Assembly (NCBI RefSeq): GCF_018139145.2
Contig: NC_059478.1
Location: 4,154,001-4,218,000, forward strand
Length of the DNA: 64,000 nucleotides
Origin: Gymnogyps californianus
Taxonomy: Eukaryota; Chordata; Aves; Accipitriformes; Cathartidae
Direction: 5' to 3'
Below are positions 1-64,000 of this stretch, one piece after another. The notes below the pieces were generated by a model. That model ran no database searches. It had not been told where the DNA came from and saw only the letters and a program-made list of their open reading frames with translations. How positions within the stretch are numbered: position 1 is the stretch's first letter; each line of letters begins with the position of its first letter. The position numbers were made by a program, and so were the translations under genes.

Positions 1-2019
1 ACAAAGTCTCGAGCAGCGTTGCTCTGCGCATCTTTCTTGTTAGTGGAATTGCCCATGCCAATGTAGTTAAAGCCTTCCACTCGAACCTGCAAATAAAAAT
101 ACAGATCTGTGGCATGTACATGTGAAAGGGTCTGGAAAACCAGTAATACTGAAACACCAAATTTCAGTTGCTAATAAGTACAGGAGAAATATTATTACTA
201 AGTATTGTTACACATCATTATACATATCTATATTTCTGCAGGTTTTGAATGTATACTTTATACCTATTAAAGAAAACACCCACAATCCATTCTCAGAGAG
301 CACGAGTGTTTCCCAAAACCTTGTTGAAGAAAATGAATCAGTGTAGGAGGGGATCCTGGCGACACACAGCAGCAAACTCTGCCCAGGTTCACGTTCCTCA
401 GCCTTAATATCAAACTCTCAGACAACAAGGACAGGCGTGAGCTTGTGTGTCCTCTACCGTAGCTCCACGTTATTACAGCTAGCAAGATGCAATGTATTTC
501 ATAAACTTTAGAGCCAAGCTTTAGAGCAGCAGTTTCATATCCTGCTAGCTTACCTGACAGGCTGCTGCAAAACTTGATCACAGAAAGTTTATTCAAAATT
601 CAGACTAACCAGGTATTTTACACCTGCTTTTCTGCAACCACTGCGCCTCACAGTTATTGTCCTTCCTTTACATTTACAGTCAGCAACTCCATTTCATTCC
701 AGCTTCACTTGGGTAGACCGCTTACGCGTTTCTGATTTCCACTCTCCACTCTGCTGACCACGTGAACAGCTTTTTCCTATAGTTAGTCGTTCTTGAAAAA
801 AAAACAACTAAGCAGACTTGCATATAACATTCCAGCTAGTCCCAACCAGAGTTTTGTATGCCACTAATGCCAGACTGCATTTGTCCTTCAGTGCTGAATC
901 GTACTGGTAGCCAATACCCATTTTCTCATCAAACAACACACTCCGCTAGTATTTTGCTTAACAGGTTCCAAACAATGAGCTTCCACTTTCAGCAGACTAT
1001 CAATCTACCAGGACAATGGTATCACCAACCAAACAGTAACCATACTGGATTCACAACCACCGTACCGGACTGTGAAAATTAGCAAAAAAGAACGTTTTAG
1101 CGAGACCTATCCTTTCATCTGCTAAGTTTCTATGGATGCTCACACGGCATCAACAAACAAAAACCAGAACAACGTCACTGTCCATATAACCACTTCATCT
1201 GAGTAATGCTCAGTCTCAGTTATAATACCTTTAGAATTGGTTTAATATCACTGTGCTACTCAGTTTTGTTATTGGTAGGGAAGATGAAGAGGGGAGAAAG
1301 GGTATAATGACAAATTCAAGGCATTTAGTGCAAATCTACGGCATCGCTTATGAACCAACGCGTTCTGCACATGGCCTCGTTCTTAGCATCAGCTCCTTCT
1401 CAGAGCCAACCCAAATTCAAAGCTCTCTGCTGGCACATCCACAGTATCTGGAGCCAGGAACAGAGTAACATCATAGCAGCGCACAGGCTAGCAGCCAATC
1501 CAACAGGAATTTTTTAATACATCCCAATTCAAGTTCAACAGAGAACCAAGGCTCTTCGCAAAGGTGACACACAGTACCCCTTGCCGACAATTTTAACAGC
1601 CAGAAGGGTCACACACGCGGTGCAAACGCACACACCGCCCCTGAGGAAAATCAATTCCTTTTCATTGTAAGAGCTTTTGTACCAGGCTGCTTTACTCTGG
1701 CAAACCCACCACAGCGCCTTTCACACCACGCACAAGAAGCCTGGACACTTCGGCTGCAAAATGGCCAAGCCTCCCGCCACCTGCCCTCCCCAAGCGCTCC
1801 CTGTGCCCTCGGCTTCCACCGCCCTCCCACCCAGACCCCTGGCAGACCCCAGACCCCGGGGCCCTCCCCGGGGCGGGGGGGGGAGCACCGGCGAGGCAGG
1901 GCCCGCACCTCGCAGAGGAAGGTCTGCCGGCTGCGGCCGCCGCCGGTGCGGATCTCGTAGGCCGGCGTCACCCTCCTCCTCCCGCACCAGGCGTACAGGT
2001 AGTTCTTCACGTCCCCCAT
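1..2019 (-). CDS. DHX9: DHX9, ATP-dependent RNA helicase A (first two coding exons, partial)
   Basis: Two minus-strand coding exons are visible: 2019-1909 (37 codons, starting MGDVKNYLYAWCG) and 86 to the window edge (starting VRVEGFNYIGMGNSTNKKDA). They match the N-terminus of DHX9, a nuclear DExH-box helicase that unwinds RNA and DNA in transcription, splicing and RNA-protein assembly. The part seen is the first double-stranded-RNA-binding domain, whose GMGNSTNKKDAQSNAA helix region is intact; the helicase core lies outside the window. The 37-codon first coding exon ends at the same point as I recall for mammalian DHX9. The donor after codon 37 reads GTGCGG, a weak match to GTRAGT. The acceptor of the next exon is at 88-87 after an A/T-rich stretch. 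The intron (87-1908) has no recognisable gene. NPL lies about 1.3 kb upstream in the same orientation, as in human. Confidence 0.95.
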
Positions 2020-2330
2020 GGCTCCGGCCGCGGGGGCGGGATGCACCGGCGCCGGCCTAGCAGCCCGCTCGCACCGGCGCCGGCCTAGCGCCGGGCAGCA
2101 CCGCCTCGCCGCCCCTCACGGCAGCGGCCGCGCATGCGCGGCGACGGCGGCCGCGGCGGGACAGAGCGGGGCCTGGCCGCAAAGCCTTAGTCCCGGCGGC
2201 CCGAGGCCGATGGCGGGAGCAGGCAGCGGTGGGCAGCGGCTGCGCTCGTCTTCTTCAGTGCCACAACCGGGCACAAAGCGCTCCCGGCCTTGGCAGAGCA
2301 CAGGTGGGAGCCAAGTAATTGCGGCCCGTT
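1850..2330 (-). promoter_or_regulatory. CpG-island promoter of DHX9
   Basis: GC- and CpG-rich block around the first DHX9 coding exon. A palindromic GCGCATGCGC at 2130-2139 fits the NRF1 binding consensus. A 19-bp segment beginning GCACCGGCGCC occurs twice, at 2043-2061 and 2071-2089 (28-bp offset). No TATA box stands out. Transcription of DHX9 probably starts here; the exact start is not visible. Confidence 0.7.
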
Positions 2331-2339
2331 AGGAAAATT

Positions 2340-3360
2340 CACCCCTTGCCTACGCACCCTTTACCTGTGCAGAAATACCGAGTCACAATTAGCATGGCGG
2401 CGTGAAGATTTATTTTTTTAAAAGGGCCTAGCAAGCAATTCCCGTGTCCTCGGAGGACAAGGGGTTCCACAGGCACGGCAGTGTGCTTGCCCACAGGCCT
2501 CGGTCGCTCCTGTCCCATGGATGGCACACAGCGAGCCTCTGCACATACCCACAGCACCTGGGGCCGATTTCGCTCTCTTTCTTATCATCACCTCGCAAAG
2601 ACAAGCTTCCCTAAATTGTTTACAAATTCAAGGGGGAAAAAAGGAATCCTTTGTTATTGGGCATTTCTTGTTCAGTGGTTACAGAGCAGGAGGAAGTGAG
2701 TAGATTTTTTCACGCTCTTGCATTACGACAAGTTAGCAACATGCCTCCGCATTTACCCCTCTCTCTTCCCTCCTTCCAGCCATCCCGTGCGATCATTTCT
2801 GCAGGCAGGAGCGCTGTCAGGAGGTACGGGCCGAGCACTCGAGGGCACGGCCCCTCACATTCGTCAGCTACACATACTATCAGACAATAAGAGCTCAAGC
2901 TGGTGGAGAGAGGTTAAGTCCAGGGTGCAAAAGAGCACCTTTTAATCTGACAGTAGGTGACTTTCTACCATGTAAGACAGTATTCTGCATTGCAATATAG
3001 AGATGTACAGCTCAATTGTGGCTTCACTTTTGTCCTAAGGAAAAAAAATGGAGAAATATCTGCTTATTAGAGAGCCGAAAGCTGTCTGTTGCAAAAGGGT
3101 TTTTTTTAATTTTGCATTAAGTAAAGGTGTATAAACACAACGAGGTAAGACAAAAGCAGGATTTTACATGCATAGTCAGTGTCCCAATGATTCTGACAAA
3201 CAGTAAGATAGCGGTCTGAGCAACCAGACGGTGTCACACCGTTGTTTAAATACACAGCGTAGTGCTCATGAAGGGAAAGGACAAAATATAATCTAGCTGG
3301 AGGGAGAGTGGAGACAGATCTTCCTCCTTTCTAGACAAAAGGAGCCAGTATCCCCCAACT
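2340..3360. other. Short intergenic gap between NPL 3' end and DHX9 promoter
   Basis: Mostly unique A/T-rich sequence without a reading frame I can recognise. Only short low-complexity runs are present (for example the T run near 3103). The small distance is typical of a compact bird chromosome. Confidence 0.5.
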
Positions 3361-3378
3361 GGGGAAAATTTGCTTTTT

Positions 3379-3384
3379 TTTATT
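3379..3384 (-). terminator. Candidate NPL poly(A) signal (AATAAA)
   Basis: TTTATT on the plus strand is AATAAA on the minus strand, about 230 nt downstream of the NPL stop codon. It would give a short 3' UTR. Not proven without transcript data. Confidence 0.45.
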
Positions 3385-3612
3385 AAAAGATACCAGCTAG
3401 TCCTGGGATGTGCAAAGCTCCAGGGGAGCAGAGTACAGTTACACAAAAAGGCGGCTACACGTGCCCCAACAAAGCCAGCCCTAACAGGAAGGGGCTCAGG
3501 CACATTGCCAATTCCCTGAAAGACATCGCAGCCCATCACGTGGGGAATGTGCCACGTGACAGCGAATGCCAGAAAAGGAGCCTCCACTTCCAGATCGACG
3601 TGGAAGTGAACA

Positions 3613-6600
3613 TCAGTTGCCATCAGGCCACACAATGCTATCCAGCTTCGCTTTGGCCTTGACGATGAACTCCTCAGAGGCATCAACAAGCGGAAGCCGT
3701 GGAGGTCCCATGGGAATGCCAGAAACAAAAGTCATTACAGCTTTAGTCTGCGCAACACCAAAACCTGGGTGGACAAAAGCAAAACCAGGACATTTACAGA
3801 TCATTTTGCTTAAAGCAGCCTCTATACAGGTGTCCAAAAAAGCAGCAGCATAGAGTTCCTGTGTAATCCAGCACAAACCAGGCTTTAAGCATTTCTTGGA
3901 AGTGAGAACAGTGTAAATTAAGAAGAAATGATTGTGCTTGCAGACAGGAAAGACATTACAGTAAAAATGATGCCTACTTATTACATTTATTTACATATTA
4001 TACTATTATTGTTTCCCTCCTAAAGATACCAAGCAGAGTATATTCTTAGACATGCACTTTACAAACTACTGTTTCAGTTTTACAGATAACCAGGGCTGTA
4101 TGTGTGTTCCTTTCTCCTTGCCAAAATGTATTGCCACGCAGCCCTGACAATCGAAAAGATGGTACGAGTCCTCCATAGGTAAAACAAGCAAAAATCAGGC
4201 CACTTCAAACTTAACCTTCGCTGGTAGGCTGAGCTATCCCAGCCAATTTGTCGTCACAGCAACCCAATGTTCGCAGCCTCATAGCTATCCCCTGATGCAG
4301 ACTCATATAAAGCCAAGCCCTGGGAGTACTTGCATCCTGCTGGCATGTGACAATGACATTGGGTACCAGCTTAAACCACCATGGGAAACTTCAGGAGGCC
4401 TCTCTGTCCATAGCTTAAGTATCCTTATGCACCTCTGGAAGTTCAGTGTTTGCCTCTTTATCTATAAGGCTAAATAATGATGCATTTCCTCCGACTTTTA
4501 ACCCAAGAAATACAACCAAGCACTAAAGCTCAGCTAGATTCATTGGGGCTTGTGTATGTATAGCAAAAACACAGTGAACAGTTCTCTTCATTAAGTGAAA
4601 ACTATGAAATGTCTGATTCAGTCTCCCTACACTACTCTGACTTGGTTGGTTTTAATTGCTTTTTATATTAAAACTTAGTTTTGTTTCTAAAAATCATTCC
4701 ATTTTGAAATGCTTTGGCCTTGTACAGCCTTGAACAGAGTTACTCTTAAATTATAGCAAGGCAGGAGAGACAAGTATCGGAGCTGCTTTCCTACTGGAGC
4801 ACCACCGTTTCAGAAAAACGACTCTGTAGAAACAAAGCTAGAAATGAGCTTTTGGAGACAGAACAACAAAAAAACCAACCCACAGAAAGAGTCAGGATAA
4901 GAAAAAGGGTAAATCACAGAGTCACAGCTTTAAAGCTGTGAGATTTCACAGGAGGAAGGAAGTGCGAGCAGAATCCGTCAGGGATGCTTGGTCAGCTCCC
5001 AGCTGTTACTAACTCGGGAAACAGCAGACGCAACTTTTCTCACTGCGAAATCTTTCAGGAAGGAAGTTCTGAGGGTACAGCAACATGAGAGTTTCTGGAG
5101 CACCAAGTCTGCATTTTTAGATATAACGAGGGAAATGGGCAGTGTAGGACTTACCTAGTTTGATGACAAAGTTGAGAAATTCCCCAGTGAGAAACTAGAA
5201 AAGACAGACAGTAGTTTATTAAATTTTAAGATGTTAAAGCATCTAGAGCTATTATGATATTTGTATCTTATACAATTGTTGCACAGCTTTGAGAAAAGCC
5301 CTTGGCCACCTGGCCAGTATACGGGAAATACTAATTGAATTCCATTGGAATAGGGGAGGGAGGGAGATAAGAAAACCATCACTCCCTGTCAGTCTGTCAC
5401 TCATGTTCAAGCTGTCCCTCACTGCAAGCAGTCTGAGAACACTGATAAGTCTCGTATCGGGCTCTAAAGGTTTACAAATCTGAATATCCACTGCCTAGTG
5501 AAGAGATTTCCCAGAGCAGATCATCTTTCAGATGTCTTTTACACTTTCATCCTGTAGTCACTTCTATTTTAAGGCAAAAGAAGGATGCCTCAAATGTCCC
5601 ATAAAAACATTGGGTATAGATTTGTCCTGGTTTTGGCTGGGATAGAGTTAATTTTCTTCCTAGTAGCTGGTATAGCACTGTGTTTTGGATTTAGTGTGAG
5701 AATACTGTTGATAACACACTGATGTTTTAGTTGTTGCTAAGTAGCGCTTATCCTAAGTTCAGGACTTTTCAGTTTCCCATGCTCTGCCAGCAAGCAGGGG
5801 TGCAAGAAGCTGGGAGGGAGCAGAGCCGGGACAGCTGACCCCAACTAGCCAAAGGGATATTCCATACCATGGAACGTCATGCCCAGTATATAAACTGGGG
5901 GGGGTTGGCTGGGGGTGGGGGATCGCTGCTCAGGCATCGGTCAGCGGGTGGTGAGCACTTGCATTGTGCATCACTTGCCTTTCTTGGGTTTCATTTCTCT
6001 TTTTTTTCTTATATTCCTTTTCATTACAATTATTATTATATTTTATTTCAATTAGTAAACCATTCTTATCTCAACCCACGAGTTTTACTTTTTTTTCCGA
6101 TTCTCCTCCCCATCCCGCCAGGCGGGGTGGGGGGAGGAGTGAGCAAGCAGCTGCGTGGTGCTTAGTTGCCGGCTGGAGTTAAACCACGACAAGCTTCTAT
6201 ACTGATTGCTCAGAACTCCTCACAAATCCTCAAGGTGCCCAAGACCAAGAGGGGTCAAGGCAGAGCTGATTTGGGACAGCTTTCTGCCCTGCATCATGTA
6301 AGGTATCCCCAGAATATTCCTAGTCAAGGGACTTGGCCATTGTGGGCTTGTTCAAGGAAAAAGGCCAGGCCATTGCTCACTCTGCACAGATGAGATTTGA
6401 GAGCTGAAGGATAAGTAAGGCAGATCTTGGTTAAAAGTTAGTAAGGACTCGTCAAAAAGGTGAGGAGAGATGAATAACAAGCAGGGGGTTGGAGGTGAAA
6501 GAAGGTTGCTTTAATAAAGCTACCTCAGGGTACAGATGACAAAACCACATGGCAAACAGCCCCAGTAAAGCTAGAGGAGAAAGCAAGCTGCTCCTAGTGG

Positions 6601-9600
6601 GGACAGTGAGGATACTGTACCTGATACTTCCGTGCTAACGCAAGGTCTGGCTTTGCAAAGGCTTGCAACATCAGATTGGTTTTTCGGCCCAAATAGTTGT
6701 ATGTACTGCCAAAAAAACCAAACCAAAAATAGAATCGGTAAATGCAAAGGAGGAGCTTAGAACCACTGAAACAAAAGAAGTAGCCACAGGCTTTTGCTGT
6801 TGACATTGTAAGAATGCCATTATTATGACAGAGATTCACACAATCTATGTGTGGTTTATACTGTCAAGCATCTGAAGTATGCCAAGCCCTATGGAAGAGT
6901 TTAGAGAGCAGATTTCTCTTCCCAGTTCTTCCCAAATGGAACTGCTTTTCAAAATTAAAAATAAAAATACACAATTAGGGAATACAAAAAGTCAACCACT
7001 TAATTTTCCAGTTGCTTGTTCGTTTAATGGATCATCGACAGAAGAACACAGATATCGCACAGTAATTCATCTAAGCAGCCTGGTATGAGGGGCAGAAGAC
7101 AAATCAGATATTAAACTCAGCAGAGCCCTTTTCCTCACAGACTTCTCATGTGAACTAACAATTTTAACCTCTCTGGGTTTTGGTTCCTTACCCATATAAC
7201 AAAGATAAAAGTGATTCCCTACTTCAGAAAGTTGCCGTGAGGATAAAGAAATACGTTGAAACCTTTAGGTCAGCTTAGAGACTGCAGCAGTAATCACCCA
7301 AACGAACATAATCCAAGATCCCAGGTTACACGACTGTCCCATCGCTAGCACTGGAGCTAGCTCATCTGTCTGCTTGTACAGCCCTACCCTGCAAAATCCT
7401 CCACTGCCGTGACAGAAGATAGTTAGAGAAATACCACGTAGGTAGTGGAAGATACAACAAGACAGTGTGTGTGTCGAGGGGAAGGAGTCCAAGCCATACT
7501 GACCTTCCAACTGCTCCACTTGCCCCTATTGCCAGTGCACTCAACAGTTGCTAGTTTGGGGTGGGAGGAGGAAAAAAAAATTTTTTTTTACTTCACGTAA
7601 CAAAATAAAGAAAAAAAAGGGGTGGTGGGAGGGAGCAGCAAAACTACCTGGCACTGAATGTCCAGGGTTACTTTCTTCCCCCAAGGCTGAAGCAAGAGAA
7701 TGCCACAGAAGAAATAATTTTTAAGAGGAGCCTCTTACCTCATCCACCCCATAAAGAAATGAAAACTGTTCTCTCTCGTTCTTGTTTATACACTGTGCAA
7801 GGTCCAAGAGGTCCGTGTCGCTGAACTTCACGCCCTGGAAGGTGGGGATCCGCTCTTTTATTCCATCCAGCAACTCCTCAACACGAACTGTGCAGAACAG
7901 CAGTCTCATATGAAGAAACATACCCCTTTTCTGGGAGATTTCCCTGTCTTGTCCCCAAGAGGGAGACTTACCATTTTACAAGTTGTTCACTTTTAGCCTA
8001 AGCCTGGTAAACTATATAGCTCTAAACCAACCAGTAAGACAACTTCAGTGTGATTATTTCCCAGAGTTATACAAAAGACATCTTTCCGCCCTCTTTGAAG
8101 CATTCCTTTTACCAGATCAGAAGGGAAAAACCCTGGATAAGTGAAAGTTTAGGAATGAACCGACTACAACATATTTAAGAATAAATATAAATTCATACAT
8201 CCAGAAACACCACGTAACCTGCTGTCTAGAGCAAGTAACCAAAGATCTGCATTCTATTCGTCATTCCTCTGCTAAATAATAAGACTTGAGAAGCACTGTG
8301 GTGTCACACGTAATTTACTAGCAAACGTGACTATGCAGTCAGCGTACACCAAGCAAGATGGCGGTAACCATCTTGCAGAAAAATCAGGATTCAACTATGG
8401 TTATCCAAGGCAATTACCTATCCTGGTCCACACTAATTGCAAAGCCATGGTCAGCATCACCTCCTCCGTCCCAGTTGTTCAGTACTCATAAGCCGTGATT
8501 TTTTGCCAATGAAGAGGAATTCAATTTCTTTTCCAGTCTTGGATTCACCTCCCATTTTCGGAAAGGATCCTTTCCACTACAGCTTGCATGTGACAGGAGC
8601 AGAGGCCACATACTACTGGTAGACTAATCACACTAGCCACTGGGATTACTCAGGTTGCTATGAGCCTACGGGCTCAGGAAGAGCTGACTAAGCAGTACTT
8701 ACTCTTCACACCCGTCAGAGGAGGAATGTGATAGTAATAAAATGGAACCGCAGGGGCTTCAGACGCAACCTTCTGTAAGAAAGCGGTCAGCTCATCTGGA
8801 AGAAAACAAGCAAGTACCCCCATAAGAGAAGGAGACTATATGTACTGAAGACAGTTCAGATTCACAGCAGCCAGGGTCTGTGGAGAGGCCATCTACAGCT
8901 TGCATATCATACGCAGCGAGTCATATAACAACCTTGACACATCATAAAAAATTAAATGTAACAAAACCCAGTGGAAGACCTAAGGGAAGGCAAAGACAAT
9001 ATTTATTTTAAACCAAACCGATTTCAGTAACTCACACTCATTCTCTTACAGATGTAACTCATGCATGTGCTCACACATGGAAGACCTGTGTGCCAAAGTG
9101 GTCTCACCAGGATCACTTGTGTGCAACACAGAGGACAAGGGATCAAGTTCACATTCACCTCCCTGGGTTACTGCTCGATGGTGATGATGAACAGGTTTTT
9201 GGACAACTTTTTTGTACTGTTTTAGGACTCAAAGAATTATTATGGTTGACATTCTTCCCGAGAATCTTGTTCACTGCATCCTTCATAGATCTTAGGCAAT
9301 CTCACTGCCATCCTACTACTATCAGCGAGGTCTTCTGCTGATCTTCGTGCTGTTCCTCTGTGCTTACCAGTTTGATTGCCACTGATTGTGTCCTTGGCTA
9401 TCAATACCAGCCATTCTGGCGATCCACTCCGGTTTCTTCTGGTGCTTTCATATGAACATTTCCATTCATAATTCATTCGGACAACTTTTAACATTTCTAT
9501 TACAAGCCTCCACTTCATGTGGTTCTTTTATATTATGTTCATCATATTAAAAGTGAAACACTCCATTTATCAGTTCTGAGGTAATCTTAGGTGCACAGAA

Positions 9601-12600
9601 CCAAACATGATCACCTCACTAACAAGAAGCACGCCTGTGTATCAGCAGTTTATCAACTTGGTCAGTGTCCAGCAAGGGTCAGCATGGAACCAACTGCTTC
9701 CTAGTGGGGCCCAGATCAAGCCTGAACTCCAGACTATCTGTTCAGAAGGCAGACTAATTAACTACTCTTCCCATAAGCAACTCTTCTTTTTACAAGAGGC
9801 TAACGAAATACATCCCAAAAGACATCCTTCCCACTTCTTACTGGGAGAATTCTGGTATGTCCCATCTTTCTTTTAGGTTTTGCTTTTGCATGGCACCAGA
9901 AGTGACAGGTGTGCTGCAAACATTATCACCAGAATGTTCTCCACAGAAAGAAGATGGCATTAATCCTTTATCTATGGTAAAGGTTTGGAGGGCAATATAA
10001 AAGGCCTCAGCAGGTCTGGCAATCACACCTACTCACCTTTGTTTGTGGGTTTGAAGAAGAAGGGGGCTATTGCAGCAATACCACTAGCACCTATGGCTGC
10101 TGCGTGTCTTGCCTATAAAAGAGAGAACAGAAAGTACCTGAAGGTACATCTGCTTCATATTTACTACACACATAGTGAAAAGGAATCATATCATATACAC
10201 ACCAGCTCTTGGGACTCTGGCAGACTCAGTGCTCCCACATGAATGATCACATGATCCAATCTGCACAAAAACGAATTCAGAAGGTTTGGGGAGGTTTCAG
10301 TGATGGTGAAAAATGCCAGTCTGCCAAAATGAATCGCTTCAGACCAGGGAGCCACAGAACAAGACCTTCACTGAGCTAGATTAAACATAAAAGGGATTTG
10401 AACCTGTGTTGACCTGACGAGCAGACACACAGGGAAAATGCCAACAGTGGCAAGCAGGTGGTGGTGGAAAAAAGAAAACACATTTGTGAATATGAATCAT
10501 GTGTGACTCCTTGCTGTCGTATTTGCAAGGCTGTCAGGAGAGACAAACTTTAGTATTTTATTAAGACATTAACGATTTAAGGGGAAGCTGGGAAAAGGAA
10601 AGGATATCAAAGCATCTTTGCTTTCTAACCCTACTGCTCTGCAGAACTACCAGAAGAGTTCAACCTCACGGCAGCACCTTTGAGTTCTTGTCTGCTCCTG
10701 CCAAGACAATCTCCCAGGTTCCAGTCCATCAGTCCCATTTCTGTGTTTCTCCTTTATATCCACACAGACTCTGAGCCATCACACCAGTTTATTTCTGCTG
10801 ACTATCCTTCTCACCCAAAACACCTCCTCCTCTCCATATCCTCTGACATAGCAACTAAGAAGATGGCAGCGGTGAGTGATACAAGACTATGACAGGTACA
10901 AGAGATGGAGAATGGAGCTGCAATTGGATACACAGCTGCAGATCCAGGTTGAATTCCTTCTTCTGCCACTGACTTCGCACCTTTAGGGAAGCACCAAAAC
11001 ACTTTACACCTCAGCTTCCCCCATACCAAATCATTTAATATTATTAAAAGGTTCGGAAATGCTCACAGGGCATAAATAGGCAGATCGCTCTTTACTTTCA
11101 TTTCTTCGCAATGGGCACAGCCCTTTTTATCCCCAGAGCCCTTTTTTGTCCCCCTGCCCCTCAGTGTACCAAAGAGAAGGACTCTTACAAGCTCTCTAAG
11201 CAACAGAAATGGACACCAGCTAACTGGCAGTACCAAACCCACAGAATTCTATGATAAAGGAGCTGGGGAACAAAGCCCAGCAACAAAATACTCCAAAAAA
11301 AAAAAGCCATCAGCAGATGTGGCTTTGCAATCAGGCATGCCTATATCATAACAGGAGATCTGGAATCCTTTTCCCTCGGCTACTCACTTGTCTTTTCCTT
11401 GGCGCATCCATTCTTCCGCCAACTGCTTCCTCTCCTGGATGTTAAGGGACAATCCTTCTCCTGTTGTGCCATTCACTGTATCAACACAACACAACACACT
11501 TGCTGAGGCCTGGCCTACATGCGTTGGTTTTACTGAAGACAAGAACTGACACTTTTGATGATATTAAACAGAAATAGTTTTCCCCCAACTCATTTTAAGA
11601 TAGCAACGGTCCGCACCAGCATCTGCATGGGGATTGCAGTGTTATCATTACTAAATGCTTGTGTTGGAAACCCGGGTGTTTCAGGATGAGCAGCGGTGGG
11701 AGGGAGGAGGCAGAATCAGCTGCTGAAACTGGGAAGCTGTCCACCAGCGCCTCCTCCCCAGCAGACACTACCTCCTTCTCCCAGCAGTGAGTCAGGCTAT
11801 GACAAGTGCACGAAGGGACGCCCAGCTAGGCAGGCAGAGTGACTGCCTATCCTCCACCCCAAGGAAACAGCCTGACCTGAAATTTGGTGTCTCTGTCATG
11901 AGTGGAACCACGTGTGCTACCTAGGCTAAAGCACCCCTGGAAAACGACGAGATGTCAGTATGTTCAGTCACAAACAACAGATTAAAATGGGATAGCCGAA
12001 GTCACTGCCATGCTCAGCTCTGCATCTTGGCACTCTTTTGACTGGAGTTTTGAACCAAAATCTTATCACTGACTTCAGCTTACTTAACTATGCCAGGCCG
12101 TGAATGAAAGTGGTTTAGCAGATGCTGTATTCGCTGCCCAGCCATCCCTGCTGCCCCGCAGCAGTCCCTGAGACGGAGGCAGAACAGAGAGATGGGAGCA
12201 GTGACCACCTAGGTATCACCCAGTGCACCACAGGTCTCGTGAAGAAGCCCATTTGGCTTTGATGAGCTCACTGAATTCCCTGGACTCCTGAGCTGATGTT
12301 TTTTAATCAGATGATTGTATCTTGCCCAGGCAAAGGGGAGAATCATTCAGTTGAGTTTTCTCTGCCAACACAGCATTATCCATTCATCTATGGGAACATC
12401 ACTGTATGAAGGCAACACTTATTTTATCCCACACAGAAATGGGGTGTAGGCAAAAGCAGATGCCTTACGTATTGCTTACGCTCTCTCCACTGATGAATAT
12501 AAATGTCTAGGATGATCCCACATACACAGTCCCTCCCACTACAGCTCTTATCAGGCAAGGTATCATAGGATTGCCATCCAGGCAAAAGGGGTCTAACACA

Positions 12601-14360
12601 GTTTCTCGCAAAAAAACACTTACCAAAGACGTTCTTCACATTCTGCTCGCTTACCAGATAATCCACATATTTACGAATCACCGAAAGGTTAATTTGTCTG
12701 AAATGAAAGGAACCACAGCAACCATAAGTCTCCACTCACAGATATCTTAAACTTAGAGATTAAGAAAACAGAGAGAGACATGTATTTTTGAAGCCTGGCA
12801 GTTGTACACACACAAATTACCCCAAGGTATGATACCTTCAGCATGTGTTTAACATTTCAGGTAACCGTTCAGTTCTGAACTCTTTCTTCCAGTTTCTCTT
12901 CCTCCTGACAAGTAGTTCACTGTTCCAACCTTTTATCTCAATTGGTAATTACTGCAGGCTCATCACAGCAAAAGACTTTTTTGGGGAGATGAGAGAACAA
13001 GAGGCACTCTAACCTTTTTGACTGTTGAAGGAAACAGGAGTCCTCTTCAGAGCAAAGATATTTGTGCAAGTGCTGGCAAATAGTTAAACTATACTTGTAA
13101 CTGCTGGACACAGACCGTGAAATGGCATCTGCTGGATGTGACTTTGACCTCTCTCTCTCTCATTAAAGGATGAGGAAAGCCACAGACTTCCCTGGCAAAC
13201 AGGGAAAATTGAATTCTAGGTTTATCTTCTCTGCAGGACGAACTTATTTTGTTTATCAGTGTATAATATTTCACTGTTGTTTTCGTTTGTCAAACATACA
13301 GACCAACCCTATAGTCTGGAAGTCAATTCTGGGACCTTGACTGGGTTCACATATCACCCAAAATTTCATAGCTGCTTTCACAGAACATATCTTATAAGGG
13401 CCAGGCATTCCAGGCAGCGGGCCCAGATCACTCTCCAAATACCACGCTGCAATAAATTTGAGTAATAATAAAAAATGAAATCGGAAGTAAGTCTCCTTTA
13501 AAGCAAGAAACGAAGCAGTGACTGCAATGCAAATGAGTTCCCTGACTGAGACAGTACCACGCTTTACAGTACTTTTCAAAAGTAAAGGATCACTTTCAGA
13601 GGACTGTACTGGCAAATCTCCACCGTCTCCCTCAGAAACACATACAGATCTTGACACATCCCCCATCAGAGAAGCTCAGGGTCCTTTGCTGACTCCAAAC
13701 AACTCTGTCTTGCAACATCAAGATGCAATAGGGAGGACATCTGTTTACCGTCACTGCTTTGAGGAAGGCTGAATTTCAACTTTCGAGTTGATGTTATTTT
13801 CAGAACTGGGCAGTCCTTGCAATATTTTCTTCTGGTTTAGACTAGTTCCATGGACACATGTATACACATGAATGCATGCATGAGTTAGCTAGGGTAAAGA
13901 AAAGTCTAAAAGGACATCAGTTTTTGACAATTATTTTCTAGCTCTCAAGAGCTCTTTTTAACTAGGGCTGTGATTTTCCTTAACAAACGTGAAAATACTG
14001 CAATACTCTACACATATAACCTTACTATGATTTAATTTGCACCTACAAAAGTAATGGAAAAAGAGATGTGAGACGGATCCAAACTCTCCAAACCCAGACA
14101 TACAGCACTTGCGGGGCAACAGGAAGATGCAGAGGTGAAGGGAACCCACTCGAGTCCTGGTGGGACCAACCTAACAGTTCCCCCATCCCATCAGAGATCT
14201 CATTTAAAACAAAACAAAACTGATCAGTTCCAAATAAGAAAGCAGGAAAATAGGGGTCTAAGGTAACAGTAATCAGTGCAACTTTGACAACTCACCCATC
14301 AGGAGTCATTGGAGTGATTGTAGCAGCTACAAGACCCTGTAACTTCTTCCCGGGTGTCAT
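3613..14360 (-). CDS. NPL: NPL, N-acetylneuraminate lyase (complete coding region, 11 exons)
   Basis: NPL is the cytosolic class I aldolase that splits sialic acid (N-acetylneuraminate) into N-acetylmannosamine and pyruvate. Coding exons on the minus strand: 14360-14296, 12697-12624, 11475-11388, 10260-10203, 10112-10037, 8795-8703, 7887-7739, 7550-7504, 6705-6621, 5194-5155 and 3764-3613. All boundaries are AG/GT and all phases agree: 927 nt, 308 residues plus stop, close to the 320 of human NPL. Family motifs in order: VAATITPM (residues 11-18), GTTGEG (49-54), FYYYHIP (139-145) with the active-site tyrosine, and [10 protein letters not shown] (168-177), where Lys172 is the expected Schiff-base lysine. 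[12 protein letters not shown] lies near the C-terminus. The N-terminus ([11 protein letters not shown]) is one residue shorter than in mammals. The start codon lies just after an acceptor at 14366-14365, so a non-coding first exon in the CpG island near 15 kb is likely. The exon 8 donor reads GTCAGT, which is weak. The introns hold the solo LTR and MIR-like fragments but no other gene I recognise. Confidence 0.96.
5623..6191 (+). mobile_element. Solo LTR of an avian endogenous retrovirus, in an NPL intron
   Basis: 569-bp element beginning TGTCCTGGTTTTGG and ending ACCACGACA, so it has the TG...CA ends of an LTR. It is flanked by AGATT (5618-5622) and AGCTT (6192-6196), a 5-bp target duplication with one mismatch. 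Inside are a TATATAAA box (from about 5886), a G-rich stretch just after it, and a T-rich 3' part. The sequence is of the LTR family with the TGTCCTGGTTT start that is abundant in bird genomes, probably ERVL-like (inference). There are no internal genes, so this is a remnant of LTR-LTR recombination. It is antisense to NPL. Confidence 0.85.
7150..7270 (+). repeat. MIR-like SINE fragment (3' half)
   Basis: Reads like the central to 3' part of MIR: TTAACCTCTCTGGGTTTTGG, then a degenerate 'cctcatctgtaaaatgggga' segment, then GTGAGGATAAAG. It lies in an NPL intron. Matched by eye only. Confidence 0.55.
10895..11085 (+). repeat. MIR-like SINE fragment
   Basis: Contains degenerate MIR landmarks in order: CAGGTTGAATTCC, TCTGCCACTGACTT, TTTAGGGAAGCAC, CACCTCAGCTTCCCC and a terminal GCTCACAGGGCATAAATA. 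Old and diverged; lies in an NPL intron. Confidence 0.55.
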
Positions 14361-14730
14361 TGAGCTGTTTGGGATAGAGAGAGATAAAAATTATTACCAT
14401 CTTTATTTAAGCGTTGTTCAACTTCTGTTAAAAGCAAAACTGGACAGGCAAAGTTCAGAAGAAGTGGACTTTGCAAGGCTGTTAATTTTGGTTAGAGCAA
14501 ATTGTCTTGTTGTTGAAAGAGTGGCTTATCGTGGCCAGCACCATCCCGGGACGGGACTGGGAGCACCACGCGCAGTTACGTTCCAGAGACATCTTCTATT
14601 TTACCCTTCCTTTTCCACGTCCAGGTTGTGGTCTAGCACATACCTGGTAACGCCTGGCGGTCTGGAAGGGACAAGTTTTGCAGAGAACCGGGCTCAAAAC
14701 CCTTCCCCCGAGAAAGGCAGCCTCACGCTG

Positions 14731-14800
14731 ACAGACACACACACACACAGACACACACACAGACACACTCACTCTCTCACACACACTCACACACACACTC
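14731..14800. repeat. (AC)n microsatellite next to the NPL CpG island
   Basis: Interrupted (AC)n tract with AG and CTC interruptions, followed by a run of C. It borders the GC-rich promoter block. Confidence 0.85.
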
Positions 14801-15160
14801 CCCCCCCCCGCCCCGCAGACCGCACCGACCCGCCAGGCCTGCCGTCAGCACCCGGCCGAGCCGAGGGGCCAGCCCGCCCGGGCGGGCTCCGGCCCCGGGG
14901 AGCCCGGGTTGAGGCCGCCCCGCAGGGCAGCGACGCGGCGCCCCCAGACTCTCCCGCCACTCCCCTCACCTCGCCGGCGGCCGGCCCGGCTCCCCAGCGC
15001 CTCAGGGGCGGCCCTCGGCCCGGCCCGGCCCGGCCCGGCCCGGCGGGAGGCGGTGCTGCCCCGGCTTGTCGGTGACTCCTCCGGGCCGAGCCCGCCGCCC
15101 CGCTTCTGCCCCAGCAGGCTCCACGCACCACGTTTCAATGCTGCGATGTGAAAAAGCGGT
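14800..15160 (-). promoter_or_regulatory. CpG island, likely NPL promoter and non-coding first exon
   Basis: Very GC- and CpG-rich block about 450 bp upstream of the acceptor that precedes the NPL start codon. It contains a GGCCC tandem repeat at 15014-15043. The first NPL exon is probably here; the start site and donor were not resolved. Whether it also drives transcription to the right is unknown. Long open frames in this block on both strands are a GC effect. Confidence 0.6.
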
Positions 15161-16219
15161 GAGCCGGAGGGAGGCGGACTGCCGCCGGGCTGAAGGGCGG
15201 AGGAAGCCGGCATCACCTGACAGCTCTCCACAGAAAGCATTTCTTCTTCACACACACACCCCCCCGGCTGCCCTTGGTGACCCGTTAAAACGGCCGCAAT
15301 CCCCGCAGTCTCCCATAACCTACGCTCCACAAGTACTGTTTAAAAGCTAAGGCTCGTTTGGGTTATTAATCGCTATTTGCAAACTTTTAAAAATAAAAAA
15401 TAAATAAATAAACGTTTTAAAATAAATAACCAACAGGGTGGAGAGAGGAGAGAGCTGGCTGCGTGTCTGAGGAGACACCAGGCTCCACCGCACGCTTCGC
15501 TACCTATCGTAGCCAAGACAGACGGCAGCACTGCAGAGCATCAGGGTGGGAGATTTGGGGGGGGTTGGTTAACAGCTCTATGAATTTCAGTGGGGATTTC
15601 TGCCCAGGCACGAGTCACTGTTGAAAAAAAGGGAATATCTTTTTGTTGATGGCTGAAAATAATGAGGGAAGCTTGGCTGCAAACTAGAAGCCTGTTTGTC
15701 TGAAGCGACTCAGGCTCAGCTCCCCTGAGGTTGTCTACCCACGCGCTCCGGAGCTGCATGAGAGAGAGAAGTTCATGCTACTGCTGTGATTAGCAGCATC
15801 AAAATGCCCTCCTGGAGCTGTCTGCTAGAGAGACACATCCACTGCACGGTGCAAGAGAAAGAAAAACACATTTTCTGCAGTTCAGTGCCATTGAGCGAGA
15901 ACCATTTCGAAAGGCTCGGCGTGGTGAGGAAGCCAACACACACTGCCTTGTCATAAAGGGAACAAGCACCAGAGGGCATGTCCAAAGCTGGCGAAGGCCT
16001 GGGAGCTGCAATAAAGAGCATCTCTGATTAAAAGATTATTTTTTTTCCAAACGAATAAGTCAAATTTCATCATTTCTCTGTTCCCAGACAAAAGCAAAGG
16101 TGCAACTGGAGATGAAACTCCAGTTTCATCTGGAAACTAAAACTACGGCTCAGTAATTTAAGGGTAAGCATCAAAATATTATCATTATCGTAAAACAAAA
16201 TCCCATACACCCAAAAAAT
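15160..16219. other. Intergenic, no gene recognised
   Basis: A/T-richer sequence with a short (AAAT)n/(AAAATAAAT) low-complexity stretch near 15,385-15,428. I see no exon with convincing splice sites. Confidence 0.4.
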
Positions 16220-16423
16220 TCAGCATCGTTCCAACTCATCGTACATCTCTGCATTTCTTTTAAGTGACGAATGTGCACATTTCTCCCTCAGGGTCTCAAA
16301 TCTGTACTCAGCATCAAATTTAAAAGTTGTGGCATTGAAGAAATGAGCCAGCCGTTGATCTCTGTGCCTTAGTCCCCCTTTGTAGAGGTCGTATTTAGCT
16401 CTTCTGTTCCTTGCCACGGTTAT
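16220..16423 (-). other. Unrecognised exon-like open frame ending in a stop
   Basis: Minus-strand open frame of 67 codons followed by TGA, starting just after a CTAG that could be an acceptor. The peptide has a coding-like, balanced composition: an RNRRAKYDLYKGGLRHRDQR stretch, then LAHFFNATTFKFDAEYRFE, ending MYDELERC. It contains no early methionine, so it would be the last exon of a gene or a broken copy. The putative acceptor lacks a good pyrimidine tract. I do not recognise the family. It could be chance, a decayed gene or a real avian exon. Confidence 0.25.
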
Positions 16424-17689
16424 CTAGCTGCAAGCTCTGCAGAGAATAATTGTCTCTGATGGACGCCCGCTGTGGTGGGGACCTCCTGTTACTCAGTGCC
16501 TCTATTTTGCAGTTCTTTTACAAATCATCACTATTTGGATAAGAGAAACCCAAACCAACAACATATGAACATATAATGTATGAATCGAAAAACCATGCCA
16601 TAAACCAAAAGCCACGAGATGCATAGAAATGAGAAGTTAAGGGGAAGACCTGCTTCATTTTGGCCCCGCTATGTACACCACCACGACCTGGGTGCAGCTC
16701 ACGTTGTGGGGGCTGCAGGACACCATGAGGACTTCAACAAGGAAAGGCTTCGGCTGCCCGTTTCCTCATCTCCTGCCTGTTTCTTGTTCCACTGTGGTGC
16801 TGGAAGCACTCCCAACGCCAGCGCAGTGTCCTGGCTCTGGGACACGCGGCGTGGGGAGCTGGGAGGATCCATGTTGCTGTGTGAGAAAGGCAAATGGAGG
16901 TCAGGCTATGACAAGCGAGCAGAAAACAATGGCTCATGGGGAGCTAAAACCGCTCCTCGCGTGCAGCCCATGTGGCTCCTGGTTTCTTCTCCGACGTGTG
17001 GTTTTACCAGATGTGTACCATGTGCAGTGCAGAGTCTGGGCCCCGTGGCGGAAAGGCAGCTGTGCACAGCACAATCCTCCTCCGTCCCACCAGAACCGCA
17101 GCTGGTCCGGAATTCAAATCTTCTCCCAGTAGATGTGGCCAGCAGACCACCAGCACCTCCTAGGACAAGGTATTGCCCTGCACAGATTTGCGGCTGACAT
17201 TTAACAGACTCAGAAGAAAAGAGGCTATGAAAGGCCATATAGGGTGCATACGGACTGACCACCAAGACGACATCAATTGGTCTTTCTTGAATACGTCCCA
17301 ATGCCTGCAGCTTGCAGCTCTCCTGTGGGCTTGGTTTGCTTCCTGGGGAAAATCATTTGGGTTTTCCACACCCATCCATAACACAGGTGCAAGAAAACAT
17401 TCTGCCTTCAGTGTGCACTTTCAGATCTTCCATTAGAGCGTGTTTTGAGAGCATCCAGTTCCTGCAGTAGAGAGAACAATCCCCTGTTGTTGTGTGCTCT
17501 GGGAGCACATTTTTCATGTAGTCACATAATAATCTCAGGAGTTTGGGTTTGTGGTATTCCTCCTCCGCTCCAAAATATGCTCACTGTGGGCTGTTCACAC
17601 GCAGAGATCACTTTCTCTGGGGTTTGGCTTTATTAACAGGTTCTCACAAAGCACATGTATTTTTCTTTTCTTTGAGGCTCATCTCGTTC
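16424..17689. other. Intergenic, no gene recognised
   Basis: GC-moderate sequence with several medium open frames on both strands (for example 16,619-17,197 plus). None shows a recognisable domain or a consistent splice structure, so I treat them as chance. Confidence 0.4.
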
Positions 17690-18262
17690 TTCCCGAAATC
17701 CCCTCCTCTCTATGCTCTTCCATCCCTATGGGTAACTTCTCTTTTTCCAGGCTGAACAGTCCCAGCTCTCTCAGCCTCTCCTTGTAATACAGATTCTCCA
17801 ATCCCATGATCATCTTCGGGGCCCTTCACTGGACCCGCTCTAGGAAGTCCGTGTCTTCCCTTTACTGGGGAGCCCAACACTCCAGATACGTCTCACCAGC
17901 GCCGAGCAGAGGGGAAGGATGACCTCCCTCGACCTGCTAGCAACTCTCTGCCTAATGCAGGATACTGCAGGGCCACACTGCTGGCTCACATTCCACTTGC
18001 CCACCAGGACCCCCAGGTCCTCTTCAGCCACGCTGCTTTCCTGCTGGGTGGCCCCCCAGTCTGTACTGGTGCATGGGCTTATTCCTCCTTTGCTGCAGGA
18101 CGTTGCATTTCCCTTTGCTGAAGTTCCCGAGGTTCCTGTCAGTCCATTGCTCCAGCCTGTCAAGGTCCCTCTGCAAACTTGCTGAGGCTGCTCTCTGCTC
18201 CATCATTCAGGTAATTAATGAAGAGGTTAAGCAGTACTGGCCCCAGAAGAACAGTGTATTTC
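17690..18262 (-). mobile_element. CR1 LINE fragment (3' part, 5'-truncated)
   Basis: Read on the minus strand it begins with the familiar CR1 segment CTTAACCTCTTCATTAATTA (18,224-18,205) and runs through the end of ORF2 and the 3' region. That includes CCTGCAGTATCCTGCATTAG and the segment complementary to AGGCTGAACAGTCCCAGCTC. It is 5'-truncated, as most CR1 copies are, and its 5' edge adjoins the tandem array that follows. CR1 is the dominant LINE in birds. Confidence 0.85.
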
Positions 18263-18279
18263 GGGAGGTTCAGAGACAA

Positions 18280-19848
18280 TTCAGTGCTCTGTAGAGCCAT
18301 TTAGAGAAAGTTCAGAAGATTTTCTGAGTATTTTAAGAGAGTTTTAGAGCTCCTTCATGCTGTTGACAGCGTATGAGAGAAGCTTTACAGTAGCTTGAAG
18401 TGGTTTAGAGCTGCTTAGAACAGTGTGTAGGAATTACAGATTGGTCTAGAAGGGTTTTAGAGCCGCTTAGAGCTCTTTAGAGGAATTTTAGAGCTGTGTA
18501 GAGCAGTTTAGAGTTGTACAGTAGAGATTTAGAGGCATTTTAGGTGCATTTAGAGACACATTAGTGCTGCTTATAGCAACATAGAGGAGCTTTAGATCGG
18601 TTTAGAGGTGCTCTGAGGTTTTTAGAAGAGGTTTAGAAGAGGTAAAGGAGTTTACAGTTGTTCAGAGTGCTTTACAGGAGTTTTGGCACACTTTACAGGA
18701 CTTTAGAGCTGCTTAGAACTGTTTATAGGGGTTTTAGAGGAGTTAGATCAATTTAGAGCGGTGTGGAGCTGCTTAGTGCTGTTCAGAGCAGTTTTGGAGG
18801 ACTTCAGAGATGTTTTAGCACTCTTTCTCTAAACAGGAGTTTCAGAACTGCAGAAAGGAGTTCTAGAGCAGTTGCAAGGAGACTGAGAGGGGTTTGAGAT
18901 CTATTTTGAAGCATTTTACTGCTGCTTAAAGCAGCAGTGGAGGAATTTTAGACATTAGTGTTGTTCAGAGGATTTTCAGAGAGGTAGAGTGGAGGTTTTA
19001 GAGGAATTTCTAGCTTCTCACCGTCATTTATAGCTGATTAGAAGAGTTTGAGAGCTGTTCAGCTGGGTTGTAGAGCAGTGTAGTGCATTTTAGAGGTATT
19101 CTGGAGCTGTTTAAAGAAGTCCAGACTGGTTTAGCAGCACCCTAGAGTGTTTTAGAATCAGTTAAATGATTTTAAAAGGTGTAATTTAGGGGGTGTAATA
19201 ATAGCTCTTTGAGAGCTCCTCAGAGGTGTTTTGTAGCTGTCTGCTGGTATTTTAGAGGAGTTTAGAGCACCTCAGAGCATATTCAAGGAGTTCTAGAGAT
19301 CCTTAGAGGAGTTTAAGAGGCCCAAAGGAAAATCAGGGATCTTCAGATTAATATAGAGGAGTTCTAGATAAGATCAGATGAATCTGAAAGCTGCTTAGAG
19401 GAGGTTTAGAAAGATGTTAGTGCAGTTTAGAGGACCCTAGCACTTTTTAAAGGGATATTACAGCTCCTCAGAACGGCTTAGTGTGCTTTTGAGGGGCTTT
19501 GGAGGAATTTGGAGTTATTTTTCAGATCTTTAGAGCTGTTTACAGGTAGTTTAAGGCATTTTAAAGGTGGTAGTAAATTGTTAGAGATGTTTAGAGCCAT
19601 TTAGTGGCAGTTTAGAGCTGATTAGAAGAGTTTTAAGAGTGGTTTGGAGACCACTTAGAGTTGTGTAAATTACATCTGTTTTGAGGCAATTGCCTCACTG
19701 CAGCAATACAGAGGTCCTTACAGCTCTTTAGAGCTGATTAAAGGACTTTTAGAGCAATTTAGAAGAGGTATACAGTGGTTTAGAGCTGCCTAGAAGGGGT
19801 TAAAATCTTACAGTGGTTTAAAGACATTTTGAGAAATTTTAGAGTTGC
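18280..19848. repeat. Degenerate 10-11 bp minisatellite with TTTAGAG core
   Basis: About 1.57 kb in which variants of TTTAGAG (TTTAGAG, TTCAGAG, TGTAGAG, TTTACAG, CTTAGAA) recur every 10-11 bp, joined by 3-5 variable bases, often GCTG, GCAG or GAGT. An example is 18,456-18,515, where the core falls near 18,456, 18,466, 18,476, 18,488, 18,498 and 18,508. That implies roughly 150 units. Units are heavily mutated and no higher-order repeat is obvious. The last clear unit ends in TTTTAGAGTTG just before ordinary sequence at 19,850. There is no sustained open frame. Confidence 0.9.
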
Positions 19849-19859
19849 CCCAGCCCATC

Positions 19860-22800
19860 ACCTCCCCAGTTCAGTGCTGGTTCAGGACTGGGATTGTCTT
19901 CCCACATCTTTCAAAGCCATGATCGCTGTTTCTGAGTCCCCTCACTGCCCCTGTCCCTCTCCCCCAGTCCTTGGGTGAGGGTTTCATGTTTCAGGGCAGT
20001 CTTGACTTACCTTTGGAAGGCATGCCATTAAGAAAATGATGGTAAAGATTCTAAGACTCTCTGATATTTACACTGATAGGGTCCTATGTAATTACCAGAA
20101 GGAAAAAGAACGGTGCTTTAGCCAAAACCAATACGCAAGTTATTCCACAGAGGTTTGAAGGACAGCATAGGTCCAGTTCAGCAGTACTACACAATACAGT
20201 GGATAATTACTAACTAACTCTCTTCATTCCTCCTACGGTCGTCAGCAAATGAATACCTGCACGTCCCCTTACGCTCACGTCCCGAGTGCTAGCGTACCAC
20301 ATGCAATCAGCAGTGCCAATGATGCCTTTGTGAGTTCAGTCTTAAGGACGACAGAAAGAAGAAATGAGTTTACTGTTGCCTTTTCAAATACTTCCTCTCC
20401 TTTATACTCATCTCAAGTGCACGTTTAGTGCCAAATATATCCTTCCAATGGAAAAAAAAAAACAAACCCAAAACATTTAGGAAGGCTTAAATGGCTGTGG
20501 GAATTTATATTCAGGAGAATCTGAATACATGAACTCACGGTCAGGTTCCAAAATGTGCATTGTAAATTTTGGGCAAGGCAGAAGAAGAGTTGAGGCTGTC
20601 TGCAGCTGCAGCGTGCTGTGCAGTGACTGGAGAAATGTCTTCCCACTTACCACTGAAATAAGCAGTAACATGTCACTAGTGCCAAAGCTCAGAGGATAAT
20701 AAGGACACCAGCGAAAACAACAAAAATCAGTTGCTATTTTTCCAAAACAAGTACAGGAATAAAAACATGGTTTTATAGATTTAAGCAATTTTTCTATACG
20801 GAAAAGAAATCAACATGAATTTCAAAAGCTTATCTAAACAACTCCATAAGGTAATTTCAAATAGGGAAGTTATAAACACTTTTTTGTTGCCACGTGTTGA
20901 TTCACGTATCTATTAAGAACTCCATTATTCAAATAACTGCTTTGCTGAGGTAGGTTAACTACTAAAGCCAAAGGCCCTGCAAGTGTCCTCCAGACTTTTT
21001 GGTTGTTGCTGTGTTAACAATTCCAACATTTTCTACACTGACTACAATTTATCACCCCTGTCCTTTACTTCTACTTTCCCCAAATCACACTTCTTTCTAC
21101 CTATACACAGTTTTGACATATGGATTTTCCCATTTCTCACGCTACCGTGACTGCAGTTCTGGTTGGGCATAATTAAACTATAGTTCTGCTTCTGTTTCTC
21201 TCTGCAATAAATAAATGTATCCAGATACAATATTCTTTTAAAGACAGACCCACATCTATTTTCAGAACAAATACGAAGTACTCAAGCCCAGACGATGGCA
21301 GAAATCCGAAAAGACAACACCTGTGAAAGCGATGAAATTCTGTTAAATACCGTCTTGGCTGGCTGGTATTCAGAAGTACATCATCTGAGAAGCTGACGTG
21401 ATGTCATTATATGTACAGCATCTACCTCATTTTCTCTGCTCTAAATCAAAAGGTGCAAAAATCAAAAGAAAACTGACCTCTCAGATTTTAAATCTGAGTT
21501 TTAAACTGTTAAGTTGGATATCAATACTGCCTGGAAGCTTGCCCATTTCACTCTTCTAGAATTGAGCATAACCCGGATTTTCCCGACTTAAGATTTTCTT
21601 AACTGTCCTAACACAGACATTCAGACTGGCATGTCTGCTGCATAAAAGATGTTTAATATGCCAAGATGTTAAGATGCTTAAATGTTTCATCTTCCCATTA
21701 GCAGTTCACTAATAGATACTATATCCAAATGTAAGGCTTTAGAAATAGAACTATCACGGTACACTGGGTCCATTAGTGAGCTAAAGCGACCGTTGGCAAC
21801 CAAGAGAGTTTCAGGGACTTTTGTATTAAAGTAAAACCCACCTCTGAACACAAACAACAGTGCCATCTGCTGCAGAATGCAGCATTGGCTCATCTTGAGA
21901 AAGGAGAGAAAGAGAGACCAGGTTCGTACAGAATCCATCTCTGGAGGCCTTACTTGCATAACCTAAATAACAAAAATGCCCACCGAAACCCCACACCCAC
22001 TACCAAAATCCCCACTGTTAAAAGAGATGGGAGAAGTTCTGATATGATCCGTACTCATGCAACTAAGATCAGGAAGAAGCTTAGGAGACAATCCCTCAGC
22101 TAGGATAACTGATCGATTCGTGCTTAGGTGGTTAGTTGGGTCGACAGGCCAGAAAGAGAACACTTTCCTACAGCCATGCATCGCTAATGCCTGCGTGCCA
22201 ACAAATTCGTGCACGATTAGATTGCAAGGGCTTTGTAATGGATTCCTCATTCTGCTTCACATTATCCAATAGGTACCACAGTGGTCCTCAACTTGTACTG
22301 CTGAAGAGCTATCGCAATAGAGACAACCCTAGCAAGAAGCTCACCATTTTTTCAGTTATCTCTTCATGACTTCTTGGAGAAAGCGGAAAATATTACTATT
22401 TTAGGAGACCATTTTCTTTAACATTTTTCTAAGATACTAGTCCGTATGCTCTGGCCCTGTTTCCATCATCTCTGGACATGTTTTCAGGTCACTGAGACTC
22501 CACAGGGAAACCCTGGCCTCTCTAGGGCAATTTCCGCATACCTGGGTCCTTTTCAGGCTATCCGGGCTGTTCCCATCATCTCAAAATAAGCCTTCAGCAG
22601 AGTCAGGAGCTTAACCCAGGCCCTGGGCAGAGGAGCAGCCTGTCTAGCAGGTGAGATGCAAGAGGCCTTGGGCTGCCGCTGTGGCTGCCAACTACTTCTT
22701 TCTCTGTATCGCTTGAGAGCATCACTTGTGGTACGGATTGTTGGTGATGTCAAATACTGGACTTTCCTATCAGTAAGAAACAATCAGTAAATGCCTGTTG

Positions 22801-25800
22801 TCCTTAAGGTTGTTTTTTTGAGCCCTCTCTCTGAGTAATGTTCTCAGATGATTGACGCCTGGCTCTTTCCTCTTCAGAGTTGTGTTTGCAAAGAAGGTGT
22901 ATTGTCTCTCACCTTAGGCTATAGCTTAAGTCATTGTTAAATACCATTTTAAAAAGCAAAAATAGCAATACAATAGATTTGTGTCAAGACTTTTTTCCAG
23001 CAAACATTATTACCTATGTGGCCTTAATCCTCTTTCCCTGAATGAGATGTTCTTATCTTGAAGATAAAAATTCACCTTGTTTCATGTTCTTGTTTCTGAG
23101 AAGAATCTGTCTATAGCAGAACGTGGATGAATTTGCAGGGGAAGATGAATTCACTTCCTTTCCTTCCAGCACTCCGAGAGGACTGCAAGTTTTCTGTGGA
23201 TTTAGATAAGTATTTATGCTGGCTAGAGGAGTTTACTGAGACAATTGCTTGTGGGATTCAGCTGATAGCTAGATCCCTAAACAGATCTATATTAAAAATA
23301 ACCCTTATTTTGGAAAGAAGCCAAGTGAATAAAGCAGTATATAAAGCTGAAAAAGCTTCCGGCCTCTCTCTGGGCGCTATGGACAGAAGACAGGAAGGTT
23401 TAGGAAGGTTCTTCATGGCAGGTGGAAGGAAGGATTGATTTAGGATTAATCCTCCAAACCTAGAATGATTCCAAAACGTGACCTTCAGCAGAGAAATCTT
23501 GGAAAATGCCAAATCAAGAGTGCGCTGGGGTGGTGTTGGATGTAGGAAGTTTTTTATTTGGTCAAGAGCAGTCAGTTCCATGCAATCTCCAATGAAGTGA
23601 GCAAGGAGTCACTCATTTAGCAAGATTTTAGGTAAAGCTGTCATTGAGTCAGCTGTTCAAGGTAGCAGGGAGATGCAATAGTTTCATGTGTCATTTGTAA
23701 CAAATTAGCTGGAATTGGGCAAAAAGCAGATGGACAAAATCCACATATGCATTTCCAGAAAGCAAATGACTTTTGGCTGAAGGCCAATCCAATGGTAACA
23801 GATTGGTGTGCTGACATAAAATGCGTAGGTTAGAGCACAAGGTCCAAATACCGTCTCATTAGGGTTATGGCAGAGATTTCCTTTCTACAATTTGCAAAGG
23901 ATAAAATGGAACCTCCTTGGAACAGTACTATAATACATCCAACTGCTTCTTTAGAAGATGGTACACTTACGCCTCTTCATTTTCCTTGCTGGAAGTGAGA
24001 ATAAGATATAAAATGGAATTTGCTAGAAGCCTTTCTCTTTCTTTAGAGCAAGGAGATAGGAGGCTTCTTTTTGGGAGATGAATTTGCAGAAAACCACAGT
24101 TCATCTAACAACGTATAAAGACACTTTTGCTGCCCTGGACTATTATTTATAGTAACTACAGTAACATCACATGCTCAGCTTCTTTGTTGTGAAGTAAGGG
24201 CTTCTGCATCATCTGCTAAGTGTGTGTTTGCAAAAGCAAATGCCATTTATATGTGAAGAGTCACAGTTCTTTTAAATCATTATCCAACGCAAGGCTAACT
24301 GATGCTCTGACAGGCTGAGGCAGAAATGCAAAACTGCCGGGAGCGTTTGGGTTGAGACCACTTGTTAGAACATGTGAGCAGCCAGACTGGAGACACATGC
24401 ATCCCTCTCTGTCCCTCACACGCAATTTTTTCATATTACGCTACAGACTTGTCAGTTACAGGAACATGACTCAAAGTTATCATTAACCATACCGTAACGA
24501 AACATTTTTTCCCGGGCTTCTCCAATCCTGACACAATTAGGTCAGTGGAAAAGATCCATCTTTTTTGTGCAAGCAGTCAGTGCTTGCCGCTAGGGATAAA
24601 GGCAACTTGCAACACACTTGCACAAATTTGACAGCAGCTATTGTAATTTTGCCACAGAGCAGACGTAAGCATTTTTGCTATATAGCGTGTTGCTTAAGGT
24701 CTTGTCTGGGCTTGTTATAGATAGGGTCTATAGAGAGGAAAAATGGAAATCACAAGTGATCGTATCACAGGCTTGTCCTTATCCAACAGAAGCCCCTAGC
24801 CTGAAAAGCCATTACTTAAGTACAAGTTTATTACGGTGTTCTGCGCAGGAGCGCCTGCTGAAAATAGTAAAGTTAAGCTACAAACCTCATGCTTTTATGC
24901 GCTTGTGCCCTCACCTCTACTCCTTGAGTTTAAGGCAACAGTACAGAAAAACATTGCTTTGTCAGCTATTCTAGAAAATACCAGCCAAGTCCCATAAACA
25001 GAGGTGTCACAGGCTACCTTTGAGACTTAATTACTGCCTGTTTAATTAGTACATTTAGGGCTCCTCTGTGGGCAGCAACGCTTTGCATTAGAGGTGTAGT
25101 ATATGGTATTTATATAAGCAGTATGAGCCTTTATTACTGCCTGTTCTTGCTTTTCCCCATGTAGTAGAGATAGCCAGGCAAACGAGCAGTCTGCATATGC
25201 TGTTGAACTTCCCTGTCGTATGTTCTGCAAACTACTGGGACCTCAAGGTGCTAAAACAGTTCTTTCATGTTATTTTCCTGCGTAAAGGGCAAGGGGTACA
25301 GAGTTAGCGTACTCAGATTTCCCCCTATTTAGAGGTACCAGTGAGACCATGTGTCAGCTTCCATCATAATCCCTTCCCCATCCCCCTAATTATATACAGT
25401 TTGGGTATGTATATAGTTACGTACAGAATACATGTCCTCATGCCTGCCCTACTGTCTGTTCCAACTGCTGACATGTTCTCTCAATGTATGTGTGAAAAAC
25501 AAGTGTTGGAAAACAACCTCTCAGGAAAACACTGATGATTGTTCTCTAGCCTCAGGCTACTCCACCAGAACAGTCAGCTCTTTGTTGGGGACATCAGCTG
25601 GACACATACAAACTGACTGGGGATTTGTTCTGAGCCTCTCTGCTTCAGAAACAAACCGAGAATCCACAGTGGGCTTGTGTTTATCTACAGATTAATTGCC
25701 CCCCTTTCAAGGCAACGCTTCTCTGTGCTCGTGATTGGGGTAAATTTGTTGAGATATGCCAAACTGTCGCGGCTGGGTATAGTTTTTTACATGGCCTTCT

Positions 25801-28800
25801 CTACTCTGGAGGAAATAATTACTAGTACACACTTGACAGGAATGTTAAGGTGACAGAGTAATGTAACAGCTAACCTTACACAAGCACGTGCCATTGTGTG
25901 CCTGAGCAAAGGCCATGCAGTAGCAGCTTCTGCTTCTCTGAAATGCCCTGCTGATTTTCCTGTTTGACCCAAGCAGAACACAGGTAAAACGGAGAGAAAG
26001 TTTACTCTGTAAAATAAAAGTACAAAGCATGCAGAGAAGTGGTTCTGTATTTCAGGCCTTAGCATGTTCTAATAGGCTCCATTAGTAAACCACACTTTAC
26101 ACCACCCCACTTCTGTGGCTTTAGAGATAAGTTTGCAATTGCTATTTGGCATGGCTTTAGGTTTTTTAATTCCCCCTTTCAGAATAGGAGTGTATCACAC
26201 AGCATCCTGATGAAGTTCTCTGCAAGCAAAGTGTGTTTCCTGTCAAAAGTCATTCCCAACTATTGATTTCAAATGTCTCAGAGAGCTTAGCTGAATTTGG
26301 CTGCCAGGAATTTGCACAAACCATGACAAACACGGGAGGCGTCCTCAGAACTCAAACTGTGAAGTTTAATCTGCCCTATTGTGCTGGTACCTAAATATGT
26401 CTGGAGCTGCAGCTGGTTAAATGAAGAGTCCAGCTTCACTCTGTGTATTATAAGCAGGACAGAATTTCACAACAGCTTTGTATAACCCCTTTGTGCAGAT
26501 ATCCAAGGGCTAAGGGGGCTGATTAGTCTCAAATACCGCTCAAAACAGACAGCCATTACAGAACACTGTCTGTCTTTCATAACATGCCAGCAGAAATCTC
26601 GTGAGGATGGTCTCAGCTTAGTTTGCAGCCAGATTTCTGCCTACCATTTTACCCCAGGGGTAAAAAGGAAAAGCTGTCATTCCGTACCATCACTCTCATG
26701 CAATCTGAGTCGGGGGGGGGAACGTTATTTATGCGAAATTCTTTCTTCCGAGAGCACAAAACCTGCCGCTGACCCTGACATAAGTAGGCACAAAGCCATG
26801 GAAACCAAGGGAAGTTACACAAGGGTGCAAAACTGTTTATGGAGCCAGATCAAACACTGGACCCAATGTTGCCTCGTGGGCAGTAGGTTGGGCTTTCGGC
26901 ATTTGCGTGGGAGCTCTCCAGTGAGACCCAGAGGAGGACGAGGCTGCAACCTTCTGGTTTTCATAACAGCATCTCCCTCCAGTGGGGCTGGGGCATGGGC
27001 GGAGTTTGACGAAACTAAAATAAACACTGACACGCAGCATCTTGTGAGTATGTGCAGCCTCAGAAGGGTAGACTGCAATAGCTAGAAGGATAAGGACAGC
27101 TTAAAACGTAAGTATGTCTACTTTCTCCACTTTCTTAATATAATTACCGGCTTGTTCTGGCTACGCTTACTCGCGGCATCAGTGTAACCTGCGAAGATGC
27201 CTGCTATGCTCTCTGTCCCTTTGGCCCACATGTTAACAGCCACAGAAAAAGCCTAGAGACTCTACAATAATATTTATATGAACAGATGGAAATCTCAAAG
27301 CTAAGCTTTCCTGTAGGTCTAAAAATCAATTCAACTGTAAATATTTGGAGGATTCCTCTCAGTTTGTCTTCCCCGCCCCAAAAGCATTGTTTTATGTAAT
27401 TCAAAAATATTTCGTACATGCAGTCATCGACAGCACTGGCCACAAAGTTATAAAAGACAGAGCTGTGAGAGATCTAACCAGCAGTTAAGAAAAGGTGTGC
27501 CGGGGAGGGGTTGGAATCGGCAAGTACAGAGACAAGCCAGCTCGTACACCAGCATGTGCTGAAACAGAGGAATGTTTACTTCTCTGCTAACCTATCCAGG
27601 GAGCACATGAAGAGGAGAAATGTGTTTTCTATCAAGTCGTAGCAAGGAGAAATAGAAAGTGAAGCGATAGCAAAGCAGCACCATCTTTGCCTTTGAAATG
27701 GCAACGGATAAATTACTGTAGGAAGCTTCAGTATAATTGCTCACATTTGCTTCTAATAAAATGATTGGATTCCTGCTTTATTGCTATGCTTTGTTGATTT
27801 GTAAATACTATTGCCAAAAAGCGTATTAGAGTACAACTGCCCAGCTTGGGACTGGGCAGCAGTGCCTGGTGACCGGTCACTCTGGTAAAGACTGCTGAAG
27901 ATGATGTATCTTCAGGCTGGGACCGGGAGGGGGACAGTGCCTGCTTTGAACCGCTGGCGTCAGTCTCCTGCTGTGTGGTTCTCTGATCTTCCTTTGCTCT
28001 AGCGTGACAACTCAAGGAGCTGCTAGGAAAAGCTCAACACACGAGTGCTCTGTGCACTACTAATTTTAAGGATTTAAGTGAAATCAGTGCCAGCAGGGGT
28101 TTTTTGGGTGTTTCTTTGATAAAAGCTTTTCAGCCTCATAGATCCCAAAGAGACAACTCCTCGTAGCCACCTCTAAACCAGGGTACAGAAGGGGATGAAC
28201 AGTATTCAACAGTAGTCTACAGGGCATAAGAAAATGGAAATAGGTAAGAAGGTGGTCGGGTAGCACAAGGCAGTTCTCGATTTTACAAGAATAGCTATGG
28301 TACAAAACCAGCCATCCACAAATGTCATGTTAAAGAGGCCGTACCTTAAAGAGTTTACCACTGGAGGTGGGACATGCTGTGAATTGCATCAGTGCACCTT
28401 TAGTACTAAAAGCCCATGAAACAAGTAGAGCCACGAGTGACGGAGCCGTGGCTTCTCGTGTGGGCAGCTATGAACAGTTGAGGAGGCGGAGAAATGAAAA
28501 ATAGCCTCAAAGTTTGTTCTGTTACCCAAGAAACGTGCAATTAAGTTATGCTCTGAGAAGACAATGACGTACTACGATCTAAGAATCAAGATAATTGCTG
28601 AATTAACTACATGTTGTCTTTGCAATGAGAATCGCAAAGGACATTGTCATGTAATAGAAACTTTCTGTTCTTTCTCAGGATGTAGGTTATGCACTGTGAT
28701 CTGCCTGGTAATGATAAAAGTCGTAAACGAAGACTCCTAAAATCTCAAGACTTTTAACCAGATGTGATTATTTCAATAGTGATTTTGATTATTTTCACTT

Positions 28801-29420
28801 GCTTTGTTTTGGGACAGTGAGAGGAAGTTGAGTGTTTTCACATTTTCAGCTTTTTCCTTCTGTGTGAAGGCTAGCTAGGAAAGTAGCTACATATTCATAC
28901 AGAAAATCTCATCTATTCACAGGACGCTGGGGCTAAAGGCCTTTAAGAAAGGCATCAGCTATTCTGAGAGGCCCAATAAAGTTATGGGCACAGTCAATAC
29001 CAGAGTACCCATTAAGACCAATACCTTTTCATCCAGGAGCAAATTGGCCGAACTCTTCACGTCCTTTTTACTTACGGATTTCCACCAAACTGCCACTTGC
29101 AGAATCTCAGCCTTCTGTTTTGCAGCCAGGAAATGCCTTCACTTCATGGAGAAGCGAAGGCAGCAGATCCTGAAAGATGAACACTCCCACATCAGCCTAG
29201 AGGTAGCTTCTTGGTCCTGGTTCTCTGTTGGTTCCTTCAGGGCTAAAAGGATTTCAGCCCTTTTTGTTGAATCATTGGGGATAAGCAGTGGAATCCAGGC
29301 CTTTCACAATTCCAGGGACAACCGAAACATGAGGCAGAAAAGCCCTAGTGCTTTCTTCTGCCCCATTTATATGGTATTGATTGAAGAGAGGCCAATGAAC
29401 TGTGTCTGCCTTTCAGCTCT
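19860..29420. other. Long intergenic stretch, no gene recognised
   Basis: About 9.5 kb with only short open frames on both strands. I recognised no protein domain, tRNA or high-copy repeat here. It probably contains upstream elements of the SOUL/HEBP gene, but none can be named from sequence alone. Confidence 0.4.
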
Positions 29421-29426
29421 GGCAAG

Positions 29427-31315
29427 ATGATCAAATCCTTCAAGCAAACGTTTCTGTCCCTGGATCTGCAGTCCCCTCGGTGGAGCTCAGCAGAGACGAT
29501 GGTAACGGCTAGAGGCGAGGGGAACAGAGCTCTCCGCAGTCAGGGTGCTGCAGAGCTAAGGTGGATTTGGGATTCTCAGTCTGATGAGCACAGAGGGGCT
29601 GGGAAGTGTTACTATGGGTGCTGTTCACACCTAATTGCAAAGGGGGAGAGGAACACCTATTTATGAGCTCTGAGGAGCTCAGCCTAAGGCAGAACAGCAT
29701 GGTTTCGCAAGGGAGGCATCAAACAGTTTGACACTGGGGGTACGCCTAGAGTCTGCAACAAAGAGGGTGCCCAGCGTTATCTCACCACAACAATATTTTC
29801 ATGCCGATTTGGAAAAAGTAGCTATTAATTTATATCATCTTGAATATTCACCTCATGGTTACTGTGACTTTCACTACCTTTCAGGCAAAGGATTATGAAC
29901 TGCGTCAGTACGAGACAGCAAAGTGGGTCAGCACAGTCATTAGGGGAGAAACCCAGAAGGAGGCAATGCGCCAGGGCTTCTGGAAACTCTTCCACTACAT
30001 CCAAGGGAAGAATGAGAAAGGTACAATGTGCTGGGTTTGAACTGCAAGAAGCACAAATAGGAGCTGAAGCTGAATAGTACAAAACAGTAGATGAGGTGTG
30101 GGACGCAGCAGGTTCCCTTTCCTGGTCTAACACCCTTGTGACTCCATTAGGCCATTATACCCGTGAGGCTGCTTCAGTTTCTGCTTTTAGGATTAAGTCT
30201 GCATCACCCTTTAAAGCAGCATCCAGGCACTGTCTTTGTTCACAGCTTAGACAAGTTTTTTTCCTCTCCTCCAGAAATGAAGATTGATATGACTGTGCCA
30301 GTGACATGCCTGATAAAATCCGGCTGCACAGACTTCAAGATCTCTTTCTTTGTGCCATTTGAACATCAGGACTCCCCACCACAGCCCACAGACTCAGATG
30401 TGTTTACTGAAGAACGGAAGGCAGCAGCCATCTTTGTCCGGTAAGCAGCACCAGCAGAGCTGACAAATGAAGGCAGCTACTGAAAGGGGTTCATCTGTTA
30501 AGAATCTGGACTACTCTTTCTTACAGCTTGTTTTTAACTGTGGCTATATCCTGCTGTTCAGAGCCTTAATTGGCAAAACCTGAGCATTCGGAAATCCTTC
30601 TTATGCTTGGGTGTCTTACTAAGAACAAAGAGAAATGACCAAGTTTTGACGCATTCATTTCTCAGCACTCTTGAATATTGCATTCAGCGGGTTTTATAGA
30701 AATGCAGCCTACCAAATCCTCTTCTCTTGGACACATTCTGTGCTACAGAACATCTAAACCACTCTTCCAGCCCTTTATTTGTAGTCCCAAATTCCCACAA
30801 AACCTGTACAGCAGTTTATTATTACGGGAAAAGCACCCAAAGCTACACTTGCCCTCTCTGCATGTATTAAAGCCACAGGCAACAACCTGTGTCAGCTAAT
30901 TCTCTCAATTGCAAGCAATTTAGGAGGGGTTTTTTTTTTTTAAATCCTACCTTTTAAAATAGCATACATAGCCATATGCTCCCCAACAGCTAGTTCTGCA
31001 TAGTTTACCTAATAACTGCAAACTGCATCAGAAGTGCTCAAACACTGCATGCTTCACAAGCCTGAAGTTTCCTTCTGTGAAAATAAAAAGCAGGGGCTTG
31101 AACTCTTAACAAAAACCCCCTCCCTTTTCACTTCTACCAGGTCCTTTGGTGGATTTGCCTCCCCAGAGAAATATGCTGAGGAAGCTGAAGTCTTGGCCAG
31201 AATCTTAAGAAACAGAGGCCAACCATTCCATGAAGACTTCTTCTATACTGCAGGCTATGACAGTCCCTTCAAGCTCTTTAACAGGCACAATGAAGTGTGG
31301 TATTTTAAAAAGTAA
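29427..31315 (+). CDS. SOUL/HEBP family heme-binding protein (4 exons, complete)
   Basis: Exons 29427-29501, 29885-30020, 30275-30440 and 31141-31315 have AG/GT borders and join in frame: 552 nt, 183 residues plus stop. The translation starts MIKSFKQTFLSLDLQ and contains YELRQYETAKWVS, IQGKNEKEMKIDMTVPVT, FFVPFEHQDSPPQP, FVRSFGGFASPEKYAEEA and YYTAGY-like FFYTAGYDSPFKLFNRHNEVW. These are the conserved blocks of the SOUL domain (HEBP1/HEBP2). Members bind heme or tetrapyrroles; the founding SOUL protein was described from chicken retina and pineal gland, and this gene is closest to that form (from memory). It is probably cytosolic, as no signal peptide or membrane segment is seen. The start codon is the first ATG of a frame with a good donor (ATG/GTAACG). 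It converges on GAS5, whose 3' end lies about 1 kb away. Confidence 0.93.
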
Positions 31316-32320
31316 TATGGTGGGGGGGAATATTAAGAGGCTACTAATCAGCTCTGGATGAAAACAGACCTTATTAATGGCTTTCGCTTTAGTGCAGAAG
31401 AGATTTAATTTGCACGTGGACACAGGATCATGTCTAATTTGAATTCAAGTAGATTGTGCCAGGTGGAGTGGGAGGGAGGTATGACAAGCCTATTCCTCTT
31501 ACTGAAAGGTTCTAGGGAACACTAATAATCTGAAAATATTCCTGCAGAATAGTTTGGATGTCCAGTTTTACTTCTCATTAGAAGTGCTACAGCAATAGCT
31601 CAAGTGTTATGGAGAATGAGTTCATAGAGCCGACTTTTCCCATATTGATATCACTCCTGAGACAACAGAAAGATGGGGGAAATCAAATTAATTTTTCAAA
31701 GAAACCTACCATTAATGAGTTTTGGGAAGCAGCAATACCTTAGCAGGCCCTAGTGCCTCATAAGCAGTAGTATATTTTTTTAAAATAGTACTATCAAAAT
31801 CCCCCACCTCACCGCTTAGCTGTTTTTTCCTCATGGAGGCTGGATGCTGTTTTGCTCCAGACTAACGCCAGTGACGAGATCAGACTAAGAGTCCAGTGGA
31901 AAAGGGTTAACAGTGTCCAAGCCGTACGCTTATTCTGTGCACATCATCTGCGCCTGAACATGTAATACCAGACTTACTGGTGGCCTGTAATTTTAGGAGC
32001 AAATACACAAGTAGTAGTGTTTAGCTCTCACCTACAAAACACTAATTACTACAATTATTTAGCTTCGTCCAAATCTTGGTATTGGTCAGGTCAACTGCAG
32101 TCTGCACACTAGCAATATCTGACACCTAAGTTAAGACATCTGCAGGACTAGCATTTAAACTAGTTTAATCCCTGCTCTAAATCAAGCATTTGAAGCTTTT
32201 ATAAAGTAGCCTAGAGCTGTTTTACAGCAAGTTGTTCCAAGTCAGAAAGCAGTTCACAACAACAGGTAGAATCTACACATTTTTATTGGTTCCAATCAGT
32301 ATCAGGCAAACATTACCAGT
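31316..32320. other. 3' UTR of the SOUL gene and gap to GAS5 3' end
   Basis: Convergent-gene interval. I saw no canonical AATAAA in the first few hundred bases after the stop, so the SOUL polyadenylation site is unresolved. No other gene is visible. Confidence 0.4.
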
Positions 32321-32451
32321 GTGGTAAAAAAAAATCTTGGCTTTTTTAATGCTGTTCATGCAAGTGTAACCCATTACTCTGCAATGTTCCACCTATTAAG
32401 ACAGACATAAGAACCATTATAAGGCACCAAACCAGCACAAGAAGTTTGCTG

Positions 32452-32525
32452 GGAACAACTCAGACCTTAGATTTTCATCTCTGTTCAGAGAGAGAGTTCA
32501 GGCTAAGGTTATCATCATTTGTTCC
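32452..32525 (-). ncRNA. SNORD81: SNORD81 (box C/D snoRNA)
   Basis: Terminal stem GGAACAA/TTGTTCC, box C ATGATGA (32518-32512) and box D CTGA (32463-32460). The guide TGAACTCTCTCT before the D' box CTGA pairs over 12 nt with 28S rRNA (AGAGAGAGUUCA). Counting five bases from D' selects the adenosine known as A391 in human numbering, the SNORD81 target. It is the last snoRNA of GAS5, as in mammals. Confidence 0.9.
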
Positions 32526-32666
32526 AGCAAATAAATTTCATTACTACAGGTACACTCACCTTCTCAGTTCTTCATACAGTAGTTTCAAAATTGCCTCCTC
32601 ACCTAGAGGAAGAAAACACAATTAACATAGGCAGTAGAACAACTGCTAAACGCTCCACAGCAGCTT

Positions 32667-32748
32667 TGTAACCTCAGAGAAAAGTGGAACGGAAATTGTA
32701 ATATCACAGTAATTCATTTGGCAGAATCAAATTTCATCAGTGGCTACA
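32667..32748 (-). ncRNA. SNORD47: SNORD47 (box C/D snoRNA)
   Basis: Stem GTAGCC/GGTTAC. Box C reads CTGATGA, with C instead of a purine in the first place. Box D is CTGA (32677-32674). It contains TTTGATTCTGCC and CCGTTCCAC, features I associate with U47, and lies between SNORD81 and the expected SNORD80 site. Identity comes from position and resemblance. Confidence 0.8.
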
Positions 32749-33339
32749 AATATTCCCAGGAGTTTAACAGAATTCATTTGCTGTGTGGTCTTACCCAATG
32801 AGGTTGCAGACAGCACAGTCCTTTCCTGAGAAAAAGAGAAGTTGTTTCAGAAAAACAGACATGACCATATGCAAGTTTAATTATTTATCTATGAAATTCT
32901 ATTCACCAAACTAATTTTACCTACAAGGAGGCTGCATTTCAGCTGGCAACTGACAAGTTCAACTTACAACACCCAAATAGGATATACAAAGCTTGCAAAT
33001 CCTAACTGAATTGGCAATACAGAATTACTAACATTGGAAGAGTCGGTGAAAAGTACAAAGCTACTACTGGCTTTGTGATACTGTCTCTCCCCAACAGAAA
33101 GTTGTATTCAATGAGTTTTGATATCTAAAATACAAGTCCCATAGAAGTCATCTTGAAAATCTATCCTTAAAAGTAAGAATCAGTCTGTTGTAAGAAACAA
33201 GTTTGTACAGCAATCATCTAGAACTTGATCCTAAATTTGTGGACAGCCAACATAACCAAGATTAGCAAAAATTACTGAGTAGTGACAACCACAGCATATA
33301 GGGTTGGTGTTTTGGTTTTTTTTTCTTTTTAATAGCCAG

Positions 33340-33419
33340 GTACATCAGATATGAGTTGCGATAGGAGTTATGTTTGCTGCTGGGCATTCTGCTGTACTAC
33401 GTTATCAACGCTGTATTGG
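33340..33419 (-). pseudogene. Degenerate SNORD80-like sequence at the expected SNORD80 site
   Basis: On the minus strand it retains ACAGCAGA, CTCCTATCG and a terminal CTGATGTAC, all typical of the U77/U80 family. Box C reads GTTGATA and the terminal stem is weak. The guide TCTTTCGC that the intact copies use for 28S rRNA is disrupted. It is probably a decayed SNORD80, although a diverged working snoRNA is possible. Confidence 0.55.
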
Positions 33420-33937
33420 CTAAGTGGTCTCCACTGATTCAGCTCCTTCACTGTTTCCACTGTGTGAAGACATCCAGCAATAAAAGCCCAGTTTTTAAAG
33501 TCATTGAGGTCACATCTTCTGTTCATACAAAGAGAACTCTACGTTAAGTTTACCATTGACTACAGTTCAGGAATTGTCAGGGTATCTGCTCAGAAAGAGC
33601 CCTTCCTTTTCAAGTCAAATTCAGAACTACATAGAAGTGCATTCTTGCTTCAAGCACATCGTATTTATTCCCACAGTAGCTGAGAGTTGGAGAATCAGAA
33701 TACAATCAAGGGAAGACTAATCAGATATTACAGGACTAATTTTAGGCACCACTATCTAGGCATTTAGCACAAAGACAACATTCCAGTAATTATCAAACCC
33801 CATGTACTCTACACTTACCTCAGACATAAGTTAATCTTGTTTCTCACACAAACTCCCCATGAGCTTCACTCTGTAACAAGTGAAATTTTATTAACACACT
33901 CTCCTTGGCAGTGCTTCAAGAGTTAGTCTGAATGTGG

Positions 33938-34018
33938 GTACTGTTTCAGCGCAAGAGTCCTCCTCAGCCTCTTTCAGAGAGATTCCCATTGCTTAGAATT
34001 AATCATCACAAACAGTAC
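33938..34018 (-). ncRNA. SNORD79: SNORD79 (box C/D snoRNA)
   Basis: Strong terminal stem GTACTGTT/AACAGTAC, box C GTGATGA (34009-34003) and box D CTGA (33949-33946). The guide TGGGAATCTC before D' CTGA pairs over 10 nt with 28S rRNA GAGAUUCCCA. The selected base is the adenosine assigned to U79 (A3809 in human numbering). The next exon acceptor follows 68 nt on. Confidence 0.9.
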
Positions 34019-34561
34019 ACGCTTAGAGAAGCTTAATGTTTTGTTACTTTTGTGTCTCCTTAGAGGAGGACCTGACCTCAGCATTTCAGACCTTACCCCC
34101 AACCATTTTCATTCACATCACGTAAAAGCTCTAATCTAGCCATTGAGACAAATAATTTACCACATTACTTCAACTACTGAATGTCAGTGCTACTCCCTGG
34201 AAAAGCCCACTACTTAATTTAACCAGCAAAAAGTTAAAATAGCAAATAATTGTACTGGCTTTGGTCAGCACAAGCTCTGCACTGCCAGGTTACCACACAT
34301 TCTTATCAACTAGAAACTCAAGTAGTCCATAGCAGTTACATATTTCAACTGGTCCACACCATTTCTTTTCAGTTACAGAAAGCAGTTAGCATTTTCAAGT
34401 AGTAAAAAAAAAAATCTTATGGCAACTGAGAAGCAAGCAGCTTACCAAGTAAGAAGCATCTGTCAAAGTATCCAGCAGTTCCCCCATTCTCAAATCTACG
34501 ATACACACAAGAAAATGAAATGTCAGTCCAATACTGATGTTACTCTAGAGGCTTGTTAAGA

Positions 34562-34650
34562 CTTCCAGAAACTCCTTTGTCCATTACTGTTGCAATCATC
34601 ACCATATCTCATACTTTGTGACCAAAGACAGTGATGAGATTTAGTCCCTA
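34562..34650 (-). pseudogene. Possible degenerate SNORD78
   Basis: On the minus strand GGACAAAGGAGTTTCTGGAAG resembles the guide and box D end of SNORD78, but the box D position reads CTGG rather than CTGA. A GTGATGA (34602-34596) lies upstream. No convincing box C with a matching terminal stem was found at full length. It sits in the right intron between SNORD44 and SNORD79. Borders are approximate. Confidence 0.35.
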
Positions 34651-34955
34651 GCACCTTGGGTAAGTGAACCCTGCAGGCTGCTGGTAACCTGTGATCTATT
34701 GGTAGAGGTCAGAAAATCCTGAAGGAACCTTCTGCTTAATGCTGCAGCTACGCTGCAATTAGAGGCCAGCATCTACTAACTTCCCCATCACCTATCACGC
34801 AGTTCTGACCAGTCACACATATCTACTGGCAACTTACTTTTGCTGGTAGCACTACCAACCGCACCACTTCACAGCTCCACCGCACCAGCCCTGGAACAAA
34901 GCAAAGCATCAGGACAGCGCACCAGCAAGCACATGAGGATGAGATCTAGTCAGGC

Positions 34956-35028
34956 GCCTGCAGTCAGATAGAGCTAATTGCAGACCTCCATGATTGAAGT
35001 CAAGGTAGTCACATCTCATCACACAGGC
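34956..35028 (-). ncRNA. SNORD44: SNORD44 (box C/D snoRNA)
   Basis: Stem GCCTG/CAGGC, box C GTGATGA (35022-35016) and box D CTGA (34967-34964). The guide ATTAGCTCTA before box D is complementary to 18S rRNA UAGAGCUAAU, the U44 target (A166 in human). The next exon acceptor follows 66 nt on. Confidence 0.92.
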
Positions 35029-36350
35029 AGCTCACATTGTCAGTCACTGGACAGCTATCTGCTTTAGGCTAAGGTTGCTATGGGGAAGAGGGCAAATAAA
35101 CAAATATTGCTACCAGAGCAACTTTGTGAGCTCACAGTGAAGAGTTGAGCACAAACCAGCCTGTCAAGGCTGGGCCTTATCCAGCAGTTCTCCCCTTAAG
35201 CATCCTCCTGTTTTGGCCAAGATGCAAACAGCAGCCAGCTGGCCCCTTGCACCTCCTCCCCAGCTTACATCAGTTAAAGAGGCATTCTACTCTAACTTCT
35301 ACGCATTTTTCTAAATGCTAATACTTGCAAAGTTAAAACAAATACTTACCTCGCAATGAGAAACACTTGGGAAGCCTGCAAAGGAAGAGCTGCTATTAGA
35401 CAGGGTCCCGCAGAAAGTTTTAGCACAAGAACAGTCCCAGTGAAATACTGTATCAGTGTTTAGTCAAGTTTTATCCTCATTGGGATCAGAGACCTGATTC
35501 AACATCATCTACAGTAGGCTGCAACACTCCCATCCCCTTCCACAAGAGGTGCCTAAAGCCATCTCCCAGTGCTCTCCCCAACACCCTTGAGATGTTAATT
35601 CCTCAACTCCAGAGACTGCTGGAATTGCAGAAAGGAGCAAACCTCCAAATTGCAGAGTTCAGTGACATGAACTTTGTGTAAACATCTAAGTTGGCCTAAA
35701 CCGGGAAAAGCATTTCAGATGCTAAATTCATAGTACTGTCGCATTCACCATTTAGTCACAACAGGCACATGCTAGAAGTCTTTAACACCGCGAAACAATT
35801 AATGCTTTTATTGTGAAGCAGAGGGGATCTGAAGGCAGTTAGGGTATAGTACCTTTGCTTCATATTTTCCAGGAAAAAAAAAATGGATTTGCAGACCCTC
35901 TTATCTCCAAAAGCAAACTCCCAAGCTCAAATGCAGCACAGCCAAATGTAGCATCCATCTAAAACACATTTTTCAATTACCTTCAATTAGGAAGGTCTTG
36001 TCTTCACCAACATCAGTAACAGGTGAAATAGCTTCTCACACTGGAGGCACAGGTATCCTCTGTCCAGGGCAGCCTGCAAAGCAACAGAACACTTACAGAA
36101 CTTGGAGCTAACACCAGATCAACCATGATTTCGCATTACCAAAATAGCCAATTTATTCTTCTGTATTTGTGCTTAATTTCACAAGCACAGCCTACTCTCT
36201 ATCCTTCTACTCATCCTACTAATTTTTTTATGTTTAGCCGGCTTACTAATCTTCTGAGACAAATTTTCAAAACACATTCATGGAGCAAAACAAAGTAGTG
36301 TTTCCCCCTCAGCTCTCTACATGAATTGTCTAACAGCCTAAGGTACAGGA

Positions 36351-36434
36351 GGCTGCATCAGATAGGAGCGAAAGACAGTAACAGCGTGATCAACACGGGT
36401 CATCTGCTGAACTATGCTATCATCACACACAGCC
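36351..36434 (-). ncRNA. SNORD77/80-type box C/D snoRNA, copy A
   Basis: Stem GGCTG/CAGCC, box C GTGATGA (36426-36420) and box D CTGA (36361-36358). It carries GCATAGTTCA, complementary to 28S UGAACUAUGC, and GTCTTTCGCTCC, which pairs with 28S GGGGCGAAAGAC with one G-U pair. Both guides belong to the U77/U80 family. Its stem differs from that of copy B. Confidence 0.88.
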
Positions 36435-36608
36435 TTTTCAGGTATCAGGGACAGAAACTAGTTTTTACAGATGCAGGCAATACAGTATTTACCTTGCACA
36501 GCTTAAAGCTTCATCTCCCAGTGCCTGCAACAAAAGAAGAAAAAAAATCAGATTCCCTCAGCCTTCATGGCCAAGCCTACACCTCCCAGCAAGAGATCAC
36601 AAGAGCTA

Positions 36609-36687
36609 GATACGTCAGACAGGAGCGAAAGACAAAACTCTGTTCGTCACAGGATATTCTGCTGAACTATGCCATCATCACTGTATC
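36609..36687 (-). ncRNA. SNORD77/80-type box C/D snoRNA, copy B
   Basis: Stem GATAC/GTATC, as I recall for mammalian U77 and U80. Box C is GTGATGA (36681-36675) and box D CTGA (36618-36615). It keeps the same two guides as copy A (GCATAGTTCA and GTCTTTCGCTCC). A GAS5 exon (36524-36493) separates the two copies, so each has its own intron. Confidence 0.9.
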
Positions 36688-37032
36688 TGCTTTGGAATAA
36701 TAGTACCAAACAATTGCCTCTTGTGACAGCTTTGAAAAATTGAAGTTCTCCAAATAAAACACAAAGAAATATTCAAGAGTTTTTGAATACTAGCAAGTAT
36801 CAATTGTCTCTGCATATTAGTGGAAATTAATCCCAAAGTACTTCCATCCCACCCTTCCCACTGCAGCATTTCAACAGCTCCGTGGAAGAAACCCCTACAC
36901 ACACTACACGTTTCTCACCAGGTGATGTTTCTTCTGCAAGTCTTCCAAGCGCACGATGCAAATCCTGGAAGGAAAAAAGCTTATGAACAGTCTATTCAGA
37001 ATTCAAAACATCAAGGGGAATTCTAAGTTGTT

Positions 37033-37116
37033 GTGCCTCAGAGGAAAGGTATGGTGGTAAAAATGCTCATCATTCTCTTGGTCAAGAGTAGCAAATAAGT
37101 GTCATCATTGTGGCAC
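37033..37116 (-). ncRNA. SNORD76: SNORD76 (box C/D snoRNA)
   Basis: Stem GTGCC/GGCAC, box C ATGATGA (37108-37102), an internal C' ATGATGA (37073-37067) and box D CTGA (37041-37038). TTATTTGCTACTCTTGA and ACCACCAT match U76 as I know it. The next exon acceptor follows 69 nt on. Confidence 0.9.
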
Positions 37117-37347
37117 CAGAGGGAAAACTCTGCTCTGGGAATAAAGTCTGCCTACTGTTGTTAGAACAAAAGATACTCTCTAGACAAACACTAAGCACCA
37201 TTTTATGTTAAATTTTCAAGTATTTTTTACCTTGTGAAGTAGCGTCAAGTCTCCACATTCGGTGGCAGATCTGGAAGAGACACAACAGTTTCAGATGCTT
37301 GTAGGACTAGGGGGAGTACGTCTGGCAGTGGCATCTAGCACAGAAAA

Positions 37348-37415
37348 AAGCCTCAGCACAGAGTTTTCAGAAATCACTTCTGTCCACTACTCTTATACTG
37401 AAACCATCATAGGCT
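37348..37415 (-). ncRNA. SNORD75: SNORD75 (box C/D snoRNA)
   Basis: Stem AGCC/GGCT, box C TATGATGG (final base G rather than A) and box D CTGA (37356-37353). AAGAGTAGTGGACAGAAG and GATTTCTGA match U75. It follows SNORD74 and precedes SNORD76, as expected. Confidence 0.88.
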
Positions 37416-38172
37416 CTCTGATTTAGTTAACATCAATCCTGGTAGTTACAGGTTTTCTGAAACATGCATCAGGCACTCTTCTCCAAACAACAAACTATTT
37501 ATTGCTGTGGATGGTGAAACAGCAGTAATGAAGGAAAAAAGGCATATAGTGTACTACTGTAGTCTGGCTGGAGGATGACTAGTGGTTCAGAAACAACAGG
37601 AGCCTCACATTCACTTTCCAGTATACAAAGAAACAGGTGACTTTTCCCAGTAGTGAGGACTGCCTGAAGAGACACCACAGGTGATTACTGGATTACAAAC
37701 ACTGGTCCTTTAATTTCCTGAGACACAAGAGCACCCCAGGATAGTTGCTCTAAGTGTACCCACACATTATTTCTCAATTTAAACTCTGTATTTCAGAAGC
37801 AACACCTACCTGTTTTGAAGCCGTAAGAGGGAAGAGCGTAGTTGATGCATCTTAAACTGAAAAACAAGAAAGTATCCGTTAGTTTTTCTTCTTCTAAGAA
37901 TGAAGATGTTATGTTCAAAACCATACTCTGAGCCTTAGAGTAAAGCTCTCCCCTGGTGCAACCTACACTTCAGCTCTTTGAAGAGACAAGGCCACAAAAA
38001 TTGCTAGCCCACATTTTTAAGCAGGACAGAACCGCTAAACTTCTTAATTTTCTACAGCTTCAATTCTAGTGTAGAAGCACTGGGTCAGTCCTGCAGCCAT
38101 TACCTTCATTTGACTGCTCAGAAAGGACCACGTGGTGTTTCAGCCATGCCAGATATGCCACTACACGCTATT

Positions 38173-38256
38173 CCATGCCCAGCTCAGATATGTTGGTATT
38201 CATCACCCTCTCAGATGTCCCTACCAACATAGTTTTCATCATGTGCAGGCACATGG
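38173..38256 (-). ncRNA. SNORD74: SNORD74 (box C/D snoRNA)
   Basis: Long imperfect stem CCATGTGCCTGC/GCTGGGCATGG, box C ATGATGA (38242-38236), C' GTGATGA and box D CTGA (38187-38184). The guide GTTGGTAGGGACA before the D' box CTGA is complementary to 28S UGUCCCUACC, the U74 target (C3820 in human). It is the first snoRNA of GAS5. Confidence 0.92.
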
Positions 38257-38555
38257 AAGTCCAAGTGAGGTATCATACTACTTTGTTAACATGGGGCCTT
38301 TAATTCTAACACTTAGAAAGCGATTACCCAGAGCACATGATACGGGTAAGGCTGTCTCCTCATTTACCAACAAGCTATTCCGCAGGGGACAACCTCCACC
38401 TTCCCAGGGCTCTCCCCAGCCTGCCATCTGCTTCCAAGCACTAATTTACAGAGAGGCAGGCAACCCTTAATCCTGCCACACCACCACTACTGCATTTTGC
38501 ACAACACTTTCCATTTATCCATCAAAGCTACCTCCTTAAAGCCTAATGCAGAGTA

Positions 38556-38574
38556 AAAAAAAAAAAAAAAAAAG
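38556..38574. repeat. Poly(A) run
   Basis: Nineteen or so A bases followed by GAGAGAG, in GAS5 intron 1 next to the CpG island. Confidence 0.8.
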
Positions 38575-39200
38575 AGAGAGAAACCTAACGCTTATCTCTG
38601 CAGCAGGCACACGCCACCTCGCCATCCTCCAGGACCGTTTCCCATCGGAAAAGGGCTCCCAGGCGAGTCCCCGCAACGCAATCAGCGCCCCACTTCTCAC
38701 CAGGCACCCCCGAGCTGTTACCCCATCACAACCGAGCCCCGGCCGCAGGCTCAGCCTCTCCGCAGCGCTCACACCCAGGGCACTACCCAGCCCTCCCCAC
38801 GGCGCCGCGGGATGACGGGCCTCAAGGCTGAAGCTCCACGGGCCCGCCATCTCCGTGGAGCCTGCGCTGGCGTCCCCTTGTGAGGGGCTCCACGGGCCCC
38901 CCCTCTCCCACACGACCCCCTAGTGGGGTCTCCGCTACCTGCCCCCTCCCCATCCCCCCACCCCTTGGCCACCACGAGGCGGAGTCCCCTCAGAACGCCT
39001 CAGCGGCCTAGGCCGCAGAGCGGGCCCCATCGACCCAATCCACCTCCATCCTCCCCCGCCAGCGCTCATCGGGGACCGAGCCCCCCTCGCAGCACCTCCA
39101 CGTTGTCTCCCGGACCGGTGCGAGCACCCATCGGGCGGGAAAACCCACCCCCACTCACCAGCAGGGCCGCGACGACCTCTCCCACCACCTAGCACCGCGG

Positions 39201-39240
39201 GCCAAAAAGACCGCGAGCGGGCCTGCGCGCCCCTTATATA
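39201..39240 (-). promoter_or_regulatory. GAS5 core promoter: TATA box and 5'TOP start
   Basis: On the minus strand TATATAAG (39240-39233) is followed about 30 bp later by CTTTTTGGC (39209-39201). A C followed by a pyrimidine run is the 5'TOP signature known for GAS5 and other snoRNA hosts and ribosomal-protein genes; it links the RNA to growth-dependent translation and decay. Exon 1 would be 39209-39159 with a good donor, GTGAGT. Confidence 0.8.
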
Positions 39241-39299
39241 GCGCCGGCGCCGGTCACGTGAGCGCGGCGCGGCGGGCGGAGCGCGGCCCCTTCCCCCTT

Positions 39300-39495
39300 G
39301 GCGTCGCGGGGGGAGGGGGGGCGTGGCGTGCCGGGGCGTGGCGAGGGGCGTGGCGAGAGGGGGGCGTGTCGCGGCGGCGGGCGGGGGAGCGATGCGAACC
39401 GCGGCCTCACGGGCGGGAATTTTCTTCCGGGGTGCGGCCCGCTCGGGGGGTTTCGCTTCCGGGACGGTGCTGCGGGCCCTTCCCACCCCCGCCAG
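39300..39495 (+). other. ZBTB37: Likely non-coding first exon of ZBTB37
   Basis: The GCCAG/GTAGGT donor at 39495/39496 on the plus strand ends a GC-rich segment starting opposite GAS5. The start site is not resolved. The rest of the interval to 43,222 would be intron. Confidence 0.45.
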
Positions 39496-41611
39496 GTAGG
39501 TACCGGCGCGGCGCGGGCCCGGCGGGCCGGGCAGGGCAGGGCAGGGCAGGGCGGGGCGGGGTGGGGCGGGGCGGGGGAGGCCCGGGCCCGCCCCGCCCGT
39601 GAGGCGCCGTCACGCCCGCGGGGGCCGGCGCAGGGGGCCGGGGAGCGCGGCCGCGCCCCGCCGCCGCCCCTCCTCCCCTCAGGGCCGCGGGGCGGAGGCC
39701 GCCGGGCCCGCTCTCCCCCCCCCCCCCCCCCCCGCGGGGCCTCCGCCGGCCGGGCCCGTCCCTCCCTGGAGTCCCCGCGTCCCCGTCGTCCCCCCCCGCC
39801 CCGGGCTCCCCCCGTCCCTCCGGCCGGCGCTCTCCCCCGCGGGGAGTTGTCAGCCCCACGGGCGGGACGGCGTGGGGTTGATTTAGCCCTCGAGGGTGGG
39901 GGGAGGCTGGATTTCGGTCCGCCGCCTCCACGCACCCGCGGGTCCGGGGCTTCAGGCGCCTCTCTGCAGCTGTCAGGGCTAAAAATTAACCGTGATCACC
40001 TCACGCCGGGAGCGAAGGCCCGGAGTCATCGCTTAGGAGCGATTTAGTGGGGAAAAAAAACCACGCACTGTTAAATTTGTTCTTTTAGCTGAGGCGGGGG
40101 AGGATGAGGAAGGCAGCATCTCTCATCTCAATTTAGAATTACTGTTGCTTTTATCTTTATTAAGGTCCCGTCGTAATTTGAAAGTAGTCACGTTGGCCAG
40201 TCGTGGTAAATCTCAGCCCCGAAAGCCGAGACTTTTCAGTTCCACCTCCTCTGTACAGCTCCCTAGCCTGACAGTTTTCCGACAAAGGATAGATCCAGAG
40301 TGAGCATCGTCCGCTGCAGATGGTCTGTCCCTGCTTTTTACGAGGGCCTGATGGATCGAGAATTTCTCCTGGTCTCGGTAGTTGCGCTTGCCTCACAGGG
40401 TGAAAGGCGTTTTCTGAGATAAGTAAGTCCAGGTCTCAGCTGGTGACACTTTAAATTATATTAAAAATAGATAAGTGTCTCCATATGTTCTCTGTGAAGA
40501 GCACTGCACAGCGGGAGATCCCGCTCACCCTGCAGGTAAAGGCTGAGATGATGAACTTGCAGTCCGGCACCAGGAAAGACAAAAATAGAGATGTCATTGC
40601 GCTGCCGGCTGAGGTGCATAAGCTGATGATAAATCCCTTACCCAGCAGGACAGAAATCGTCTTCTGACAAAGGCAGCTTGAACCAAAAAGATAGTTTCCC
40701 CCTCACCAGCCTCTGACTGAGGTTGTCCCCAAAGCGTATCGTAAAATGCCGCTTCCTCGATACCGAGGTAAACGAAGCTCCGTGCGTCCTTTTCTCCTGC
40801 CATCGGCGGCGGACAGATTTTTCCCTGCCTTGGGAGCAGAAGCTCGCAAATAGTTTTTCAGGCTCCCCTGGGAGCAGCTGACTTCTGACCAGGGCCGTAC
40901 ACAGCCACGCTCAGCAGTTACGATCGGATTATTATTTTTTCCCTTCTCTTTCTGTACGTCCCGAGCTGACCCCCTGAGAAACGGTCGGTCGGCCTCTGCC
41001 CCAGCCTCGCCTCCCTGCGCCGAGCCTTCCTGGGCGCTCGCTGCCTCGGCAGGGGTGTTTCACCTCGCAAAGGAAGCCTGCCCGCCTTTCCTTTGCTTGC
41101 CTGCCTTGTGAGATGCTTTGGGGTTTATCGCTTTAGAAACCGGTGGTTTGGGAAGATGATGAGATTACAGGCTCCCCAATCCTGTAAACATTTGCACATG
41201 CTCGATGTGATTTCTTTCGGCTGCGTGAGTGTTCCTAATGGTGTAAGTGAGACGGCTCATTTGAGGAAAACCCTGCGTGTGTTTAAATGCTGCAGGGTTA
41301 GTGCCAGAGATACCAGCCCCTTAAGAGAGGAAATGATCTATTCAGGTTATTTGCACTTCCATTTTTTATTTTAATGACCATCGGCACAACACCAACACTG
41401 AGCAGACAGTGGGGAAAGATCAGTTTGATAAGATTCAGTGCTTCTCTGTGGTTTGGGGTGGGACGTCATGTAATGGTTAGCTAATCCTGCTGCTGTATCC
41501 TCCAGCAAAACAAAGAATGACGAAGCGAAGCTTGACGTTCTTGATTGTGCTCGGGAGGACCCAATTCCTCCGTGCTACATTTTTTCTTTCTGTTCTTTTT
41601 TCCTTCTAAAG

Positions 41612-41723
41612 GGGAAGGGGGCAAAAAGTTTTCAGACCTTCCTACTGCATCAGAAGAAAAAAGGAAAACAACAAGATACCACCCCCGTTTCCTCCCCTTT
41701 GCATGTTACTCGTAACGTTACAG
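41612..41723 (+). other. Candidate second non-coding exon of ZBTB37
   Basis: A pyrimidine-rich stretch ending TTCTAAAG precedes it and ACAG/GTAAGAC closes it. Use in transcripts is unproven. The remainder of the 39.5-43.2 kb interval has a poly(A) run near 42,101 and no recognisable gene. Confidence 0.3.
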
Positions 41724-42779
41724 GTAAGACGTCGGATTTGCTATTTCACCTTGTTTTGTGCGTTTGAAGTTCTGCTCTTAACGTTGTGTTGACACGGACC
41801 CGTGCGCTGTAGTTCCTTGATTTTTGTGGGGTTTATTGCTTTCTTCTAAAGATAGGGGAAGGGGAGAAGACGCCTTCAGACGTGGCGCTGTTAAGCTGCA
41901 CCTTGTGAAGTTTTGTGCATCTCTGATCTCACCTACCCCAGAGACACGCAGCCATCCGGCCGTTTAGTAATCTCTTTGCACGACTTCGCAAGACTGACAG
42001 GCTGTCCTGCAGCTTCAGGTTTAGTAACATATTTTGCCAAGTTTGCACAAAGTCTGCTTGGGCATATGAACGTGCGCTATCCTGCAGCGTTCATAAATTT
42101 AAAAAAAAAAAAAAAGTCCTTCAAAGGTACACATGCTTTCCCGTGTGCTAGTCCCTTCGATTCCGAGATTTCTCAGAGGAGGCACTATGAGCTTCCGTAT
42201 TCCCGGCCTGCCTGAAATTGTTTTGATATCTGCAGAACTCTGCTTAATCGACACTTCAGATGCCATCCAGCTTGGAAGCTGTTCATGCCACGAGTGGTCT
42301 TCAATAAACTTATTTACTTTCCTTATTATTTTTTTTTTCTTTTTGGGTGAGTTTATGTCTAATTTTGGATCATTCCGAATTTTTACCATATATGGTCAGG
42401 GCTCCTTTTCAAACTTTGCCAAAATGAAATGTGATGATTATAGAAAAATGAATTATGGAAGGGAAACTAGGAGAGCTAGTTTGTTAATCCCCATTGTTCA
42501 TAAGTTGTCTTTTGGTGTATGCAATATCTCAGACTACACAAACGCGGCTTCTTTTGCCAGGGAGACACTTGTGCCCAGTGGATGCTCTGATAAGTTGGTG
42601 TTCAGAACTGAATTCTGTTCTTTTCCTTTCACCGGCCTGTTCTGTATTTTCTGCCATGTGTCAGAAATGCCAGATGTGATGAATATCTTGGTTTTAATGA
42701 CGTACTTAAGATGCCTTGAGGTCAAATGTGTGCGGGTCAGCTTTTGAAAAGTCTCTCAGGAGGATTTAGGTCCCGGTGT

Positions 42780-42900
42780 CTCCTTCCCGATTCCTGTTCT
42801 ACAAAGGAGGGATAGCAATATTACTTTCCCTTTTCAAAGTGCTTAGCAGGTACAAGTGCTAAGTGTTTTAATCCATTATGCAATCAGTTGCCTATTTTTA
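42780..42900 (+). repeat. Possible MIR-like fragment
   Basis: CTGTTCTACAAAGGAGGGAT followed by AGTGCTTAGCAGG resembles the 3' half of MIR. Weak match by eye. Confidence 0.3.
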
Positions 42901-43252
42901 GTACCTGAACCATTTTTAATGTTCTTTTTACAATGCAAATGTGCTTTTATTGAGGCTGACAGAACGAACTGTTTCGAGCACTTAAGCCACAGGGAATGGG
43001 GAATGGGGAGCTGTCGGGGACTGGTTTAACATAACTCTTGTGAAAGGTGGTGTACAGCACATAAAGATCAGAGAGCTGCTGCGAGGCGCTTGTAAATTAA
43101 ATGGTGAGAGAGTTCTCTAAAAACCCCAGTATTTCAAACTGCATGAAAGTAGGTGAAAAATGTTTTAAATGCAAATGACAGACTAGCTCTGTTAATGAAG
43201 GCATTTTTTCCCCCCTTTCCAGTAGGGTTGTGCACCTGCAACTGAGACAGCC

Positions 43253-46200
43253 ATGGAGAAGAGTGGGAACATTCAGCTGGAGATTCCTGACTTCAGTAAT
43301 TCTGTCCTGAGCCACCTGAATCAGTTACGCATGCAGGGTCGCCTGTGTGACATCGTGGTCAACGTGCAGGGGCAAGCTTTCCGCGCTCACAAGGTGGTGC
43401 TGGCTGCCAGCTCGCCCTACTTCCGCGACCACATGTCCTTGAACGAAATGAGCACCGTTTCCATTTCTGTCATCAAGAACCCTTCTGTTTTCGAGCAGCT
43501 CCTTTCCTTTTGTTACACCGGTAGGATATGTCTGCAGCTGGCTGACATCATCAGTTACCTAACGGCTGCCAGTTTCTTGCAGATGCAGCACATCATAGAC
43601 AAATGCACACAGATTCTCGAGGGAATTCATTTCAAAATTAATGTGGCAGAGGTGGAAGCGGAATTGAGCCAGACCAGGACAAAGCATCAGGAGAGACCAC
43701 CGGAGTCTCACCGGGTGACGCCAAATCTAAACCGTTCTCTGAGCCCGCGTCACAACACCCCGAAGGGGAGTCGCCTGGGCCAGGTTAGCACGGTGCTGGA
43801 CATTCGGGAGCTCAGCCCGCCCGAGGAGTCCACCAGCCCGCAGATAATAGAGCAGAGTTCGGATGTGGAAAGCAGGGAGCCCATACTACGGATTAACAGA
43901 GCGGGACAGTGGTACGTTGAGACGGGAATGGGAGACCGCGGGGGACGGAACGACGACGACGTCCGGGTGCTGGGAGGAGTACGCATTAAAACGGAGAACC
44001 TGGAGGAGTGGCTCGGAGCAGAGCATCAGCCATCGGGAGAAGATGGGAGCAGCGCTGAGGAGGTCACTGCTATGGTGATCGACACCACGGGCCACGGATC
44101 GCTGGGCCAAGAGGCTTACGCATTAGGGTCCTCCGGGGCCAAAGTGGTCAGGCCAACCAGCAGTGAGATTGACAGGTGAGTTTTCTTTAACTTAATTACT
44201 GACCTTGGCTGTAAGAGGAGATTGTGCAAGATTTTCGCTTGGCTGGGTTGGTTGCTTTGGAACGTTTCCCCTTTCTGTTTCCTGTGGCCATCTTAAGCTG
44301 AAGGAATTTTTTGCCTGGTGTTAGAAGTGTATCTGGTTTGGGTTATAGTATTTTGGCTGGGTAGTGATCAGACCAGGATCTCCAGGTATAGGTTAGCTTG
44401 GGAAATTAATTATTAGCATTTAGAGATGCATAGGTTGGAATCTCTACCTCTCGGTGTTTCAGCTGAGGTGGGATTTTTGTCTAAAGAAGATGTTCAGTTC
44501 AGCCTCAGTAGATGCCGGGCTCAGCATCGGAATTAAGGAGGTCACATGCCATATGTGTTGTGCAAAGTGTCGTTGCAATGTTGCCTTCTGGCCTGAAAAT
44601 CTGGGGGTGGTTCTGTCTGAGAAACAAGCCAGTCACCAGCTGTAGGTCAAGAGGAAATTTTCTTCCCGGCAGTCCAGGACAGCAGTGGGTCGTGGGTTTA
44701 CATCTTCTGAAGCGGTTGAAGTGGGGACCCCACCGGCCTCCACTGTTGTTTTGATTTATACGAAAGAGCAGAAAGCCTTTATTGAAAATACGTGGTGAAA
44801 TGTGCTGTGTTTTCATTCTCCATCCGCTTCCCCTCCACTCCAGCATTTGTTTTCTCGCCCTTAGCTCAGGCCAAAGAACGGATCTGATAAAGGGCAGATC
44901 TGTTATGTTTGTGGGGTTTGTATTTGTGGGGTTTCCCTTCACATCTGCCTCTCTTCTCTTCTAGCTCAATCCCTCTGGACCCATGGGGGAACAGCTACCT
45001 GGAAGCAGTGGATATTCTGTCACTCGTCACTTAATAAATCAATCAGTGGGAATGATCTTGAGCTGATCCTTGGGAGAGCGATCCTTTCCTAGTTCCTTAA
45101 CTCTTTTCCACGGATCAGCTAGCCTCCAGCATCTCTTTTTGCACTGTACTCAATATCCACTGTTTCCCACCTGGAGTCCATCACATCACTTTTGTTTCAC
45201 ACTTGAAAAGGGGAGGAGGGCGAGGGTGGTGAATGAGAGGTTAGAACCCTTAGAGAAATGGTTTCTTCTCCTGTTGTACAGTTCCTGAGTCACTGGGCCC
45301 GTATCGGTTTACTTGTGATAGCAACCCAAAAGCTCTCTGTTACTGAACTGGAAGCCAAATGACTCAGTTTTATTTTTCAGATGTTAAGACTGAAACCACA
45401 GACCAGTATGACTTGGTTTTTCCTTTATACTTGCGCTGTTCCGCCTCCTGTGTGTTAGCTGGTGAGGATGAAGAGATGCTATACAGGTGCCTCTATTGCT
45501 CACCCGTTGTTCTAAACACCGTAGTGACCTGATGCCCATTAAAAACTCCGTTTACACTCTTCCCCCACCCCACAGATTTAGCCCTTCTGGCAGCATGGTT
45601 GCTGTGACTGAGCGGTACAGATCAAAAAGCGAGTCTCCCGGGCGGATGGATGAGCCCAAGCAGCCCAGTTCCCAGGTAGGCAGATCAAGAAGTTTGCAAG
45701 TAAATGTTGGCATTGAAGGTGAAGGGGACTGTGTTGCGATGAAGTGTATAATATTTTATATTTGCAAGCAATACTGTGCGTGAAACAAGGACCTTTTACC
45801 ATTGCAAAGGATTTGGTTGCTCACGCTGAGAACGTATGCCATTGGTATATGATTTAAAACTGATTTTGGCTGTCGTTTGGGATTTCGGCCAGATACCTGG
45901 AAAACACGAGGAGTTTCTCTTGTTGTCTGAGGGCATAAATATCAACCCTTGTTCTGGGCAGGCCACCAACTCCTGAGGAGAAACCCCATTTGCCTGCAGA
46001 GTTGGACCTGCCCTAAAACACTGACAGCAAATGCCTGAGCTGAGGGAGGAGGTGTTAGTTGGCTTCTGTGGAAGACTGAGGGCTGACAACAGCTGAACCT
46101 TTCCATGCTAGTACCAAAACCATTCCAAAAAGCCTTCCAGGCACCCCACCAGTAAACCTTTAGGGTGGAGTGTCAAAGGACTGGATTCGTACAGAGGTCT

Positions 46201-48426
46201 CTGTCTCGTCCCCAAGGAACTGTGTTGCATAGCAGAATTTGCAACATAAAGTAGCTCTGAATTCTCTGCTTTCCTGGCGTACGGGCACAATTTTGGGGTA
46301 GGAGGGAGAGATACGCAGAAATGCAGGAGGGCAACGGGCTCTAGGGTGCAGCAAAGTGGGACACGGTAGTTAATACCTGTGCCTAATCATTTTGATCTAA
46401 TTTTTTTGTTGCATACAGTCAGTATCGCAGTGCCACTGTAGTGCAAGTGTATCACCCAACATTGCGTAGAACGACTCTTGTGTGCCTGGCAGATAAGTAA
46501 TGTGTCGGTTTGTAATCAAATGACTTTGCTGGAGGCAGGTGAGGAGTTACCAGGCTGCTTTGCCCTTGAGTAAGACCAAGTGAAGCAAGGGGGAAAAAAA
46601 ATCATGATTGCTGTCTGCTAACGTTGTAATACACTTCCACAAAACAAAAGATACCTTTTTGTTCCTATTTTGCTGAAGCTTTGTTTTGTCCCCTCAGAAT
46701 ACATCTAGAAAATTTCAGGTCAAACTAACCCTCCAGGGCAAATGCGACATACAAAGCAATTTTAGCTCTACGTACAGAAAAGCTGCTATTATTTCTCCAT
46801 CGTGAGATGGCCTCAAACGTAAAACCGTAGGCTACCACATACAGGGGGAAGTATCATCGCCTTCTGCTCTTCTGGTATTGCCATATTGATGCTAAAAATA
46901 GTCTGCCTTTGATCCCAGCCCAGTGAAAAGAAAGTACCATAGCTTTGTGCATCTCCTTTAGTCCTGAGCAGCTTACCAGTGCTCGTACAGCCAGATTCAA
47001 TGGCATCTGGCACAGTTACGCTGCTGCTTGTGCGTGCACAGCCCTGGTTGCTGGAGGAGAGGCCCTCCTGCTGTTACGGTAGTTGCTTGTCTGCGTTTGG
47101 CATCATCGGGAAATAGCGTAGGACTTGGGAGTGCAAATACTGCGTCCTCCAGCACGGAGGCATTCAGGAGACTGTCTGTTTGTGCTCGTTCTGAATATGA
47201 TAGCCAGCAGCGGCTGTCCTAGAGCCCGAGCTTGCGGTTCAGGGTTCCCCTTGGCTGTTTGTCTTTCTGGCTTCCGAAAATAACGAGGAGCCAACTAGTC
47301 CTTGCTGTGTGACTCGGGCCAGGCATGCTAGCTCTCTGTGCTGCAGATCCTCCCCTGCAACGCCGCAGGGCTGGGATGGGTGACACAGCCGTGTAGGCAA
47401 ACGTGATTCATTATAAAGTGAATCCTGAATGACACCTGAATAAATACCTGTGTAAAGTGACACCTGAAGAGTTTCAGATATGATTTGTAGTTTATTACAC
47501 CTTCATTTTACTGCAAGCTCATCAATTGGCTTCTTTTTTTAACCATTAGTAAGTTAAACAGAATGCAGTATACAGTATTTTAATCAAACAGGCCCAAGTT
47601 TTAAAAAAAGGTAACGTGTATTGACCCATTTGATCCACGACTCAATGGGTGGCTAAGCGCCCTCCTGACAAGGGCTGTCTTTTCTTCCCCAGATCTAGTG
47701 AATGACTTGGCAGAAGGGGCGGCCATAGCGGAGGTTTCTAATTGATTGCTCATTTGTCTTCAGCCCCAAGGCTCCAGTTAAGCACTTAAATGTGTGCTTG
47801 AGGTTGAAGACATTAGTGCTGCTGATTTCGAGGTTTGGCACATGCTTCAGTGCTTTACTGGCTGGACTGGGACCTGATCTTCTTTCCTGCAATTTGTTTT
47901 AGGCTGCTTGTTATTTAAATCTCTGTTTCCTTCGCAGGGGGAGGAATCGGCCATGCTTGGAGTGAGCGGTTACGTGGAATATCTCCGGGAGCAGGAGGTT
48001 TCAGAGCGCTGGTTCCGGTACAACCCACGGCTCACTTGTATTTACTGCGCCAAATCCTTTAACCAGAAAGGCAGCCTGGACCGGCACATGCGTCTCCACA
48101 TGGGCATCACGCCTTTTGTCTGCCGCATGTGTGGGAAGAAGTACACCCGCAAGGATCAGCTGGAGTATCACATCCGCAAGCACACAGGCAACAAGCCCTT
48201 TCATTGCCACGTCTGCGGCAAAAGCTTCCCTTTCCAGGCCATCCTCAACCAGCACTTTCGCAAGAACCACCCTGGCTGTATGCCTCTGGAGGGGCCTCAC
48301 AGCATCTCCCCCGAGACCACCGTCACGTCTCGGGGGCAGGCGGAGGAAGAATCTCCTCCGCAGGAGGAGGCTGTCGCTGTGGGGGAGACGGCACAGGGAT
48401 CTGTGTCCACGACAGGGCCAGATTGA
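43253..48426 (+). CDS. ZBTB37: ZBTB37, BTB-zinc finger transcription factor (complete, 3 coding exons)
   Basis: Coding exons 43253-44175, 45576-45675 and 47938-48426 have AG/GT borders and join in frame to 1,512 nt: 503 residues plus stop, the length I know for human ZBTB37. The N-terminal BTB/POZ domain (about residues 22-124) includes LCDIVVNVQGQAFRAHKVVL and SFCYTGRICLQLADIISYL. A long linker holds a VRIKTENLEEW motif of the kind that can be sumoylated (VRIKTE). Three C2H2 fingers follow: C375-H395 (CIYCAKSF), C403-H423 (CRMCGKKY) and C431-H452 (CHVCGKSF). It is predicted to be a nuclear DNA-binding regulator; its targets are not established. The start is the first ATG after an acceptor at 43221-43222 in a T/C-rich context. 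It shares a CpG island with GAS5. Compared with the human protein as I remember it, the BTB and fingers are nearly unchanged and most differences fall in the linker. Confidence 0.97.
47300..47400 (+). repeat. MIR-like SINE fragment in ZBTB37 intron
   Basis: TTGCTGTGTGACTCGGGCCA followed by GCTCTCTGTGCTGCAG resembles the central MIR core (gctgtgtgaccttgggcaag...cctctctgtgcctcag). Diverged copy. Confidence 0.5.
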
Positions 48427-48575
48427 AACACGGCTGCGGAGTCTGGGGAGAAAGGACCGTCTTCCCGTTTTTGGCTCTAAAGAGTCAGCACCAACCTGGC
48501 AGGCTGGTACTGTAATTAGTGCAATGCCACCACTGGACAGAAAGAAGCTCCCAAGATGTTGCCAAAATAGAAAAA

Positions 48576-48578
<3 letters not shown>

Positions 48579-48609
<31 letters not shown>

Positions 48610-48629
48610 ACACACCCCCACACACACAC
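48579..48629. repeat. (CT)n-(CA)n compound microsatellite
   Basis: CT repeats at 48,579-48,608 pass into CA repeats to about 48,629, shortly after the ZBTB37 stop codon and probably in its 3' UTR. Confidence 0.9.
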
Positions 48630-50084
48630 GTAGAGTGTTAAAAGTTTTTCTCCCTTATTCCTCCTCCTCTTGGAGAAAAACAAAACAACTGTGTCAATCA
48701 ACTTCTTATTCAGGGATCAACAGGATTTTAAATTTTTTTAATGTTCCGTAGTGATCTGGGACGAGCAGTCATTTGTATTTCTCGACAGCGTTTTGGCCCA
48801 GCAGCTAGGTCCCGCCGGCCGTCAGCCGTGCAGACCCGGTGAGCCTAGCGTGCGGGGCCGCTCCTCGCCATATCTGCTGGTCCAGCTCAAGGGGAGAGCA
48901 GGGGCAAGGTGCCGTTGCCTTCCTCCATTCCCCAGGTCGTTGCCACGTTAAAGAAAACAAAAAGACTGTCCTGGTGGAACCTGCCTTGCCCGAGTGTATT
49001 TATCCCCGTCTTATTTTTGGTGTGTCTCTTTTTACATTTTTACTTAAACTATTCTTTTAGGGCTTTTGGCTTGCCCGTTCCAGGCGTGCGGCCTCAACGC
49101 CCCTTGTTAAAAGCGGGCACGGCTATAAAGCGATATTCTAGAGGTCAGCAAAATTTGAAGCACTTCGGCTACTGAAAGCGAAATTTAGCAGCTGTGAGGT
49201 TTGCGTTAGACTCTGATGCGTTGGGAGAAGGGTTGGAGGGGTCTCTCGGAGGAGGTTGTCCATTGCCGTTGCTGATCTGGAGAGTTCAGAGCACTCTGAC
49301 ATCCTGACCGGTGTGCTGCCGTGCTTCAGGTGTTGCCGAGCGTTAGGAAGAGTTTTTCTGGACGGGCTGAATTGCGGAGTTAGAGGCTGGCTACCAAAGT
49401 CGTCCTTCACCCCTACTCCCCCCTCGACACGCACTTGATCTTTTGTAACAGCAATATGGTATACTGAAATACTATCGTCCCAGCCGAGCAATTGTGGGTG
49501 GTTGCTTTTAAACGTGTTTCTACAAACTAGTTTGATAACTTTTTTATCAATGAAATGCAAAAAGAAAAGAAAACCCTACTTTATTTCCTTGTAACGGTTC
49601 AGGAAACTTAAAAGTGAATGGTTCCTAGAGCAATCACAACTCTGTCCCCTTGCATGGACTTAAACTTTTGTATTCTAAGCAGCTCTGATGTTTAGAGCAA
49701 GTTAAGCAAACCCAGAGAGACATGCCTGCGTTGTGTATTGTAGGTGTTTGCACGTGCTTACGTGTTTCATAAACGGAACAGCATGGGACAGGTAGATAAG
49801 TGCAAATATCTTGACATCTTTTGAAGAAGTCTTTTAAAAAATATGCAATACTTTAAGAGTTTTCTCTGGTTCTGATGCCGAGTTGTTCACGATGGAGGGG
49901 GAAAATGAACGACAGGTTGCGCAGATTGGGTTTGGGAGAGGACGTTTGGTTGAAGGAGTTCTCTTGAGGATGTATAACGTGTACAATAAGGAAGGATGAA
50001 GTTCTGATCCTTAAGGTGATGGGAGGAACAATGAGACATTGAAAAAGAAATACACTTCATCTTGCTTTGGCAAAGCAAGCCGGG

Positions 50085-50290
50085 CGAGCGGTTAGAGCGT
50101 GGGCTTGGCGGGCAGGAGACTTACCAGGTGAAAAGAAAGCTTGCCCTGCAGTCTGACTGCACAATTTTGGGCACCTGGAACCACCTCCAACCCTCGCTTT
50201 CCCTACCTGCAAATTGGGACTCGGGATCATTTTCCTGCCCCTTAGAGGGAAGAAATAGGAGAAGGGTGATGTATTCTTGCCTCGCTTTAT
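50085..50290 (+). repeat. MIR-like SINE with tRNA-like head
   Basis: GAGCGGTTAGAGCGTGGGCT resembles the tRNA-derived head of MIR. It is followed by CTGCAGTCTGACTGCAC, TTTCCCTACCTGCAAATTGG and further MIR-like text. The head explains the tRNA-like look; it does not fold into a full tRNA. Confidence 0.55.
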
Positions 50291-51354
50291 ATATTTTTCT
50301 CTTTTGTAAGCGAGGGGTCTCACTGTTCCTCCCACGTCTCTCTCAAAAGGCGGATGTGGCTCTAATGGTTTGGGGCGGGGGGGGAAGGGAAGGGCTTGGT
50401 GCCAGGATCGTGTGTAACGCAGATGTGCTCCTAAGAGAGGAACCTTTGCAGGTGTTCCCAGCCGAGCACCTGCAAAGTACTATGTCATTGACCATTTCAA
50501 ACAGGAAAACTGATATTTCACCTCCGTTTTCCTTCTGTCCCTTCTTCCTCCTCTCCTGTCAAGTGCATCGTCACACAGTGAATGGTTTTCTAAGCGGCCA
50601 CCCGAGGGACCAGCCCCATTGGGTTTCCTGTCGAAGGTCAAACAGGATTGTACCGAAACAGTAAGGTTGCCAGAGAGCAGTCGCAGAAGATGAGAGATAA
50701 GAGGGTGGCTAAGGTAGGTTTCGTTGCAATCGAGGTGCGGGGAGGAGCGGAGATGTGCAGAGTATGCTGCTTTAGTCATAGCTTTTGAAGTTACCAAAAA
50801 TCAAAAAGAAAAAAGTTAAAAACTTTGAAATCCTATCCTGTTCACACTAGAGAGCATCAAAAGTTACTTTTAGTTGCTTAAAAGATTTTTAAGTGTTTTA
50901 AAATAGAACTTTTAAAAGAATACTACCAAACTATAAAAACATAAAATTATTTATATACATATATTATATATAAATATAGTGGGAAAGTTTCCCTGCTAAG
51001 CTTGCTGTGAAGAGAAGGGTGAAGGTGCAGTAACTGCTATACAAGCAACATTTTTCTGAAACAGATGGCAACCAATCCATCAAAGCGTAGTAATGAAGGG
51101 CTGACATAAAATGGTGAATGCCTTTATTCGTATGGCGTAGCTGTGAGTTTCTTGAGCAGGTTTTTGTTTTACTGTATCGATACTGTGAACGGAGGAGCAT
51201 CCTAACAGTCCAGGATGCCAGCAGTGCGTCCTGTTTTGCTGATTCACTACTTTCAATTGGCCTGGTGAAAACCATGACATTGGTCCTTCATATCGTACTA
51301 GGCTAGTCTGAAAACAAAGCTTGTGAAAGGTTTTTATTTTTTCCTCTCTCTCTC

Positions 51355-51380
51355 TTTTTTTTTTTTTTTTTTTTTTTTTT
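51355..51380. repeat. Poly(T) run preceded by (TC)n
   Basis: Twenty-six T bases directly after a short TC repeat. Confidence 0.9.
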
Positions 51381-53805
51381 GGTGCAGAGGTTGCCACTGT
51401 ATAAACGATCATTTCTGATTGCATGCAAAAGAGCCAATATTCTTGCCCGGGCCTCGCTGAGGTGAAGTTTATAGCTTGTAGCTAAAGTCAGTATAAGGTA
51501 TGGTAGTGGGAATCATTTTAATATTATTTCTGTACATTTAATGGATGTGTATGTGTATGTATGTGTGGGAATCATGGTGTCTCTAATGTTTTCTTGAACA
51601 GCGCTGAAAGCAGTTTAGGCCCATCCGCACTAGAAGATGGAACCAGTTCAGAAGGAGTCGTGTATTAAACTTTTCTTTCAGTGGTTGACTTCTTCAGTGC
51701 AGATGAGGCCAAGGTTCGAGAAAAAAGGGGTTGGAGGTCGTATACGGTATGGAAAAACCTCATGTGAATTTTCCGGCAGTGGTGTAGCTACTTGGAGCTG
51801 CTTTCCGTAACGGAACGATAGCATCTTTCGTTGCCTCTCCATTGGCAAACCGTGTAGCTCTTCACAGTTGCACCGAAGCTGTGGAGAATCAGATGCCAGC
51901 TTTCCAAGTGCGAATGCTTCTGTGATGGGTTGAGGCACGGCTTTGCATTTCCACGTCTAGCTGCAGCTTTTTCCCCTCTGCCAAAACTGTGATTTCAACT
52001 GTGATTTAAGGAGGATGTGAAGAGAACTCTGTCGTATTTTAATACCTCTGTACGTAACATTTCTGTCCGCTTCAGAGTTAGGGCTTACTAACCCATTTGT
52101 TTGCGTGCCTCAGGCAACGGGGGGAACACACTCGATTTCTGCAGATTTCTTTCTCGGAGGGGGAACACATTTCTTAGTTCTTTGCTGTGGCAGAGACACC
52201 TTCCAAATGTGAAGTGTTGCGGTTATCTCCTTGAGCCTGCAGAAGGCCCCGGTGCCAAGTCACAGCAGAGTGACGTGACGGTTGCCGTGGCCGTTCCCTG
52301 CTGCTGCCAGGTTCCCTGTGAATAGCTGTGAAAATAACAAGAATTGTGTTAATACTGTGCTGCTGCTTTGGGGAAAAGCGAAACCTCTTCCTCTCGGGAG
52401 GATGACCTCTGTGAAGCTGGGAGAGGGAAAAAGCAGAAGGTCTTTTTGCTCTCCTGTAATGGGAGTATGTGAAAGCAAACCGTGCTTCTTATTTCCAGCA
52501 GCTAGATAGAGAGGGATGAATGAGGAGGCTTTGTGAAATGTGAATTTATAACAGGAGGCTGAGAACACACTTAGAGCCGCTTAGTAAGATCCAGGGATAT
52601 CAGCCTGGTAGGAGTCAGAGCAGCCGATGCAGATGGGCAATCCCTCACTTGTCCTCCCAGCATTGTCCGGCCATCAGGTTCAGTCCTTTGATTTACCTGC
52701 ATCTTCTCTACGATATTGTCAAGCTGTGATCTGTGTAAGTTAACTTTCAGAAGTTTGGGTGGCTGAAGGGCGGGAAGAATAGAAAGCGTTTTGTGTCTCT
52801 GCTGCTGTTTTAAATCCAGCCGAGGTCGGTAGCGACTGACTCTGTTCCCATCTGACAGCTATTCAGAGCTGGAATTGCGTTCGGAACAAGCTGCAGTCTT
52901 GCTGAAAAGCGTAGCGGGGCTGGCTTGGTGGGGAGGGCACGGAGCCAGGATTTCAGCCCTCTGTGAGATCAAGGTTGGAATAAATTGACAGGACGGATCT
53001 CCATGCTTGTCCTGCTCTTGTTTTGTGACAGCTAGGTGACTTTGTTTTCCAGGGCAGGCCGTCCTACGCCTCTACGCAGTAGTAATTTCACTTAACAGTG
53101 TGATGCCCAGTTCGGTAAATGATTCTAAGCAGTCTGGTCTTCGAGCAGAATCCTTCTGCCGCCTTTGGGTGATTCAGCCCTAAAGATGCATTTGCAAGAG
53201 CAGAGTTGTAGCTTTTATTTGCTGCTGACTTCACCTCTCCTGCAGAACCCAATGTATAAATAGAAAGACAGCTGAAAAGGTGCAGTTTATTTGGGTAGAA
53301 GGTAGCTTCTGAGGTAGACCGAATCATGCATCTTTAAAACCAACACAAATTAGCACCCCTTAAACTTATTATTAAAAGTTTATAAAATTCTCCTCTTTGA
53401 TTCATGACATGGCTGCCAATTTAGCCGTACCAGCATCCAAGTGTTTCTGCAGATTAGTGACACCAAATGCTGTTCTTGCTCTACCGGAAATATTCTGGGG
53501 ATGGGAGAAGTCAAGGAGCTGTAATTCAGGAAACTTCTAATTTTTGTCAAGGTTTGGGCTCCGAGTTTCCTCTGGGAGCTGAGCCCGTAGCCAGGACGGC
53601 AGTCAGAAAGTCTGGGGTCTTTCGGTGGAGCTGCCGCTGACCGCCGGCATAGCCTCGACTGGCGATAATGATATTCTCGGACATGAGCATTACTCCTGTC
53701 ACGAGGTGAGATCCATGCACAGAGCTTGGACGTCTTCAGTGGAAGGTCCTAAAGAGGAGCTAAGTATCTTTATTTTAATCATTGTCAAAGGATATTTTAA
53801 TATAA

Positions 53806-53848
53806 AATACATACATATATATGTATGTACATATATATATATATATTT
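53806..53848. repeat. (TA)n-rich microsatellite
   Basis: ACATACATATATATG-type sequence continuing into (TA)n, just upstream of a candidate AATAAA. A similar ACACATATA/TATACG tract lies at about 54,780-54,825. Confidence 0.85.
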
Positions 53849-53899
53849 GTAACCAAATAAAAGCTAGAACTATGCAAACACTACTGGCTGCTGCTTGAA

Positions 53900-56800
53900 A
53901 CTAATGTCTACCAGAACATTTTGGAATAGAGTAGATTTGGAGTCGATTTGTTGGGTTTTTTTGTTTTTAAATCAAATGCGGCAGACCAAAGTTTTGCTGC
54001 AGTTAGTCTTACTAGAAACTTAGGTTATTCCTAATCTGGAACCCACTCAAGTGGGTTATAAAATTATCTGAAGAGTCCTACCATCTCTAAAATATTTCCA
54101 TCTGCCTTGGTATTATTGCTGAAAGGCTTTCTTTTGCGAAACATAGGAAAACACGGAGGCTGGGACCGGGAGAGACTGAATGTGATGTTTGGGATGATAG
54201 TTAGACATAGAATCAGGAAAGGACTGGGAGCATTTTCTTTCGGACTTAGGATTGAGTTGGCTTCGAGGAATCTTCCTACTTCTGAAAATGTCCGTCGCTG
54301 AGATGGAGGCAGTGATCGAAGCATCACCAGGCTGAATTCTGGTCCTGGTGGAGGTATCGGAAATCTTCCCGCTGAATCTGATGGTACCGGCGTTTAGTCT
54401 GCTGGGAGAAATTTCATGTGGTTTCTACCGTTTCTTTGTGTCAGATCCCATCTTCGCTTTTAGGATTAACTACAATATATCCAACTGTAATCTTCAGTGA
54501 CCTTTGACTTTTTATTCCTGGGGACTGTAGAAAATTCAGGTTTCCTATAACGTTATCCTCATCCCAACTGTGAACAAGTTACTACTGCTTCTTATAATTT
54601 ATTGTCTTTCTGTTCCTGAACGTCTGTGTGATCCAGCTGTTCACCAGCGCCGCCTTCCAGTGCTTCATTAGCTTTTATGCACAGGGAATTGTTGCAATGG
54701 ATAAGTTGACCACGCTAGTTGGAAGAGTAGAAGCCTTTGGAGAATGACTTTTGCTTCCTCTAGCTGTCATTAGGGAGTGCACACACACATACCTGTATAT
54801 ACATATATATGTATACGTATATAAAGTGTTTCAATATAAACTCATTTAGCATTATTCTTATTTAATTTATATTTTAATCCAGTTGTAAACCAAAGTATTA
54901 CAGCTTGTGAAATGATGTGTCTTGGAAATAGGAGGAACCTTTTTAGATGGGAGCTCTGAAAGATCTGTGCTGACAAAAACATGGATACGAGTAAGACTTA
55001 AGAACTTGTGCTGCTGAGTCCTAGAGATACGCAGCCTTGGAAGGACTTAAGACTTGCTGGGTAAAGTTTGATGGTGGGGAGGCAGTGTGGGCTACCATTT
55101 TAAAACACCGTTGGGTTTTTTTTTTCTCATCCAGTATAACTTGGTATCGGAGGAATTGCTACAAGAGCGGTACGGCGGGGCGTCTGATGGAGATGAGGCG
55201 CGTGGTTGAAGCTAAGAGGGCGATGTCAGGTAGCGCTGTTTGCTTCTGGCGTCTGCTGTTCACAGAGCTGGATTGAGGTGTGCTGTGTTCAGCTCTGGGC
55301 ATCTCAGCACCGCCTTGTCGCACGACCCCGCAGGGAGCTGGTCAATTGATGGTCTGAATGAGCGCATTAAAAGCGTGACTCAGCAGTGTTTCTGCTGCTG
55401 GACTTTTCCAGCAGAATCACTTTGGAGTCTCTGCCACCCTGCTGTGCCTGCTGGTCACAAAACCTGGGGCTTCTGCCCTGCCTCTTGAACTGGGATGCTT
55501 TAAGAAAGCACGAGGACTTGCCTACCAGAATGCCTCGAGGAAATCCCCTGCAAGGGAAAACGAGGCAGTAATTTAGGTGCGGGTTTGCTGTATATGCTGT
55601 AACATGGATCTAAAGTGATTCCATATGGTCCTCTGCCTGACCCCTTCCTTATGAATGCAGGATTTGGATGAACTTTTGTAAACACACATAGAAAAGACGC
55701 GACGGGCTGTCTCAGTGCTGGCACTGCTTCTGCCTGCGTCCCCTTTGGCTTGCTGTTTCTTGCTGTGGTATCTAATAAGGGTTGGAGCTGAGAGGTGTTT
55801 GTTGAGATGGAGTACAGCAGCCACCGGACCAGGCGCTCCTGGGCTTTGGCTCATCTGTGCTGTCAGAGCGATTAAAGCAACCCACGAGTCGGGGTTCAGG
55901 GCCTTCTGAAGGCTTGGAAATAGCAGTGTTTTTCACAGTACTTAACGGTTTTGTAGGAAAACAAGTATGTTCTGGCAAGCCTAGAAATAAAAAGGGAGAA
56001 GACAGCAAATCAGACTGTAGTCTGGCACAACTGGGAGCTAGAGAGAGGAAGCCACAAAAACAGCCACTGATGTATTTAGTGTCTAACTTACAGCTTTAGA
56101 AAACCAGCCGTTGCTACTTACTGATGTCTAGAGGTGGTTGTGGTTTTTTTCAGTAACTTCTGTGGAGGTGCATGTTCTGCTGTCACCAATGGGAAGAAAA
56201 AATGGGTTCAAAGATAAAATCTTGCTGATTCTTCTGTGCTGGGGAGTAATTGCCTTTCCAAGGAATTAGCTAAGAACAAATTCACCTCTAACAATCTCCC
56301 ATAGGCTTGGCAGCGGCTCTGCTTCCTCTTGCTCTTCTGCTCAGCCTGCATGCTAGAGTCTCTTTTTATAGAAGGTTTCCCTGCGTCCCTTATATTGAGC
56401 AGGGTGATGGTCCACCTACCTTTGTTGATCGCGTAAGTTCATTTAATACTCCCCAGCAGGATTAGTGCATACTCGCAGCTCATGGTATATCAAGCACTCT
56501 GCCCGCCACACGCAGTACAATTTTTAGCTACTAGATCTGGCAAATATAAAAAGACTGTAAGCTAATCTATTTCTAATTGTAGTCACCAGGTACTGCAGGT
56601 TGAGTACCAGACCCCTTCTGTGCCGCGTGCTGTACCGGTGCGTAGGAACATCATCCGTCACATCAAATTCCTTTTGATTGAGGCATCCTGTAAGGAACGT
56701 CAGTGCGAAGGCGCTTCCCAGGGCAGCTGTCAGGAGAAACTGGTCTGATACCAGCAGCAGATCCCGTCTGGCTGCTGTGTCAACTAGCGGTTGCTCTGAT

Positions 56801-59470
56801 AAACCAGGCAAAAGAAAAAGGGAAAGCAGGCTCAGGAGGAGAGAGGTACCTTACACCAAGCACTGGCTGCTAATTGGGCAGAAAAGAGTTATTTGATTGA
56901 GACAGTGGTCTGTATGCGGAATTTCTGTCATTTGTTGTTCAAATAACTTTCAATAACTTTTTTTTTTTTTTACAAAAAGGTAGCCCTTTCCACTGAAAAT
57001 TTCCCACGTTGATTATTAAGTAGCACTACTGTCAGTATGCCGCATCCAGTGACTCCTCGTTGTTTAGTGGGTTGGTGACGATACGTAAGCTGGAGGCTTT
57101 GGGTGAGGGGGTTATGAATGCTTGCTGCTGGCTGTCTTTCCCTATAATCATTCTGATGGCTTTGGGACACGGACCAAAAATGCTTCTTTTTGTTTTAAAG
57201 CTTTAATTCTTTTCATGGAAATGTTGAAAAATCTTAGATCCCTCCCCAATTGTTTTTGTGTTCTGTTTAGTTAAATTCTTATCTGACACCAGTTTGTGAT
57301 CTAAGAACAATTTCTACAACACCCATGGATAGGACTTTCTAGGACTTTGCAGATCACAGAAGGTTTAAAACCTGTGGCTGTAGGAGGTGATGTTTGTAAC
57401 ATGGTTTTTACGCTGCCGTAGAGGTTGGGAGGGATGAGGAAGGGTCTTTGTGGTGAGCCGAGCTCTGTCGCGGTGTGGATCGAGTCCCTGGGCACCGGTG
57501 CCTGCTTGCAGGGGTCTTCGAGGTTAGAGGTGCAGATGGGATTTTCTTCAGAGATTTTCTTCGTGGCTTCCCATTGCGTGAGTGCTTCGGCAGCGAACAA
57601 GAGACTCTGCTGCCTTCAGCATCAGGAACGCGGTCAGCACTGAAGCGGTGCGTCGGGAGCCTGCAGGGGAATCTTAGGAGGGGAATCGTGTACCTTCAGA
57701 ACCAAAAAGCAGTTGGACTTGTCAAAGGCTTTTGCAAATGAGGAATTAAACCTGCTTTTGGCAGGGTGGTGGAGCAGGCCTGGGGGTTTTGGCTGTTAAC
57801 ACATATTCAGATCCTTGTTTTTGCAGGGTGAGATGGGCCATTTCAGAAATCTGGGCAAGGAAAAGTGGTAGCGTTTGAACCCCGTGTTCTCATTCCAGGT
57901 TTCCACCGAGAACCGCACCAGGTATGTCGATGCCGTCGATGGGGCGGAGGGGGAGTTGTGCAGCAGCATGTTACGTGGCTGGGAGCGTGTATGTGCTACA
58001 TCGGGGGGTGCTGGGTGCCCCACGCCAGAGATGACCCAGGTAAATGGGTGCCTGTCGAGACTAGTAGGATGGCGCAGCGTTCCCAGAAAGCCGTCTTAGC
58101 TGTGCCCATCAAGCTTGCAGGGCAGCATACCCTGCTATCAGCACAATTATCCAGTTAGCGTCTCGTATTTTTGTCTTCATATATTGACTGGCAAGCTCAG
58201 AGTTTTCTGATGAGCTGGTGGGTAGCGTAAGAGGGTGTTTCCCTGCAGAACGTGGCGCAGGAAGGGAGGGAGAGCGATGTGGGATTTGTGCCCCAGCTAG
58301 AGCCCAGGCCTTTTAGCCCTGGGGCCAGAGAGCTCAAGACCTGTTGCTTATCGCCAAAGGAGGTGACTCAGGTGGGTGGTTTTCTTCTTTGCTAGAGGGA
58401 AGCTATCGTGTCTGCTGGAAGAAAACCGCATGTGGGGGTCTGGGGTAATTCTTGCTAGGAAACCAGTTACATTACTGGTTATATTCCAGCAGCAGAATAA
58501 TTAACAGAATAATTCTTTTTGTTAAAAAAAATAGTGTTAATTCTAATCTGGTGACGGTGACCAGCTTCCATCATCTAGCGTGTGATTCACATCACACCTC
58601 TTACAAAGCTGTTTTTATTTCCCCAGTATCTCCCTACAGCTGCAGACTCGTTGCAATCTGTAAATGGGAAGAGGCCCTTTCCCTGTGTGCTGCTGAGCGC
58701 TGTAAAGGATTCAGCCCTGAAAGCGATTGAAACCAGCAGCACTTCAACCATTCAGATAGTTTGCCTACATTAGCCGGAGTTTCTTTAGATAGCCAGGGAC
58801 ACGCCATCTGGTTCTTCCTAGCCTGAGCCATTTGTTGTAGCAGGGAAGAGATCTGCGAAGTGCAAACAGAAATAGCGAGGAAAGGAGGTTGGCTTAGCAG
58901 GGAGGAGGGCGACATCCAAAATGTGAAGAGGGCTCATCTGTTTGCAGCACTGGCTGGGGCTGTTGGCACTGGAAACCAACAGGAGGTGTTGGGTAGAATA
59001 GGTGAAACGACAGCAAAGCCTCATTAGGAAGAAGTGTGCATGTGTGTCTAGCACGTTGTGGATGCTGTGGGCAGGGAAATGCCGGTTTTAGAACCTGCAT
59101 GTGTTAGGAGCACGCAGGAAACCCTGCTGTCTGGGGAGACAGGCGTGCAGAGATGACTGTACCCTGTCCTACAACGTGAGAGCTGAGCATCGCCAGTGTT
59201 TTCCATACCGGAGGTGTGAATGGTAACGAAGGAAAATGAGTCGGTCCCCAGGGGAGGCAGATGTGCTGTGCAGATTTCAGAAACGCCCTTGGAAGGAACT
59301 GAAGGGTGGCAAGTGAAGGCTGGAAACGGGTAGTACCAGACAGATTTCCAAGTACCATTTTCTGAATGTTAGGTTTTCTAGCATGTGTTTAAGCTGTTGA
59401 AGACTGAAGTTTGCTTTCGTTTCAGTACTCTCTCCTTTACCTATGTCATTTGTTCTATTTAAACTCAGCA
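53900..59470. other. Intergenic, no gene recognised
   Basis: Short open frames only, none with a recognisable domain or coherent splicing. A T-rich run lies near 56,959. No antithrombin exon was found in this interval, although SERPINC1 follows ZBTB37 in human. Confidence 0.4.
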
Positions 59471-59479
59471 GCCAAGGGG

Positions 59480-59765
59480 AGGGTGCAGAGAAGACGGAGC
59501 CAAACTCTTCTCAGAGGCGCACGGTGGAAGGAGGAGCAGCGGTAGGCAGGAGTTTATACAAGGGAGATTCAGGTTAGATATTACAAGACAGTTTTTCACC
59601 GTGAGTATAGCCAAACAGTATTGGAACAGGTTGTCCAGAGAGACACTGAAATCTCCATCCTGGGAAATACGCCAAACTTGACCGGGCAAGACCCTGAGCG
59701 ACCTGCTGGAAGTTAGCCCTGCTTTGAGGGAGGAGGCAGGGCTGGGACCTAAGGGCCTCCCTCCC
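59480..59765 (+). mobile_element. CR1 LINE fragment (3' part)
   Basis: Contains the CR1 3' landmarks in order: CAGGTTAGATATTA, TTTTTCACCGTGAGTA, TATTGGAACAGGTTGTCCAG and AGAGACACTGAAATCTCCAT. Diverged and truncated, plus orientation. Confidence 0.8.
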
Positions 59766-62255
59766 ACCCTCCCTCACTCTGGGCTTCTCTGTCACTCCCC
59801 TGGAGTATAAAATATTGCCCCACCACATGCTGCACTGCATAATGCAAACCAAGGGACAGTGAGTTTTATCCTACCAGTGCATTTCCAGTTATGCATTTTT
59901 TTCATTTGTCAATGATTAATCCATGAAATAGCATCTTGTCTGCCACGGTCCATGGAGAAGTCCAGCTGCTCCCCAAGCGTGATTGCAGCCTCCAGGTTCC
60001 CCTTTCCATTAGACTATGCCAAGCTGTATTTTTGTTACTTTTTTTTTTTTTTTTAGTATTATCATGTAAAAATGGGCAGCTTTAATGGGCTTCCTAGTTC
60101 ATATCAGTTAAGCTTTTGAAACATATTCAGGTATCTTTTAAATACTGCTGTGTAAGTTCCTTGTTTAATCTGACATATTCTGATTTATTATTTTACTGCA
60201 GTTACCTAAGGCAGTACTTCAAAAAAAAAAAATCAGTGCATTAATTTTTTGCAGACTGTCAGCTGTGTTAAGCCTCCAGCTTTACTTAGTTTTTGTCCAT
60301 GTACTTAACCCCCTCCCCCTCAGATCTCTGCTTAAATGTCTTCATTATTTTTATATTGCCGTGAAGCTTATTTATTTAAACCTTGCCGTTACCTTTGCAG
60401 TCAGACCCAATACCATTGGCTATGAAACTGTGAAACTAATCAGAAACGAAAAATGAAGGTAGATTGGTTAGTTTTTGCTGCTGGTTGTAAAATACAGAAA
60501 GTAGCAGCATAAAAGGAGAAAAATACAATTGCAATTAGTCTGGGGCGGGGGGAGGAATCACAAAACTACGGCTGAGAAACTTTTTGGACATGAGTTTTAA
60601 CCTGATGATGTTACTTCACTGGTTCCCCCTTTGGTCAAGTTTAAAAGCTATTTCTTGAGACCGAGAGGTTTGTCTGGGGTCCGTTCGTTCATCTGCATGT
60701 CTAGGGCATTGGTTTGATATGGGAGTTTGTGCTCCCGTGATGTTATTTTCTTAGAGTTTACATGTCTAAGGAAACTCTATGGATTACTGTGAAGCTTTTA
60801 TTTAATACTTCATTGCATGTAAATCGGTAATTGAACACACAACTCTTTGGCTTAAAGAGGCAAGGGCCGGTGGGGAGGAGGAAGGTGCCATTTTGTCGTG
60901 GAGGCTGGCAGCTGTGGGTTAACACCTAACAAAAGGTGGACAGTGCAGTTCTCCCGCTGACAGCTTTGATTTTGGCAAGAGGTGTGAAGCCTTGTCACCC
61001 CTGCGGCTGTCCCCTGCCCGCGGGGTGCTGTCAGTCGGCTGCACCCATGCCAGAGTCAAGGTGATTTAGTCCTAAGTTTGCTCCATAAAAACGCAGGGAT
61101 GTTTGTTCGCACAGGCTGTCATCGGCGCGTGTGTTTACAGGCTGAGGGCAAACTGGATCTCTGATGGAGATGCAGGGAATGATTGTGTAGGTGGTGCCTA
61201 GGTCCTTTTCTCACGTGTTAGAGGTTTGCCCATCAGGATCGCGGGTGAATTTGGGATGGAGAGCAGAATTTTGTCATACCCTTTGCTTAAGATGAATTCC
61301 TTTTGGCTCCTCCAAAGTGCTTCCTTGGGCAGAAAGCTGACGTGCGACAGCTTCCAGGGCTACGTTGTCACAGGGCGGAGTGACTGGGAGAAGTATTTTG
61401 AAGTGAAAGGGGAGTGTTGTCATTCAAATAATGCATGTTTCTTTTGTGTTCGTGTATGTAAAATTGCTGACAGTTAGGACAGGCCAAGGGGTGCGAGAGT
61501 AATCCTTCTTGGTGGCAAAACAGGGACTTTTCTGAATAAGCTCTTTTAAAAGCTGGGTTAGGAAGAGAATAATATGCAGCTGTATGTTCTTGCGGTAACG
61601 TATTCCTCACCTTGTGCCCCACGCTTACAGGGAGGGTTAGCGAAGGACAAGAGAAGACTGTAGTAGAGGTTAGTTCACAGAAATGAAAGCAAGCTATTCA
61701 AAGCACTGCTTTTGTCTGAAAAGGGAAGGGAACGGATACGGTTTTCCCCTAAGCCTCTGGTATCTTAAACACTAGCTGAAGCTCCCAGGAGCTACGCCCC
61801 AGTTGTCTCCGAAGCTGCCCTCTGCCCCCTCCTTTCCTTGGCGTCACCCCCATCTTTCCTGTACAACACTGTGAATATGACACCGGTAGCTCTTTTTAAC
61901 GTTTCCATTAAAAACTGCTCACAGCCTGAAATGCTGTCCTAGGCTGTCACGCGGTGACGCTGTAGCAGACGAGCTGTGACCGAGCGCCCTGTTCAGCTGA
62001 ACAATAACCCCCAAACAGGGACACTGATGATTGAGCACTTCCTTGCGGAGCAGTGGAAGAGTATTGTAACAAGAATTAACAATGTAAGTGGCTTTGTATA
62101 GCAATTTGCTACTCAAATTTGATTTCGTAATGAACTAAACTGACAATCAATTTTAAAATATAAAAGCCTCTTAGAGGGAATAGTCAAGTATATCTTCAAT
62201 AGAAAGATTTAACTGGGATAACTTTTAATAAAGAGCACAGGATTTTTTCATTTTC

Positions 62256-62283
62256 TTTTTTTTTTTTTTTTTTTTTTTTTTTT
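62256..62283. repeat. Poly(T) run
   Basis: Twenty-eight consecutive T bases, the longest homopolymer in the window. Confidence 0.9.
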
Positions 62284-62973
62284 GAGCAATCACTCCAGAA
62301 ATTGAGTTGCGTTAAGCAGCAGAAGATTCACAGGACAGTAACTACCTCTCTCTCTCGGAGTGCTGAGGTTACCACGCTACACACTCTATCAGCAAAGCTT
62401 TCACTTAAAACAGATTTGTTTTCCTTACCTCTGTGTTTCAGAAATGCAGGTCTGCTCTGTAAAGTGACTCTATGAAAATGGCATCTGGCAGGAGCAGGGG
62501 GAAGCCTTTCGGGGTCCGTCATCCCTCTTTGCCGCCAGTTTCTTGCTGTGACCCTTGCAGGTTCGCTCTGGGGCTGCGACAGTTCAGGGTGGATTCGTTA
62601 CTCCATGTATTCTGCGTACTAGCGAACTGTCCCGGCGGGCCAAAGGCTGCTGCCAGAGCTGCGAGGCTGCGGGCTCAACTTCCTGCACTGGGAAATTAGT
62701 TAATGGTGTGGAAGGTAAGAGGAGAATCCATCGCCCTCCTGCCTCCAAGGGAGCAGGCAGCAGTAAAAAAAAAAAAAAAAAAAAAGCAATAAAATAAATA
62801 CAAAACACTTTTATATGTTGTTCATTAGTCAGCAGATCTGACTCTGCAAATTTATATATATATATATACACAAACACATACAGAGAGCAGATCTGTCATG
62901 TGAAAAGGTGCCATTTTTTTTCTAAACAGAGTCCCTTTCCAAACTAGAACAGCACTTTAAATAGGTTCCTCTT

Positions 62974-62983
62974 AAAAAACAAA

Positions 62984-63015
<32 letters not shown>

Positions 63016-63029
63016 AAAAAAAAGAAAAA
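62974..63029. repeat. (A9G)n low-complexity tract
   Basis: A runs interrupted by single G at regular 10-base spacing over about 56 bp. Confidence 0.9.
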
Positions 63030-63916
63030 CCCTTTACTGAAGAAATGCACTTTAAATCGTAAGATGAGTATGGCTGTTGCTGGCTTCTGACACAGCCGTA
63101 CAGGTAGGCGGCTTCTTGTCAGCCAGAGCCCAGGAGGGAGCGACGTTGCCAGACCCTCGGCTGCCATCGGCAGCCCAAAAACTACCGCAGCTCTACCTCC
63201 CGCTCCCGCAGCCCTCCCGGCCTGGCGCTGCCCCTGCCGACACCACCGACAGGAGTTGCCACCGCAACCGCAAACCTGGTTGCAGCTCAGCCGTGCTGTA
63301 GCACTAACAGGACTGGCATGCATCGGCCTGTTAGAATACTTTTGTAATCGGTCAAGAAAAACCCACCCTTGCCTGTAAAGAATATTTAAACCCCGTTTAT
63401 AATAGGTCAGAAGTTACACCCAGTTACAACACAGCAGATGGCCCATCCGCCTGCACAGGGCTGAGCTAAGTTGAACGGGCAAAGCCACGACGAAGTTGTT
63501 GCTGGGGTTGCGGGTTTTTTTTCCATAACGTGGATATGGAGCCCTAGTCAGTTCAGTGTTTTTTTTATTTTTTTTTTTTTTTTAAATCCAAGTTTGCCTG
63601 TCCCACATTGATTCTGCTCTGAGCTGGTTTGCAGAGTAACCATTTGTAAGAAAAATTGTGCTGTCACCTTCAACTGTTGACCTATAAATCAAACTTATTA
63701 GGACAGGTGTCCTAACACTCAAAACTTACTTTCACAGTTAAGAAATTTCCTGCTGTACTAATTATTCTCTCTTTTTTTTTTTTAAATTAATTTTATTTTT
63801 GGTTGCAATCCTTATTTCAAGAAAAAAAAAAGTCAGTGTTCACACTAGTCTGCAGTAGGTTGAAGTGTGATCCTGCTGCGAGTAACTTGTGGATATCAGA
63901 CTGTTCTTAAATGATT

Positions 63917-64000
63917 TTACAAGCTGTTCCCAAGCTGGTCCTCCACCGTCGCTTTCCTTTTCCTCTTCCAGTGGGAGCTCTTTGGAGGGGCCGCTGGCTC
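63917..64000 (-). CDS. Possible C-terminal coding end of a minus-strand gene (partial)
   Basis: From the right edge a minus-strand frame runs 27 codons to TAA at 63919-63917, with a basic stretch HWKRKRKATVEDQLGNSL at its end. In human the next genes after ZBTB37 are SERPINC1 and RC3H1, both opposite in direction to ZBTB37, so an RC3H1 end would fit, but I cannot confirm it from the peptide. Alternatively the plus strand has a strong pyrimidine tract and acceptor (CTTTCCTTTTCCTCTTCCAG) ending at about 63,973, which could open a plus-strand exon. Confidence 0.3.
   Translation of the reverse strand, partial: EPAAPPKSSHWKRKRKATVEDQLGNSL

What the first reader, a model, noticed from the sequence alone, without database searches (positions are those of the whole stretch)
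18280..19848. 1.57-kb minisatellite with a 10-11 bp period built on TTTAGAG
A core like TTTAGAG recurs about every 10-11 bp for some 150 units, close to the helical repeat of DNA. All cores would then lie on one face of the helix, which could give curvature or position nucleosomes. The core is one base from the telomere repeat, but the units are longer and degenerate. I do not know a described avian satellite of this kind.
Basis: seen in the sequence. Interest (0 to 1): 0.75.

Follow-up and report, generated by a model that had tools for sequence, protein, structure and literature searches.

The report
Decayed 10-bp minisatellite in bird DNA
A 1.6-kb stretch between two bird genes is an old tandem repeat of about 150 ten-to-eleven-base units that a standard repeat finder mostly missed, and the same genome holds a second, unlinked array built to the same pattern; it is probably a relic repeat whose regular bends are a by-product, but its better-preserved core is worth a comparative test.

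Summary
Window 18,280-19,847 decodes as 151 head-to-tail units, mean spacing 10.38 bp (91 of 10, 45 of 11), core TTTAGAG 80% matched, plus a 3-4 bp spacer. It lies between NPL and GAS5-like snoRNAs, touching an old CR1 remnant. Autocorrelation, base-step phasing and two bending models support helical-scale periodicity and predicted curvature. New here: a second array (147 units, mean 10.26) on another contig of the same 1.24-Gb genome has the same core and spacer preferences, but unrelated flanks and no shared unit order. A young, GC-rich, exactly 10-bp array on C28 may be a relative. Units show almost no neighbour-to-neighbour memory, and even decay of one unit does not reproduce the conserved core beside variable spacers. 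Best reading: an old, no longer homogenised member of a small dispersed 10-bp minisatellite family, curvature being a by-product. Selection on the core is possible but unproven; no other bird genome could be searched.

The parts
18280..19847 (+). degenerate tandem array, 151 units of TTTAGAG + 3-4 bp spacer (most often CTG, GAG, CTC, CAG), mean 10.38 bp
18269..18279 (+). possible first, weak unit of the array
   Evidence: unit score 5.4 bits
17733..18268 (-). old CR1 LINE remnant (part of the reverse-transcriptase frame, broken), touching the array; its right-hand edge was read by eye
   Evidence: tblastn with a recalled CR1 protein, E 6e-27; 80-81% DNA identity to a recalled CR1 piece in two blocks up to 18,246
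14501..15500 (.). CpG-island-like stretch at the 5' side of NPL, about 3 kb from the array
   Evidence: GC up to 0.74, CpG observed/expected 0.67-0.90
3616..14354 (-). NPL gene (9 exon-like matches, the weakest at 7,500-7,550 with E 0.05)
   Evidence: tblastn with a recalled human NPL protein
32670..38252 (-). [not shown]
   Evidence: six Rfam gathering matches; the host-gene name GAS5 is recalled

Best explanation
An old, decayed minisatellite. A 10-bp unit close to YTYAGAG+SWG was tandemly amplified; the array is no longer homogenised and decays by substitution and one-base length changes, so that units of 10 and 11 bp mix to a mean of 10.4. It belongs to a small dispersed family: a second array of almost the same size and column profile lies on contig C15. 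Because the unit is near one helical turn with T-rich and G-rich halves, the DNA is predicted to be gently curved with WW and SS steps roughly out of phase, a nucleosome-friendly pattern; this is taken as a by-product. Shown: array, unit, degeneracy, family member, predicted curvature. Inferred: origin by amplification, great age, absence of a selected function.
For: Array and unit. No sign of local homogenisation: spacer identity and shared core variants at unit lags 1-24 stay within about 2.5 sd of permutations, the top spacer lag among 1-100 has z 2.9, mutual information between units at lags 1-6 averages z near 0 with 3 of 600 column pairs above 3, and the longest exact repeat, 18 bp, is what unit-shuffled arrays give, P 0.47. 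Damage is spread evenly along the array, P 0.60. Second array: C15:17,863,919-17,865,420, 147 units, same core, top spacers CAG, GAG, CTG, CTC; spacer columns differ by JSD of only 0.002-0.013, spacer-type correlation 0.74; flanks share nothing convincing. Relaxed pattern scan of the genome: 47 hits against 11 for the reversed control, 27 of 47 in three arrays. Excess RNA folding shrinks to z -1.5 and -1.0 against unit-shuffled controls.
Against: Even decay of one unit does not give the observed core/spacer contrast: information range 1.04 bits against at most 0.61 in 90 simulations, so the ancestral array already had mixed spacers or the core is constrained. Mixed ancestral spacers should leave some order, and almost none is seen; the exception is a weak link of a spacer to the first base of the next unit (z up to 3.0; 6 of 20 units after CTG begin CTT, 14 of 17 after GAG begin TTT). 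Substitutions in the core are column-specific: the spread of transition fraction is 0.19 against at most 0.15 in 120 simulations, and T to C is rarest at the second T in both arrays, p 0.001 and 5e-7.
Confidence: 0.62

Rival explanations
1. The array is a selected structural element: a repeated core bound by a protein, or a nucleosome or bend element, maintained unit by unit with free spacers.
For: Conserved core with variable spacer beyond even decay; almost no neighbour memory, as if each unit were kept independently; same column profile in two unlinked arrays without shared order; mean bending z 4.0 (wedge model) and z 10 (roll model) against 100 shuffles; WW and SS steps 123-171 degrees apart in ten windows; fewer adjacent 11-bp units than permutation, 7 against 13.1, P 0.009.
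Against: When shuffled arrays are re-decoded, the adjacency signal has P 0.04-0.07 for the ratio, the correlation and the variance over 2-3 units, about 0.2 over longer runs and 0.44 for the raw count. C15 bending is z 1.4 in the wedge model, though z 5.5 in the roll model. The young-looking C28 array shows that variation confined to some columns (one column half G, half C, others near fixed) can exist without great age. Any 10-11 bp minisatellite is phased automatically.
Confidence: 0.15
2. The array is part of, or was carried by, a transposable element, for example the CR1 next to it.
For: It starts within about 20 bp of the end of a CR1 remnant, and a weak CR1 protein alignment runs on to 18,336, inside the array.
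Against: The C15 array has no CR1 match at E 0.01 in the 10 kb tested and no convincing flank similarity to the window; the CR1 DNA match stops at 18,246.
Confidence: 0.05
3. The arrays on C8 and C15 arose independently from similar short motifs and resemble each other by convergence and by my search for this very motif.
For: Unit order is not shared (best diagonal P 0.48; unit-level alignment 64.0 against 57.5 +/- 6.0 in 60 shuffles); a short, separate run of about six near-perfect units exists on C3.
Against: Spacer preferences agree closely; the best local match of 57.2 bits exceeds 150 of 150 unit-shuffled pairs, maximum 54.5, though the pair was found because of that match; the column match beats 4,000 of 4,000 column permutations.
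Confidence: 0.18

Closest known systems
Chicken W-chromosome sate-21 (21-bp, TTTTCnnnnnGAAAAnnnnnn)
   Same: Tandem repeat with short fixed blocks and free spacers, about two helical turns per unit (passages of PMC9974502).
   Different: sate-21 has dyad symmetry, a 21-bp unit, forms higher-order repeats and makes up 19.7% of the W chromosome; this array has a one-way core, a 10-11 bp unit, no higher-order repeat found, and 1.6 kb.
CNM 41-bp centromeric repeat of chicken
   Same: Tandem, divergent between units.
   Different: CNM is 41 bp, centromere-associated, often in higher-order repeats of 26-98 copies (passages of PMC9974502); here the 41-42 lag is only the fourth multiple of 10.4. The sequences were not compared.
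Periodic A/T clusters (PATC) of C. elegans
   Same: Roughly 10-bp phased T-rich clusters over kilobases (recalled).
   Different: PATC are phased A/T clusters rather than a tandem unit (recalled; no PATC passage was read); here a 7-base core recurs.
Plant-type and vertebrate telomere repeats
   Same: The core differs by one base from TTTAGGG (recalled).
   Different: Unit is 10-11 bp with spacer; only one TTAGGG in the array.

Membership tests
Minisatellite | tandem head-to-tail units of about 10-100 bp | tested here: met
Minisatellite | detected by standard tandem-repeat search | tested here: inconclusive
   TRF reports 59 bp of 1,568 at score 50
Minisatellite | copy-number polymorphism between individuals | not testable with these tools
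   one genome only
Classical satellite DNA | long homogeneous arrays or high copy number | tested here: not met
   1.6 kb; genome scans, which give lower bounds, find two degenerate arrays and one possible relative
sate-21 / W-type repeat | 21-bp unit with TTTTC and GAAAA blocks in dyad symmetry | tested here: not met
   minus-strand unit hits at background; a 21-column model gives 0.395 against 0.388 bits per base for 10 columns
CNM repeat | 41-bp unit related in sequence to CNM | tested here: inconclusive
   no 41-specific peak; the CNM sequence was not obtained, so no alignment was made
Telomere-type repeat | 6-7 bp unit TTAGGG/TTTAGGG | tested here: not met
CR1 or other transposable element | element sequence inside the array, or shared flanks between copies | tested here: not met
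   only CR1 was looked for, and two arrays compared
Structured RNA gene | fold better than unit-shuffled controls, or an Rfam match | tested here: not met
   no Rfam match in the array; z -1.5 and -1.0 for the first 60 units, 40 shuffles a strand
Phased nucleosome or bend element | measured nucleosome phasing or anomalous gel mobility | not testable with these tools
   only models were computed

The most novel reading that the evidence does not exclude
Two unlinked 1.5-kb arrays of about 150 one-way YTYAGAG cores, each core kept independently while spacers are free and unit order is not shared, are selected one-sided binding or bending arrays: a bird chromatin element of roughly eight nucleosomes, lying within a few kilobases of CpG-rich DNA.
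Probability: 0.12. Interest if true: 0.8.

Novelty: new member of a known kind. Interest (0 to 1): 0.42.

Why it matters
It shows that kilobase arrays too degenerate for a standard tandem-repeat search sit in gene-rich bird DNA and can be recognised as a family across chromosomes. If the core proved constrained it would be a natural test of whether helically phased tandem DNA has a chromatin role. If not, the C28, C15 and C8 arrays may be a young-to-old series for watching how a minisatellite decays.

Tried and rejected
Immunoglobulin-switch-like element (recalled idea): considered because GAGCTG recurs (10 in the array), dropped because the neighbours are NPL, GAS5-like snoRNAs and ZBTB37. 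Structured RNA: z -4.5 against 20 dinucleotide shuffles shrank to -1.5 and -1.0 against unit-shuffled controls. Higher-order repeat: models of 21 and 31 columns gain too little for their parameters by my arithmetic, and no unit lag up to 100 stands out. Helical phase correction: P 0.009 on raw permutation, 0.04-0.44 after re-decoding, by measure. DARS2, CENPL, RGS16 and SERPINC1 pieces: no convincing match. Sample of the genome: 20 stretches of 10 kb showed no other array by periodicity and no match at E 1 to a profile built from the two arrays (that profile also hit L168, L173 and L184 weakly). Single pattern hits: 7 fetched places on C18, C11, C8, C5, C14, C15 and C7 and 4 more on C4, C5, C19 and C7 are isolated motifs, as are 8 single places scored; the other single hits were not read.

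Full report
Check of the observation. The array is present as described. Autocorrelation of 18,280-19,848 peaks at 10, 21, 31, 41, 52 and 62 bases, z 13, 12, 9, 7, 7 and 8 against 200 dinucleotide-preserving shuffles, with deep troughs between. Among cyclic profiles of 7-13 columns the best has 10 columns with insertions, consensus TTTAGAGCAG, 0.388 bits per base; 16 runs on mononucleotide shuffles were all below 0. Profiles of 21 and 31 columns reach 0.395 and 0.440, less than their added parameters cost by my arithmetic. Decoding gives 151 units, spacing 10 in 91 and 11 in 45 cases, mean 10.38. Core match is 79.7%; 37 of 151 cores are perfect and 9 of 151 match at 3 or fewer of 7 positions. 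Tandem Repeats Finder reports only 18,455-18,513.

Setting. Rfam finds six C/D snoRNAs on the minus strand at 32.7-38.3 kb, a GAS5-like set (the host-gene name is recalled). Recalled human proteins place DHX9 (start at 2,019, minus) and ZBTB37 (43.3 kb, plus) and NPL (3.6-14.4 kb, minus). A CpG-rich stretch covers about 14.5-15.5 kb. The array is thus intergenic by these matches, 3-4 kb upstream of NPL. An old minus-strand CR1 remnant runs from 17,733 to about 18,268 and touches it; the right-hand edge is by eye, and a weak protein alignment continues to 18,336. The window lies at C8:4,154,001-4,218,000 of a 1.24-Gb, 542-contig genome.

Internal structure. The seven core columns hold 0.7-1.2 bits, the three spacer columns 0.15-0.25. 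Ninety simulations of one unit decaying evenly gave an information range of at most 0.61 bits against 1.04 here. So either the array already had mixed spacers when it grew, or the core is constrained. Spacer letters are linked within a unit (p 2e-5 and 7e-8), which fits inherited spacer types. Between units there is almost no memory: same-letter identity at lags 1-24 and 1-100 and mutual information at lags 1-6 (3 of 600 column pairs above z 3) are at noise level, apart from a weak link of a spacer to the first base of the next unit. Damage is even along the array (P 0.60), and the number of perfect cores is slightly above independence (37 against 30.1, P 0.10). Core changes are column-specific beyond 120 simulations with a uniform spectrum.

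Physical properties. WW, AA/TT, TT, SS and AG steps have spectral peaks at 10.2-10.3 bp, and WW and SS steps are 123-171 degrees apart in ten 147-bp windows. Predicted mean bending is high against 100 shuffles (wedge model z 4.0, roll model z 10) and above all 40 tiles of the rest of the window; the wedge model's 95th percentile is not above the highest tile (125.9 against 126.3). The parameter tables are recalled, so sizes are rough. Cores are only partly in phase over the whole length (0.47 at 10.2 bp, 0.42 at 10.4). Depletion of adjacent 11-bp units (7 against 13.1, P 0.009) is weaker after re-decoding of 400 shuffled arrays: P 0.04-0.07 for the ratio, the correlation and the variance over 2 and 3 units, about 0.2 for longer runs, and 0.44 for the raw count.

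Relatives in the same genome. A DNA search, which skips simple repeats and gives lower bounds, found one other place, C15:17,864,290-17,864,355 (79% over 66 bases). Reading it showed a whole array, about 17,863,919-17,865,420 on the minus strand: 147 units, mean 10.26, consensus TTTAGAGCAG, more decayed (12 of 147 cores perfect among the commonest cores listed), with more C in the first and third columns; neighbour similarity there has z 1.9 at lag 1 and lies between -1.4 and 1.0 at lags 2-12. Flanks are unrelated except for short chance-level matches. Spacer columns agree closely with the window (JSD 0.002-0.013; correlation of spacer types 0.74), unit order does not (diagonal P 0.48), and T to C is rarest at the second T in both. 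The best local match exceeds 150 of 150 unit-shuffled pairs, though it is also what brought the pair together. C15 bending is weaker (wedge z 1.4, roll z 5.5). A septin-like exon, just above the Pfam cut-off, lies about 11 kb away.

Census. Strict and relaxed patterns were run over the genome with reversed-pattern controls: 1 hit against 4, 16 against 19, 26 against 15 and 47 against 11. In the last, 9 hits are the window array, 7 are C15, 11 lie at C28:4,321,620-4,322,558 and 20 are scattered. Searching back with the C15 array returned only itself and the window; a search with the C28 array did not complete. The C28 piece (1,000 bases read) is a young-looking array with an exact 10-bp unit and a 20-bp dimer (identity 0.84 at lag 20, 0.70 at lag 10), units such as CTCAGGGGTA and CTCAGGGCTG, one column G or C half and half. 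Its likeness to the family has P 0.001 (C15 profile), 0.004 (joint) and 0.027 (window alone) against GC-matched random 10-mers, but it was found by a genome-wide scan, so membership is only possible. A short run of about six units on C3 is separate. Eleven scattered places that were fetched and eight more scored are not arrays; the rest were not read. Strongly decayed arrays could still be missed.

Interpretation. The simplest account is an old, unhomogenised minisatellite with at least one relative. Helical phasing is what any 10-11 bp unit gives. The unexplained part is the pair of facts that the core is kept better than the spacer and that almost no order is left; ancestral spacer diversity plus scrambling explains both loosely, unit-by-unit selection explains them more tightly but lacks independent support. 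Both arrays lie near GC- and CpG-rich DNA, in the window on the side away from which the core strand points, on C15 on both sides, the richer one likewise; with two arrays this has no weight.

Literature. Searches for the core with chicken and repeat, for avian 10-bp minisatellites, for strong nucleosomes and helical tandem repeats, for bird satellitomes and for the unit letters listed no paper describing this repeat (listings and abstract starts only). Passages of PMC9974502 on CNM and sate-21 were read; in PMC4301066 a find for three terms gave one passage, in the reference list.

Noticed in passing
L191 (G000:C28:4321601-4322600): A young-looking, nearly exact 10-bp GC-rich array with a 20-bp dimer pattern on a 7.8-Mb contig, filling the whole piece read. 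Possible young relative of the window array.
   Followed up: partly
L168:1487-1545 (G000:C3): A short run of about six near-perfect CTTTTTAGAG-like units, apparently a newborn array with a TTTAGAG core.
   Followed up: partly
window 2019-48423: Gene order DHX9-NPL-GAS5-like snoRNAs-ZBTB37; in human, as recalled, DARS2 and CENPL lie beside GAS5 instead, and recalled DARS2 and CENPL pieces gave no convincing match in this window.
   Followed up: partly
window 59475-59669: A second CR1 fragment on the plus strand (3' part of the reverse-transcriptase frame).
   Followed up: no
L146:5244-5292 (G000:C15): An A/T-rich stretch of about 50 bases interrupts the C15 array.
   Followed up: no
prokaryote loci such as L066, L079, L095: Some bacterial contigs hold short regular runs of TTTAGAG at 10-base spacing (up to 21 unit hits in 300 bases in L095), perhaps coding repeats of ten codons; not examined.
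   Followed up: no
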